Shown here: piece by piece, positions 1-64,000 of the stretch
How the letters are laid out: every line of letters starts with the position of its first letter
Position numbering within the stretch: position 1 is the first letter of the stretch
DNA from: Astropecten irregularis
Taxonomy: Eukaryota; Echinodermata; Asteroidea; Paxillosida; Astropectinidae
Direction: 5' to 3'
DNA: 64,000 nucleotides
Assembly (NCBI GenBank): GCA_963971285.1
Contig: OZ020265.1
Coordinates: forward strand, 3,574,270-3,638,269
Position numbers and translations under genes: made by a program
Notes under the pieces: model-generated
Seen by the model: the letters and a program-made list of their open reading frames with translations, nothing else
Database searches by the model: none
What the model was told of the DNA's origin: nothing

Positions 1-1573
1 AAAACTTTCACTGCAGATAGTAAAATGAGCAGTGGTCATCACATTCTGGCCAGTATATTGCTTTGAAAGTCTTCTCTGAAAAGAAGCATAGCATACTCCA
101 TAATAAGTCCATAATATAAGTAATCCAGCCAGCAGCTCAAGGAGTTCAAATAAATCAAACTGTGTGTGAGTAATGTACACTTAATCCAAAACAACCTCAG
201 AATACTGCCCTGGGTCAGATCAGCTACAGTGGATGAATGGGCAAACATTTATCAATTTCATTCAAAACAATATTTGCCACCTCCCAAGATATCAATTTCA
301 TTCCCAAAATATTTGGTCAATATTTTGCTTCACAAAGCACTGTCCAATTCCACCCAACCCCTACTCAAAAATAAATTAAGTAAACAAAAGAAAACATAAA
401 TGAATACACAAATGAAAATAACACAACATATATTGAAATTGAACTGCATACTTATTTTACAAGGTAGAAACAAAAGTACATGGATGACATGTTGTTTAAT
501 AAAAATACAATCACCAAATAAACAAAAGGGAAACTGACTGACAGTACTGTATTGTATTCCGGAGGTCGCTGGTTTGAATCCTGCCACAGTCAATTTCTCT
601 TGTTCACTTTTCAATGACTTATAAAAATACATTCAGTTACCTCAAAATAAAAACAAATAATCACATCAGAGTATCAAAACTTAAAAATCAATTGAAAACC
701 ACAAAGTCTGTTTGTGTATAAAAGCCCATACATGTTCCCAGTTCCCAACATCTGGTCCGTTTTTAATTTGATTACACAATCATGCAGCCTTTCTAAATTC
801 ATTTCCTTATAATGCTTTCAATCCTTCCCTCTAAACAGACAAATAATGACAGTGAGATAATGTAACCAACAGCTACTTCCAACCATCATGCAGATAATGC
901 ATGCTTCATCTAGCACATAGTGGTGATGCCACTTCATTGCAACTCATAAAGTAGTAATTGCTGCGAAATGCACATTTTTAACATTAGTTAGTCAATAAAG
1001 TGCTACTGCATTTTTCTATTTCATCTAGCATAGTGATTTCTGTAGCTGTGATGTCACAAGTACAAGCAGTGCAGAAGAAACTACACATGTTCAAATGAAG
1101 AAGCGGCAGACAATACAATTATTATTATTCTATTGTTTGACCTTGTAAGATCAAGAATGAACAGGACTGGGACCTAAAGGTTTCCTTGTTATGAGCCGAA
1201 TAAGCTGTATTAACAGTGCTCTTATTAACAAGGTTACAATGTATATGCTATGTATTTTTTGGTTGGTGTTGTGATGTCATGTGCCCTTATCTCCAGAATC
1301 TAGAGATGGTGCTGACAAGACGCCACTGGCACACAACATCAAACGTTGGTAGGAGGTCTGCATCTTACACAGTTTCATTGCGTTGAATTCAGAGTTAGAC
1401 CAATGCAGAAAACTGCTGTTAATAGTTTAAGGTGTGACTTACTCTTACAGAGCAACATAGTACTGTTGCTAATAATAGCAACTGTACAGAAATAGCAGAG
1501 GCTGAATTTCCATGGCGATCTCAGGATGAAACCTCAATCCAAATTAATTTCTGGACTATGTAGTAGGTATGTT
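1..1573. other. Intergenic stretch downstream of CWF19L1
   Basis: This AT-rich stretch lies beyond the 3' end of the minus-strand CWF19L1 gene and presumably includes its 3' UTR. I see no convincing coding exon on either strand. The only recognisable piece is a SINE fragment near 536-616 with a Pol III B-box-like motif. A minus-strand AATAAA overlaps the CWF19L1 stop codon (plus 1573-1578), but it is too close to the stop to be trusted as the polyadenylation signal. Confidence 0.5.
536..616 (+). repeat. tRNA-derived SINE fragment
   Basis: The segment reads GGAGGTCGCTGGTTTGAATC and then a CCACAGTCAATTTCTCTTGTTCAC-like tail, matching the 3' half of the tRNA-like SINE found in full at 21178-21350 and 54205-54370. 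The B-box GGTTTGAATCC is present; the A-box half is missing. It is a truncated copy. Confidence 0.6.
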
Positions 1574-4500
1574 TTATTCATCATTGAAATCAAATGGCTC
1601 AAACTTCTGACGAAACACCTGTGCAAGTCTTGTCTCTTCCTCTTTGTCAGTCAAGCATGCTTTCCAATTAGCTCTATCTGCCATATTCAGAAGATCCTCA
1701 CATGCCATCACCTCCCTGTAAAAAAACATCAACACAATATTACACATATACAGAAGGGAAAACTATTTGACAGGTCTTTGAAATTAAATCTGTTAAATTT
1801 AAAGAATTGAAAAGTGAACACAGAAATTCAAACTGGCGACATCCTGAATACAGTACAGGCGCTCTATCATCTTGAAATTTAAAGAATAGAAAATGTTCAA
1901 TCTGGCATATATGGTTTGTACAAGGGATCCTTTTGAACGCAGTATTTCTGTACTGTGTATTTTACTGTGCAAATTGTATCAGTTAATTACCACTATGCAC
2001 TCATTACTTTTCATTGCCTATTAGTCAAAATTCAGCTGCTTGTTCAGATATGCAATTAACACATATTCTTCTGCTAACTATCACAAATGCCATGCAAACC
2101 TGAAAGTCCAGCAAAGAGGTCTATACTACAAGCAATTTTGTATTTTTGTAGTTATCAAATCATACAAAACCTATCGATTAGCATTTCGATACTCCTTTGT
2201 GGAGAGAAAAAACAGTGAAGAAACTATGATCCACTCATTAGATTCAAACCCCATAACTTTACAAAATATAAATTTAAGATCAATATGCATAATAGGGCAT
2301 CACTTCCAAGACTAACCTGCCAAACTGCAGGGGGAAGAATTCTGCCTTTTTGATCTGGTGCAAGAGCTTCACTCTGTTTTCCAACTCAACATAAAAGTAA
2401 GGATTGCCAGGTGATACAACCTGTAATAAAAAAAAGCATGTTATCATTTACTTCAGTTATGACGAATCATTTAGCATCAGCTTAACTACATCACTGCGTG
2501 CTTTTTTAATGTATAATATCACAGTGTGGCCTTCCCATGAGTCCAGAAGTTATGATCTGCATGATAAAATTGGTTTTTCTTGATTGCCTTTATCAATTTA
2601 TCAAGAGTATGTAAACAACTATTGAAAGAGAAGCATAACCACCCATAAGTACAGCTGAGTGTGCTATTTGACAAATTGATGTATCAAAACAACAACAAAG
2701 ACCATCATTTTATGATTTATGAATGTCAATAAAATGTGTCTCCTTGCATTGGGGCTGGGAGGCTTCACAACTTATCATAATCACTTTCCAATGCTGATCT
2801 TCTATATAAGCAATTACAAGTACATCAAAATGACAATGAATGAGTGTTCATACTTCTCATTCATACGAATAATTTAAGTTTGTCAAAAATATGAAAAGAA
2901 AAAACAAACAAAACAACAACCAACCAACTTACTGATTGACTGACTAGACTCATCCACTCTCATCTGTCCTTTTCAGGACCACACATCTTTCTAAAAGATA
3001 TTTTTTTATATATGGTGTCACCGCAAGCCTTACTCTCTCTGACTACACTCACTTGAACCAACAAATGAACCTTTAAAGAAGAATGTATTCTCCTCCTCCC
3101 CTTACACCTCTTTAAAAAAAACTCTCTCAATGTTGTACCTGCTTCAAATCTGTGTGTTTGGGAATCTCAAACAGATCCAACGTCTGATCCTCTGCCCTGG
3201 ATATGAATACCTCCTTGATATCATCACACACATCCATGTCAATTGGTATGACCTGTCATTGAGCAAAAGAGAAAAAAACAGTTAAAGGTACAGTACACAG
3301 GATTGGTATTAACATACGTTTACCCAAACAGAAATGTTCACAGAATTACATATAACTTTCAGGGTATAAATATTGTGCTGGTAGAAACAGAAATTAGTCA
3401 AACAAAGACCGAAAACAGTTTAGATCTCAGGGTAAGATCAAAAGTATTTTTTATGTTATATAAGAAAAATTGAGTTGGGTTTTCGCTATTTTCTCAGGAC
3501 TCAGATGTCTGATTAAGCTCAAATGTTCACAGGTTTATAATTTCAAGTACATAATGTATGCAAGATCAGGAAAAGTGCGAGTATTATACCTTTAAAGAAG
3601 TTCCCTCATCTTCTTTTCTCTCGATAAGGATAACTTCTGAAAACATCTTCCCACAGCCCATTCATATTTGAAATAAGTGAATTGGGCACCAAACCTGACT
3701 CCCTGGCTCCAGTGTCAAGATTTTGTGATTCAGGAACTCCATAATACTAATTTAATACCAATTGCAAGATGAAAGTTCTTGAGTTATCAAGTTTGTTTTT
3801 ATCATGATAATTGTCATGAATGCTGACTGCAAATCTTGAAAATGAACAAAACATATCTGAAAGATGCATACACAAAATGTAGTAAAGATATGAGTGGAAT
3901 GAGAATATACCAGTTAAACAGTTTTGTACAGATTGGTCCCAAAGTAAAGTTGAAAGTAACAATTAACAGGATTAACTGTTAATTGTTATAACTTAGTCCT
4001 TTGTTTTGTCTAAAAGAAAAATGATATTGTAGCTTGTCAATTCTCTTCACACTTCTTGATGCCCCTTTTCTAAACATTCATTCCTAATACTAGTAATCAT
4101 AAAGTATAAACATGTAAGTAATCTACCGGTACTATCCAGTAGTATTTTTGTATTTCACCATCCCTGTTAATTCACCTGTAGCTGCAGATGTTGTGTCTTG
4201 AAGTTCCTTTCAAAGATCACACATGCCTTGCCAACTGAACTGAAGTATTTCCTTACTGCACTCTTGTACTGTTCCAGCTCCGAAAGAACATCCTATAAAT
4301 AGACAGAAGAAATAAGATATTACTGGTGGAACAAAGAGGAGACAGAGTGCTTTTGAGCATCTTCAAGCTTGACATTATTAAATACTCAACTGATTTTACA
4401 AAATGTTTACAGGAATGGTTTACAGCTATCTCATTCCCACAAGTGTGATCTTATCCGCCATGTTTCCACACCAAGTCTTGTATGGTGGGGACCCCATTTA

Positions 4501-7500
4501 CTATGTAATTAATAGGTTACATTAAAGGGGAAATACTAGCTTAATCCATCTTGTAAACTGAACAGTGCCTGGTCGATTATCTTCTGCTTTTGGTCTAGTA
4601 GTTGAAATTGATTTGAATATTAAAGGTTCATCATCTTGATTCCTTGAGTTGATGTCTTTTTAGTCACTTAGGCCTACAAGTGGATGTGTTACCTCAAAAG
4701 GACATCAATTTCAAGTTGATGTAGTCATTTCTCATATAGTTTTTTAAGATAGTTTCTTAAGAGAGCTTCTTTTTTAGCCTTTGAGAAAGATCCTGCTTGG
4801 AACGAAACATGTCAGGCCCTCTTAACTCCAAGAGTTTCTTAAAAATAACTCTCCATGCTGTCTTTATATGTTCTCCACTGACAGCATGCCTTTGGGCAGA
4901 CATATTCCAAATAATGGTGTGAATGCTTCTCACTTCACAATAGATCACCTAATTTCCATCAAACATGATATGGTAAATGTATCTATCCTCTACAAAAATT
5001 CTAAATATTAGTTGCAACCTTTCCGGATGACGTCTTTTCACACCAAATTTGAACAGGGTTTTTTGGCTCACCTATATTGAAGCTTAGGGAATATTAAACT
5101 TTTTGACAGATAGTGGATATGCATCCTCTATTCAATGGAGATAGATTTTCTAACCATTTATACCACGCTCTTTACTTTGTTATTAGCCTGGAACATCTTT
5201 TGTGGTAGTGTTTTAAGCATATAGAATTACCACATCAGTACAAACAGTTAAATGGCTGACTATATACATGCAAACTTGCTGTCAGGCAATCATACATTAT
5301 GTGGAGTAGCAAAAACGCAAAAGTATCCTTCAAAACAAATTAATATATGTAACATGCAGAAGCAAGAGATCGGATAGCGAGGAATAGTCATATACTTACT
5401 TCAGGTAGATCCACGGTAGACTGGTAGTGACCAATAGGGAGTATCAGAATGTGGTCTGATACCAGACCTCCCTTTGCTAATGCCATGTAGGTCTGCAAAA
5501 TGAAATCATTTTATCTATATTAAATGTTTTGCAGAAACTAGATCATACAAAATCTACACATCACAGCAGGAGCATATTGTGATATGTTAAACAATAAATA
5601 CAATACACAAGTAAAATGATATGTAAAAATAAACTAAATCAATCAGACCGGATTAATCATCTTGACTGATTGACCAAGTTAGCCATCGATAAAGATCCTG
5701 CTAGGATCAGGGGCCGATTTCACTAACACTTTGCGATCATCGTAAAGCCCAAATTCATCGCTAAAGGGAAACTTGCTACGCAAAGTAGCAATCGATTTTC
5801 CGTTTAGCGATGGATTTGGACTTTACGATGGTCGCAAAACGTTAGTGAAATCGGCCCCTGGCCCTCCTAACTCCACGTAGACCAGATTATGTTCAATTTG
5901 CTACATCCTGCAAATGCTCCAAAACTTTATCTACTGTATATAACATTCTATTTTTACTGACACATGGAACCATCAACCACTGATGAATTTCCTTGTACAT
6001 ATGTACCACATATACATATGTACCACACATTTGTACACATGAAGCACTCAACTAAATATGGAGCATTATGGAGAACTGATTTTCCAGCTGAATTAGAGAG
6101 GTACAAGGTATTACAAATATGAAGAGACAATTTGCACTTGAATTAGAGACCAAGCAATTCATTCCCTTGCATCTCAAATGGCACCAAATATGAAACACCA
6201 TCAGATAAGCTGCAGTATTGTTTTGTTCCTTTGGTAGTCAGATAAACTGCATCTTATGAGCAAACAAATGCAGTACACTAAGGAGATGTTTTTCTGTTTT
6301 CCTTAGAATGCAATCAGACTATTACTCACTGTTGTTCCTACACTGACTACCAGATGTTTCTCCACTTCAGGGCTGCCAAGACAAAACCAACATGGACCAG
6401 TTGCCTCTATATAAAAACAAAACTCATTTTAAACGGGAGTTGACTTCATCAAACCTATTGTAAATCACTTTTTAAATAGTAAGAGTTATGGTGCATTGCT
6501 AATTAGTCATAACTACGACAGGTTTTGTGACTGGTTTGATGAATCGCATATTATGTCCCATGTATTCTTAAATCGACAATGAACGATGAATATTTCCCCA
6601 TAGGAAATTTTTTAACTCGGTCAGGACCAAGGAAAATTGCTTGTCTTAACTGAGATCTCGTCTTAAATGGGCTCATATCAACAAGTTTCAACTGTGTCCG
6701 GGGAATGAAGCCTGCCCACTCCTGTGAAACCTGGTAATAAAAATGTTAGAAACCAGAGAAAGCTTTCAGCTGTTGTGCGGGGAAAAATTACACTTTCAAA
6801 ACAAATTTGTCTGGCCATGCCAAAAATGAAATACCATTAATGAAACACCATTAGGAAGGTGGGGAGAAGTGGTGTAATACCTCAAAGCAAAAGTTTAAGG
6901 GATATTTATTTTCTTACGTACGTGGTCTTCGTTTCCTGTCTGGTCCACTATGTTGACCTCTTGACCTCTTCTGACCTCTGCCCCGTCCTCCGGTATTCTG
7001 AGCAAAAAAGTACTGGTTTGACATGTCTGCCTGCGGAGATAACCAGAACATAAACGACATAAAGTCAGAGGAAAATAGACCTATGAATGTTTCATTTTAT
7101 GATTTTTTTTAATGCTATTCAATTAATGATTTGGGACTGAAATCTAAGTGCAATACAATTTTGTCCATAATGTCAAATAAACAGACTAGACTAGACTTAA
7201 GCGTCTGTTAACAGTGCTTAAGGACAATGCACCATGACTCTGCGGGCAAAAGGCACATGAGGTAACATGACGGGCACTGCACACTTGCACAGGGAAAAGA
7301 ATATTTGAATACAAAATGTTGTGCCTTCCATAGGTTTGTCAACAAACATGGATGCGCCCAGTAGGCATCACTCTGTAGTCTGTACACGGAGCTAGCGCTA
7401 GGGTCAGCTCTTAATCTTTGGCTCTTATATCTGTATTTCTTCTGTCAATATCATCATTTTGTTTAGAAATAAATAAGGATGGAGAGTGTATGGGATCTGG

Positions 7501-10500
7501 TTATTTACCTCTGATCTTTGTTCAGGTCTGGTTCCTGACCAGCTATACGGGCATTCTGTTACATCAAGTGGTTGTTTGACCAATTCTTCTCTCTCAAGGC
7601 ACTTCATTGGAACTATGTTAAACGCATACAAATACTGAAAATAGAATGGAAAAAATGTGTATTACAATTCAGGTACATGGCAAAATTGTAACTACTGTAA
7701 CTAAAAAATAAAACAAATACAATATCACCTATTTCAAGCAAATTCTACATAAATCAAACATACAGTAGCATTATTTATGGCATGCTGTGTTAATGGTCTA
7801 TAAGTGGACACCTACATGAATCAAAGTACAATGTGTTTCAAATGGTTATGCCGTGCATTTTTCATATATAGCCAAACTTAATTAAAGCTGTGCATTTTGT
7901 GATACAGTATACATGTAGAAAACGGGATATTGTTTGCTTAAAACTTGGATCAAAAAGTGAATGCAGGTTTGATAAATTCCTCATGCAAGAAAACTTTCTA
8001 AGTTCTTACCTTAGAAAGGTAAATGTACATTTCTAGTTTGTTTGTTTTTGTTTTGGGGATTCTAAAACAGGATTATTGAAAACAGTTTGCTGGCTTAAAT
8101 TTATTTCTTTAATACGAAATGTTAATGTTTGGTCATATAAGCACCCTGGGCATGAAATATCATGCCAGAGTTTATGTTTTTTAACTCAAACTTTAAGTCA
8201 ACTTCCCTGTTGAAATTCCCTGCACCTGGTGAGTGCTCTGGATATGCACATGATTGAATGTGTACTTTGACAAATGAGGATATTTTAAACAAGTCTTGAT
8301 CAGTATGTTGAACATTCTTGACAGTTAATCAATTTAAAAGCTTTGTGGGGGTGATGATGTGCACAGTAGTAGACATTCCAAAATGCAAGAAATTGGCAAA
8401 ATATGACCCTTTGACCTCTATCTCACCAACTTTGCACTTAAACACTTAAATTTGACACAAGAGCATCCAATTCTTTCAACTGAATCTGTTTTCTTGAGAT
8501 TGTTTTGCATATTGAAATTATATAATCTGTCTAATGCCACATGACTGGTATTTACTAGGATGAGTGATTCTGGAAACCTTGTATTCCAGAATCACTCATC
8601 CTTGTAAATACCAGTCACATGGCATGTATGGCAATACATTTACAATATGAATAGTAAGCATTATAGAAATTCTAAAAAAAAAATACCTTTTTCTTCTCTG
8701 CATTGCCGACTTTTGCAAGTGCCAAGAAGCGTGTAGCATGTTTTGCTGATTCAGACAGCACCTTGTGGTTCCTATATGGCAGTCGCTCATAGTATTTCCC
8801 CTCTTGGGCTGAAAAATGATATCGAGGTCTTAGTGCAAGAGCTAAGTCTGCAATCAGACTAGAACCTGTAGTGTCTGGATTGAGGTCCTCCTAAAAGATG
8901 TAAAGATTATTAAGGAAAGGTTCAATGAAAGAAAAATAGAAAGAAAAATAATTTCAAATCTATTGCATTTAAATAAAAAAGAACACAAACTAACAAGCAA
9001 AAGAACTTCAAAACCTGAATGGCCAGAGCAACAGAGACCGTGGTTTCATGTCCCACTTCTACTCCCAGTTATGACTCATCATTAGGCCTGGGCGATTAAT
9101 TCGATTAATCGATTAATCGCGATTACATTCCTGTGTCGATTACTCGATTAGTAAATTCTGAACTACTCGATTAATCGTGCCAGCGCGATTAGTGCCTTCG
9201 AGTTGCGATTAATTCCATGAGTTACTACTATTCTCAGTCGATCAATAGCCATGCCGTGTGTGTTGCATGGAGCAGCTGCATAGACTTGATGACAAGTCGT
9301 TAGACATTCGTGTTTTGTCCATCCGTCCGTCAATATCATGCATCGTTCGTATAGTGAGGCAACGTAATCTTGATTCAATAGGGGTCGAGGGTGTATATGT
9401 ACCGCGGTCGCGTCCCCGCATGTTGGACATTATGCAGGACGTACACAGTGTATGTGAACACGCACACCGTACCCCTGGTGTAGCGATAAAATTACCGACT
9501 TGATATCAAGTCTGCCTGCTGCACGTGCACCGGATGCCCGCCCAATTGTGACAGCACCATGACAACATTTTGAGATTACACTGTAATTGGCCAGTAGCCC
9601 TTCTAATTATACTGCCTTATATGGTCAACGTGGATGAGGCATGAATGAGGGCTATACCATTTCGCTGTTTATTGAGGTACATTTAGTTATGTTGCATTTT
9701 CAATCAATACTATTTATCTCACTTAGTAATAAAACGAAAGGTTGTCGGGACTTGTCGCACACATGAGTTATTGGATACATACAGTTTAAACGTGTCGGGG
9801 TGAATTTTTATTCAAGCCTGACAGCTGACAACGAAGTTTTTCTCAACCTAGGCCCACGTGTTTACAATGGAAACGGCTACCATGGCCGGCCAGCGAGGCT
9901 TGGCGCATGGCGCGATGGCATTCAACTACTCGAGTACAGACTTTACTCGATTAGACGATTACTGTACTGGACTACTGTATCGTATCGTATGATAATCGTG
10001 AAGTGAACATGTGGAGTAATCGTGAAATGTAAAATAATCGCGATGTGTTTAGTAATCGTGAGCTGTGTAATAATCGTGTTCACTGTTCAGTAATCGTGAA
10101 CTGTATAATAATCGTGTTCACTGTTCAGCCTACATGGGGTGTACATATTGTGTACTATCGTTGACTTGTACATGCATGTATGGGACTACACGTCTGTGTG
10201 TACGTACGTGGGGCAGTAACTGCATTCCTTGGAAGTAATTATGGACGATATTGGCTTCACGAATTTTGCATTATACCTTAATTATCAGAACAAAAATGGC
10301 ATTGCTCAATGCCTCAGAAATCGGAACTGATCGCTGTTGAAACTTGTAAGAATCAATGCATTACGCTAGTGCGGTTTACTATGATGAAAACAAGGTACAT
10401 GCTGCTTGTATAGGCACTTCCGGGTAATCGCGATTAATCGATTAATCGCGATTATTTCCTCCGCGATTAATCGATTAGTGAAAAGCACTAATCGCCCAGG

Positions 10501-12847
10501 CCTACTCATCATGGCCCTTTTTGTTTGGACACATTTGATTGCTTCATACCTGTTCATATACCCAAGTTGATGATGTCTCACTTCATTAGATCTGATGAAG
10601 TAGCTGTTACTACAAACCTTATGTAGTTATTCCCCTAGTTACCGTAGTCTTTAAGTGCTACCTTAATTTTCTTTATATTTTTGCATTTAAATCTATGACA
10701 TATTCTCTCATAAAAAGTTGATGATGTGTAATTAAGACCACCAAAAGAAGCTCCAACATAAAAGTTTAAACTCATTATAACAAATATCACAGCTATCCAA
10801 TCTAACGCTTGAACATACTCACCGGAACACTAGCATACTTGAATACACCTTTAGGCCATGGAGATGTCAGCAGTATATCCAATCCTTTGAATTTGGAATC
10901 TGATATTAGTGGCACAGCCAGAGCATCAATATCTGCTTTGCTGAAGTTGACAGGTTCTTGGATAGATGTGTGCACCTGCTCAGTACCACTCAGGTAGCCA
11001 ATCTGCAATCCTGATGCTCCACTGAAAATGCCCCTTTTACCTAAAGATGTATGCACATATTTAGCAAAAGCAATAAAACACCTGAATAGCAGTAGGCCAT
11101 TTAAATTAAATTCAACTTAATCTTACATTCTCAGTAGAATCTTTATCAGCTGAATCAAATTATTTGCATTGTAGATTTAGTATTCTAAATAATTCTGTTA
11201 ATTAAATTTGCTAAAAATATTTTGCATTGACACATTTCCTTTTTTGGTAAATCAATTTTGTTAAGACACACAAATATGGATCATAAAGAACACAAATATT
11301 ATGTGGAATCATACAAAAATGTAATTGGAAACACAAATACACTGCAAACATACTAATATATGGCTGAAGTATAACACATTTGTTTCATTAGTTCAACCTC
11401 AGCTCCATTTAGTATACATTTACCTCTACAAGTCCTAATATTATCATATTATTAGATGAAAATACTTACCCAAGTATGTGATGTTCTCACAAAGTTCACA
11501 ACCATTTGAGTCTTTGATAAACTTCATATTTTCTGGCTTGCTTGGGCCCAGGATGTAAGTTGGTATGGGTGCTAAAATAACACAAAAGACATTATTAACT
11601 TTCTTGATTTAATTGGAACGATTCAAAAGATAATCATGAAATAGATAATAAGCAAATTAGGCTTGCCCTTCACCGACGTGGATGAGCACTGTATACTCAG
11701 TGCTTGTGAGAGCACGTGAGAAAAAATCACATGCTTGCTATCGCTTGCGCTATATTGGATTCGATTCACCCTGCAGACCCCAGCTAGCTCGGTGGCCTAG
11801 CAGGTAAGGCATCTGCACTAGTAAGCAGGAGGTCGTGGGTTTGAATCCCACCTGAGCAAGCATGTGATTTTTTCTCACGTGCTCTCACAAGCACTGAGTA
11901 TACAGTACTCATCCATGTCGGTGAAGGGCAAGCCTTATTTGCATCAAAAGATAATGTTTGACAATTGATTTATGTACCCTGTCAATCCCGATTGTATTGA
12001 AAATATTAGAAAAGTGAACAAAGAAAAATGACTGGAGCGGGATTCGAACCAGTGACTTTCCCGGAATAACAAAGAAAAATTGACTGAATTTATGTTTTGA
12101 AAGGTATTTTGTCAAACAATAAAATCTTGACTTAATACAAACTCCAGCTGATGTTTAAAGATCTTCCTATCTTCACAGTAACTGTTGATATATACAACAC
12201 TCATGATCTTACCTTTGTCTCTGCCATCTTCATACCTCCTCCAATCTTCCTCATTTGTACCAAAGAACTCTCCAACACACAGGAGCATCTGCATTTATGT
12301 CAACAAAATCTCATAAAAATTAGTCTTGATGTATAAATATCTGGTCCTTGAACCACAATCACAGGCAGGGCTGTCCCCCCCCCCCATCATGTATATGATG
12401 CCCCATTCTTAATGAAACCTCCCCTTTTCAAAGTGTTCCTGGCAGTCTTATTCCAGCATTTCATCAACTGTAAATTTCACCTGAAAATGTCCATCTTCAG
12501 GAGCAAAATACTTGTTATCCATAACTACATGTTATGCCAAATGGCCTGAATGTACACATTTAATACACTTGAATGAAGTTAATTGTCACATTTTGATCGG
12601 AGCAGAAATTGAAGCCAAAGAAATACAGAGCAAGAATAAGGTGAAATGGTATCATAGAGAAGAGAATAGAACTAGTCACAAAGGTGATGAAGCAATGTTT
12701 ATAAAGTGACATGAGTAATGTGAAGCTCATTCAAGTTTTCAATCCACCTTGTACCATCTCACCTCAAACGGTCCAGCTTTCCTTTGAACATTGCTGACTC
12801 TTGAGAAGAGCTGGCTGAATCTACCCTCCACATCACCACATACAAGT
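1574..12847 (-). CDS. CWF19L1: CWF19-like protein 1 (13 certain coding exons)
   Basis: Spliceosome-associated CwfJ-family protein related to yeast Drn1, a partner of the lariat debranching enzyme; expected to be nuclear. Minus-strand exons in transcript order: 12763-12847, 12213-12288, 11470-11571, 10823-11040, 8687-8890, 7509-7634, 6922-7030, 6330-6406, 5400-5492, 4176-4292, 3139-3252, 2317-2420, 1574-1715. All junctions are GT-AG and phases agree throughout. The protein opens with a metallophosphatase-like strand ([10 protein letters not shown]), then LLCVGEFFG and [11 protein letters not shown], which are CWF19L1 signatures. The CwfJ C-terminal-1 domain begins at GPCWFCL (about residue 314) and carries the HIT-like [11 protein letters not shown]; CwfJ-C2 ends [10 protein letters not shown]. 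Total length with the proposed first exon is 528 residues, close to the human 538. The gene is intact. Its introns host many transposons; it is head to head with MFAP1. Confidence 0.95.
3286..3591. mobile_element. TTAA-flanked MITE (copy 1)
   Basis: A 306-bp segment flanked on both sides by TTAA (3282-3285 and 3592-3595). Its ends, AGGTACAGTA on the left and TATACCT on the right, are imperfectly inverted. It resembles three other TTAA elements in this window (29388-29736, 31627-31993, 49246-49690) in end sequence and internal wording such as GATGTCTGATT and CACAGGTTT. TTAA duplication is typical of the piggyBac and Kolobok superfamilies. No coding capacity. It sits in a CWF19L1 intron. Confidence 0.6.
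5709..5860. mobile_element. Short foldback MITE
   Basis: The 152-bp element begins CAGGGGCCGATTTCACTAAC and ends with its near-perfect reverse complement; the inner part continues as an imperfect palindrome (CTTTGCGATCATCG against CGATGGTCGCAAA). A second copy is at 33291-33442. I found no clear target duplication. The GGGCC start is typical of Harbinger-like MITEs, but the superfamily assignment is tentative. Confidence 0.65.
8534..8625 (-). repeat. Long intronic hairpin (42-bp arms)
   Basis: The arms 8534-8575 and 8584-8625 are reverse complements with three mismatches, separated by an 8-nt loop. In the CWF19L1 transcript the hairpin lies 61 nt inside an intron from the donor of exon 8687-8890. 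It may be a tiny MITE relic, or, less likely, a microRNA-type precursor; nothing in the sequence decides. Confidence 0.7.
9083..10504. mobile_element. Non-autonomous hAT-type element
   Basis: A 1422-bp element with terminal inverted repeats TAGGCCTGGGCG flanked by an exact 8-bp target duplication CTCATCAT (9075-9082 and 10505-10512), the hallmark of hAT transposons. Both subterminal regions are loaded with GATTAATCGATTAATCGCGA, and a further array of at least seven TAATCGTG or TAATCGCG motifs lies at about 9990-10130; such repeats usually bind hAT transposase. No transposase frame is present, so it depends on an autonomous relative. It occupies the CWF19L1 intron between exons 8687-8890 and 10823-11040. 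Confidence 0.85.
11660..11934. mobile_element. Foldback element with tRNA-like core
   Basis: The 80-bp arms 11660-11739 and 11855-11934 are reverse complements with only two mismatches. The element is flanked by TTA on both sides (11657-11659 and 11935-11937), a 3-bp target duplication typical of PIF/Harbinger. The 115-bp centre holds a tRNA-Thr-like sequence. It is intronic in CWF19L1. The near-identity of the arms implies a young insertion or gene conversion between arms. Confidence 0.8.
11787..11857 (+). repeat. tRNA-Thr(AGT)-like sequence inside foldback
   Basis: This 71-nt segment has an A box (TGGCCTAGCAGG, 11793-11804), a B box (GGTTTGAATCC, 11838-11848) and an anticodon region CTAGTAA followed by GCAGGAG, as in animal tRNA-Thr(AGT). 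The acceptor ends (GCTCGGT and CCTGAGC) mostly pair. One extra base enlarges the anticodon loop to eight, and the last three bases are part of the right foldback arm, so this is a tRNA-derived module and probably not a functional tRNA gene. Confidence 0.6.
12000..12075 (-). repeat. tRNA-derived SINE fragment
   Basis: On the minus strand it reads GGTTCGAATCCCGCTCCAGT followed by a tail CATTTTTCTTTGTTCACTTT, the 3' half of the SINE seen at 21178-21350. The A-box half is missing. It lies in a CWF19L1 intron. Confidence 0.65.
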
Positions 12848-13639
12848 CTGCCCGTTAAAAACAAACAAAATTAGTTAAATTTTGAGTTAAATAATCAAGT
12901 TTAGTGCAGCAATTCTGACAAACAGCATTAAACATCATACATCAACATAAACATCACACGGAATGATCGTGAGTACAAATAAATATGAGCACTGCATTTC
13001 AGCCTTGTCCGTCCCTGACATTGTGAAAAGAGATGGAGCAATTTTCAAGCAGATTTGCGATGTCTTTGTTGTTATCAAGTGCATTTCTTATGACTGTGCA
13101 AGTTTAAAACTGGGCCATGGGCAATTTTGAATTAAACATTCATTTGGGATTTTTTAACTGAGGCTTCAGTTAGGCCTAGGTTAAAAACGATGGACACAGC
13201 CTCACAGGTTTTCTTTAAAAACAAGTCACTTCAGACAAAATGTCTGATTGCGTAGGTTCAAAGATTGCGCTCAACATTATCACTGGGGACATTTTCGGCA
13301 CAAGTAGAACTAGGCCTAGAAGTACTACCATGTCCCGTGAAGTACAAATTTTTTCTGTGTACAAAATGTCAAATGTTATGGGATTCTCTTGGGCGCTAGA
13401 CCGACCACCAACCCCAAAAATTAAAAAAGGGAGTTCAGCACCCCAGTAACTGGGTCTACTGTGAACCATTTCCCATTAGTTACTCGGTAACAGGTCAACT
13501 CGCCTCCTAGCCGACTCGCCTCTTACCGACTTGCCCCTTACCAACTCGCCTCCTCCCCGACTCGCCCCCCATCCCCGACTCGCCCCCCTCCCCGACTCGC
13601 CCCCTGGCCGACTTTTGTGTTTTTTTCATTAGCACAATG

Positions 13640-14080
13640 TTTTTGAGGGGGGGAGGGGGGTTTTTACCGATGCGTACGGCATGCGTACAGGGGGGGAGGG
13701 GGGGTTAAGGCCAATGCGTACCGTACGCAAACGAAAATTTTGCATAGCATTATCGCGCGAAAAGAGAGGTAAAAAATGTGAAAAAAGCACCGGGATTGTT
13801 TTGTTTTTTCCTTTTTTTCTTATTCAACATGATAAAAAATAGTAAAATCCATCTGTAAATGTATAAAAACCTGACTTTAGTCTTTCATTTCAGAATTTGA
13901 AAGTGACGTCCCAATAACGGTACCGGCCCGGATTACGGTGACATTCTAATAAAATGCTAAAGCAAGGGACCACGAGAAGTGAAAAACCTAATGTGGAATG
14001 CGTATGCGTACAGGGGGGAGGGGGGGTTGGGACCACTGCGTACGCCTTGCGTACAGAGGGGGAGGGGGGGGGTCAAAAAA
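13640..14080 (+). repeat. G-rich repeat units (GGGGGGGAGGGGGGG)
   Basis: Three or four copies of a unit pairing GCGTAC with a run such as GGGGGGGAGGGGGGG occur at 13646-13706 and 14008-14078. The runs could form G-quadruplexes. They lie inside foldback element A and are not coding. Confidence 0.6.
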
Positions 14081-14231
14081 GTCTGCATTTCGTGCGTACG
14101 TACTTTATGGACGGCCCCTAATGTGCTTTCACTGTCAGCAACTGTTTTGTCACAAAAACCAGTTCTGTACCATCCCTTTAAGTTGCATTTTTTGAAATGT
14201 TGATGTTTTTGGTTCTGCGAAGGAAATATTG

Positions 14232-14747
14232 GCGATTGTGGGTTTACGGGATCCCAAAACACATTGATTTTTTTGGCTCTGAACTAACTTCTACTCCTCA
14301 AAAATGATACTTTTGACTTTCAGCAAATGTTCCTAGGTCCTTAAAAGCCTACATTGAAGAAATTTGTTAAACATTTCAGGGTTAAAATTCAATTTTCTTA
14401 CGCGCTTCTTGTAAACTTTAAAACAGACCGTCTGATCGCGTGAGGCCATTTTTTCTGGTCTGATTAGTCTAGTGCCCAGACCCAACAGACCACGAGTCCT
14501 CAAAATGTCAGAGTGGAAACCAGACTATTCTCGTCTGCGGCCGTCCGTGCGGCGGTGAAATGGTACAATCTTGGTTACCGTTTTTACCCCATAATTTCCC
14601 TCAAAAATCAAAGCCCTGCCCTCTTTCCAAAAATTTAAGCTTGGTAATATAGAGGAGGAGACCAACAAAGCATATGTAGGTAAGTTACTTTTCAAAAAGA
14701 AGTTTCCTTTCCTTTATAGTTTTAGGACCCGTAAAGCTACAATCCCC
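14232..14747. mobile_element. Nested repeat element, GATTGTGGG ends
   Basis: The left end GCGATTGTGGGTTTACGGGA and the right end (ACCCGTAAAGCTACAATCCC) are inverted. The interior shares long stretches with 16817-17822 (AAATGTTCCTAGGTCCTTAA, ACCGTTTTTACCCCATAATT), so it is a diverged member of the same family. Non-coding; it sits inside foldback element A. Confidence 0.55.
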
Positions 14748-15059
14748 GAAATATTATTGCTTGAACTGCAATCGAACCGGGAGTTTGTGTGTGGACTTTG
14801 TGAATTGTTCGTACTAAATTATCAAATGTTTGACATAAACACAATTAGTAGGCCTTCCATAGGGTCAAAAGCATTTCGGTATTAATTATGATGCATAACT
14901 ATCTTCACATTTTGCATCTCATTTTGGAATAAATTAGGGAACGTGTTGGCCAGGGGGCGAGTCAGTCAGGGGGCGAGTTGGCAAGGGGGCGAGTTGGTAA
15001 GGGGGAGTCGGACAGGGGGCGAGTTGACTTGTAATCAGTTACTCTGCATAGCCTAGGCT

Positions 15060-15340
15060 AGTTAACAAATTGAGGAAAGAATTCCACTGACGGCCATCAC
15101 TTGTGCACAAACCTATGGGACCGACAGAGGGCGTTTTGAGAAAAATGGCTACCGCAGCATTTGAAGTGTATAATATTGTAGGTCAAAAAACCCTGAAAAT
15201 CTCACTTTTTAGATAAGCTACACCAGTTTTCACTCCTGAGATTGAAGTTCACCATGACTTGCAATTTGCATCCAATAAGTTAACTCTTGTAGGAAATAAC
15301 CCTGTTTCCGTCATGGCCGCCAGTGGAATTCTTTCCCAAA
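15060..15340. repeat. Dispersed repeat, family R1 (copy 1)
   Basis: It contains AGGGCGTTTTGAGAAAAATG, ATAAGTTAACTCTTGTAGGA and CAGTGGAATTCTTTCCCAAA, which recur in the same or inverted order at 34560-34985, 41575-42345 and 48485-48900. The family is non-coding and its ends cannot be fixed here. Confidence 0.6.
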
Positions 15341-16042
15341 TTGAATTAGCCTACTTACATTTTAAACTGATTTTTTCCAGACATGAATATTTGCCACTAC
15401 GTTATGATCGTGATGTAGGCCTAAGCATCAACTTCTTCTTGACTTTTCTCCTAGATCAGTAACAATCAATACTTGTAGTGGCAGTGGAACTGGAAATTCC
15501 AGTGCACGTGCAGAGCTCTGCAGTTCTGGCTCGGCCTCTCCTCGCCGACGGGGCCGAATTGCAAAAACTTGGGAAAAGAAGAGGACAAAAAGAAGAAGAG
15601 GCTATGACCTACTTCAAAAACACTTAAAAAATACTCAGGCCTGCGGCTTATGTTTGCCAACGTTGCAAGTGTTCAGTGTTTTATTTAGCATCAACAGCAC
15701 GCATCGATCACGCACCAACAACAATTGCCATGGGCGCATCCATGTTGGAAACACTGCATTGTGGGATACATTTTTGAGAGGATCACAAGGTGGCGCCCTT
15801 CCCTAGATCTTCAATTTACTGATTTACAATGTACACTCGGCTCAGCTCCTCGTTTGATATGCGCAACGCTATCCAACGCTTAGAAATAGAAGGCTTAAAT
15901 CCGACCTTAATGAAAGGGTTGTATCATCTAAATCGGCAGGCTAAGTTCTACTACGTGGTATAAAGACTTAAAAGTGATCCAGAATTTCACCGGAGTTAAA
16001 GGAGGTCATCGCCAAAAGAAGGGTATGTTAACGTAGGCCTAC

Positions 16043-16062
16043 TTATTTGCGTTCGTGGACAT
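16043..16062 (-). CDS. CWF19L1: Candidate first coding exon of CWF19L1
   Basis: The second coding exon starts in phase 2 with the codon end of a residue just before LVCGDVEG, where relatives have Lys or Arg. This 20-nt minus-strand segment starts ATG, is in phase 2, ends AA before a GT, and gives MSTNANK followed by LVCGDVEG, which fits the family. A CRE octamer lies about 100 bp upstream (16160-16167). The donor GTAGGC is not consensus, and other short ATG-GT combinations exist (for example 15712-15731), so this is a proposal only. Confidence 0.4.
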
Positions 16063-16139
16063 TCATTTCGTTAGTAACTTAGCCTAGGCACAGCGAAAAA
16101 TCCCTTACACGAATGGGCACGAAACGGCCGCAAGAGGGC

Positions 16140-16760
16140 GTCACGATCATCTCATTATGTGACGTCATCACACTGACCAAAAATGGAAGTTTTCATGAAT
16201 GAAACTGACGCGCATGGGCACATACTCAGCGATGCCCACTCTAACCATAGTTACTTCGACAGACCTCGCCACGATCTTTCGAATGGTACCAAAAACATAC
16301 AAATTTGTACATTTCTTCGACCTTTTGACCATTTTTGGTGGTGTCACCCGACGTTCGAGAACTCACGGACAGCGCGATCGTATTTGAACTTTGGTGAGCT
16401 GTATTTTTGTTGTCATTTTTCCGCGAAACCGCGCCACCGTCTGAGTGTGATTGTTGGTCGTTGAATATTTATATAACATGTGTTGGGTCTATTGGTTGTG
16501 TATGCTGAGAGCGCCACATGAATATGCATAGAATTGCATGGTCACCCGGAGATGTCGTACGGCCAACTGTTGATCGTTGCGTAGTCGTACACCGCGTGTG
16601 TTTGCATAGGCACATCGCGTGATGCGTGCTCCGTACGTGCCTGCAACGGCCCTGCGTGCGTGCGTAGCGAGTTGGGCCAGCACATGGTTTCCCTGACGTC
16701 ACGAGCACGGCCTCGCGCGTTGACCAATCAGCGCGGCGCTTTTCACACACGGCACTGTTT
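16140..16760. promoter_or_regulatory. Putative bidirectional promoter region of CWF19L1 and MFAP1
   Basis: This GC-richer block, without recognisable transposon sequence, holds two perfect CRE octamers TGACGTCA (16160-16167 and 16694-16701), a CCAATCAG box (16724-16731) and a TTTATATAA motif (16468-16476). It lies just upstream of the proposed CWF19L1 start codon and, on the other strand, upstream of MFAP1. Transcription start sites are not known; if MFAP1 starts here it needs a 5'-UTR intron ending at the acceptor before 20096. Confidence 0.45.
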
Positions 16761-16816
16761 CCATCCGTGTTACACTTACAGTACATATGGGGAATTTTTC
16801 GCTGTGCTAGGCCTAT

Positions 16817-17822
16817 GGGGATTGTGATAAGAAGGGATCCCCAAAACACTTTGATTATTTTACCTCTTAAATAGCTTCTAACGTTAGTTCTACTTTTGTT
16901 ACTTTTGACTTTCAGCAAATATTCCTGGGTCCTTAAAATGCCTATACTGAAAAAATTTGTGCAACATTTCAGTGTTAAAATGCAATTTTCTTACACGCTT
17001 CTTGCAAACTTGAAAATGGCCCGTCTGATCGCGTGAGGCCATTTTGTCTGGTCTGGTAAGTCTAGACTCTAGTGCCCAGACCCAAAATGTTCAAAATGTC
17101 AGAGTAGAAACCAGACTATTCTTGTCTGTGGCCGTGAAATGTTACCCCTTTGGGGGATTGTGATAAGAAGGGATCCCCAAACGCATTGATTAATTTAGCC
17201 CTTAAATAGCTTGTACTCCTCAAAAATGATACTTTTGACATTCAACAAATGTTCTAGGGTCCTTAAAAGCCTAGATTGAAGAAATTTCTGCAACATTTCA
17301 GTGTAAAAATGCAATTTTCTTACATGCTTCTTGCAAACTTGAAAACAGCCCATCTAATCGCGTGAGGCCATTTTGTCTGTTCTGGTTAGTCTAGTGCCCA
17401 GACTCAACAGATCAATAGTCTTCAAAATGTCAGAAGGCCATTTTCCTCATCACTTGACCAATCTCAGGGGTGGAAACCAGACTATTCTCATCTGCGACCG
17501 TCCGTGCGGCCGTGAAATGTTCCATCTGCGTTACCGTTTTTACCCCATAATTTCCCTCAAAAATCAAAGCCCTGCCCTCTTTCCACAAAATTAACCTTGC
17601 TAATAATGTAGAAGAGGACATCACCAAGGTATATTTAGGTTTTAAAGTAACGTTCAAAAAGTAGTTTTCCTTTCCTTTATAGTTTTGGGACCCGTCTTAT
17701 CACAATCCCCCATCTTTGTTACCGTTTTTACCCCACAATTTCCCTCAAAAATCAAAGCCTTGCCCTCTTTCCACAAAATTAACCTTGCTAATAATGTAGA
17801 AGACCCGCTTAGCACAATCCCC
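16817..17822. mobile_element. Nested pair of GGGGATTGTGATAAG elements
   Basis: The outer element starts GGGGATTGTGATAAGAAGGG at 16817 and ends with inverted CTTAGCACAATCCCC at 17822. An inner member of the same family (17153-17710) starts GGGGATTGTGATAAG and ends CTTATCACAATCCCC, splitting the outer copy. Both share the internal sequence ACCGTTTTTACCCCATAATT. Non-coding. Target duplications are not clear. Confidence 0.65.
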
Positions 17823-17851
17823 GTTAGGATATTAGGCCTACCATTGATTTT

Positions 17852-19180
17852 GGGTCATCTCATACCCAGGTTAACTCGTACCCAAGTTAAGTCGCATCCG
17901 AGTAAATTCGTACCCAAGTCAACTCGTACCCCAATGCAATACACGGGTTTACACCTTGGCGGCCATCTTAGATTTTGATCGCAACTTCAAAATGAGGCAC
18001 TTCCCTGCATGCGCACTTTTCGAAATGTAAACCCGTCCATTGTCGAAGACAATACATGAGTTTACACTTCGGCGGTATTGATCGCAACTTCAAAACGTGT
18101 AAACCCGTGTATTGTGCATAAAATCTTGTTCGTGTTGTTCCTCGAAGACCATGACATATATATTTTATTTTAGTGTTCTAATACTGTTGCCGTTCTTCAC
18201 TGTTTTCTCAAAAAGTGGACACCATTGGGACTGAAATTTTCACAGATGACTGTTATTGTATCTTTGGTAACGTGTACAAACAGGTCCGGTACCTACATGT
18301 ATAAAGGGAATAAAGCAACTTTTTATAAAGAAACTGAAGTACCTAAATATACGTTCGTGGTGTCATCTTCATTTATTAACAAGGTTAAATTTGTGGAAAG
18401 AGGATAGAGCTTTGATTTTTTAAGGAAATTATGGGGTAAAAACAGCAATGAAGACATGACTTTTCACGAACGAACGTAATGGCCGCTGACGCGCAGACGA
18501 GATATGGTCTACTCTAACGTTAGTGTCTGCTCTCATTGTGTGAACTTTAAACAAGTTGGTTGTAGGTACCAAACTAAACTTGACTAGCCAGACCAGATAA
18601 AATGGCCAACGGGCTGTTTTGAAGTTTGCTCAAACAGGTAAGAAAATTGCATTTTTATTCTGAAATCTGGGGTTTTAAGGACTCAGGAACATTTGCTGAA
18701 AGTGAATAACATAATTTTGGAACTGTAGAAACTATTAAGTTGTTTTATTCCCTTTTTAGCTATCGGACCTGTTTGTACACCGTTACCGTATCTTCCTCGA
18801 TATTTTTGCCAATAAATCTGTAATTTCTTTAACAAAAACCAAAGTATGATATTGCCTTTAATGTCTCTTTTAATTGAAAAAAATCCACATTTCAAAATTA
18901 TTATTTATCATTAGAGAACCCGTCTCCTAGTTGTAGTTTTATATTCATCTGAATTCATTCTTTTCATGAATGTCAATTTAATACACGTGCAGAGTATGAC
19001 AGTTTCAAAGTCTGTCAGCGGCGGCCACATGCCTTGTGCAATAATGGGGTACGACTTGACTTGGGTACTTGTTATGAGTTAACTTGGGTATGAGTTAACT
19101 TGCGTACGAGATGACCTAGGTATGAGTTGACTTGGGTGTCATTTTAGGGGTAGGACTTAACTTGGGTACGACTTGACCCA
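17852..19180. mobile_element. TU-like foldback element B
   Basis: The left array (17852-17935) and right array (19046-19180) are inverted and built from 16-bp units like GTACCCAAGTTAACTC. The ends TGGGTCATCTCATACCC and TGGGTCAAGTCGTACCC (read inward) match. I could not find a target duplication. The interior hosts a 180-bp insertion with ends AATACACGGGTTTACAC (17937-18117). No transposase frame. Confidence 0.6.
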
Positions 19181-20110
19181 TTTCGTCTGGCAGTGGTTAG
19201 AATCGCATGAGTAAGGGTTCACTAACGGGTACGATACCTTTTAACTTGGGAATAAAAACAACTTAATACTAGTTTCTACTGTTCCAAAATGATATTTTTG
19301 ACTTTCAGCAAATGTTCCCGAGTCCTTAAAACCCCAGATAGAAGAATTTTGTGCAACATTTCAGAGTAAAAATACAATTTTCTTACGCGCTCTTGTTGCG
19401 AACTTGAAAACAGCCTACGGCCATTTTGTCTGGTCAGGCTAGTCAAGTTTAGTCTGGTACCTACAACCAACATATCAAAAGTCCACACAATGAGAGCAGA
19501 CACTAGCGACCATGCGGTGTGCTATGCACGATGCATGGTTTGTTGCAGTCTGAATTATTAGACTTGTCTTTGTCCTTGGAATACTTGAGATGTGTTTTTT
19601 TTACGTACAATATACGTTGAATCAGTCGTGTGAGGGCGACGTGATTTTGCCTCCTCAGTTGAAACCGTTACTCGATTTGCATTCATATTTTTTAGCATTG
19701 CATTCAATTAAATTCAACAGTCATTCAGTTTAGTTTAGCCATGCAAAAAACATATTTGTACATGTACTTGACAACGGTATTCTTTTTTTTTGTACATAAG
19801 TGAGAGTGGTATTGATCTCTACTTTTCTGATGGCCACATTTTTTATCAGGGAAAGTTTTGCATGTGGTTTAAGCATTTAGCCATTTAAGCATGGAAGCGA
19901 CCGTACATTTTGCATGGACCCTATGATGTTTCTTTTAATCAGTTGTTGAAATATTGAACATATTTGCAGTTTTCAATTTGGAAATAGTAGTGTTGGCTTT
20001 TTCCAAAACCCTTTTTCGGTTTGTTTTTGTTGTGTCGATCAATTCCTTGATTGTTTACAATGTTCACACATGTTTTATATTTGTAATTCATTTAGAGAGT
20101 CTAGTCGTAC

Positions 20111-23100
20111 ATGATGGCAACTGCATCAGAGATAGCAGCAGCCAAGAATGCTCTCATCCAGTCAACGGCCGGGGCTATCCCCTTCCTCAATGAAAAGGGT
20201 AAGTACAACCTGTCTGAAACACTCCATGTATAGATTCAGTCTTGTGATTGGTTCAGAGCTTGTCACATGATATGTCATGTTTTTACTATAATGTACAAAA
20301 CTGCACGGTACCCAGACATTAGTGTACAGCGTGTACAGAACATACACTGTACATGTAGTAACATTCCCTGAACCCAAACAATAGCACTCCGTACTTGCAC
20401 TTAAAATAGCACACCGGATCTCAGACAAACATTGCAACCATGCAATTGGTGGTGGGTGTGCTTGTGTGCATGCATGGAGTACACTGCGTGTGTGAGTCAA
20501 TGTTTGTCTGATATCTGCGCACTGGCCAAAACACTCATGTGATATCATTAGTGCAGAGCGCTATTGTGCATCTGTGTCAAAGAGACTAAATAGGCCTTAT
20601 TATCTCTATGATATGTGTATACGAGAATGACAAACGTGTGTGAGGATAAAACTAGTCTGTCCTTTTCAGATTACATGACTGTGCATTGTTGCTCAATCCG
20701 GACTGTATCAATGTTACGTTAAATTCACAACACAAGTGTAGAAAATCCTTGACGTATGGGGTATTTGTATAATATTCTTAGCATTCCAGTACAATGGAAT
20801 GTATGTCATGCACCATACTTATCACAGTGATTTTTGAGAGGGATGGCAGAACTACACATAATTGTTATGTCCATTACTCAATCTTTAATGGAATGAATTT
20901 TAAAGCTAATAACATTTCCACCTGTTAAAAAGCCTTAAGAAGAAGAAAAGGGAAAAATATAGATCATTTAGGCAGTATATCTGGTTAATTTTGTTCTCTA
21001 AACTTGTTTACACACATCATTGACTTTGAAGTTTATCATAATTAAGAACTCTTTGTGATAAATGTTTACTATTAGGTGAGGTGAGCATGCAGAAAGTGAA
21101 AGTCAAGAGATATGTCACCGGAAAAAGGTAAGCATGGCTTCAGAAACAAATATAATATTAAAGAAAATGTCATTGAAAGTGAAAAAAAAAAAATTGACTG
21201 GAGCGCGATTCGAACCGGCAACCTCCTGAATACTGTACAGGCACTCTACCAACTGAGCCATCCAGCCCTACGTTGGTGGTGACCCCAATAGTCAATTATC
21301 TTTGTTTGTTTGGCAGTCAGAAGCAATGAAACCAGGCACACACCGCCATATCCCAAGGATCACTTCACCAATATGCGCAACAATGCTGCGCATATTAAAA
21401 GAAATGATAACATTGAGCCATCAGCTATCTGTGTTAAATGTCAGGGCTTATTGTTTGGAATGTGAAGTTCTTCATGGTTGCCATGCCAACAGTCAGACAG
21501 TGACTTTTATTTACAAGTGTTGGCAAATTCAGATTTTTACTTTGTATAGTACCCAGAGCAGTTTGAAAAGTTTTGTTGATGTGAACAAACATGAATTAGT
21601 TGCAGCAAGTCCTGTATGATTGACTGTTGACTGGGGACCATTAGAGAATACTTGCACACTGAGTATCACTGACATGAGATTTCATCTTTCCTGTATGCAA
21701 CACTCATCAAATACATTGAGTGTCTTAGTATTCACAGTGCCTGAACTGTAATTTTATGCTTCAAAATTACACTTCCCTTAAAATTGACTCGGACGTGTGG
21801 CTGTGAAGCATGAACAAATTACATTAGATTGAAATAGAATTTAATTTCTAAATTGGGTTGTTATAATTGCCAAATCTTTAATATTTGTAGTTTGCAATAT
21901 TTTTTTTTGAAGTACTGTGATAATGAAGTGACTCTTTGGTAAATGTCTTTGTGAATATATTGTTACCGTAGGCCAGACTATGCTCCAGATAGTAGCAGTG
22001 AGGATGAAGAGGCAGTGGAGGTACCATTCATGCGTAAATCTAAAGGTGCAGTTGGGACAGGAACCTCCATCAAGGAACCAGATGAAGTAGCAGACTCCAG
22101 GTTACGTCGTCTCAGGGAACGTCAACAAGAAAATGAAGGAGGAGACATTGTAGAAAGGTACACTTAATGCAAAGGGCGTGTATTGAATATTCTTTGTAAA
22201 TTTAGTCAAGGTGTGTCTTTTATAATCAAATTCACCTTATTGTTACAATAACATTTATACTACACGTCATTTCGACACGAATAATGTGCTTTGCTGTGCT
22301 ACCTTTTTGCATATGCTGGACTTATGTGTATGTAGAGCCTCAGCAGAATAAACTATCACAAATGCATGTTCTTTACTACAAATATGTGTCAATTATGTAC
22401 CAATTATGTTTAAACATTCCACTATGAACGGGTGGGATGCTATTTCAAATACTTTCTTTCACTGTTATTTCATCGTGTAGAATTGCCAGACATCGTCGTG
22501 TTCATGGTCCAGAGGTCTTAGATGAAGGTGAGTTGGAGCAAGAAGATGAAGAAGATGCAGATGAAGAACTTGAAAGCAGTGATGATGATTATGTCTCACG
22601 CCGTCGTCGACATGTTGTTCATCGGATGGAGGCGGAGGAGAGCAGTTCTGATGAGGAAGAAGAACTGGATGAAGAGGAGATAGAAAGACGGAGATCTTTG
22701 ATGAGGGAGAGGGCACGAGGGCGAGTAACAGTGAAGGAAGATGAAGAGCTGCTAGGGATGGAGGAAGATGATGATGTAGGAGATAAAGAAGGTGCAGGTG
22801 ATGATGAGGAAGAAGAAGAATCCGAGTATGAGGAGTATACTGACTCAGAGGAGGAATCAGGACCCAGGTTGAAACCAGTCTTTGTTGCAAGGTGGGTACA
22901 ACTAGTCAGACTAGAAATTCAGATCAATGTTTCCACTTCTAATATGTTTTATTTTAGAACTCAATTTTTGTTATTGAATATTTGCAGGTATTTGACAATC
23001 ATTTTACATTTGTTTTTTGTGTGGATGCTTTTGGATTCCTGATAATCTCAGACTCATTTTAATGAAGTCAAATCTTCATACCATGTTAGATAAGTATCAA

Positions 23101-26100
23101 TGTGTTTTTTGGATACACTATTAATGGTTGTGGTCAACTTCCAGTCAGTGCGAAGCGTGCTCAAAAGGGATTCCATTTATTTCCAACATATACACAACTG
23201 GATTGGTTATGAATATTTAATGGTAGTAATGCAAAAGATATTAACAATCACACTATCAAGAAAGATAGCATTTTGTTATGCTTGACTAAGCGGTTAAAGT
23301 GTCAGGCTACACAAACTACATTTGTGACGTCATAGCGTTTGACACTGCCGACTATTTTTATGTGCTTTTGCTGAAACAAATGGCATTAAACAAAAACCCA
23401 CCTGTGAAAGCTGCAGAAATGAAGTTTGTATTGATCATAAAGAAAACTCCAAAGGAAAACTCTATGTATAATTTTTGTCCTTAGATATCTCGAAACAGTC
23501 AGGATAAGCAAAGGATTACAGCCACTCCAAAACAGTCTTAAAACTATACCTCAATTCACATGCCCAAGTAATGGGGTTCTATATATGGAAATAGCTGTAA
23601 AGATACATATTTTTTGACAGAGTATACGTCAAACTTCACAACCGATTCCTTGTTGGCCAAACACTGCCGTTTGAAACGGGTTCCCAGTCCAATTTTTGGG
23701 GCACTCCTGAACTCTCGCAAAATTTTGTGAACTCTTGAAGGGTCCGAGATCGTCTGCACGCTGCAAATAAACTTTGCTGTGTGCCTCATTATTGGGAATG
23801 CTGTGCACTGACTGCTTCTGCAAAATTCAGATTCAGATTTCTGTGTGCAAACGATAGATTTGACTATTTATGATAATATGTTAAAAGGGAAGTCCCATTT
23901 TACGGCTGGACCGCCTTGCTAAGCTATCGGTTACTTAAACAAGTCTGCATACTCTGTAGTTCCACAACATTTATTATACAGAAACTATGACCATTGATTG
24001 CCAGATATGATATTGTTCACTATTACTATCTATTATTACTATCTGTTTACTCGGTAGGGTAACTCTGTGTAAGCTTATATCAGCTATGATATTTTACCAA
24101 TTTTTTTAAAAGGTGTATTGCTCATTTATAACAATACAAGACACAATAGGACTTTCTACAGAGTTACGATTTGAATTTTGTATCCAAATGAACAGGAAAG
24201 ACAGAGTGACAGTTCAAGAGAAAGAAGTGGCTGCTGAAAAAGAACGAGAAATAGAAGAGGTGAACAAACTTAAGACAGAAGAGAGACGAAAGGAAACACT
24301 AAGGGTATGTATATTCTCACAATGGTAAGGTAATTCATAATTGAAATGTGTGATGTCCAACTGTCTCCATACTGTGAGTCTGTCAATGAGGCTGATCAGT
24401 TGCAGTCAGTAATTAAACTGCCTTTATGTCTGCATTCAAATATTCGGAGCCCTGAAGAGGCATTAGTGCTGAAAACCTGAAGGAATTTAGCACACTGAAA
24501 TGATTCCTTAAAATTTCCCTTCAAGATGTGATCCTCATAAGGCCTTTGAAGACTTGCTTTGTCAGCCAGGTGCATCTTAGTTCCACCCGACTCATCACAT
24601 GGCACTTTATCGTGAGCCATGGCAAAAACATTCTGCTTGGCCCCACTCAGTGCTTCCTGTTATGGTATAGGACAGATGGTTCATCCTAAAAATATAAGAC
24701 CTTGCATACATGTACTTTCCTGTTCTTTGCCAAGTTAGTGTGCAAGTACTAAGCACGTACAGTACAGTAAGTTTCTAAGGGTTTCCTGGAAGTTATTCAG
24801 TATACATGATGCATCAGGAGAAAGCATCCATAACCAGTTAGCATGGTTAGAAAGGAAATCTGTACACGGCAATGTAAAATTATATGAGGCAGTACTAATT
24901 TACATGATTTTCATTTTCATAATGTTAATCAGGGGTGTGAGATCTCCGCGTTTTAGCGGTTTTCCGCTTTTTTGATGAATTTGCCGCATTCCACAGTAGC
25001 TAAATTCGTGGCTGTTACGCGCGCGCGCTGCCCGCTGATAGCAGTTATAGAATCTTCAAGAATCAAGATGGCGATCAACACTGGTTCAGTGTGTGAAATG
25101 ACGCATGCAGCGTGCGCGATGGATACGTTTCTTGAACGTGATCGTCGCTTTTGGGGACGGTTTTTCATGATATTTTGGGGATTTAGTATGTGAAAAATGA
25201 GTTTATACTTGGCCAAATCGGACAAAACAACTGAGTGAAATTCAGGTAAGATTTACCTGATCAGGAAAATTATTTTTACGGTAGGCCTGTTTTTTTTACG
25301 GGGGATCTGGAGGCGGGTGTAGGAATAAAATTCCTCCATGTGCAATGCTACAACCCCCCCAAAAACAATTAAAAAGTTAAGAAAAGAAAATGATGACGTC
25401 ATCTCGATCGGGATTTCCGATTTTACTCCGCTATTTTTTCAAACTTGGTCTCACACCCCTGGTTAATATCATAAAAGGGCCAGTGTGATGGGTCGGATGC
25501 AACTAGGGAACCTGGCTGCCAAAGCAAGTTTTAGAGGCTCTAGAAGGACAACATTCAAAGAATCAATTTCTTGGGTTGAATTCCTTCAGAATGAGTTCAC
25601 TGCTGCTGACTATTCATCAGGGCACCAAGCAAATGCATGCTTTCTATCCGAACCCTGCCCAAAAATACAATACATGGAGAAACATATTCCATTGGAGCCA
25701 AATACTAGATCCATTGAGGTCCTCAAGATACAGACCAAAGGTGTGACTGTCGGTGTTGTATACAGTCACTGAGGTGCTGCCGGAGAATGAGACACATTGA
25801 AAAAATTACGATTACATGAAAGGAAACCGCTTACTGTAAAAGTTACGTGTTGCTTAATGTTGTGAAAGATGACAAAAATGTGCATGCACCAATCAGGAAA
25901 AATGCCTTAAAATCATCAATGTTCAAGTGCCCAATGAAGTTTCAATGGAATCTTGTAGAGGGAGGCCTGCTCTATCAAGCAGATGTTGTTTCGTGAAATT
26001 TGGGAATGATACTTTTTTGTAAAACTGGGTCAAAGGTTATGTATCAGAGGTCATGGGTATCCACTTTTAGGTTTTAGGATGGTGTCACTTCTAATTTGTT

Positions 26101-29100
26101 ATTTTAATACCAAAATATCTTTGTGGAAATGTGACCGAGTAATGGTTAAATCCTCTAAAAAGGTATTGTCAGAACATGAAAATGTCCATATTTTAGGTAC
26201 ATGGTTACCTGCCATGGGTGGAGGATTCCACTAAAAACTGGCATGCATTCATTACTCATTGATACCTACTTGCTTACCAATTTTTGTAAAAAATTGGAAA
26301 ACCAGAGGTCAAAAAGTGCATTGGTCTGACATATACGACTTTGTTGCTGTTCCCTGAATAGTACTTGTTACCATCTCTTCTCTCTCTGGTTTCCTTGACC
26401 AGTTGCACATTTTTCCTGTTTCCCTGTCCCCATTTGTTTTGTTCCTGTCATACCTTTCTGTTTTTTCTGGTACTTTTGTCATTTAGACTGCTAGGATTGA
26501 AAAGTCGGGCTCCTTTGAGCATAGTTACTATCCTGAGAAGTAAATGCAAACTGTCTGAGGCCTACTATCATATTAATCCTTGACTTCTTACAGTTGGTGG
26601 AGAAAACAAATCGGCATGAATTAGAGCTGCAAGCAGAGTCTTCTGTTAAAGATGCCAATCTAGCCAGTGTAAATACCGATGATGAGAATGATGAAGAGGA
26701 ATATGAGGCGTGGCAGGCAAGGGAACTGAGAAGAATCAAGAGAGACAGGGAACAACGAGAACAGTAAGTCATCTTCACTACATTGATATGCAGTACTCTT
26801 ACTGGGAACTTGGCATTCTTTGCACTTGCTGAGAACATTTGGCCTTAAAAAACGGCAATATGACAAAAATTGGTTAAGACTTCTATTTTGTACCTTAATG
26901 AAAAGGTATATTTGTAATGTAATGTGGCCCGGGTTGTCTCAGGCAACTTGTCATAGCCACAACTCAACCAGACCTAAGGTGCAAGTGACTGTTGATAGCA
27001 GAAATTCATGTAATTACAACTACGTGTAACCAACTGAGCTATCCAGCTGAGCTATGTTGGTGGTGTCCCAAATTGTCAGTTATCCTTGAAAAATGAACAA
27101 AGAAAAATTGTATGTAACAGGATTGGACCCTGTGACCCCCAGTGCTCTACCAACCGAGCTAACCAGCCCTACAGTGTATGTTGGCATGGATAGCTCACTG
27201 GTACCATACCTGGTAGAGCACTGGTACGATATTCCTGGGGTCCCAGGTTCGATTCACTTTCAAGTAAATTTTACTCTGTTGATCTTCCAATGATATAGAA
27301 TTAATCCAGTCAGTTTCTCTTGTGGTTGTTTGATATTTAACCCTTGGTTGATTTTCTGCATTCCATTGAGGTCCACATTCCATTCATTCCAACTGTGGCC
27401 GTTTACGAAACAGAGGCTCAGGCTTCGTTTCAGGCTCTGGCTCCATTTCCTGAATCCATTCTAAAACAACGGGCATCAAAGTTCTGAAGTAGATTCTCTA
27501 GTTTGAAAAGGAAAACAGAGCTTCAGCTTCAATGAAAAGCCACAACCTATATTTTCAGCATATGGATGTCACAGCTGGAGCCTGAGCCCAAGCCTCCGTT
27601 TCGTTAACACCCTAAGAGTGCCTTAAAAAGTAAGATGATGACATCTTTACAAACACTTCTGTCTTATGTCCATGCTTAAGGCACTGGTCACTAACATTCA
27701 GAAGGCCATACAAAATCCCATGAACTTGAAACAAATTGAAATTACATTTAATGGGTAAAAAATGCATGGGAATGTGTATTCCTGGTAAAACTCATAAAAA
27801 TGTTTTCCTCATTGTTAGAATCCAAAAAGACTTAGCTGAAGCAGAACGTCTGCGCAACATGACCTCTGAAGAACGATACAATGAGCAACGTGTCAATCCC
27901 AAGCTCATCACCAACAAGGCAGTCAAAGGTCGATATAAATTCTTGCAGAGATACTACCACAGAGGGGCCTTCTTCATGGTAAGTGTGAAACAAGATTATA
28001 TTTCCATAAAGGAACGTAAATGTTCGCGGCTACGATGCACTTTTTTTCACCTCGGCAAAAATCAAAAGTTGGGGGTGTGCCGTATGCGTGGGTACAGCCC
28101 ACTGGCGGTCTCGCCAATTGTAGGTTGCGATAATGGTGCCGCATTAGGAAAGCATCTGAGGCGCTTTGAAGTGGTTAAACTGACCAACCAACATTCACAT
28201 GAAAATAAAAGGATGCCGACCGGCTCAAAATTGAGCTAATAATTCTTGAAAGATGATTAAACAAATATTTTCCACTCGTACAACAGGCCAAGCAAAACGA
28301 AGAGCGAACCAATTTTCTGACACCAAAAACAGCAAGCGAAAACATGATTGGAGCACCATGATGTGCACACGATCAAGTGAACGTGGACATATCTACATGT
28401 TTTTGTACACTGCATGCAAGCTCCGGTGTCTGAAGTCATTATTTTTATCAGTAATATTCATGTTTCCATCGGGAAATATCCTTATCATCATGGGTAAAAA
28501 CGTCAAGTTCGCGACAGCGTTTCTCTGCAACGTGAACCGCCCGCCATTTTTTCTTCCTTCCTTGTTAGATGAGCCCAGTGAGATCGATTAGCTAAGCACA
28601 CAAGATACGTACCATCTCGTACGCCAACCAACTCGTACGCTGTTTGGTCAACTCGTAGCGCCGCTAAAATCGTACGCCGACCAACTCGTATGCCAACCAA
28701 CTCGTACGCTAACCAACTCGTATGAGTTTGTCGGTGTACAAGTTGGTCTGTTTACGAGGTGAACATCATACAAGTTGGTCACACATACGAGTTGGGGCAT
28801 ACGAGTTGGTCAACGTATGAGTTGAACAGCATTTGTGAACATGTGCGATGTGTAGGCAAGGAAAATGTCGATAGCCTTGGATCGATTTGTGTGAGTGAAC
28901 ATGTGGTGCAAGTGCTGCATGTCCTGCTAATCATAACCACAGTGTCTCGATCCAAGGCTATTGGCATTTCCCTCGCATGAAATGCCTACTCATGGCACAT
29001 GTTCACGACTACGTATAGGACCGACATAGCGCGCTACTAATTTTGTGATTGGCTCAATGTGCCTGAGATTATTAATCTGATGTGCATTGAGCCAATCACA

Positions 29101-31338
29101 AAATTTGTTGTCTGCATGACTCCACAATAGTGCTTAACAAATTTTGTGATTGGCTAGTCAATCTCACTGGGCTCATCTTACAATCATCACTGTAAGTTTA
29201 TACATAAATGTACATGTTTTTGTATTTATTGCAGGATGAAGAGGAGCAGATTATGGCAAGAGATGTTGCAAAACCAACCCTGGAAGATCACTTTGACAAA
29301 ACTGTTTTACCCAAAGTTATGCAGGTAAGAATAAGTCTTCTAAAGGAATTTGCTGCCTTTCTTTAACACTTTTATCTGAATCCTTAAAGGTAATATCATA
29401 CTTTGGTTTTTATCAAAGAAATACAGATTCATGGGCAAAAATATCAAGACAGATACATTCACAGTCATCTGTGAAAATTCCAGTCCCATACGGTGCCCAC
29501 TTTTTGAGAAAACAGTGAAAAACAGCCACAGTATTTCTTAAGTCTTTTCTCTTTTATTTTTGATGTTTTAAAAGATCAAAAAGATTTTTGGTCGTTGTTT
29601 GACCAATTTCTGGATAAATACACCATTTTAGGCAGAAACATTTTAACGGTATGTTTCTACCACCACCATCTTCATACCCTGAAAGTTATACGTAAATTTG
29701 TGAACATTTCTGTTTTGGTTTCTTATGATACTACCTTTAATTCACAAAAAAGTATGTAACCATGGTTATCCCCGAAGCATGCATGCACAGTTAGTATCTT
29801 TCTAAATTTGTTAATCTTTTTGACTAATTTTGAAAACTCAAATTCTTTGTGATGAGTACATGGTCATGTGCTCAGCATGTCTGATGATGATAGTGAAAAT
29901 AAAGTAGCCATGGAAAGTAACCTTTCATTGTATTCATCTGTTTGCATGAATGGATTATTCTTAAAGGGAAGGTATAGTGTCGTCATGCATTTTGTGGCCG
30001 CCATGACATATAACATTATGGGCAAGCCTAATTTGCATATTATCTATTTCCCGACCAAAATCATTTAATATTCAACATTATGGGCAAATCACAACAACTA
30101 ACTGCACCCCGTTATTGCGTATGTCGTGGCAGTTGATTGCTGTTTTAATAACTATTTGTGTACATTTCACTTGATTTCTTCGTACTGTAACGATAAGCAA
30201 ACAAAGATTATTCAGAAAAAATCATGCCACTATAAAAACACACAAAGAAAATGTTCACGGATTTGTGATGTTCATTTGTGATTACTCATATCGCACGTTA
30301 TTATATGCATGTGCAAACATTGCACATTACAAAATATGCGCAGATATTTGTGAATTTGTGATGTATGATGAATAAAACATCACAAAAATGTGCTAAGATA
30401 TTTGTGATGTGCGATGTCCCTCCTGCACCACCATTCTTTGCCGTCTTGCGCATGATATACATAGTTAATTTCACACTGTGAATAATGTAATACACGGTCC
30501 AAGTGTCATGTGTCATGGCGACCACCGCATCTCGCACTGGGTATGAAACCACATTATTGTTATTATTAGCTGCTTGTGTTGCGTCTGTTGCTGTAATTTC
30601 CAGGAAGCAGAATGTGATGTCCCTCCCTTCATAATCATAATTTTACATGATTTCAATTCAATCAGGGTAAATTGACAGGTCTTTATAAATAACCTTGTGC
30701 ATTTGACATTTCATAGAAAATAGCTATCAATGAAGTGCAGAAAAACCAAGTTCAATGAATACCACGGACATCAAATCCATGAGCAATTCTGTGGTTATGT
30801 GGAACATGTCATTATTCAAAAAGATTGATCCGTCCTTACTAAATTATTCAAAGCTTAAGGTTGTCCATGTATGTTTGTGGTATTCCCAAGGCATTTTGAT
30901 TTGAATATTTTTAAAGTAGGGCAATAGGACATAGATAACTTTTTCAAACTTTGTGAAACTTATTTGCAATAGTTTGTATTTGTGGGGTCTCAGACACTTT
31001 TCCATGGATTTGCTCTGTGTATAAATTTAAGATGGCCATGGTTATTTGAGTGACTGGATTAAATTTTTGTTGTGAATGGGAAAACAGATTACAATCTTAG
31101 AGCAAAGAAATGTTGCTAATAAATTATATTTCTTTCAACCCCTTTTATCTAGGTCAAGAATTTTGGGAGATCAGGACGCACTAAGTACACACATCTTGTT
31201 GACCAAGACACAACAGAAGTTGATGCTCCATGGATGCTAGAGACAGCTGTGAGTCGTAAATTCCAGACACAGTCTGCTGGTGGCATGAAACAAGGCTTTG
31301 ATAAACCAACATCCACACGTAAAGCAACCTCCACGTAG
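20111..31338 (+). CDS. MFAP1: Microfibrillar-associated protein 1, spliceosomal B-complex protein
   Basis: Nuclear splicing factor, a component of the spliceosomal B complex. Exons: 20111-20198, 21076-21127, 21972-22157, 22481-22891, 24196-24304, 26594-26763, 27819-27978, 29235-29324, 31153-31338; all GT-AG, phases consistent, 483 residues against 439 in human. The N-terminus ([18 protein letters not shown]) and [16 protein letters not shown] are conserved. A long acidic Ser/Asp/Glu region fills exon 4 (about residues 110-245) and explains much of the extra length. The conserved Mfap1 domain follows: [84 protein letters not shown]. Translation can start at the tandem ATG ATG 20111 or 20114. 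No breaks. It runs head to head with CWF19L1, another splicing-related gene. Confidence 0.96.
20300..20540. repeat. Dispersed repeat R2 (copy 1)
   Basis: CACCGGATCTCAGACAAACA, TTGCAACCATGCAA and CAATGTTTGTCTGA also occur at 62735-62890. The segment contains an internal inverted repeat (CAGACAAACATTG against CAATGTTTGTCTG). Family unknown, non-coding. Confidence 0.55.
21178..21350 (-). repeat. tRNA-derived SINE, near full length
   Basis: On the minus strand a leader (GACTGCCAAACAAACAAAGA) precedes a tRNA-like body with A box TGGCTCAGTTGG (plus 21249-21260) and B box GGTTCGAATCG (plus 21206-21216), followed by a T-rich tail. At least five related copies or pieces lie in the window, the closest at 54205-54370. 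It sits in the second MFAP1 intron, antisense to the gene. Confidence 0.75.
24930..25461. mobile_element. hAT-like element with 6-bp TSD
   Basis: The 532-bp element has termini CAGGGGTGTGAGA and its mirror, and is flanked by GTTAAT on both sides (24924-24929 and 25462-25467). A 6-bp duplication with CAG-starting termini fits the hAT6-like group; the superfamily is inference. No transposase. It lies in MFAP1 intron 5. A second element with CAG termini and 6-bp TSD is at 41721-42137. Confidence 0.7.
27020..27260. repeat. Cluster of SINE pieces in both orientations
   Basis: On the minus strand two A-box-like motifs (CCAACTGAGCTA near 27029 and CCAACCGAGCTA near 27148, as written on plus) and the SINE tail motif GAACAAAGAAAAATT are present. 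On the plus strand a third tRNA-like piece ends with a B box GGTTCGATTC near 27247. The cluster looks like insertions into or rearrangement of SINE copies in MFAP1 intron 6. Confidence 0.55.
28010..28310 (+). repeat. Dispersed repeat R3 (copy 1)
   Basis: Matched in inverted orientation by 62328-62560. The translated frames of both copies align ([20 protein letters not shown] against GCDHHATIEKLLRQYEAVTL), yet neither is a complete gene and the first overlaps an MFAP1 exon-intron boundary only by chance frame extension. Family unknown. Confidence 0.5.
28568..29177. mobile_element. MITE with 3-bp TTA target duplication
   Basis: The ends GATGAGCCCAGTGAGATCGA and, inverted, GATGAGCCCAGTGAGATTGA are flanked by TTA (28565-28567, 29178-29180), as in PIF/Harbinger. 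Inside, the left half is an array of the 16-bp TU-like unit (28605-28835), and the right half has further internal inverted repeats (TTTTGTGATTGGCTCAATG, 29040-29106). It is an intronic composite in MFAP1 intron 7. Confidence 0.65.
28605..28835. mobile_element. TU-like foldback array C
   Basis: Left half: repeats of the unit ACCAACTCGTACGCC; right half: the inverted form (ATACGAGTTGGT). The unit is the one that forms the termini of the transposase-bearing element at 42556-46166, and motifs GGTCAACTCG and GAGTTGAACAGC resemble the ends of that element. It looks like a minimal non-autonomous relative with almost no interior. Confidence 0.55.
29388..29736. mobile_element. TTAA-flanked MITE (copy 2)
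   Basis: Flanked by TTAA at 29384-29387 and 29737-29740, with ends AGGTAATATCAT and ATGATACTACCT inverted. 349 bp, non-coding, in the last MFAP1 intron. Interior motifs (CCCACTTTTTGAGAAAACAG) also occur near 18210 and other TTAA copies. Confidence 0.65.
30193..30555 (+). repeat. Dispersed repeat R4 (copy 1)
   Basis: AAGATTATTCAGAAAAAATC, ATGATATACATAGTTAATTT and GAATAATGTAATACACG recur in the same order at 48146-48482. The two copies are about 18 kb apart. Non-coding; superfamily unknown. Confidence 0.6.
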
Positions 31339-31626
31339 TGCCTCACATTTTCAAACAGTTTTGTATATTGTACAGCTGTTGGAGACCGCTTTGTGGTACT
31401 TTGTGTTTCATACACACACAGGGACAAGTGTGCACAGAAGTACTACTAAACAACCTCCAACAGCTATTTTTGTTTTATCATCGTATTAGATTTGTACCAA
31501 TTTCTTGAGAAATATTGAAGCAGATTCTTCATTTCCTGATATTTCTAGTGTCTGGAATCTGAATTGGATGGGCAGTAATGTCTATTTGTATCAGCACAAA
31601 GAAGTTTGAAAAATCAATTTCCTTAA

Positions 31627-31993
31627 AGGGAGGGTACAGAATTGGTAAGACAAAATACACTTCATAATCACAGATTCACATAAAACTTACACAGTATAAT
31701 GGTGATGATAGGAGAAAACACCCCATGAAATGTTTTTGTCTGAAATGCCATATTCGTTGAGAAATAAATGAAACTATTTTCCGATTTGAATAAATCGCTT
31801 CGAAGCGTTTTATTCATTCGTTGAAATGTGTACAGTTCTCTGTACACGGGTTTTCACTATTTTCTCGTGACCCAGATGGCTGATTGACCTCAAACTTCTA
31901 CAGGTTTGTCAGTTAAGGTATATGATGGATTACATAATGTGCTTTCACTGTCAGCAAAGGTTTTGTCGCAAACACCAGTTCTGTACCATCCCT
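31627..31993. mobile_element. TTAA-flanked MITE (copy 3) in MFAP1 3' region
   Basis: The 367-bp element has termini AGGGAGGGTACAGAATTGG and CCAGTTCTGTACCATCCCT (mirror) and is flanked by TTAA (31623-31626 and 31994-31997). The right end also occurs, truncated, near 14110-14190. It contains the first plus-strand AATAAA (31763-31768) found downstream of the MFAP1 stop codon, so it may provide the MFAP1 polyadenylation signal. Confidence 0.7.
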
Positions 31994-32465
31994 TTAATAT
32001 CTCTAATATGGAGGACGTGAAATCACTTCTTTTGGGAGCTGATTTGTGCAAAATGATTATGAAACACATAGCAAAGGGCAATCATTGAAGAACAGAGAGT
32101 CACACTGTGCTGGCATTGTCGTACTGAGTACCACCAAAAGCTTGCCACATGTAACATGATTCAGCTTTATCTCCAGTGCTTACAAGCAATACATGCTCTA
32201 CAGTGTGTCTACATAACTTTACACTTTTGAAAAGGCTGCCAAAGAAAAAAAATAAATATGATTCTTGGGGAAAAGGTTGAAAAGCCCATACACTCAACTT
32301 TCATATGACACCAAAAAGTCTGAAAATGATTCATGCTTGGGTGAGCACCGCTCACTTTTGTAAAGGCTATGGAAATTAGGTTGCACAGGAATTGGCCCTC
32401 CAATTTGTGAGAGGTGCAGTGGAAACCGCTCAGCCAGCGGAGAGTGGCCAGTGGCCATATTCCTG

Positions 32466-32759
32466 GGCCCAATTTCATGGAATCCGTTACAGCCTATTTT
32501 TGTGCTTACGGGCACTGCTACGCGTGAAATCTATTTCATGGAATCCGTAAGCAAGACTCTCGGTTAGCAAAGAATTTCTAGGGTAAACGTGATCATTTTC
32601 TGCTTACGCGCTGCGTATGCATTCTGCACAAATTCCTTGCTTACCGTTACCAAAAAGGAAACTCCTTCTTGAAATACGCTAACCGTAACCAAAATAATTC
32701 TGCTACCGTATAAAGCGAAGAATTTTTGCTAACGGTAACAGATTCCATGAAATTGGGCC
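32466..32759. mobile_element. Harbinger-like MITE
   Basis: Ends GGCCCAATTTCATGGAATCC and its mirror, flanked by CTG on both sides (32463-32465 and 32760-32762). 294 bp, with an inner partly palindromic region (CCGTTACAGCC, GGTAACAG). The GGGCC-type start and 3-bp duplication suggest Harbinger; no transposase. Confidence 0.65.
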
Positions 32760-33290
32760 CTGGTCCATTCTCCTCGGTTACATAAACATAAGTATTTATG
32801 TTCTCGTGTGTAAGTTAATATAAGGGTGTATCTCCTTGTATGAGTACTAACCATGTAGCATTATCAGAATATGGTCATAGTGCTGTGGATACTTGCATGG
32901 ATTTTATCATTTAGTGAACTCAAACCCTTGGGTTGGGGGGGGGGGGGGCTATATACGGTAGTTCAGTTACTCAAGAAGCAGCAAAAATGAACTGAAATTC
33001 ATTAAAGAAAAACCATGATGATTGACATTTTGTTAATATTCACAGCAAACATCATTGTTGTACTGAGCAATTTGATGTCTTCCTTGCAGGTTATTAATGT
33101 GAATGTGTTACCCCGGTACTTGCTAGGGATGCTAAAATCTCTTGAAGATTTGATCTATGGTCTTGTATTTGCTATGGAGAGTCAGTTTGTCATTAAATGG
33201 AATGTAAATATCTCATTTATTGTCATGTGCTCATATTTCTTTAATGAGTAGTTTATGTGATGTCTCCCAGTGATTTTGTTTATTCAGTAC

Positions 33291-33442
33291 AGGGGCTGAT
33301 TTCACTAACACTTTGCGATCATTGCTAAAGCACAAATCCATCGCTAAATGGAAAATGGATCGCTACTTTGCGTTGCAATTTTCCGGTTGGCAATGGATTT
33401 GAGCTTTAGCGATGATCTCAAAGCTTTAGTGAAATCGGCCCC
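33291..33442. mobile_element. Short foldback MITE, second copy
   Basis: Same family as 5709-5860: ends AGGGGCTGATTTCACTAACA and mirrored GTGAAATCGGCCCC, same length, and an internal palindrome around CTTTGCGATCATTGCTAAAG. Divergence between the copies is visible by eye. Non-coding. Confidence 0.65.
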
Positions 33443-34206
33443 AGGTGACTCCAAATAGTGTGCCACCAAGAGATTGCATTTGAAGCATGTCGGCCAATCA
33501 CAATGCGCTGAATCTGTTGACCTGTTTCATGATCAGACGGGCATGGACCGAAGAGGGTGTCTTCAGCACTACGCATGAGTGCTCAAATGATAGTGGGTGG
33601 ATAATCTTGTTGCCAAAGATAGGGTGCGTTGGTTCTGAGTTGCTCATCTGAGTGACCCCTGAGTGACACCCTCTCGTGGCGACATCCAGGCAAATATCAA
33701 AGGTCAGTGCAGTTGGCACAGCATTTGATGTCACAAACACTTTGTCATCAGCTTTTGTATAAAACAAGTATTATGGCATTCGTCTAAAAGAACAACAACA
33801 TTTGTTGTAATTCGTTTTATTGATACAGGAATTACAGACCAAATGCAGTTATCTTAGATAGCCATATTTGATGATGATGTAATTTACCCACGTAACCCAC
33901 CTGACGTAAGTCATGTCCTAAACACACTTCCGTAGGAGAGCCCCTTTGCGGTTCGCGATTCGACACAAATATACCCATCCTTCTACCGGGTACTTGCTTG
34001 CAATCAATTAAGCACTAGTCTTGTGGTCGTCGGCTTCGCAAGCATGCAGTCCACAGCGCGCCCTCTATTGACTACCGCACACATGACCATAATTAAACGT
34101 CTTGGAAACAAGACTAATGTTGTCATAGCAGCGATATCTCATTCCAAATTTGTTCCCGTGCTGAAATTACTCCTATTTTTCTTCAACACGTAAAAATCCA
34201 TTAAAT

Positions 34207-34218
34207 TGCGCATGCGCA
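34207..34218. promoter_or_regulatory. NRF1-type site upstream of candidate exon
   Basis: TGCGCATGCGCA is a perfect palindromic NRF1 binding consensus, common in animal housekeeping promoters. It lies 118 bp before the candidate ATG at 34336 and supports a promoter here. Single-site evidence only. Confidence 0.45.
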
Positions 34219-34335
34219 TGAAAAAGAATACACGCTCATCACGGATATTTGGTATATGGATGCATTCTGAGCGGTGCTTCGATGATATTACATACACGCC
34301 ATGGCATGGACCACAGGCGGCGGGGATGTTTAAAA

Positions 34336-34374
34336 ATGGAGGAACTTGACAAGAAGGACAAAACGTCGAAGGAG
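34336..34374 (+). CDS. Candidate first coding exon, gene unknown
   Basis: ATG in good context (AAAAATGGAGG) opens MEELDKKDKTSKE and runs into a strong donor GAG|GTAAGG in phase 0. A promoter-like NRF1 site is upstream. It would join in frame with the candidate exon at 46959-47027. Short upstream ATGs are present. I do not recognise the product. The intervening 12.6 kb would be an intron filled by a BEL retrotransposon and a TU/MULE transposon. Confidence 0.35.
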
Positions 34375-34559
34375 GTAAGGTTGCCGTCAGTTTAAATTCC
34401 GTTTATGGTTTTAATGTCCGCTTATCCAGCCGGTTAGTGTAGCAGTCGCTAGTCGCGCGACCATGTCCAAATATGATGTCAAAAAAGAAGAAGCGATTTT
34501 AAGGTCCGGTCCAAGACGTTACTCGGACGTCGGAGGACCGGAAAGAATTCCACTGAACT

Positions 34560-34985
34560 TACGGCCATTGGCATCACGCATTTACGCAAAAGGGAAAGAA
34601 TTCCATTGATGACCATTACGGAAAAAGGATTAGGCCTAACGTTATAGGCATATATCCTCCAAGAGTTAACTTATTGGATACAAATTATGATGAACCTCAA
34701 TCTCAGGTGTGAAAAACTTGGGTAGCATAGGCCTAGGGGGCCTATCTGAAAATAGTTGCGATGATCATAACCCTAGGAGGCTAGGTCTGACATGGGGACT
34801 GGGACTTAGGGTTACGAGAAAACGTATTTAAAAACTTTGGGAATGACATTTTGGCCAACTCCTGAAATACGTTTCCACTTAGTTTTCCACTTTCCAAAAT
34901 CCAAACACAAAATCTGACTACATGTACATGGATCTGATTGGTACTTATCAATGAGTCATGGTGAGGGGAGTCGGAGACGGGATGT
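34560..34985. repeat. Dispersed repeat R1 (copy 2)
   Basis: The inverted copy is at 41575-42345. Shared pieces include GACATTTTGGCCAACTCCTG, CTTAGTTTTCCACTTTCCAA and ACATGGATCTGATTGGTACT. The two copies flank the BEL element and the interval up to 41.6 kb in opposite orientation. Related pieces are at 15060-15340 and 48485-48900. Confidence 0.7.
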
Positions 34986-34992
34986 GGTTAAC

Positions 34993-35541
34993 TGTATAAT
35001 TATGATTGTTTTTTTCAATTCTGAAAGAAACCGAAATCAAGAAAAAAGCAGCAGTTAAATAAACAGTAAGACGACAGAGGTTCAAACATGACAGCAAGCA
35101 ATTAACAGATTACAGAATATTCAGATTGCGGAAAACAGAAGTCCGCCAGTTTCACATAAAAGTCTTTAACAGATAACAGATTCAGGCTAATTACGGAAAA
35201 ACAGAAACAGAGAACAACTTGACTTACAACTTTATCCCACAGACCAGGAGTAGTCGCTCTTACAGATATGGCGGATAACACCATAACAGTTCAGTATAAC
35301 AGTTCAGTATAACAGTTCGGAGATTCAGATTACAGTGCTTCTGTTACTTACGGAAAGTCGATACAGAATGGACTGAAACAAAACGAATATTATTGGCGTA
35401 CTCTAAATAATGCTATAACAATTCTAAACGGAACGCAACGCGCGTTAGGATGGGCGCGTGCCCAAGGACAGAAACAGCAAGAAAACCTGTAGATAAACAG
35501 AAACAATGGAAATTAATTACGGGTTGTTCCTCAGCGGAACA
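34993..35541 (-). repeat. 3' LTR of BEL/Pao retrotransposon
   Basis: On the minus strand a purine-rich tract GGTGGGGAGAG immediately precedes TGTTCCGCTGAGGAAC, the usual polypurine-tract/LTR junction, and the segment ends with ACA at 34993. The 549-bp LTR contains repeated AACTGTTATACTG motifs (plus 35287-35320). I found no matching 5' LTR, so the boundary rests on the tract and the TG..CA ends alone. Confidence 0.6.
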
Positions 35542-35995
35542 CTCTCCCCACCATGCGAGGAAGTCGCATCAATGGGTAATTACGTATATACAGGAAAACT
35601 AGTCAAATGAATTGGTACAGAATTAATATTAATCTTAAAATTTACAGAATTGCGTCCAAAAAATAATTATGGCGAAATTACACCTGCAACTGGCATCCGA
35701 CGGGAATGTTTACAGAATAAATGAATCCTTTACAACTTACAGGATTACATCTACAAATTAAAGAAATTACGCCCGGAAATATACGAAAATACACCTGGTA
35801 AAATACACAATAATTTACGTGAAACTTTCACCTGGTACATGTAGGCTATTGGAAAATTACACCTGCTTATTTACAACTCAATTAGATCTGGTAATTTACA
35901 AAATTGGAACTGACAATTTACAAAATTCACCTGTTCACCCGCTGTATGAATGCACAATATTACACCTGCTCCTTGAAACCTTCAGCTGGGCACAA

Positions 35996-38900
35996 TTAGA
36001 CAACTATTTTCGTCACTGGCCTCTGATACTCTCCTTTGTCGGTTTTCACCTTGACACTTCTCACTCTTCCGTCATTACCTGGATATACATCAACAATTCT
36101 TCCTAGCTTCCACTGACCACGAACCAAGTTTGGATCTGCCAGTATTACCACGTCATTCACCTGCACATTTCTCCTGTCTACGTTCCATTTTCGTCTAGGA
36201 ACTAGAAGGGGGAAGACATCCCTGGTCCAAACTTTCCAAAAGTTATCGATCACTTTCTGCACGAATGCAACTCTGTCTCTTGGGTTGCTTGTCTCACGGA
36301 AGGGGCCCTGTGGAACTCTGTTTGACGTTCGTCCTAATAGGATGTCATTTGGGCATAAGAATGCCCCGTCGTCTGGATCATTTAGTTTTCTGCCGATAGG
36401 ACGTTCATTCACAAGGTTCGCCACTTCCTGGAAGCAAGTAAGAAGCTCAAACGGTGTCATCTTCTGATTGCCAATTGACTTCTTCAATGCACGTTTGCAG
36501 CTTTTTACAAGTGCTTCTACACATCCGTTGTGGTGAGGAGCAAGAGGAGTGATGAATCGCCATGTTATTTGCTGCTCTGCACAGTATTCTTTCAACTGAT
36601 TCTTGTTTAGGCCTTGGATCCATCTTCTCAATTCCCTCTCGGCGCCAACAAAGTGCTTTCCGTTATCGCTCTGGATGAGGTTTGGTTTTCCTCTGACTGC
36701 ATAGAATCTTCTCAGTACCTGAAGAAATTCATTAGTAGAACAATCTGTGGCCAAATCTAAGTGGACTGCTCTGGTGTTCATACATGTAAATATAACACCG
36801 TAGTACTTCTGGGTTTTATTTCGGCCTATCTTGACATCATATGGCCCGAAATAGTCGACTGCTGTGCAGTGGAACGGAGGTGTGAAAGGCATCATCCTCT
36901 CATCTGGTAGATCAGCCTTATGTTCAAAGGCTCTACACTTGGTACACCTGAACTTAACCGTCTTCGCCAGATTCATTCCTCTAACAATCCAGAAGTTCCG
37001 TCTTACTTTGGCATCAGTGGTTGCTACTCCATAATGTCCAGTCTCGTGGACATGCCTCACTATCAGGTAAGAAATGGGATGTTCTCTTGGCAGTAGCACA
37101 GGGTGAGCGGTATCATATGACAATTTTTCTGCATTTGCTCTTCCTCCCACATATATTACATCATCTTTTACGAAGGGACTGATTGACTTGTAGCTGTCAA
37201 GGTTCTTCAGCATCTTCTGCGCGTCAACAATCCAGTAGTGTTCGGCATTCTTTAGCTCTTGCACAGATAGCGGTCCGTCATACTCTCGGCATCTTGCCTT
37301 GACATTTCTGATGAATCTCAGCACATAAGCAGTAACTCTTACCAACTTTCTCCAGCTCGAGAACTTCGTTGCATCTATTGCCATGTCAGTTGGTTTTATC
37401 AGCAGGACGGTTTTTTCGTTCTTCTTCTCTTTCTCAACTTCATTTGTGTCTGCCTTTGAGTTGGACTTCGGCCATTCTTCTTCTGGCAACCTGAGAAATT
37501 CCGGTCCTGATTTCCATTCTGTTAGAAGATCTTCAACACTTACACCTCTGGAGATCTTGTCTGCAACGTTGCATTCTCCTGGAACATGTCTCCAATCTGA
37601 TGGGTCGGTACTTCCCTGAATCTCGGCAACTCTGTTCGCAATGAAGGGCTTGTATTGACGGGACTGACCTCTAATCCAGGATAGTGCTATGACTGAGTCA
37701 GAGAGAAAGATGACTCGCTCAACGCAGGTTGACAACTCTTTGGTCACCGAAACAAAGATTCTGCTCGCTAGTACTGCCGCTTGTAGTTCAAGCCTAGGGA
37801 TCGTCAGAAACTTCAGGGGAGCTACTCTGGATTTTGCTGTCACGAATCTCACTCCAACAGTTCCATCGGGCATCTCATACCGCAAATAACAGACAGCACC
37901 AAATGCAAGTTCAGATGCATCACAGAAAATGACCATAGTTTTCTCTGCATTTACCTCAGGAATCAGACATCTCTCGAAGGAGATTCCATCCAGGGAACTC
38001 AATTCGGCAAATAGTTGCATCCATTTTGAGACCTCGGCCTTGTCCAGCTGTTCATCCCACGTCACACCGGTTTTCCACAGTTGTTGCAACATGATCTTGG
38101 CACGGATGAGGAACGGCCCTGCGAATCCTATAGGATCAAACACCTTTGATATTGCGCTCAACACATTTCTCTTGGTCAGTTTGGAGCCAATCGTACTCTG
38201 CTGGACTTTGTATTTGAGCACATCAGATTCTGGTTCCCACACAACTCCCAAAACTTTCTGCTCATCAGGACAGGACAGCATACTCTGCTCGGGAAAGGTT
38301 TCATCACCATTCAAACTTGCATTTGAAGTCCACTTCTTAACCTTGAATCCACCTGTGGAGAGAACCTGGTCTACCTCCTTAGTGAGTGTAATAGCCGACG
38401 TCTCATCTTTCACCGACGTGCAGATGTCATCCATGTAGGTGTCTCTCTCCAGGGTTTTAGCTGCTTGGGGGTACTTTGCCTCATTTTCTTTGGCAGTTTT
38501 CCGAAGTGCTGTGATAGCCATAGCCGGTGCAGGTTTATCGCCTGGTGTGACGATTTTCAACACATATGTATCAGGTGCTCGCTGCTCAAAATTCCGCCAC
38601 AAGAAGCGATGTACATGCATGTCGTTCAGTGGTATTTTCACTTGGTAGAACATCTTGCTAATATCTGCTGCGACGGCTACCTTGAATTCACGAAACCTCA
38701 ATATGACTCCATTGATGTTCTGCAGTAGATCTGGCCCTTTATGCCAGAAGTCATTCAGTGAAGCACCGTTACATACACTTGATGAGTTGAAGACAATTCT
38801 CACTGGAGTGCTTGCACTTTCAGGTCTCAGAACAGCGTGATGAGGAATGTAATGAGTCGGCCCTTTGTATTCACTTTTCTCCTGGTTGGTCAGTTTCTGA

Positions 38901-39436
38901 GCAAATCCACGGTCGACTAGGTCGCATATAGCCTTGCTGTACTGTGCTGCAGATTCCGGTGTCTTCTTTAGCCTTTTCTCGAGAGAGCAAAGCTTTGCAA
39001 AGCACTGACCTTCATAATTGGGCAACTCATCTGGAGATCTTATCCAGGGGTAGGGTATCATCCAGTGTCCATCAACTTTCTCACATGACTGCCACATCTC
39101 GTCGAACTTCTTGGTGTCTTCAGGGCTCAGAGTGACATCCTTTGTGTCACACTTACAGGTGGGCAGTTTCACACCCATTTCTTCAGTTGTCCAGAACTGC
39201 GCCATGTCGACAGGCTGAGCTAGTTTAACTAGAAGTACAGGATTGCTCTGTTGACCGGTAACTCCATCGGTGTAGGCACCAAATACAACCCATCCTAGCG
39301 GTGACTTCCTGGTAGCGTAGTTACCTACATCAATACATCTTCCAGTATGCATCTTTGCATAGTTGATGCCAATCAGGACGTCCACTGCTCCGCTCCCTCT
39401 GTGTATGGGTTCGCCTATCTTCTGCTCAACATTCAA
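35996..39436 (-). CDS. BEL/Pao pol polyprotein (RT, RNase H, integrase)
   Basis: Uninterrupted 1146-residue frame. Reverse transcriptase shows AVAADISKMFYQV and the YMDD box in RDTYMDDICTS; RNase H shows IFCDASELAFGAV and FLSDSVIALSWI; the integrase has an H-H-C-C finger (HVHETGHYG, CTKCRAFEH) and acidic triad residues in VDYFGPYDV, IQSDNGKHF and NGCVEALVKS. The C-terminus (RRNVQVNDVVILADPN, WKLGRIVDVYPG) is DUF5641-like. The internal Met given as start is probably not authentic; the polyprotein was continuous with the gag-protease frame, from which it is separated by a frameshift. The openness of this long frame suggests recent activity. Confidence 0.9.
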   Translation of the reverse strand: MNVEQKIGEPIHRGSGAVDVLIGINYAKMHTGRCIDVGNYATRKSPLGWVVFGAYTDGVTGQQSNPVLLVKLAQPVDMAQFWTTEEMGVKLPTCKCDTKDVTLSPEDTKKFDEMWQSCEKVDGHWMIPYPWIRSPDELPNYEGQCFAKLCSLEKRLKKTPESAAQYSKAICDLVDRGFAQKLTNQEKSEYKGPTHYIPHHAVLRPESASTPVRIVFNSSSVCNGASLNDFWHKGPDLLQNINGVILRFREFKVAVAADISKMFYQVKIPLNDMHVHRFLWRNFEQRAPDTYVLKIVTPGDKPAPAMAITALRKTAKENEAKYPQAAKTLERDTYMDDICTSVKDETSAITLTKEVDQVLSTGGFKVKKWTSNASLNGDETFPEQSMLSCPDEQKVLGVVWEPESDVLKYKVQQSTIGSKLTKRNVLSAISKVFDPIGFAGPFLIRAKIMLQQLWKTGVTWDEQLDKAEVSKWMQLFAELSSLDGISFERCLIPEVNAEKTMVIFCDASELAFGAVCYLRYEMPDGTVGVRFVTAKSRVAPLKFLTIPRLELQAAVLASRIFVSVTKELSTCVERVIFLSDSVIALSWIRGQSRQYKPFIANRVAEIQGSTDPSDWRHVPGECNVADKISRGVSVEDLLTEWKSGPEFLRLPEEEWPKSNSKADTNEVEKEKKNEKTVLLIKPTDMAIDATKFSSWRKLVRVTAYVLRFIRNVKARCREYDGPLSVQELKNAEHYWIVDAQKMLKNLDSYKSISPFVKDDVIYVGGRANAEKLSYDTAHPVLLPREHPISYLIVRHVHETGHYGVATTDAKVRRNFWIVRGMNLAKTVKFRCTKCRAFEHKADLPDERMMPFTPPFHCTAVDYFGPYDVKIGRNKTQKYYGVIFTCMNTRAVHLDLATDCSTNEFLQVLRRFYAVRGKPNLIQSDNGKHFVGAERELRRWIQGLNKNQLKEYCAEQQITWRFITPLAPHHNGCVEALVKSCKRALKKSIGNQKMTPFELLTCFQEVANLVNERPIGRKLNDPDDGAFLCPNDILLGRTSNRVPQGPFRETSNPRDRVAFVQKVIDNFWKVWTRDVFPLLVPRRKWNVDRRNVQVNDVVILADPNLVRGQWKLGRIVDVYPGNDGRVRSVKVKTDKGEYQRPVTKIVV

Positions 39437-40253
39437 TCTCAGGGCATTGCTGATCGCTGAAACATTGGTTATCTCCGGTACACCGACTGCAGTTATGGAG
39501 AATGATTTTCCTTTCGTTGGATGTCACTGTCATCTTGTATGCCCTGGTATGCAGGAGTGACCTCTCACCGCCAAGCGTCGATATATCTACAGTGACTGGC
39601 TTACTTGGAAACTTGCAGGCTCTGGCAAGGTCGTCTCTCACCAAAGTCAGCGTCGCACAGGTATCAAAGATCACATTTATGTCTCGGTTCAGCACTTCTG
39701 CAGTGATCATCGGGAGCACAGAGACTGTTCCTTCACTGGCTGTGTTCAGGCTCATGATCTGACCGGTTGTTGCAGCGGCTACAAAGTGTAAGAGCGGGTG
39801 ATGGAAGGAGTCACAGTGCTTGCATCTTCTCTTACGCCGGCATGTATTTATGTAGTGACCTTTTCCAGCTCGCTTCAGACAAGAAAAGCAGACATTCTTC
39901 TCCTTTGCCTTCCTCATACGCTCTTCCGGTGATAGCTGCAAGATTGTAGGGCACTGATCAGGCCAATGCTCGTCGGTGTTGCAAGCCCAGCATTTGTTCC
40001 ACTTCGTCGTCACATTTGCATCTGTTTGCAGTATACGATGGCTGCCGGTTGCATCTGTATTCTTGGTTGGCTTGAAAGCGCTCACCATGTCAGTACCATA
40101 CACAGGGTCATTCATCTCGCAGGCAGATGCTCTCACGAACTTGACGACGTGGCTCAAGCTTGGTACCTGGCTCTTCTCTCGGAGCTTGAATACCTCTCTG
40201 GTCCATCTTTGCTGGAGAAATCTGGGTACCTTCTCAATGATCATCCTATACAC
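39426..40253 (-). pseudogene. BEL/Pao gag-protease fragment
   Basis: Residues about 90-165 carry two zinc-knuckle-like groups (CWACNTDEHWPDQCP and CFSCLKRAGKGHYINTC, then CKHCDSFHHPLLH), followed by a DUF1758 aspartic protease with the active-site motif FDTCATLTLV, where Cys stands in place of the common Gly/Ser. The N-terminal gag is absent (the frame has a stop three codons upstream of 40253) and the frame ends at 39426 out of phase with pol, so this copy is broken at two points. Confidence 0.75.
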
Positions 40254-40256
40254 GCT

Positions 40257-41574
40257 ATAATGCTATACACGGCATATCGCATACAGTGTGTGAGCCTGTC
40301 CAACGGCCACTGTGCACCGCACATGCACACAGCATGCTCCGTGTATTGGGTTATAGATAAATCACAGGTTATATTATTGAATTGACCAGACCCTTGTCAA
40401 AACACCCTAGATACGTGTGCTGAAACTGCCGAATTAAGTTTATTTTCCGCCGCTCTTCTGATATGACAGGTGAACAAAAACGTATACGGCGTGATTTTTT
40501 CCCGGAAAAAAAAAATTATCGTGAAATCCTTCCGAAACCGACCGACGATCGCATCATAATATTAAGACGTAAAATAATTTCCCACACTGCAGAGAAATAC
40601 AGCCTGGTATCCACGTGCGTAAAAGCCACATTTTCAAAGCAAACGTAGTTAACGTACATTGTGTACGTGCACAAGCGAAAGTCTCAATCAGTACATTACA
40701 CGTGCCGTTTGCACAGTGTAAGTTGCGCTCGGTCGGAAGGCCTGTACCTTTTTGGATCGCGGCCGGGTTCGTTCCACCGTTACGGATGGTGGCTCACGGC
40801 CGGCCGGCTCGGTACAGATTTCGCCGTGGGCTTGAAATGTATGTTGGCTCGGTCGGCTTTTTGGATCGCGGCCGGGTTCGTTACCGTATACGGACGGTGG
40901 CTCACAGCCGGCCGGCTCGGTTCAGATTTGCAGTAAGAAATTGTGGTTTTTCCGATGGAATATTCCGGTGATATTTTTAGGAATACATGTATGTCCTCAC
41001 TCTCCTACCGGGTATGATCATTTTTGGTGTAATTGATGACCGGATATATTTTTCAGTCCACCATTAATTCCGACCACTGCGAGATCTGTGATGAGGTGGA
41101 TGACCTTTTTATTTCTGTTTGATCATGGATTGGGTCAGCGCCGAGTTTGTGACTTGCTAACAAAGTATGTTTGTGGGACCATTCATAAAGGAAATCATTT
41201 GAAAATCTTAGCAATTTCCTTCAGTTCATGATGAAAGATTTGAATTGTCAGCGGCAGCTTGACATGGGCAAACAATGCGGACTTTAAAAAACCTCCTCCA
41301 TACTGTATATGATATGCGTGTACACGGTATATCACAGCGCACATGTTATTCTGGGAACACCCTCCATAGGGCTGTGAGTTTGAGTTTGAAAGGTGGAACA
41401 GCCAAAACGGCATTTCGCATGACGTAATTTGGTCGAGATGGCACACTGCGCACTATTCAAAATGGCCGACTGACGGCAAACGGAGGGAATCTAGACACCT
41501 TCGTCCTTCGGTAAGTTTTGGGTCATTTTTTCTGAATATAATGATCTTTCGATATTCAAAGTGGTTTTATATGA
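40257..41574. other. Stretch between BEL and repeat R1
   Basis: Contains a degenerate tandem duplication with unit about 115 bp at 40731-40930 (shared GGATCGCGGCCGGGTTCGTT and GGCTCACGGCCGGCCGGCTC). At 41461-41510 a GC-richer stretch ends in a good donor (CTTCG|GTAAGTTTT); its only ATG opens a 3-codon frame, so it could at most be a non-coding 5' exon. I see no other coding signal. Confidence 0.45.
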
Positions 41575-42345
41575 CTCATTGATAAGTACCAATCAGATCC
41601 ATGTAGTCAGATTTTGTGTTTGGATTTTGGAAAGTGGAAAACTAAGTGGAAACGTATTTCAGGAGTTGGCCAAAATGTCATTCCCAAACATTTTGATGGG
41701 CCTTTCTCGTAACCCTAAGGCAGAGATGCCAAGTTCAAAATGTTTTCATGAGTGAGATTTTCATGACGCGGCGTCTCAGTGCGCGCACATGCGCAAAAGT
41801 GAGGGAGCGGAGCAACCAAATGGGGGGGGGAGGGGTGTCCCCCCTCCCATGGTAGGGAGCTTTTTCAATTTTTAGCTCTTAATGGTGCGATCTGGTGCAT
41901 AGTGACCTTTTTCTCTTTTTTAAATTTATTTTGAAAAACAAAAGGGAAACATACCTTTAATCCTTTGAGCTATGCTCCTTATTATATGCCCAAGTTGAAA
42001 GTCTAGCAAATAATGAACTACTTTTTTTTCCTTGTCGGGTCCCGATGCGTGAGAAATATGGGTGTCATGCGTGAGACCGTGAGACGGACCCTAAATGCGT
42101 GAGTCTCACGCACAATGCGTGAGACTTGGTAGCTCTGCTAAGGTCCCAGTCCCCATGTCAGACCTTGGGTTACGATCATCGCAACTAATCTGAAAAGTGA
42201 GTTTTACAGGGGTTTTTTACCTACAAATTGTACGTACTTCCAATATAGCAGCAGCCATCTTGCTCAAAACGCCCTCTGTTGGTTCCATAGAGTTGTGCAC
42301 AAATTATGGTCATCAGTGGAATTCTTTCCCTAGGCCCTTTATTAA
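41575..42345. repeat. Dispersed repeat R1 (copy 3), with an insertion
   Basis: Reverse-complement of 34560-34985, interrupted after CTAAGG by a 417-bp element (41721-42137). The right part continues with CAAAACGCCCTCTGTTGGTT and GTCATCAGTGGAATTCTTTC, as in copy 1 at 15060-15340. Confidence 0.65.
41721..42137. mobile_element. hAT-like element with 6-bp TSD, second case
   Basis: Termini CAGAGATGCCAAG and, inverted, CAGAGCTACCAAG, flanked by CTAAGG (41715-41720 and 42138-42143). 417 bp. The interior contains TGCGTGAGTCTCACGCA palindromes and a G/C-rich block (TGGGGGGGGGAGGGGTGTCC). Non-coding. The uninterrupted target is visible in copy 2 of repeat R1 at 34560-34985, which confirms the insertion. 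Confidence 0.75.
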
Positions 42346-43597
42346 AATTACTAGAGCGCTAGCTCCGTGTACAGAGTGATGCCTGCTGGGCGCATCCATG
42401 TTTGTGCACAAACCTATGCTATGGAAAACACAAAATTGTGTACGTTTTTGTACGTTCTGTATATCTGCGTTTAGCCTTAGGCTACATCCAATGTTGGGAG
42501 TGAACACGGGAGTCCTCCTTACAACATTGGAAGTAATCTGCGTTGTGTTCTACACCGAAGCTGGTCAACTCGTACGCCGACCAACTCGTACGCCGACCAA
42601 CTCGTACGCCAACCAACTCGTACGCCACGTATAATTAAGCTTGTAGTTTGTAAACGTTTTTTTTTCAGTAGATTTTGTCATGTTGAGTGAAAATAGAAGG
42701 AAATAAAGGGGAGCATTCTGTAAATTCACTATGTGGAACTCGTCTGTGAAAATAAGCGGAAATAAAGGAAGCATTGTGTACATGGAATTGGATGTCGTAT
42801 GTGAACATAAAAGGAAATAAAAGGAAACATTCTGTATGTGGAAGTGCAAAAAAAATGTTAGGTAGGATTTTAATTTTATATAATAATAATTTATTGCATT
42901 TCTTGTGTGCCATTTCCATCCAAGGATCGATGTTCAAAGGCGCAATTACAGAATCAATTAAATATGTGATTTTTACGGTAGGCTGACTGAAATGGAGGAT
43001 ACTGACCGGCTGGTAGTTTTCCAGCACCAGGAGATTTTAGGGGAGTATTTTAAAATTGGTGGCAGGGGAGCACCATACCTGATATAGTAGATTACAATTT
43101 ACAGTAGATTATAAAAAAGGTAATTACTGCCGTACTACAGATTTGGAAATTCGCATCACATTCACACTGCTTTGTAGTGCGGACATGGGAGAGGTGTAAT
43201 TAGTAATTAGTAATTAACAATCATGACTGACAGCTTTTATGTGTACCGCAGAAAGTAGCTGATTGACAGCCATTGTGATCTTTTAGCTTTTATGTGTACC
43301 AAATGAAGAAGCATCCGCAGAGCCCTTGAAAAGTATTCCTTTGTTGTAATAGAGGGTCAGTGAAGCATCCTGTCAATATTTACTGCTTGTGATGATGCCG
43401 TGTTTTGTCAGTCTCTTTCGCTAATTAGAAACATTATACAATTTCATGACGCTATGGGCCATATGGGCCATGGAAAATTCCTCAATATAAGCCCGGTTTG
43501 GTTACACTGCCAGTCACTTGTATGCCAACTTCCCTGTGCTGTGACAACAAGATTCTGCTCTCCCATTCAAGTAATCTCCAAGTCAAGACTATTCAAG

Positions 43598-45420
43598 ATG
43601 AAGTACCCATGTGTCGTCTGCTCCAAGGCTGTCCGGAGAAACCAGAAGGCGGTACAGTGTGACAACTGCAATGGTTGGCAACATCTCGCCTGTGGAACGG
43701 GGTTTTCTGCGGAGGACTACAAGCTGTTAATGGAGTGACTCCTCGGAGCTCACATCGTGGCATTGTGCAATCTGTTTCATTTCTTTTACTGAGTCTCCAA
43801 TTCCAGTGGGAGAGAGTACCAGAGCATCTGCTCACTCACTTTCTCCTGGAATTGAAGATGACGTGATGGAAGTGGACGAGCATGCCCCTTGTAGCAACGG
43901 GGAGTCTGACATGCAGTTTGAGGTCTCACGTAGTTATGAGATACCGCAGCCACCGGAGGAGGAAAGCATCTGCATCGCTGACGCACCTGCCCCCAAGACC
44001 TTCAAGCTGCGTGTCAAGACGTGACCATCACATACAAGATGTTGCAGAGCGGAACCCAGCGGGGGAAGCCGATTTTGGTTGACAGCCGTGGCTATAAATA
44101 CACCAAGAGGTGGCAGAGGAATCCGTCATCAAGCAAGTGCGCCTGGGTGTGCAGTGTCCGGGGCAGGAATCAGCGCTGCTCAGCTTCCGTTCTGCAGCAA
44201 GGAGATGTATTCAAGCCTGGTACCACTTCGGCTCATTCTCACCCAGTGGAACCGGACACAGCAGTAGCTGTTGAGTTTTCCACAGCTGTGAAAGCGAAGT
44301 CCAAGCAGGATATGTTTAGATCTGCCGGTGCCATCGTGGAGGAGATCATGACGACCCGTGCAGCTGATATCGAACCTGCAAGCTTCCCCAAGCCGGCCAA
44401 CCTGGTGTGGGTCGCAAACCGTACTCGCCAAGGTCTTCGTCCTCACGAGCCAACGGACCTGAAGTTTCACCTGGCCACTGACTTTATACCTCTTGATTTC
44501 TTGGTGAAAGACATCGTCGTTGGTGATGAGAGGCATCTTCTATTCATGTCCCCGGAACAAACCAGCATCCTGGACAGAGCCAAGACCTGGTACCTTGACG
44601 GCACCTTCAAGGTGGTACACAGGCCATTCGTCCAACTTCTCAGTATCCATGCCTTTGTGAAGTCAGAGTGCATCATAAGCAAGTCCCACTGGCATTCTGC
44701 CTAATGTCACGCCGTACCAAGAAGGATTACCGGAAGGTTCTTCGAGCTGTCAAGAAGAACTTGCCATCCAGAGGTGACATCGTGCAGAACTTCGTCGTGG
44801 ATTTTGAAGCTGGAATGTTGTCGGCGCTTCGGTCTGTCTATCCCGATCGTCAAATCCAAGGCTGTCTGTACCACTGGTCACAGGCGCTCTGGCGGAAGTG
44901 CCAAGGCCTGGGTCTTGCTGTGCCATACATGTGGGAGCCTGCAGTGCAGCGTATCATCCGAAAGCTGATGGCCCTGCCGTTCCTTCCTCATGAGCATGTC
45001 CAGCCAGCATTCAGCAAGCTACAGGGCAAAGTCACGGAACCCCTCCTGTGCCAGCTATTCAAGTACGTCGAGGAAACATGGATCAGTAGCAGCGTGTGGA
45101 GCCCAAGAGACTGGTCCATCTTCAACCAAAGTGTTCGCACTAACAACGATGTTGAAGGCTGGCATCGGAGGCTCAACTTCAAAGCTGGAAGACCAGGACT
45201 GGGGCTCTACCAACTCATCCCTCTCCTCCATGCAGAAGCCACCATGGTGACCATCCAGATGGTCCTGGTCAGAGAATCTAAGGTGTGCAGAAACCAGCGG
45301 AAGAGTAGCAGGCAACTTCAGGGACGGGTCTTCCAGCTATGGGACAAGTATGTCAGCGGAGAACTTACCACATCAGGACTTCTGGCTGCGTGCAGCTATC
45401 TACATGGCCCTTCCATGTAA
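43598..45420 (+). pseudogene. MULE transposase with PHD and FLYWCH fingers (frameshifted)
   Basis: Reads, with frame changes, as: a PHD-type finger from 43598 (CVVCSKAVRR, CDNCNGWQHLAC, then WHCAIC in another frame after about 43735), an acidic linker, a FLYWCH zinc finger (44051-44250: RGYKYTKRWQRN, WVCSVRGRNQRC, HSHP) and a MULE DDE domain. Acidic residues are seen in WYLDGTFKV, FVVDFEAGM and TNNDVEGWH; the C-x-H motif is GCLYHWSQAL. Frames change near 43735, 44020 and 44680. The change points lack convincing splice sites, so I treat them as frameshifts, not introns. The last segment ends at TAA 45418-45420, 22 nt before a histone-type stem-loop. Confidence 0.8.
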
Positions 45421-45442
45421 TCCAGCGACAAAAAACCCAAAT

Positions 45443-45458
45443 GGCTCTTTTCAGAGCC
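45443..45458 (+). promoter_or_regulatory. Histone-type 3' stem-loop 1
   Basis: GGCTCTTTTCAGAGCC: a 6-bp stem, TTTC loop, with CCAAAT before and ACACA after. This is the canonical replication-dependent histone mRNA 3' stem-loop bound by SLBP. It begins 22 nt after the transposase stop codon, on the sense strand. A purine-rich AAAAGAGAAGAAA, resembling a histone downstream element for U7 snRNP, follows at about 45502-45514. Confidence 0.75.
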
Positions 45459-45474
45459 ACACATTAAACCAAAC

Positions 45475-45490
45475 GGCTCTCTTCAGAGCC
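45475..45490 (+). promoter_or_regulatory. Histone-type 3' stem-loop 2
   Basis: GGCTCTCTTCAGAGCC: same 6-bp stem with loop CTTC, preceded by ACCAAAC and followed by ACATATC, then CCCAAAAGAGAAGAAATAAA. It is a tandem duplicate of stem-loop 1 with one loop change. Confidence 0.7.
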
Positions 45491-46493
45491 ACATATCAAC
45501 CCAAAAGAGAAGAAATAAAAGGTTCCCATCCCCCCCCCCCCAAAAAAAAAAAACGGAACAATAAGAAAACAAAAAACGGCTCTTTATAACCTAAAAAGAG
45601 AAGAAATAAAAAGTTCCCAGTTCCCCCCCAAAAAGATTAAGAAAAGAAGAAAAAAAATGCTCTTTTTAGATCCCACGCAACCCAAAAGAGAAGAAATAAA
45701 AGGTTCCCAGAAACAAAACAAACAAAAAACGGCTCTTTTTAGATCCCACGCAACCCAAAAGAGAAAAAAATAAAAAGGTACCCAGTTACAAAGAATTTCG
45801 TTATTACAAACAACAAATAATTAGAGCCCCCACACTCACTATCCTCTCACACAAGAATACCAATCCCACGCAACCCAAAATAAAAAAATAAAAATAAAAA
45901 GGTACCAAGTCACAAAGAATCGTTATTACAAATTACAAATAATCAGAGCCCCCCACACTCACTATCCTCTCACACAGAAAAGGTTTCCAGTCTCTCAAAA
46001 CACACACATATATTTTGTTAGAATTTGTTTCGTTATTACAGACTACAGTCTTTTTTTTTTGGTGGTGGCGACAAGTTGGTCGGCGTACGAGTTGGTTGGC
46101 GTACGAGTTGGTCAGCGTACCAGTTGGGGCATACAAGTTGGTCGGCGTACGAGTTGACCAGCATTCTTCTACACTACAGTATCGTGGGGGGTCCCGTTAT
46201 CAAGGGGCCGTATTTCCGTGGGCTTACCTTCTGCGTTACCCGGTCGCGGCGCGATGTAAACAACTTCGGATGACGTCAAAAAAGTTTGTGAGTGATGATA
46301 GATGTCTCCTCTCTTTGCTGACCCAAAAATATGGAAAGTTAAGGCTTTACTAAAAATACTAGTAAGTTGTATTAATAAATATCTAATTTGGAGACCTGTA
46401 CTTTAGACCATATTTAACAAGATACAAAAGTGTCCAAACTTGCGAGAGTCAAAAATAAACAATGCACTTTCATTCATAGTTTTGGGTTACTGT

Positions 46494-46741
46494 GTTTCAA
46501 ATTGCCATTCGTTCATATTGATGTCACGTGACTTTATTAGCAATCATGCATGCTGGGTAAACGACTACGGAAGTCTGTAAAGGACACATTCCTTATATAA
46601 TTTTGTTCCCTCTACTCGTTTCAAATTGCCATTCGTTCATATTGATGTCACGTGACTTTATTAGCAATCATGCATGCTGGGTAAACGACTACGGAAGTCT
46701 GTAAAGGACACATTCCTTATATAATTTTGTTCCCTCTACTC
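46494..46741 (+). repeat. Perfect 124-bp tandem duplication
   Basis: Copies 46494-46617 and 46618-46741 appear identical. The unit contains ATGTCACGTGACTTTATTAG, GCATGCATGCTGGGTAA-like sequence and a TTATATAA motif. The identity implies a very recent duplication or an assembly artefact. Confidence 0.85.
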
Positions 46742-46958
46742 ACAAAGTCTTGATTTCCTCTAATATTGAGGGTTACATGAAAAAATATTGCAAGGCTTTA
46801 GTTTCTTACTTAAAATAATAACATTTGCATGCAGAATTTTTCTAATGATACTTACACATTTTTAGGAGAGGTTTTACTTTTGGGTCTAGTTTGTGCAATT
46901 TTTTTTTAATGAGGCACACATGTAATTAATCAATTAACAGGTGCGTTTACACTAACAG

Positions 46959-47027
46959 GCAGGAGCTACACAGAGAGTGACTCCCCTCAGGCAACAGAAG
47001 TTTGTAATGTTGAGAAAGGCAGAAGAG
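46959..47027 (+). CDS. Candidate internal coding exon, gene unknown
   Basis: A 69-nt open segment between acceptor ACTAACAG and donor GAG|GTAACC, phase 0 at both ends, encoding AGATQRVTPLRQQKFVMLRK-type sequence ending AEE. The composition is protein-like and phases fit candidate exons at 34336-34374 and 51419-51496. I do not recognise the family. Confidence 0.4.
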
Positions 47028-48145
47028 GTAACCCGGAACAAAATCAAAATCCCACAATATGAGGCTGGCAAGAAAACCTTTACATTAAAAAAAAAAAACA
47101 CTCAAAGCAAAATCCGAAAAGCCTCCCTCAACATCCCAGTCTCCATCTAAGCCTGGTCCAAGATGTATCCAACACAACTTCTCAGAAACAGTCAAACAAA
47201 TACTAATTTTAAAATTTTTAGTATTTTAATAATTTATGCCGATGCAAAAATAACAAAAGAATTTTTTTTAATATAAAGCATTAAACAATTTATCACAGAA
47301 ATAATGAATAATAAAAAAAGAGAGGTCTGAATACATGTATAAAAAACCTGAATGAATGTGGAATGAATAAAATGAGTGTTTAAAGCATTGAAACGACAAC
47401 AAGTGTGTTTTTATTTTCATTTTTTTTTTGCAAACAATGATAATTTTTAACTATAAAAGATTTGATAATTTGATAAGACCAAATTTTACATTCAGGATTT
47501 ATAAGGTGAAGTTACTCAAGACACACAAAGTGACAACAAATATTTATTTTTCACATATATGGCTTTACGGGAGCACCGTACTACCAACGCAATCCTTGGA
47601 AACGGGGCACAGTCATCCGCGTAGACCCGTTGTGAGCTGACATCAGAAATCACACTGTTGCACAAAAGTAGTTGCCATCGGGAAGATTTTAACCTTGTTA
47701 GCATACTTCCTGGTACCTATGGAAGGTAATTAGGACATTAGTTGACATCTTGCATTTTTTTTTTTTTCTAAATCAAGGAAGAAGCCTTATAATACCCTCG
47801 AAAACCGGTCACTGGAGGATACAGGTGTGTTAATATGCCAAAAATACGACGAACGTCTGGTAAATGTGCATTTCATTTTGCACAGTCCGCGTACACGTGC
47901 TGTACTTAAATTTTGCCATATTGGATTTTATCAGCAGTCGAGTCACGTACAGCAGCAGCGTTCACGCATAACGTTAGGCTACTAGTACTTACTTGCGCGT
48001 TGCATAGAGTACACTCTTCGAATTTCGAAAGGCATTCCAGTCAAAGTTTTCTTGTACTAACATTACAGCCACGCACACAAATTCAAAATGACTGCACCCA
48101 GGACGGCTTCAAAGCATCTACGCACGGAAAATGCGTAGAGCATCA

Positions 48146-48482
48146 AAGATTATTCAGAAAAAAAAATCATGCCACTATAAAGACACACAAAGAAAAATGT
48201 GCGCTGATTTGGGATGTACGATGTATCGTTATACGACATTATAATGAATGTGCAAACATCACATAACAAAACTGCGCAGATAGGCCTATTTGTGAATTTG
48301 TGATGTACTATGTACCAAGCATCACAAATATGTTTGAAGTTTCTCCTGTGCCACATTTCTCTGCTGTCTTGCGCATGATATACATAGTTAATTTCACATG
48401 CACTGTGAATAATGTAATGCACGCCCCAAGTGTCGTGTCATGGCGACTACCGCGTCATGGCACTGGATACGAAACCACACTA
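48146..48482 (+). repeat. Dispersed repeat R4 (copy 2)
   Basis: Same order of motifs as 30193-30555 (AAGATTATTCAGAAAAAAAA, TCTTGCGCATGATATACATA, GTGTCGTGTCATGGCGAC). Non-coding. Confidence 0.6.
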
Positions 48483-48484
48483 TA

Positions 48485-48900
48485 TATATCCTCCAAGAGT
48501 TATCCAATAAGGATACAAGTTAAGATGAACTTCAATCTGAGGTGCATAAGACCAGGGGCAATTTCACAGCGCTGCTAAGCACAAAAATGTGCTTAGCACA
48601 AAAATGTCTTGCCCAATAAAACAAATCACAGTTAAAAATTTCATTTGATGTTCATGGTCAGTGAACAACTGCCAAAGAACAATCACAAGTGATACACAGC
48701 AAATGGAAATTTCGTTGTTAACCCTGTTTTTATTAAGACTGAAATGTCATGCTTAGCAAATTTTTGTGCTAAGCAGCGCCGTGAAATTGGCCCTTAAAAG
48801 TGAGTTTCACAAATTTGTTTACCTACAATTATACACTTTGAATGCACAGCGGTTGCCTTTTTCTCAACACGCCCGTAAAAATCCCAGGTTGTGGAATTGA
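48485..48900. repeat. Dispersed repeat R1 (copy 4) split by a MITE
   Basis: ATATATCCTCCAAGAGTTAT on the left and AAGTGAGTTTCACAAATTTG on the right belong to family R1. They are separated by a 240-bp element at 48554-48793 with ends GGGGCAATTTCAC and GTGAAATTGGCCC, the inner sequence of which repeats GTGCTAAGCA-type motifs at both sides. Confidence 0.55.
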
Positions 48901-49245
48901 TAGGCTGGTAGTTGACGTCGCCATATTGAAAAATGATGAGTATATCGTGGCAATGCTTCGTGTACGTCAGAAGTCTAGGTACCCAACTGGCGATCACGGT
49001 TGCCCTGAAATGATAATTTTTCAAAATGGCGATGTCCATTTTTGGCATATCAATTCCACAATCTGTGATTTTTACGTTGAAATACACGGAAAATTGTACG
49101 GTTTTGGAAAACTTTAAGGGGCTGGTGTGAAAAATTAAAGTCTGAGAAACACAAAAGTGTAAGTGAAATTGTTCAGTCTTCTTTATTTGAGAAGATATAG
49201 TTGAAAGTTTGTGACAATTCTGCCTTTTGGATCTCGTGCGTTTAA

Positions 49246-49690
49246 AGGGTACCTGAAATAAAAACGCATCTATGACGTTAAATTTATCTATATTGTCATA
49301 AAAGTCCATAAACACCCATAATTTAGCACCCGACATTTCGCGACAAAAAACCTTGCTACATCATCGGCAAAATGCAACACAGTATACAAGTCGCAAAACT
49401 GCCGATCCCGCGTTTTTGTTCAAATCGAAGAGCAAAATCCTACATACAATGTGCACGATCAGTCAGCAAGAGCTACATGTACTGCGGTGCAAGGCTACTT
49501 GTTCTGCCGATGACGTCACACGCATTGTTGCGTGGATCAGTTCCGAGGGGGATATTTTGAGAGGTGGGGCATACATACTTATTGTTTAACTTTGGGGCCA
49601 AAATGAAGCATTTCCATAAAATTTATATAGTTATTAATTATGCATTAAGCAATAATCTGAAAGCAATTTCATCCCTATTACAGGTACCCT
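49246..49690. mobile_element. TTAA-flanked MITE (copy 4)
   Basis: Termini AGGGTACCTGAAATA and, on the right, TTACAGGTACCCT, flanked by TTAA (49242-49245 and 49691-49694). 445 bp, non-coding. Third and fourth copies share the AGGG start. Confidence 0.7.
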
Positions 49691-51418
49691 TTAAGTCATG
49701 AAGTAGGGCTGTGAATGGTGACCAGAAAGAGACAGATTGTAAAAGAGAGCCATCTACAGCGCTATGTGTGGGGCTAGGGTCAAACCTAACGTTAGACCCA
49801 GTAGGCTAACTGGGGCGCTGAACTCCCTTTTTTTAATTTTGAGGTTGACAGTCGGTCTAGCGCCCCAGAGAATCCCATAGACTTTAATGTGTTGTGCAAG
49901 GAAAAAATTGTACTTCACTTGCACCTGAAAATGTCCCCAAATGACAACAAAGACATCGCTCAATCGGTCAATGTCTTCTTCAATTGTCAGGAATTTGCAG
50001 CTGATTTATTTGTACTCACGATCATTCCGTTTGATGAAAATCAATGTTTCTGACCAAAATCAAGACGATTCTGAGCGGATGTCGGCTATTTTGTGTGGCT
50101 TTTCTCCACACATTTTTGCCATCCACGTGACTGTACGCATGCACCATACACACGGTAGACTTGAAGCCAAGTCTTTTGAAGTCGCGGTGATTGTCTCTTC
50201 TTTCACGCAACTCTCGCGAAACCACTCTACTTTCTCGCGAGACTCATGGCTACGGCGAGAGTTCAGCTACGGCGAGAGTTCAGCTCTCGGCGCGGAACCA
50301 CTCAAAAAGAAAGACTTGGGAACCCTGTAGGCCTATTCAGCTTGTACGGACACGTTAATAAATAAATTAATATTCAATAATAATGTAGGCCTACGCCACA
50401 TCCTGCACGTGGGCTGCTTCACGTTGAATAGACAATCACAGGCATCGCATGTATCTAGCTATAATTATAATAACCTTGATAGTGATACTTTTAACACAAG
50501 TGGGTCGTGAATTAATGGTTTTTTAGTACAGGTATACATGTAATTATGTTTTTGTGTTTTTTGGCTGTTCCGTGTTCAACAGAAAAGGGGAATTGTTTTT
50601 GTTCTGATTTTTTGTTTATTGGCTTTTCCGTGTTCAACAGAAAAGGTATTTTTTTTAATTTCTTCTTCTTGTCGTCGTTTTTTCTCGGTGGCACTTTGGC
50701 TACTTTTAAACTGCCGATTTTAACCAAACTTGGTCTGAAGGAAGTCCATATTGAGTAGTTGGTTTCCGAAACTTTTCGTCATCATGACGTCATCAGGTGT
50801 CATGTGACAAGCGATTTGAATTTAATAATCAAAATCTTTAAAAATCAACAAAAAAATCAACGGTTTGAGATATTAAGTTCATTCACCAAAAGTGGTTGTT
50901 AGGCAAGGTCTTTCATTTGTGTAAAATTACTTGATCTTTGTGACCTCCACTTCCGGTCAAACAGGAAGTAGCTTATTATTTTAAAGTGGTAAGAGCTATG
51001 ATCATGATTCTTTCACCAAAAGTCAATGTTAGGCAAGGTCTATCTTTGTGACACAATTCTAATTGACAAGCAATTTGTTTCATTAAACCCTGCAACAAAT
51101 GGGTTACATTTTAGTTGTGTACATTGAAATATGGATACTATTAAACCATATATGTCTTAATAAAACAAAATCAGTGATGTGTATTAATTTGAGAAATATT
51201 TTATATCCTAGATGCGGAAAAATCATTGACGTGTTTTGTTTTCAACAGACACAACCTCTAGTTTTTGGGGTTTTTTTTTGTTCTGTCTGCTAACAAAGTA
51301 ACAAATCTTGCCTCATTTATCTCCTGTGCAATATCACCACAAGCTGATTGACTTTTTTTATGAAGCCCAACATTATTTTAACATTTCGTGTATTTTACTT
51401 TTCTTTGCTTTCTTGTAG

Positions 51419-51496
51419 CTAATAATGCTTGAGATGCAGGCAAATGGTACAAGGAAGGATTTAGATGTCTTACAGCTCTACCTGGCTAAACGGTTG
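51419..51496 (+). CDS. Candidate internal coding exon, gene unknown
   Basis: Acceptor TTTCTTGTAG precedes an open segment encoding LIMLEMQANGTRKDLDVLQL then YLAKRL, with a donor at TTG|GTACAT (51496) or CG|GTTGGT (51492). The amphipathic, protein-like sequence follows in phase 0 from the candidate exon at 46959-47027. Further exons would lie right of the window. Family not recognised. Confidence 0.4.
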
Positions 51497-51973
51497 GTAC
51501 ATTTTGTTTTAATTAACTTTTGGCTGACTCATTTCAAATACCAGTAATTGATTATTCAAATACATGTATGACCCTCTATTCATTTTTACCCATCATGGTA
51601 AGGATAGTTCCGGATGACAACATTATACTGATTAAAATTATGACTCCAGACACCGGTTTAATAATTTATTGAACAATCACGACATTAGTAAGTGATGATT
51701 GTTCGAATATCGGGAAATTAGAATATTCAGAACAACCAGCATTTTATTAGCTTCAGAATCGATCTACTTCATGTACTTGTACTAATGATGATTGATTGAG
51801 ATTCTTTCATTCAGTTACCAAATAAGGAATCACAACCTTTAAATATTTAATAATGATAAACCGCACACTCAAATTCTTGATTCTACGCTACATGTATATG
51901 TAATTTATTTGCAACGCAAAACAGAAAACATCACCGACGTAAAAATGATTGTATAATTGTATATTAAAAACTG

Positions 51974-52931
51974 AGGGCCGTATTCACGAAAGGTGTTTTT
52001 CTTCTACACGCGTCTAACTTTCCTAAACGGATGATCATCTTATACTGTATTATGCGTTTAGTTAGTCATCAATTCTAGAAGGGTGTCTATGCAGACGCCG
52101 TTTTTCTTTTAGTCACTAGTGTCTACTGAACAAAAGAAAATTTTAGACGTGCCAGGGGGGTTGTTTAAGCCATGTTTTACCTATATGTACTTGATGATGT
52201 CGCAGTGCCGTTAATTTGGTCATGGTCGCGATAAGAATACTGGAGCTTGCACTGAAGACATCTGCGCCTGTGATTCTCCTCCACATCAGTGTTTTCTTTA
52301 GTTTTCTTCAATCTTCCTTTAGCCGGCCCTGTATTCGGCTAAGGCCTTCATTTTCATTCCTCGCCACGATTCCTTCACTTCCTTTTATTTTTGTTACTTT
52401 CTCTTCGAACGGTGAAAGTGTCTTTAATGTCACTTAATTTCATTTCGTTCCAGGATGTTTGTTTCTTTCTGTTAGTGTCTGTATCACATTTTCTTGTCCT
52501 CAAACCCGGCCTTTTGTCTTCTGATGAGCTGAATGAGGCCCATTCACTGATTACATGTGAAATGTTCTACTCCTATTTTCGCTTTTTATCCGACTTGTTT
52601 AATGTGCAAAATTGACATGCATGTGCTTTCAACCCCCGCCCCCCCCCCCCCCCCCCCAGAATCTTGTCCAGGGAAAGGTTACGCAACGGCGCGGACGACC
52701 GTAACAAAGGAACCAGGGTCATTACGATTGCTGCTATTGTATTATCACCACTTAAACGCAGCTTACAAGACAAACTGCACGCGTGTAGCTAAACGGTTGC
52801 AAAACACCCTTCGTGAAATTGGAAAAACAAATGCGTTTAGCTGTCCGTGTGCAAAGTGTGTTTAGACACTATTTAGGATGTAAACAGTGATTAGCAAAAC
52901 GGAAGAAAAACACCTTTCATTAATTCGGCCC
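51974..52931. mobile_element. Harbinger-like element with TGA duplication
   Basis: Ends GGGCCGTATTCACGAAAGGT and, inverted, GGGCCGAATTAATGAAAGGT, both followed by GTTTTTCTTC, flanked by TGA (51971-51973 and 52932-52934). 958 bp. The interior has a run of about 18 C at 52640. On the plus strand near 52690-52865 a short open frame (ATARTTVTKEPGSLRLLLL) resembles a DNA-binding/transposase-derived piece, but it is too short to call. Confidence 0.6.
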
Positions 52932-53689
52932 TGAAAGTTTACCCCCAAAAAAGACAACAATATCTCAGCAAATGGTCGACAGTGAAAAACAATGAACAAA
53001 AACGTCATAGATTAAACCTTGTAACAAATCTCAAAAGTGGTGAAATAAAACATTGAACAAAAGTCATGGGATTAGATTGAAAAAATAAGAATTACATCTA
53101 CATCCAAAAGACAACAACTAAACAGTGACTAAACCACTTACTGAAAAATCAAAATTGTACGAGAAATGGAACAATAATTTATTATGGAAACCAATTATAG
53201 AAAAAATAATGAACCTCAAAAGAAATATTATCAAATAAAAGATCTAAAAAAACCACTGAAATCAAACATTAAAACAAAAAGTTATAACAATACAATACAT
53301 CTGAAGGTTTAGCAAAAACACAACAATAACACTTCAAGGGATAGACTTTTAAATGATAGCAACGACACAAAATTTGTAGAATAACAGTAGCCAAAAGCGC
53401 TCTTTCTCTAAAAAAAAAAACCCAAATCTCACAAAACAACCCGTATCAAAATTTAAAACAATGCTACTGATAAGTAAAATTGGTTAACCTAAAAAGTCTA
53501 CCAAAAGATAACAATGACCATTAAAAACTCATATCATAACAAATCCAAATAAACATTAAAAAATAAAACAACAAAACGAAGCTCACAAATAAACAATAAA
53601 GTCATAATAAATCTCAAATCCCAATTGAAACTCTAAAAAAAAACTCTGAAAAAACATCTCCATGACGTTACCAATTGAAAACTATTTTC
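52932..53689. other. A-rich stretch
   Basis: Strongly A-rich (many AAAACAACAA-type runs), with no open frame, no recognised repeat and no exon signal. It lies just beyond the 3' end of the broken MULE transposase at 53690. Confidence 0.5.
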
Positions 53690-55510
53690 TACCTACGATG
53701 CAACGCAAAGTAGTTGCCTTCAATGCCTTGCACTCTGTTGTCCTGACACAAACTCATCCCATATAGGGCGAACAGTTTTGCCTGCTGCGACCACCAATGC
53801 CTGCGCTGCATCTCTTCAGACACCAGCCGCATAGATCTGTATTCCCACAGAGAGGGCCTCCCGTTGGAGAGTGGCAATCAACTCATACAGGGTCAAGTTG
53901 ACCCACCAAGTCTTCCTGTTCAGGCGGTTGTGCCAACCTTACACGTCGTTGTTCGTCCGGATGCTCGAGAGGAAGGTTGACCAGGAAGACGGGGCCCAGA
54001 TATCTGTGGCTATCCATGTCTCCTCTAGAACATAACGAAATTAAATGATTGTAACATGGCACACCAGATACGATTGGAACACCTGTAAAAAAAACATAAC
54101 AAAATTAATTGATTGGAACATCACACACTGGATATGATTGGAACATCGCACACTGGTGCTGGTAGGATTTGAACACCTGTAAAAGAATTAAACATTTATA
54201 ACAAAATGAATTGAAAAGTGAACAAAGACAAATTTACTGGAGCGGGATTCGAACCAGCGACCTCCTTAATACCGTACAGGCGCTCTACCACCTGGGCCAT
54301 CCAGCCCTACGTTGGTCGTGACCCCGATAGTCAGTTATCTTTGTTCGTATGGCAGTCAGAAGCAATGAAATCACGCACACACCACCATACCCCAGGGATC
54401 ATTTTAATGATACATGCAGCAATGCTGCAACCTAGGAACGGTACATGGAAGATCACTCAAAGAGGATACGGCTTTTTAAATCATCAAATAGCCACAACAG
54501 TGTTGTGATGCGTTTAGCACCCTATTTTGCATATTGCGCCAAGCCTTTGGGTGGTTGGAATTCTGGCACAGGTTTACTTATTCCCTGTTTGATTGTGTGT
54601 TACGTAACTATACTGCTTCATATACCGGGCCGAGAGTCTTAATCGGTGCAGTTGGTTCTGAGGCGCCGTTGACAACGCCCATGTCTATAGTCAGTTCTAC
54701 CATTGTTCACTCTCATTTCACGTACTGTATCGAATTACATGTAAACCTCTGGACACGTTATTTCAGTCTCAAAAGTGTATAATTCTGGCGTCCTCCATGT
54801 CTCTCCCGGTGTGTTTTGCAACACAATAACAGTTTCCCTTGTGGGTTATTTGATGATGAAATTAATTGATTGGATTGTGAAATGTACAATTTTGTAATAC
54901 CTGTTGCAGAATTGGTCCCTGCGCTCGCTCCCTCAATGTCAAGAAGGTCTGCCCGATCAGTTCAGCGGGCATACACGGCAAGGACATCAGCTCCATCAGC
55001 AGCTGCTGAACATCTTTTTCTTGCCTGTATGCCTGCTGCAGACCCACTGTCTGATTCTTCCGCCATACGGCCTGCTTCCAGTGGAAGCAGCATCCCAGTC
55101 ATTTGACCTGAAATTGGAAATAAAATCATCAATGTAATAAAATGTATGTCCCCAGTGCCACCTTTTCAAACAATTCAACCAAGTATCCTTAACAATGGAC
55201 ATTTCAGTAACCTGAGGGAAAGTGTCCGATAAGGCCTTCCAGATGGCAGCCTCGAAGCGCCCGCTTCAATGCCTTCAGAACAGCCTTGTAATCGCTGGCC
55301 TTTTTCCCCGACATCAAGGCATACACTTCTGGCACCTGCTTACAAAAGTCGTCCTTCTTGATGAAGCAGTGGACTGTCAACAGTTGTGTAAACAGTTTCT
55401 TCACGACCTTGAAAGTCCTGTCCATGTACCATCGTTTTGCCTTGCCCACCTGAACAAAATTCTTTATCTTACCATCTGGGATGAAATCCCTTGCCAATTC
55501 ACACTCTAGA
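53690..55510 (-). pseudogene. Second MULE transposase, truncated and interrupted
   Basis: From the right: a DDE segment (KRWYMDRTFKVVKKLFTQLL, 55204-55497), a segment with the C-x-H motif GCCFHWKQAVWRK and LMELMSLPCMPAELIGQTFL (54862-55100), then, after an interruption with a SINE (54205-54370), the C-terminal part (53690-54040) with SIRTNNDV, an in-frame stop where the first MULE has the catalytic Glu, and GWHNRLNRKTW. It is diverged from the copy at 43598-45420 (DRTFK in place of DGTFK). The N-terminal fingers are missing because a LINE ends at 55511. Confidence 0.75.
54205..54370 (-). repeat. tRNA-derived SINE, near full length
   Basis: Closely matches 21178-21350: GCGGGATTCGAACCAGCGAC (B box inverted), CTACCACCTGGGCCATCCAG (A box inverted) and the leader remnant GTCAGTTATCTTTGTTCG. 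It interrupts the second MULE transposase. Confidence 0.75.
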
Positions 55511-57290
55511 TTTTTTTTTTAATGAAAAATTGCCAATCACAAGGCCCAAAACAGGCCACTCAAGGTGATGGCTAAAACGAGGAGAAAAGGGAACAAAGAA
55601 GAAATCATGTGGTAGAAAGACAACTATTGATGTTAAATTGGGACAGATTGTAAGAGGAAGGGTAAGCAGGATGCATGGAGTGAATTCCACAGCAAGGCAG
55701 TTATCGGGAAGAAACTGGATGAGTATCCCTGAGTATTTGACTTGGGGACCACCACAGTGTAAGAATGTGACTGAGCAGAGTAACTTGTGGTGCGACCAAA
55801 GGTACGGTTGGGTGGAACAACCAGTGAGAGTCCATTGGAGCACCTACCAAAAAAGTATCTGTAAAAGAGGCTCAAAGAGGCTACAGAACGACGGAGAGAT
55901 ATGGGTTCCAGAGTTGAAGCCAAGTCATCTCCAACTAGATTTGAAATACGTTGTTGAATTTTATCAAGCAGGGACAGACTGCAAGCTGGAGCACCAGCCC
56001 AAATATGACAGCAGTACTCCATGACAGGACGTATTGTGGATTTGTACAAATAGAGCAAAGCAGTTGGGGGAAGATATTGCCTGGCACGATACAAGCAGCC
56101 TACCCGCTGCGAAGCCCTTTTGGCAATGCTACGAATGTACTTATCCCAGGATAAGTTAGAGGTGAAATCAAGACCTAGCAGCCGGATGTCAGCAAGTTCC
56201 TGTAGTGGTATTGAATTCATCTCCAAGGTAGAAAAGTGAGGAGATCTGGACCTGGACAAAGACAACAAATGAGTCTTCTTTTGATTGAATGTAACAAGCC
56301 ATTCGTTACCCCAGTTAATGACATTTTCAAGATCCTGTTTGAGAACAATACTGGCCTGTGTACAGGAAGGAGCAGACCAGGGTAAGTAGTATACACTATT
56401 GAGTCATCAGCATGCATGGCTATTAAACTGTGATGAGACAGAGTCGGGCAGATCATTGATATATAGAAGAAATAATGATTGGCCCAGAACAGAGCCCTGA
56501 GGAACACCTGCATTAATACGATGAATGGAGGAGGAATGGCCCTTGAGCACCACAGAGAATTGACGTTCAATGGGAAAGCCAGAGATTGGATTTAACAGTT
56601 TGCCAGAGATGCCATAAGACTTCAATTTATGGATTAGCCCTCTGTGCCAAACTTTGTCAAAGGCCTTTGATATGTCAAGGGCAACAAGCCTAGCTTCACC
56701 ACATCAATCTAAAGCTCTATTGATGTGTTCCGTTATCAGGGATATGATGTCTGCTGTTGACCGTGAATGACGGAAGCCATACTAAGCATCTGTCAGGAGC
56801 TCGTGTTCTTCAAGATAATCTTTGAGTTGCTGGTTAATCAGGCTTTCAAAAACCTTACTCATAATGGGAAGAAGGCTCATGGGCTGATAGTTGGAGGGAT
56901 CAGACTTCTCACCCGAGCCTTTGAAAACAGGAACAACAGAGGCCAGCTTCCAATTCGACGGAAACACTGAATGTGCAATGTACAGTTTGGAGAGGATCGA
57001 GGAAAGTTCTGGTGAACACATCTTGTTCTTCAGTACAATTGCAGGGATTCGGTCTGGTCCTGAGGCATTTAAGGTGTCAAGATGATGATGACTTTAGCTA
57101 CCATCTTAGGTGTTATGTTAATCTTAGTTAAACTGCTGTCAAAACGAGAAGGACAGTCGGGCAGGTTTCGGCCTTGGTCATCAAGTGTGGAGTTTGCTGC
57201 AAAACGATCAGCAAAAAGGTTGATTTTATCAGAAGGAGGGGTGAAAAAGATGCAAAGGGTGTTGTGATCTGAGACTTGCCCTCGCACGAT
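55511..57290 (-). mobile_element. CR1/L2-like LINE fragment with A tail
   Basis: Broken reverse-transcriptase frames run right to left: LASVVPVFKGSGEKSDPSNY and KVFESLINQQLKDYLEEHEL (56782-57021), AGVPQGSVLGQSLFLLYIND (56407-56625), the catalytic box as HADD (about 56420), and the C-terminal thumb/tail region VGCLYRARQYLPPTALLYLY and STIRPVMEYCCHIWAG (55633-56268). At least three frameshifts. It ends in a ten-base A tract at 55511-55520, inside the second MULE, showing target-primed insertion there. The endonuclease domain is missing. Confidence 0.8.
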
Positions 57291-57847
57291 TAGCAGTACG
57301 GACGAGGCAAGTTTGGCTTGGAATGAATAGGACTGCCAATCCCGGCTCCACCTCCTTCAAAAGGACATCCTCCACAATGGCAGTAGCCGACCTGAAGACG
57401 TTGCTTAAGGCTGTCTTCTTACATTGTGAGACCCCGTTGACACCACGGCATCGCCAGGATAGGCAGGGTGGCAGTGATCTAATAATAATTTGGGAGGCTA
57501 ATCATCCTTACTCGCAGCTGGGATGCTGAATTGCGAAGGATTCAACTTCAACGTGATCAAGTAGCAGGGTTATGGGCTCCCTTGGCTGCCAGCCACATCA
57601 ACCCATATGACAATGGAGTACAGCCTGAAGGTGTTTGATTTTTGTGGAGGGAGGAAAACGGAGAACCCGGAGAAAAACCCTTGTAGCACTCACATTGGTG
57701 AGAGGTGAGTGCCTAACGCACTTGCCACCTATGCCCCCTTGAGTAACTCCTCGGCACTCGATATTTCTCCAGATATAAGAATATCCCTTGCTGTCGACCA
57801 ATTTCGGTAGGCACCTCTAAGAAGACTGTGGTACCAGCTCGTAGGTA
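57291..57847. other. Stretch between LINE and Tigger element
   Basis: No frame recognised. It includes GGAAAACGGAGAACCCGGAG (about 57651), a motif widely repeated in marine invertebrate genomes, within sequence of unknown family. Confidence 0.35.
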
Positions 57848-60800
57848 CAGTAAAAGTTTGTTAACCTGAACCTCAGGGGAATGGACAAAAACTTTGAACT
57901 ATCCGAAATTTCGAAAATTGCATACTTGCGCACAGAAACATTGTTTACATACATGTACACAAACCATACTGTAAACATGCATACATGTACTGTGAATCTC
58001 TGCACGACCATACGAAGTGGTCATTTTGTAGCTAAAATCTTTCTGTATATTTTTCATGAGCATTTGTTGCCTCAACCATCATTAAACTAAGATTTGTAAA
58101 AGTTATTCTTACCTATGATATTCTTATGTCAAAAATAAACCATAGTCGATATTCTGTGAGTCCGATTTTTCATGTCGTTTGTGTTTGTGTATTCCTCCGC
58201 TGTGTACAGCATGCGTGCAGTGTTGCACAGTACTCCGCTCCGCTGTAAAGCGTGCATGCATGCCCGGCCCTGTTGTTTCTGGTCACATGGCCTTTAGTTT
58301 TCAATTACATGATGGCTAATTACTGCAAAGTTTAATAATAATTGTTTGGAGTGTGCTTATTGGTGTGAATTTCTTCATGTTTTCCCGTCCCAATTTTATT
58401 TTTTTTCTCATTCCCGTTGACATTTGCTTTTTCTGTGTGTAGAGGGGCTTTCTAGTTGTCACATGTTTGCTTGGTTTTCATCACGTGGCGGCACACCAAT
58501 GGATTGTTTTAGTAAAAGAGTGCATTATGGGGAGCTTGAATAACGTGCTTATTGGTGTCAATTTGTTCATGTCTTCCCTTCCCATTTTTGTCTCCTTTTT
58601 TCTGTTTACGTGTTTGATCGTGCGTATGAGTGTGGGGAGTTCTGGTAGTCAGATGACCCTTTTAATAAAAGTGTGGGCGTACAAAATGTGTTGTTTGTGT
58701 AAATTTTGTATTTGTGTTTGTGGAACCTTTTTATTTCTTGTTCTTTTTTAGTGAGATTTGGCTACGCTACAAAGCCAAAAAGCTCAGTGCATTTCCAGCA
58801 CTGCGATGGGGACGCATCTCTCGTGGTATCATGTGGCCTTGAAAAAGGCCGTTTTTGGCTGCGCTGGGGTTTTGGTCGATGGTCACTTCTTTGAAGAAAT
58901 CCATGATTCGTTTCTGCTTTGATTTGCCTTCTCTTATCTCGCCAACGTACTCCTCTATGTCACAAAGGGCATCAAACATGCCCTCAGCATTGGAGTTCTG
59001 CAGTGCGAATATATGCAATTTGCCCACGTACTGCAGGGCCTCTGCGATGGTGATGGAGACTGCTGGGCAGGTGGTTGACTGTTCGTTGTCATCATCCAGT
59101 TCCTCAGCTTCTGATGCATTGGAGGATTGCACTGCATCTACGATGGCTTCATCTGTTAGCTCTATGGTGCACCTCAAGTCTGCATCAACATCGATGTAGG
59201 ACTCCATGGTTGTTCCTGATGGAACATCCACTCCAGCATCTCGCAGTCTGTTCATGAGATCTGTGTCTGCATCATTGCTTTCGGCGTTGTTCCCTTCGGG
59301 GAAGGCCTTGGTGCCTTCATGTTCCTCATCGTCCTCGACAGTGGTGGAGTGCTTGAATCCCGCGTGCGTGAAGCAGTTAGCAATGGTGGTCTCCTTCACC
59401 ATTCTCCAGGACTTCTTCAGAAGAACCATTGCATCCAGCACTGTGGGGTTGTACTCCGTCTTCTTCTCCACGGCTTCAAGAAGGGACGTGATGAGCTGGC
59501 GGTGATAGTGCGTCTTCAGGTTTTGGATGACGCCCTGGTCCATGGGTTGGAGTTTGGCTGTGGTGTTGGGAGGAAGGAACACCAGCTTGACGTTCATAAG
59601 ACCCATTATGTGGGGATGGGCCGGGCAGTTGTCCACGATGATGGCGATTTTTCTCTTCTTCCTTCTGTACTTCTTGTTTACGTTTCGAGCTCATGCCTCA
59701 AGGATGTCGGAAGTCATCCAAGCTGTTTTGTTGGCGTCGTACTCTGCTGGCAGGGACCTAACGTTTGCAAAACATCGCGGCTTCTTCTACTTGCCAATGA
59801 CAAGCAGGGGCAACTTCTCGTTCCCGTCCATGTTGGCGCAGACCATAGCTGTGAGTCATTCCTTACTCCTCTAGCCCCCATTGCATGTTTCCCCCTAAAA
59901 AGTTAAGGATCAGTCTGGAAGAAGGCAGCCCCTTCCCCGACAATTGCATGGAAGATGATGTTGTGTCGAGCTTTGAATCGGGACAGCCATCCATCACGGC
60001 ACGCAAAGTCAGGATGGCCCAACAGCTAGACAAGAGATTGGGCCTTGGCCTGTAAAATCGGACCGGTAACTGGGATGTTCTCGGCACGAGCAGCCTTGAA
60101 CCATTTCAAGGAGGGCTTCTTCAACTTGTGGATACGCCGCCGTTCTCATGCGTTTTCGGGTGGATGATACGGATTGGTTTTCGAACTTCTCCTTTACCTT
60201 CTCCTTGTCTTTCATGATGGTAGACAGTGTGGATTGCGGAATTCCCCATGTCCACCTTTCTTCATGCACCGCGATTTTCTACTTCTCCGATAAGTCTTAC
60301 CTTATCGCCAATTGGCAAGGCTTTCAATTTTCTGGTAACTTTCTGCATCTTTGAAGATTCTGAAGGAGTACTCTGATCAGTGAGAGATCTCAAAGTGTAA
60401 TGACGCCATTGTAAACTTTCAAACTAAGCATGCGGTGCATCCCCGACGCGTGCTGGCAGTCACGTGGTCAAGGAACTGTGCAGCAATTCGTGCTTTCATG
60501 GTCACATGTCCGTTGTGCTAACACGGCCAGTGATCTGATTCGACAATCAGTCAGTGCGATCGCAAGCGTAACCACTAAAAAGGGTGGCAGCTTCATAGAT
60601 CGCGCCCAGCATACACAAAGGTACAGCGTGCGGTAACAGTACACTAGTCAATGATTCAACTATATACGAGTACGTGAAAGGAGAAAGTTGGCTTTTTGTG
60701 GCGACTCTTAATGAAAGTTTAAGTCCATTGTGGCACTCATGGAAATGTTTTGGGTGCGGTTTCTTTTTGATGAGCCTCATAAAAACTTTGAGGTAAACGG

Positions 60801-60932
60801 CTGTAGGCGCGTGGGTACTTTGAATTACGGAGATATTTTTGTACATAAAAGCCTATTCTTTCGGCGGGAATGTCTTCGAGATAAGAGAAGTTTTGAATTA
60901 TAATGCGACTTTGAGCTAACGAGATTTCACTG
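57848..60932 (-). mobile_element. Tigger/pogo-type transposon, decayed
   Basis: Ends CAGTAAAAGTTTGTTAACCT (left) and, inverted, CAGTGAAATCTCGTTAGCTC (right), each next to TA (57846-57847, 60933-60934), the mariner/pogo target site. The 3085-bp element encodes a CENP-B-like transposase on the minus strand (58767-60348). The CAGTGAAA-type terminus is typical of Tigger. Confidence 0.8.
58767..60348 (-). pseudogene. Tigger/CENP-B-like transposase, broken
   Basis: Starts MQKVTRKLKALPIGDKVRLI (ATG at 60348), then, in another frame, the pipsqueak-type HTH (GIPQSTLSTIMKDKEKVKEK), the CENP-B HTH ending DGWLSRFKARHNI, then the DDE region with ANMDGNE, the catalytic IVDNCPAHPHIMGLMNVKLV and LPPNTTAKLQPMDQGVIQNL with the third acid. 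The stretch that should carry the first catalytic Asp (ADES-type motif) is missing between about 59880 and 59920, and several frameshifts and stops are present. The C-terminal 289 codons (58767-59636) remain open. Confidence 0.8.
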
Positions 60933-62327
60933 TAACACTATCGCTGTGGTCGCTGAGGTCGCCATTACTGGCCACTGCGTCCTCATGGGAGAATTCTCAA
61001 AATTTGGCAAGGATCTATGTCATTGCCCCTCAGGAAAAAGCGACCATTTTACGACGCTGTTTGGCCGGCCACCACTGCGTACCGCACATACTAATTCGGC
61101 GGGATTTTCACGTGCATTCGTGCTCTATGGATCAACTCGGGAGCCTGTCTTGTGAGCGGTCACTGTCACAGCTGTCGCTTAGCGGCCGGTACCACTCTGC
61201 TTCTAGATCGCCATCAGAGGCCTCCTTTTCCTCCTACCTCTTCCTTGTAGATATTGTTAAGTACAGGAAGCACAACAGAGAAATTTGAAATGGAATATAG
61301 TGAAGACACGACTTGACAAAAATTGGACACAAAGGCAATCAATGAAATACAGTCAAAGAACATTTAATTCGGAAACAAATAAACCATTGATAATAAACTA
61401 CAGTAACATATTGACAGTGATGAAATATTTATTATATACAAAGCATAGTCGGTAAATGAATCGGCCGAAAATGAAGGAAGATAAGTTTCCGTACCTTAAA
61501 TAAGGAGGTTTGAAGGCTTCTCAAACCCCCGTCCAGTTAGCGTCCATGAGGGTGGAATGGCCGGGTGTACACACCCAGCCGAGCGTCTCAACCCCACGCA
61601 CACACGCCGTCACAACATCCAGCCAGTCCCACGTCCAACCACAGCCAGTCCCCAGTGCCTTCAGCTTAAGGGCCACGACAGGTACTCAGGGTGCAGTAGT
61701 CATGGTCACCAGCCACTGTCTCGGTGCGGCAGTCTTCAGGGTGGGGCGGGGTGAGTTGCCAGCCCGGTGCTGCACTACATACCCTACATGGACACTAACT
61801 GATGAGGATGTATTACAAGGCAATCAAGCCTCATCGCATGACTGAGCTGGAGCAATCCAGAATAACAAAGGTGTGACACTAAGGTGCATACCAGAACAAG
61901 AAAGTTATGCATACCATGTGTGACTACAAACTACGGGGCCGTAACAATAGCATATGTTCAGACATATTGAATGAGGATTTCCAACAGGTCTATAGCAAGG
62001 TGACTACACCACTTTCTGATGTCTAAGAGAAAATCTCAGACATGACAACCCCACTCAAGCAGGTGCAGTTTTTTATGATACCAAAACCAGAATTCTGGAC
62101 AAGTGACTCTCGTGCTTAGACTCCCACCTGCAATAATGAGCCAAGATCACGTCCCTTCTCCCTCCTGCTGTCATATGCGATTGCCTGATGTTCCAGAGAC
62201 CCATCTTTTGCTAGCATAGATTACATTCAGGAAATGTTTTGGTTCCTTATAATGATTGCCTTGGCTTTTGCTTACGTGAGTTTGCACTATCAGCTATCCC
62301 TTATTATTTTTAAAATGTTAGATTTGT

Positions 62328-62560
62328 TTATTCAGCTTTCATAATTTTTGTGCTCAATTTTGAGCCGGTTGGCGTCCGTTCATTTTTATGTGAATGTCGG
62401 TTGGTCAGTGTCACTGCTTCATATTGCCTCAAAAGCTTTTCTATTGTGGCGTGATGATCACAACCTACACTTAGTGAGACCACCAGTTGGCTGTACCCAT
62501 GCATGCTACAGCGGACCCCCAACTTTTGACTTTTATCGAGTTGAAAAAAAAGGGTGGCGT
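62328..62560 (-). repeat. Dispersed repeat R3 (copy 2)
   Basis: Inverted relative to 28010-28310. Shared features: GGCTCAAAATTGAGC-like start, GTTGGTCAGT, the CCCATGCATG/CCCACGCATA segment, and a translation that ends RTPTGSKLS as against RMPTGSKLS. Confidence 0.5.
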
Positions 62561-62734
62561 ATCTGTGGAAATTTACGGTATTCTTTTACCCCAGAACTCT
62601 GTTGTAGGACCCCAAGGATTAACTTTCTACACCACTCCTCTTGGCGACATTATTTGTGATTTCGATATCTCTCGTTTCATGAATGTGTCAAAGATATTCA
62701 GCTTTATTAGGCCACTGGCTAAAATCTGTAGCAT

Positions 62735-62890
62735 GCCTAATTGCCTAGCAATAGCGCTCCGCACTTGCGCTAAAAATAGCACCGGATCTCAGACAAACAT
62801 TGCAACCATGCAAATGTGTGTGCGCGTGCATTGTACACTACACGTGTGAGACAATGTTTGTCTGACATCCGGGGATTTTGTGCCTCATAC
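62735..62890. repeat. Dispersed repeat R2 (copy 2)
   Basis: Shares CACCGGATCTCAGACAAACA, TTGCAACCATGCAA and ACAATGTTTGTCTGA with 20300-20540. Confidence 0.55.
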
Positions 62891-63092
62891 CTCACTCCTG
62901 GGTAGAAATGTTAAATTAGCTTAGGCGACATTTCGTTCTTTTCTCTCACTCAAAGGCCTATGTTTAAACTGAAAGAAAAAAATGGGCAAAACAACAAGGA
63001 TCAATTGTTTATTCTAAAACGAAAAAGCTATGTTTGTATTCCTTTGTACAGATTCTTTTTTCTAGGTGTTAAGTTTCTTTAAAGTTTCTCGA

Positions 63093-64000
63093 TTAGCCGT
63101 CAATTTCCTGACGTGCAAGGCATCTTGCCATGTAAGTCCGACTGTTGTTGTACCATCTCACACATTTTTCAAGAGTTATTTGTACAACATTATCTTGAGG
63201 CACTTTGAGCAAGATGCGACCTCTCCATTGTTGTAGATTGATGCCTTCATCGTGAACTGCCTCCTGCTCCCCGGCTCTTTCCTGCAATTCTGGGAGCGCA
63301 ACATTTCTCTTATCCGCAGCCTTGAATGCTGATTGAGCCATTTCAGTCATGTTCAGAAACAGGGAGTATGGTGGCAGAAGCTTGAGCTGGATCAGCTGGC
63401 TGACATCTGGTGGGAGGCAAGCAAGCATGTGGTGTCTTGCATTGTCAAATACAAGAAAGACAGGTTCGTCTGGAGGAAACAAGTTCTTGCACTCGCGGAC
63501 TGTGTTGGCTAGAAACTCTTCGAATATTGGCCTGGTCATGGTTTCAAAGGCTATAGGGTGATGTACAAGGCCGATCTCCCCAGAAACAGCAAAGGTTACG
63601 TTGCAATTGTGTCCACGCTGGCGGTGGACAACGTGCTTCGGTGTTACACCTCGAGGAGCTCTTCCGAAAGAACGTCTGGTCCAAATGTTGTAGCCAGTTT
63701 CATCAACGAAGACGCAATGGGCGACAACACCATGCTCGATGAACCACTGTGTGTACTGTTCACGCAATTTAAGTACCGTGGGTGAGTTTCGGGCATGAGG
63801 TACATCTTCGGCAAGCTTTAGGGTTATGAGCATACCGTCTAAGGTTCAGGCAATGGTTGTGGTAGACACGGTCGGCTTGTCTGGAAGAGACCGTTCAAGC
63901 TCATCCTTCGTCTGCTTGAGAGTGAAGAATGTATTTTCATCCAGCAGTCGTTCCAATTCATCCCTCATTTCTTTGTCTACCTTAGTGTTATGCACTCCTC
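63093..64000 (-). pseudogene. IS630/Tc1-like DDE transposase, one premature stop
   Basis: The frame enters from the right edge, so the N-terminal HTH part lies outside. The DDE_3 domain is clear: first acid in CVFVDETGYNIWTRRSFGRA, second in FLVFDNARHHMLACLP, third in LPPYSLFLNMTEMAQSAFKA about 34 residues later. The upstream segment (KEMRDELERLLDENTFFTLK, then PDKPTVSTTTIA) is in the same frame but separated by a single TGA at 63846-63848, probably a CGA-to-TGA change. The C-terminus is CVRWYNNSRTYMARCLARQE. Apart from that stop the frame seems complete within the window. Confidence 0.8.

Follow-up and report, generated by a model that had tools for sequence, protein, structure and literature searches.

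The window analysed here is a stretch of 64,000 nt from contig OZ020265.1 of Astropecten irregularis, whose genome comprises 475.7 Mb in 168 contigs. In the following, genome loci are labelled L and contigs are labelled C (e.g. C8, C11, C18). The window contains a complete MULE-type DNA transposon of 3611 bp on the plus strand (42556-46166), which is bounded by inverted repeats and by an identical 8-bp target site duplication, TTCTACAC, on its left (42548-42555) and right (46167-46174) side. MULE target duplications range from about 8 to 11 bp. Duplications of 8 bp are also found at L013 (GTAGTAAT) and L019 (ATGCCACA), that is, in 3/3 copies for which both ends were located. The left inverted repeat (42566-42626) consists of 3.8 tandem copies of a 16-bp unit and the right inverted repeat (46063-46156) of 6.1 copies, and the outermost bases are asymmetric in the window copy, L013 and L019, with CGAA on the left and ATTC on the right. 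The inverted repeats are thus composites of short units in tandem, and the element has asymmetric outermost bases, as seen in Tm1; it also shows the MULE domain, terminal inverted repeats and 8-bp target duplication by which the MULE class is recognised. Two identical 124-bp tandem copies lie just outside the MULE, at 46494-46741.

The coding part of the element is on the plus strand. An ORF with a PHD finger (43400-43738; Pfam PF00628, E 9.8e-6) probably represents, judging from its position, the 5' portion of this gene for the transposase. The middle part of the transposase frame (44021-44704) has no match in Pfam; in L017, one open frame runs through both this part and the MULE part. The C-terminal ORF (44668-45420, with the TAA at 45418-45420) carries the MULE domain (PF10551, E 5.8e-9), which is also found in L017 (E 1.6e-10) and L010 (E 2.1e-10). 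The window transposase is a broken copy, with a frame change near 44.69 kb and an early stop (TGA) that ends the PHD part. Pfam detected no FLYWCH domain at E <= 10 in the window ORF and none at E <= 1 in L017 and L010; a FLYWCH-like spacing is visible by eye only. We do not file the element as Phantom, since of the N-terminal FLYWCH zinc finger and the MULE domain that mark this subclass, only the MULE domain was detected.

Downstream of the transposase stop, two histone-type stem-loops follow in sense orientation. The first, GGCTCTTTTCAGAGCC (45443-45458), begins 22 nt after the TAA and the second, GGCTCTCTTCAGAGCC (45475-45490), begins 54 nt after it; both have a fully paired 6-bp stem. A candidate histone downstream element (U7 site), AAAAGAG, is located on the same strand 12 nt after the second loop (45503-45509). 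The purine core given for a histone downstream element in PMC7026596 is AAAGAG. Shortly after the candidate U7 site, and 23 nt after the second loop, we found AATAAA (45514-45519, plus strand), and because of this possible poly(A) signal the message could also be polyadenylated. The region from 45567 to 45792 contains decayed tandem units on the same strand, which are made up of half a stem-loop, AAGAGAA and AATAAA. Within the window copy, the loops occur only on the 3' side of the transposase, 676 nt from the right end.

A sequence-only reading of this DNA had noted two perfect histone-type stem-loops 22 nt after the MULE stop in sense orientation, together with a purine-rich stretch resembling a U7 target. 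The coordinates and the pairing bear out the loops, and AAAAGAG at its position 12 nt after the second loop agrees with the proposed U7 target. Shuffles, folding and Rfam likewise support the loops. A degenerate loop pattern was seen four times in the window, both loops included, compared to 0.16 times expected in shuffles, and the folding z-scores of the two loops are -4.5 and -5.1. The Rfam model Histone3 spans 45470-45516 with 34.2 bits, which is barely above its cut-off of 34. Furthermore, we built a covariance model (R1) solely from 13 host histone 3' ends; its E-values are rough. With this model, 45467-45515 is the top site of the window (48.8 bits, E 1.1e-8), and the decayed units give weak matches of 15.6 bits (45650-45696) and 24.4 bits (45723-45769). 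A chance match is excluded by the shuffle expectation, the host-histone model and the survey of the family.

For this survey, the genome was searched with the 250-residue C-terminal part of the transposase, which resulted in 70 matches, 19 of them reaching residue 244 or beyond. A sense loop is present downstream in 13 of these 19 C-terminal matches. Ten carriers were read in letters (window, L012, L017, L077, L078, L079, L080, L081, L082 and L083) and three were found by pattern position only (C8:37821593, C8:38014601 and C11:16664087). Conservation of the loop 3' of the stop among relatives in the same genome, which the sequence-only reading had put forward as a check, is thus observed, although the copies share descent and the 13 carriers do not represent 13 independent events. 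Three further matches that were read (L084, L085 and L086) have no loop within about 180 nt downstream, and the remaining three (C16:12398307, C11:20357772 and C11:16673501) were left unread and count neither way; the narrow pattern lists no loop near them. The amino-acid identity to the query is 50-100% for carriers and 46-52%, over a part, for non-carriers, where the ranges overlap as the lowest carriers have 50-52%. Our guess from these partial, mostly lower-identity matches is that L084-L086 may form an outgroup.

The copies show the histone-type arrangement of a 6-bp stem and a 4-nt loop shortly after the stop. In seven of the eight copies measured, the distance between stop and loop is 16, 17, 19, 22, 56, 64 and 67 nt. 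The exception is L082, where the stop of the matched frame is located 107 nt before the loop and a stop in another frame 52 nt before it. The longest open frames were found in L077 (514 aa) and L081 (508 aa); their relative L082 has 311 aa. L078 contains three successive loops with the core after the last one. Among the derivatives, the internally deleted L010 and L011 retain at least one intact loop, and the shorter L013 and L014 contain decayed units only, with no intact loop. The window also includes a second, broken MULE on the minus strand (55497-53689), which has no loop after its stop and an AATAAA about 500 nt downstream.

The U7 core AAAAGAG is present at histone spacing in 6/10 copies read. 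In five of these (window, L012, L017, L078 and L079), it is located 12-13 nt after a loop. In L083, it follows 12 nt after a second loop that is damaged (by eye), and the host-histone model matches there with 44 bits. In addition, C11:16664087 fits the loop-plus-core pattern, as judged by pattern. The core of L080 is damaged, and AAAAGAG is absent within 34 nt of the loop from L077, L081 and L082; in these three copies, cutting would either depend on a poor U7 site or not take place.

To compare the MULE copies with the species' own histone 3' ends, as the sequence-only reading had also suggested, we located the host histone genes by a search with PF00125. They form a tandem cluster at C18:15.63-16.05 Mb, and additional genes are scattered. 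Among the 14 distinct ends listed, most have GGCTCTTTTCAGAGCC, then ACCAC or similar, and AAAAGAG 11-13 nt after the loop, and 10/14 have TGTCTG after the U7 core. The MULE ends resemble these replication-dependent histone genes in the form GGYYCT-loop-AGRRCC with AAAAGAG following at such a distance, and two copies (L012 and L083) also have TGTCTGT after the core. They differ from them in that the MULE message encodes a transposase. The context of the loop also differs: MULE copies often have CCAAAC or CCAAC before and ACACA, ACATA or AACAC after the loop, whereas most listed host ends have CAACC before and ACCAC after it. The comparison came out in favour of a likeness, as model R1 matches 10/10 copies read, with scores between 27.7 bits for L077 and 66.5 bits for L078 (E 7.9e-13) and E <= 8.3e-4 throughout. 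In the three non-carriers, the model finds nothing at E <= 1. Similarly, Rfam Histone3 at E <= 0.01 matches 7/7 newly fetched carriers vs 0/3 non-carriers. Rfam's own cut-off is reached by only 3/7 newly fetched carriers (L078, L079 and L080) and also by L012 and L017.

We then compared the loop to its flanks in five subfamily representatives (window, L077, L078, L079 and L083) without gaps, where indels lower the identity of the flanks. The loop is identical at 148/160 positions compared (93%), whereas the distant flanks (25-29%) have 50/201 identities between -60 and -21 and 117/400 between +21 and +60. The near flanks are intermediate, with 46/60 at -6 to -1 and 21/40 at +1 to +4. The positions of the U7 core (+13 to +20) are not conserved in this ungapped comparison (26/80), and the core sits there in 3/5 representatives. 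Three things account for the low value: the offset of the core varies by one position, the core is missing from L077, and the first loop served as anchor for L083. In L083, the stem is altered on both sides (GGCCCT...AGGGCC). A scattered host histone gene at L076 3632 (C10) has a two-sided stem variant, GGCCCTATTCAGGGCC, as in the L083 MULE.

Regarding the host machinery, the RNA-binding domain of SLBP (PF15247) was found in two pieces at C18:19075697-19076489, the weaker of which has one TAA inside the matched stretch. An Rfam search for U7 snRNA gave no match, and the search controls likewise gave none; a U7 snRNA pattern had three matches vs four in controls.

The classic example of animal mRNAs that lack a poly(A) tail are the histone messages, whose 3' end signal is considered almost exclusive to them. 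In the MULE family, we observe this signal behind the transposase gene, with the core at histone spacing in six of the ten copies read; its loop is conserved across subfamilies, and it is similar to the host's histone ends, in a genome that has an SLBP gene. We thus think it probable that, in an animal MULE lineage, the transposase message has a 3' end of the histone type. The steps that we infer beyond the signals are modelled on the known histone pathway (PMC5636114, PMC7026596). SLBP would bind the stem-loop after the transposase stop and U7 snRNA would pair with AAAAGAG about 12 nt beyond the loop. A cut between loop and AAAAGAG would then result in a short, non-polyadenylated transposase mRNA, whose synthesis and translation would coincide with the activity of the histone machinery, i.e. 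in S phase, in the egg and in the early embryo. The loop would have been derived from the 3' end of a host histone gene and later kept by selection. Such a capture is a plausible origin, and some copies share TGTCTGT with the host ends.

The same loop could be used in other ways. SLBP might bind it to assist in translating, exporting or degrading a message that receives its poly(A) tail further downstream, with no U7-guided cutting. In C. elegans histone genes, a hairpin and a conserved poly(A) signal occur together (PMC1924863). In line with such a use, AATAAA is located 23-121 nt past a loop in eight copies or derivatives (window, L010, L011, L012, L017, L078, L079 and L083), and L077, L081 and L082 retain a loop with no recognisable U7 core. 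AATAAA also follows some host histone loops. However, L077, L081 and L082 have no AATAAA in the 38-105 nt that were read after their loop. The finding of AAAAGAG 12-13 nt after a loop in six of the ten copies read, with C11:16664087 fitting the same pattern, also argues against SLBP acting without cutting, which we regard as unlikely.

Alternatively, the loop might be a passenger that came in when an ancestor took up the 3' end of a histone gene; it would have no role and would simply not have decayed so far. It is known that plant MULEs capture pieces of their host (PMC8277862), and the authors who described Tm1 proposed such an acquisition for Tm1-HH (PMC3169594). That the unit is subject to decay is evident from the degenerate additional copies of it in the window; yet the loop itself is 93% identical among representatives whose flanks beyond 20 nt are near chance, and one stem has changed on both sides. 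A passenger would also leave unexplained the sense orientation in 13/13 carriers and the position close behind the stop wherever this was measured, and we consider it improbable. We deem it very improbable that the hairpin acts at the DNA level as a subterminal part needed for transposition. For such a role speaks a different, high-copy inverted-repeat element that has the loop in both arms, facing outward (L006). In the window MULE, however, the loops are confined to the 3' side of the transposase, 676 nt from the right end, and L013 has a clean target duplication with no intact loop. Moreover, a DNA hairpin would need neither a U7 core nor histone spacing.

The sequence-only reading had stated that it knew of no described case. 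This goes too far, as a histone hairpin in non-autonomous Mutator/Foldback elements of root-knot nematodes (Tm1-HH and the Cg-1 transcript) had already been reported in 2011 (PMC3169594). Tm1 belongs to the Phantom subclass of the Mutator/Foldback family and has composite inverted repeats, 9-bp duplications and a transposase of 496 residues. Tm1-HH is a non-coding class of Tm1 with the histone hairpin, of which there are eight elements in M. incognita. The authors tentatively explain the hairpin by capture from the host and leave open whether it is under selection (PMC3169594). A search of the open-access literature in one library revealed no case besides Tm1.

When comparing our element to Tm1, we find several similarities. 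In both, the inverted repeats are composites of short units in tandem (about 14 bp in Tm1, 16 bp here) and the outermost bases are asymmetric; both have a long target duplication (9 bp in Tm1, 8 bp here) and a histone hairpin between the repeats. Both also have a MULE-domain transposase, which has 496 aa in Tm1; the open frames of our longest copies span 508-514 aa. In contrast to Tm1, where the hairpin is found in non-coding copies, it is located here 3' of the transposase ORF in 13 copies. The single Tm1 transposase copy described there has possible poly(A) signals, whereas a U7-core-like site at histone spacing was found here in 6/10 copies read. In addition, the loop is conserved across subfamilies here and FLYWCH was undetected. 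New are the placement on the transposase gene, the histone-spaced U7 core and the conservation. Another known system with some resemblance are the Pack-MULEs and Pack-TIRs, i.e. elements with terminal inverted repeats that hold host sequence (PMC8277862); the piece considered here would differ from these in being a signal for RNA processing that is attached to the transposase gene proper. According to that study, the animal reference genomes it examined yielded no Pack-MULE (PMC8277862).

As the hairpin is located behind the transposase gene here, Tm1-HH can alternatively be read as a relic of a transposase 3' end. This leads to a wider hypothesis, which we consider possible and put forward tentatively. 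The histone-type 3' end may be a trait of long standing that selection maintains in an animal Mutator lineage, in which a pseudo-histone transposase mRNA would tie transposition to replication and to eggs and early embryos, and would escape poly(A)-dependent control. The Tm1-HH hairpin might then be left over from the 3' end of an ancestral transposase gene instead of having been captured from the host on its own; the signal might also have been taken up independently by other mobile families of the present genome. If selection indeed keeps the signal on the transposase gene of a mobile element, the histone 3'-end pathway could be hijacked, transposition would be directly linked to S phase and early development, and the nematode oddity of 2011 would have a possible explanation.

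Lastly, we looked at histone-type ends elsewhere in the genome. A strict loop pattern occurs 6492 times genome-wide compared to 1317 times for the reversed control, and the loop plus U7 core occurs 474 times, host histone genes included, compared to 0 times. Among 100 loop-plus-core places listed (C1 to C12), eight are at or near histone genes, seven are near MULE transposase matches and 85 are elsewhere. In 23 of the 32 listed places with letters shown, ACTCAYAAAA precedes the end of the core. The 36-mer GGTTCTTCTCAGAACCACACACTCTCACAGAAGAGA, which has a compensated stem, has 662 exact occurrences (control: 0) and is part of an inverted-repeat element; L006 shows both arms of this type of element with their outward-facing loops. 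Rfam Histone3 is above its cut-off in L002, L003, L005 and L006, where the host-histone model reaches 39.3-43.5 bits. It seems, from these sequence matches, that more than one mobile family in this genome carries histone-type ends.

An insertion of the high-copy inverted-repeat element beside the MULE was rejected as the source of the MULE loop, since the end motif of that element is absent from the MULE copies examined (<=3 mismatches). Among the loci examined at this threshold, the motif was found only in L002, L003, L005, L006, L007 and at window positions 3010-3029. A hammerhead ribozyme in the inverted-repeat element was likewise rejected; Rfam lists none at E <= 1 in L006 1380-1760. The window itself contains a decayed copy of this element at 2957-3029, with a damaged loop (TGTCCTTTTCAGGACC) and the end motif on the minus strand, and the host-histone model matches this copy with 21.1 bits (E 0.029). 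Apart from the known histone loci, C1, C8 and other contigs repeatedly contain a third dispersed sequence, which is like GGCTCTTTTCAGAGCCACCCCATACTCACAAAAGAG. The window further includes a Pao/BEL-type retrotransposon on the minus strand (35996-40253), with matches to peptidase, reverse transcriptase and integrase in 35996-39436 and a further ORF at 39426-40253.
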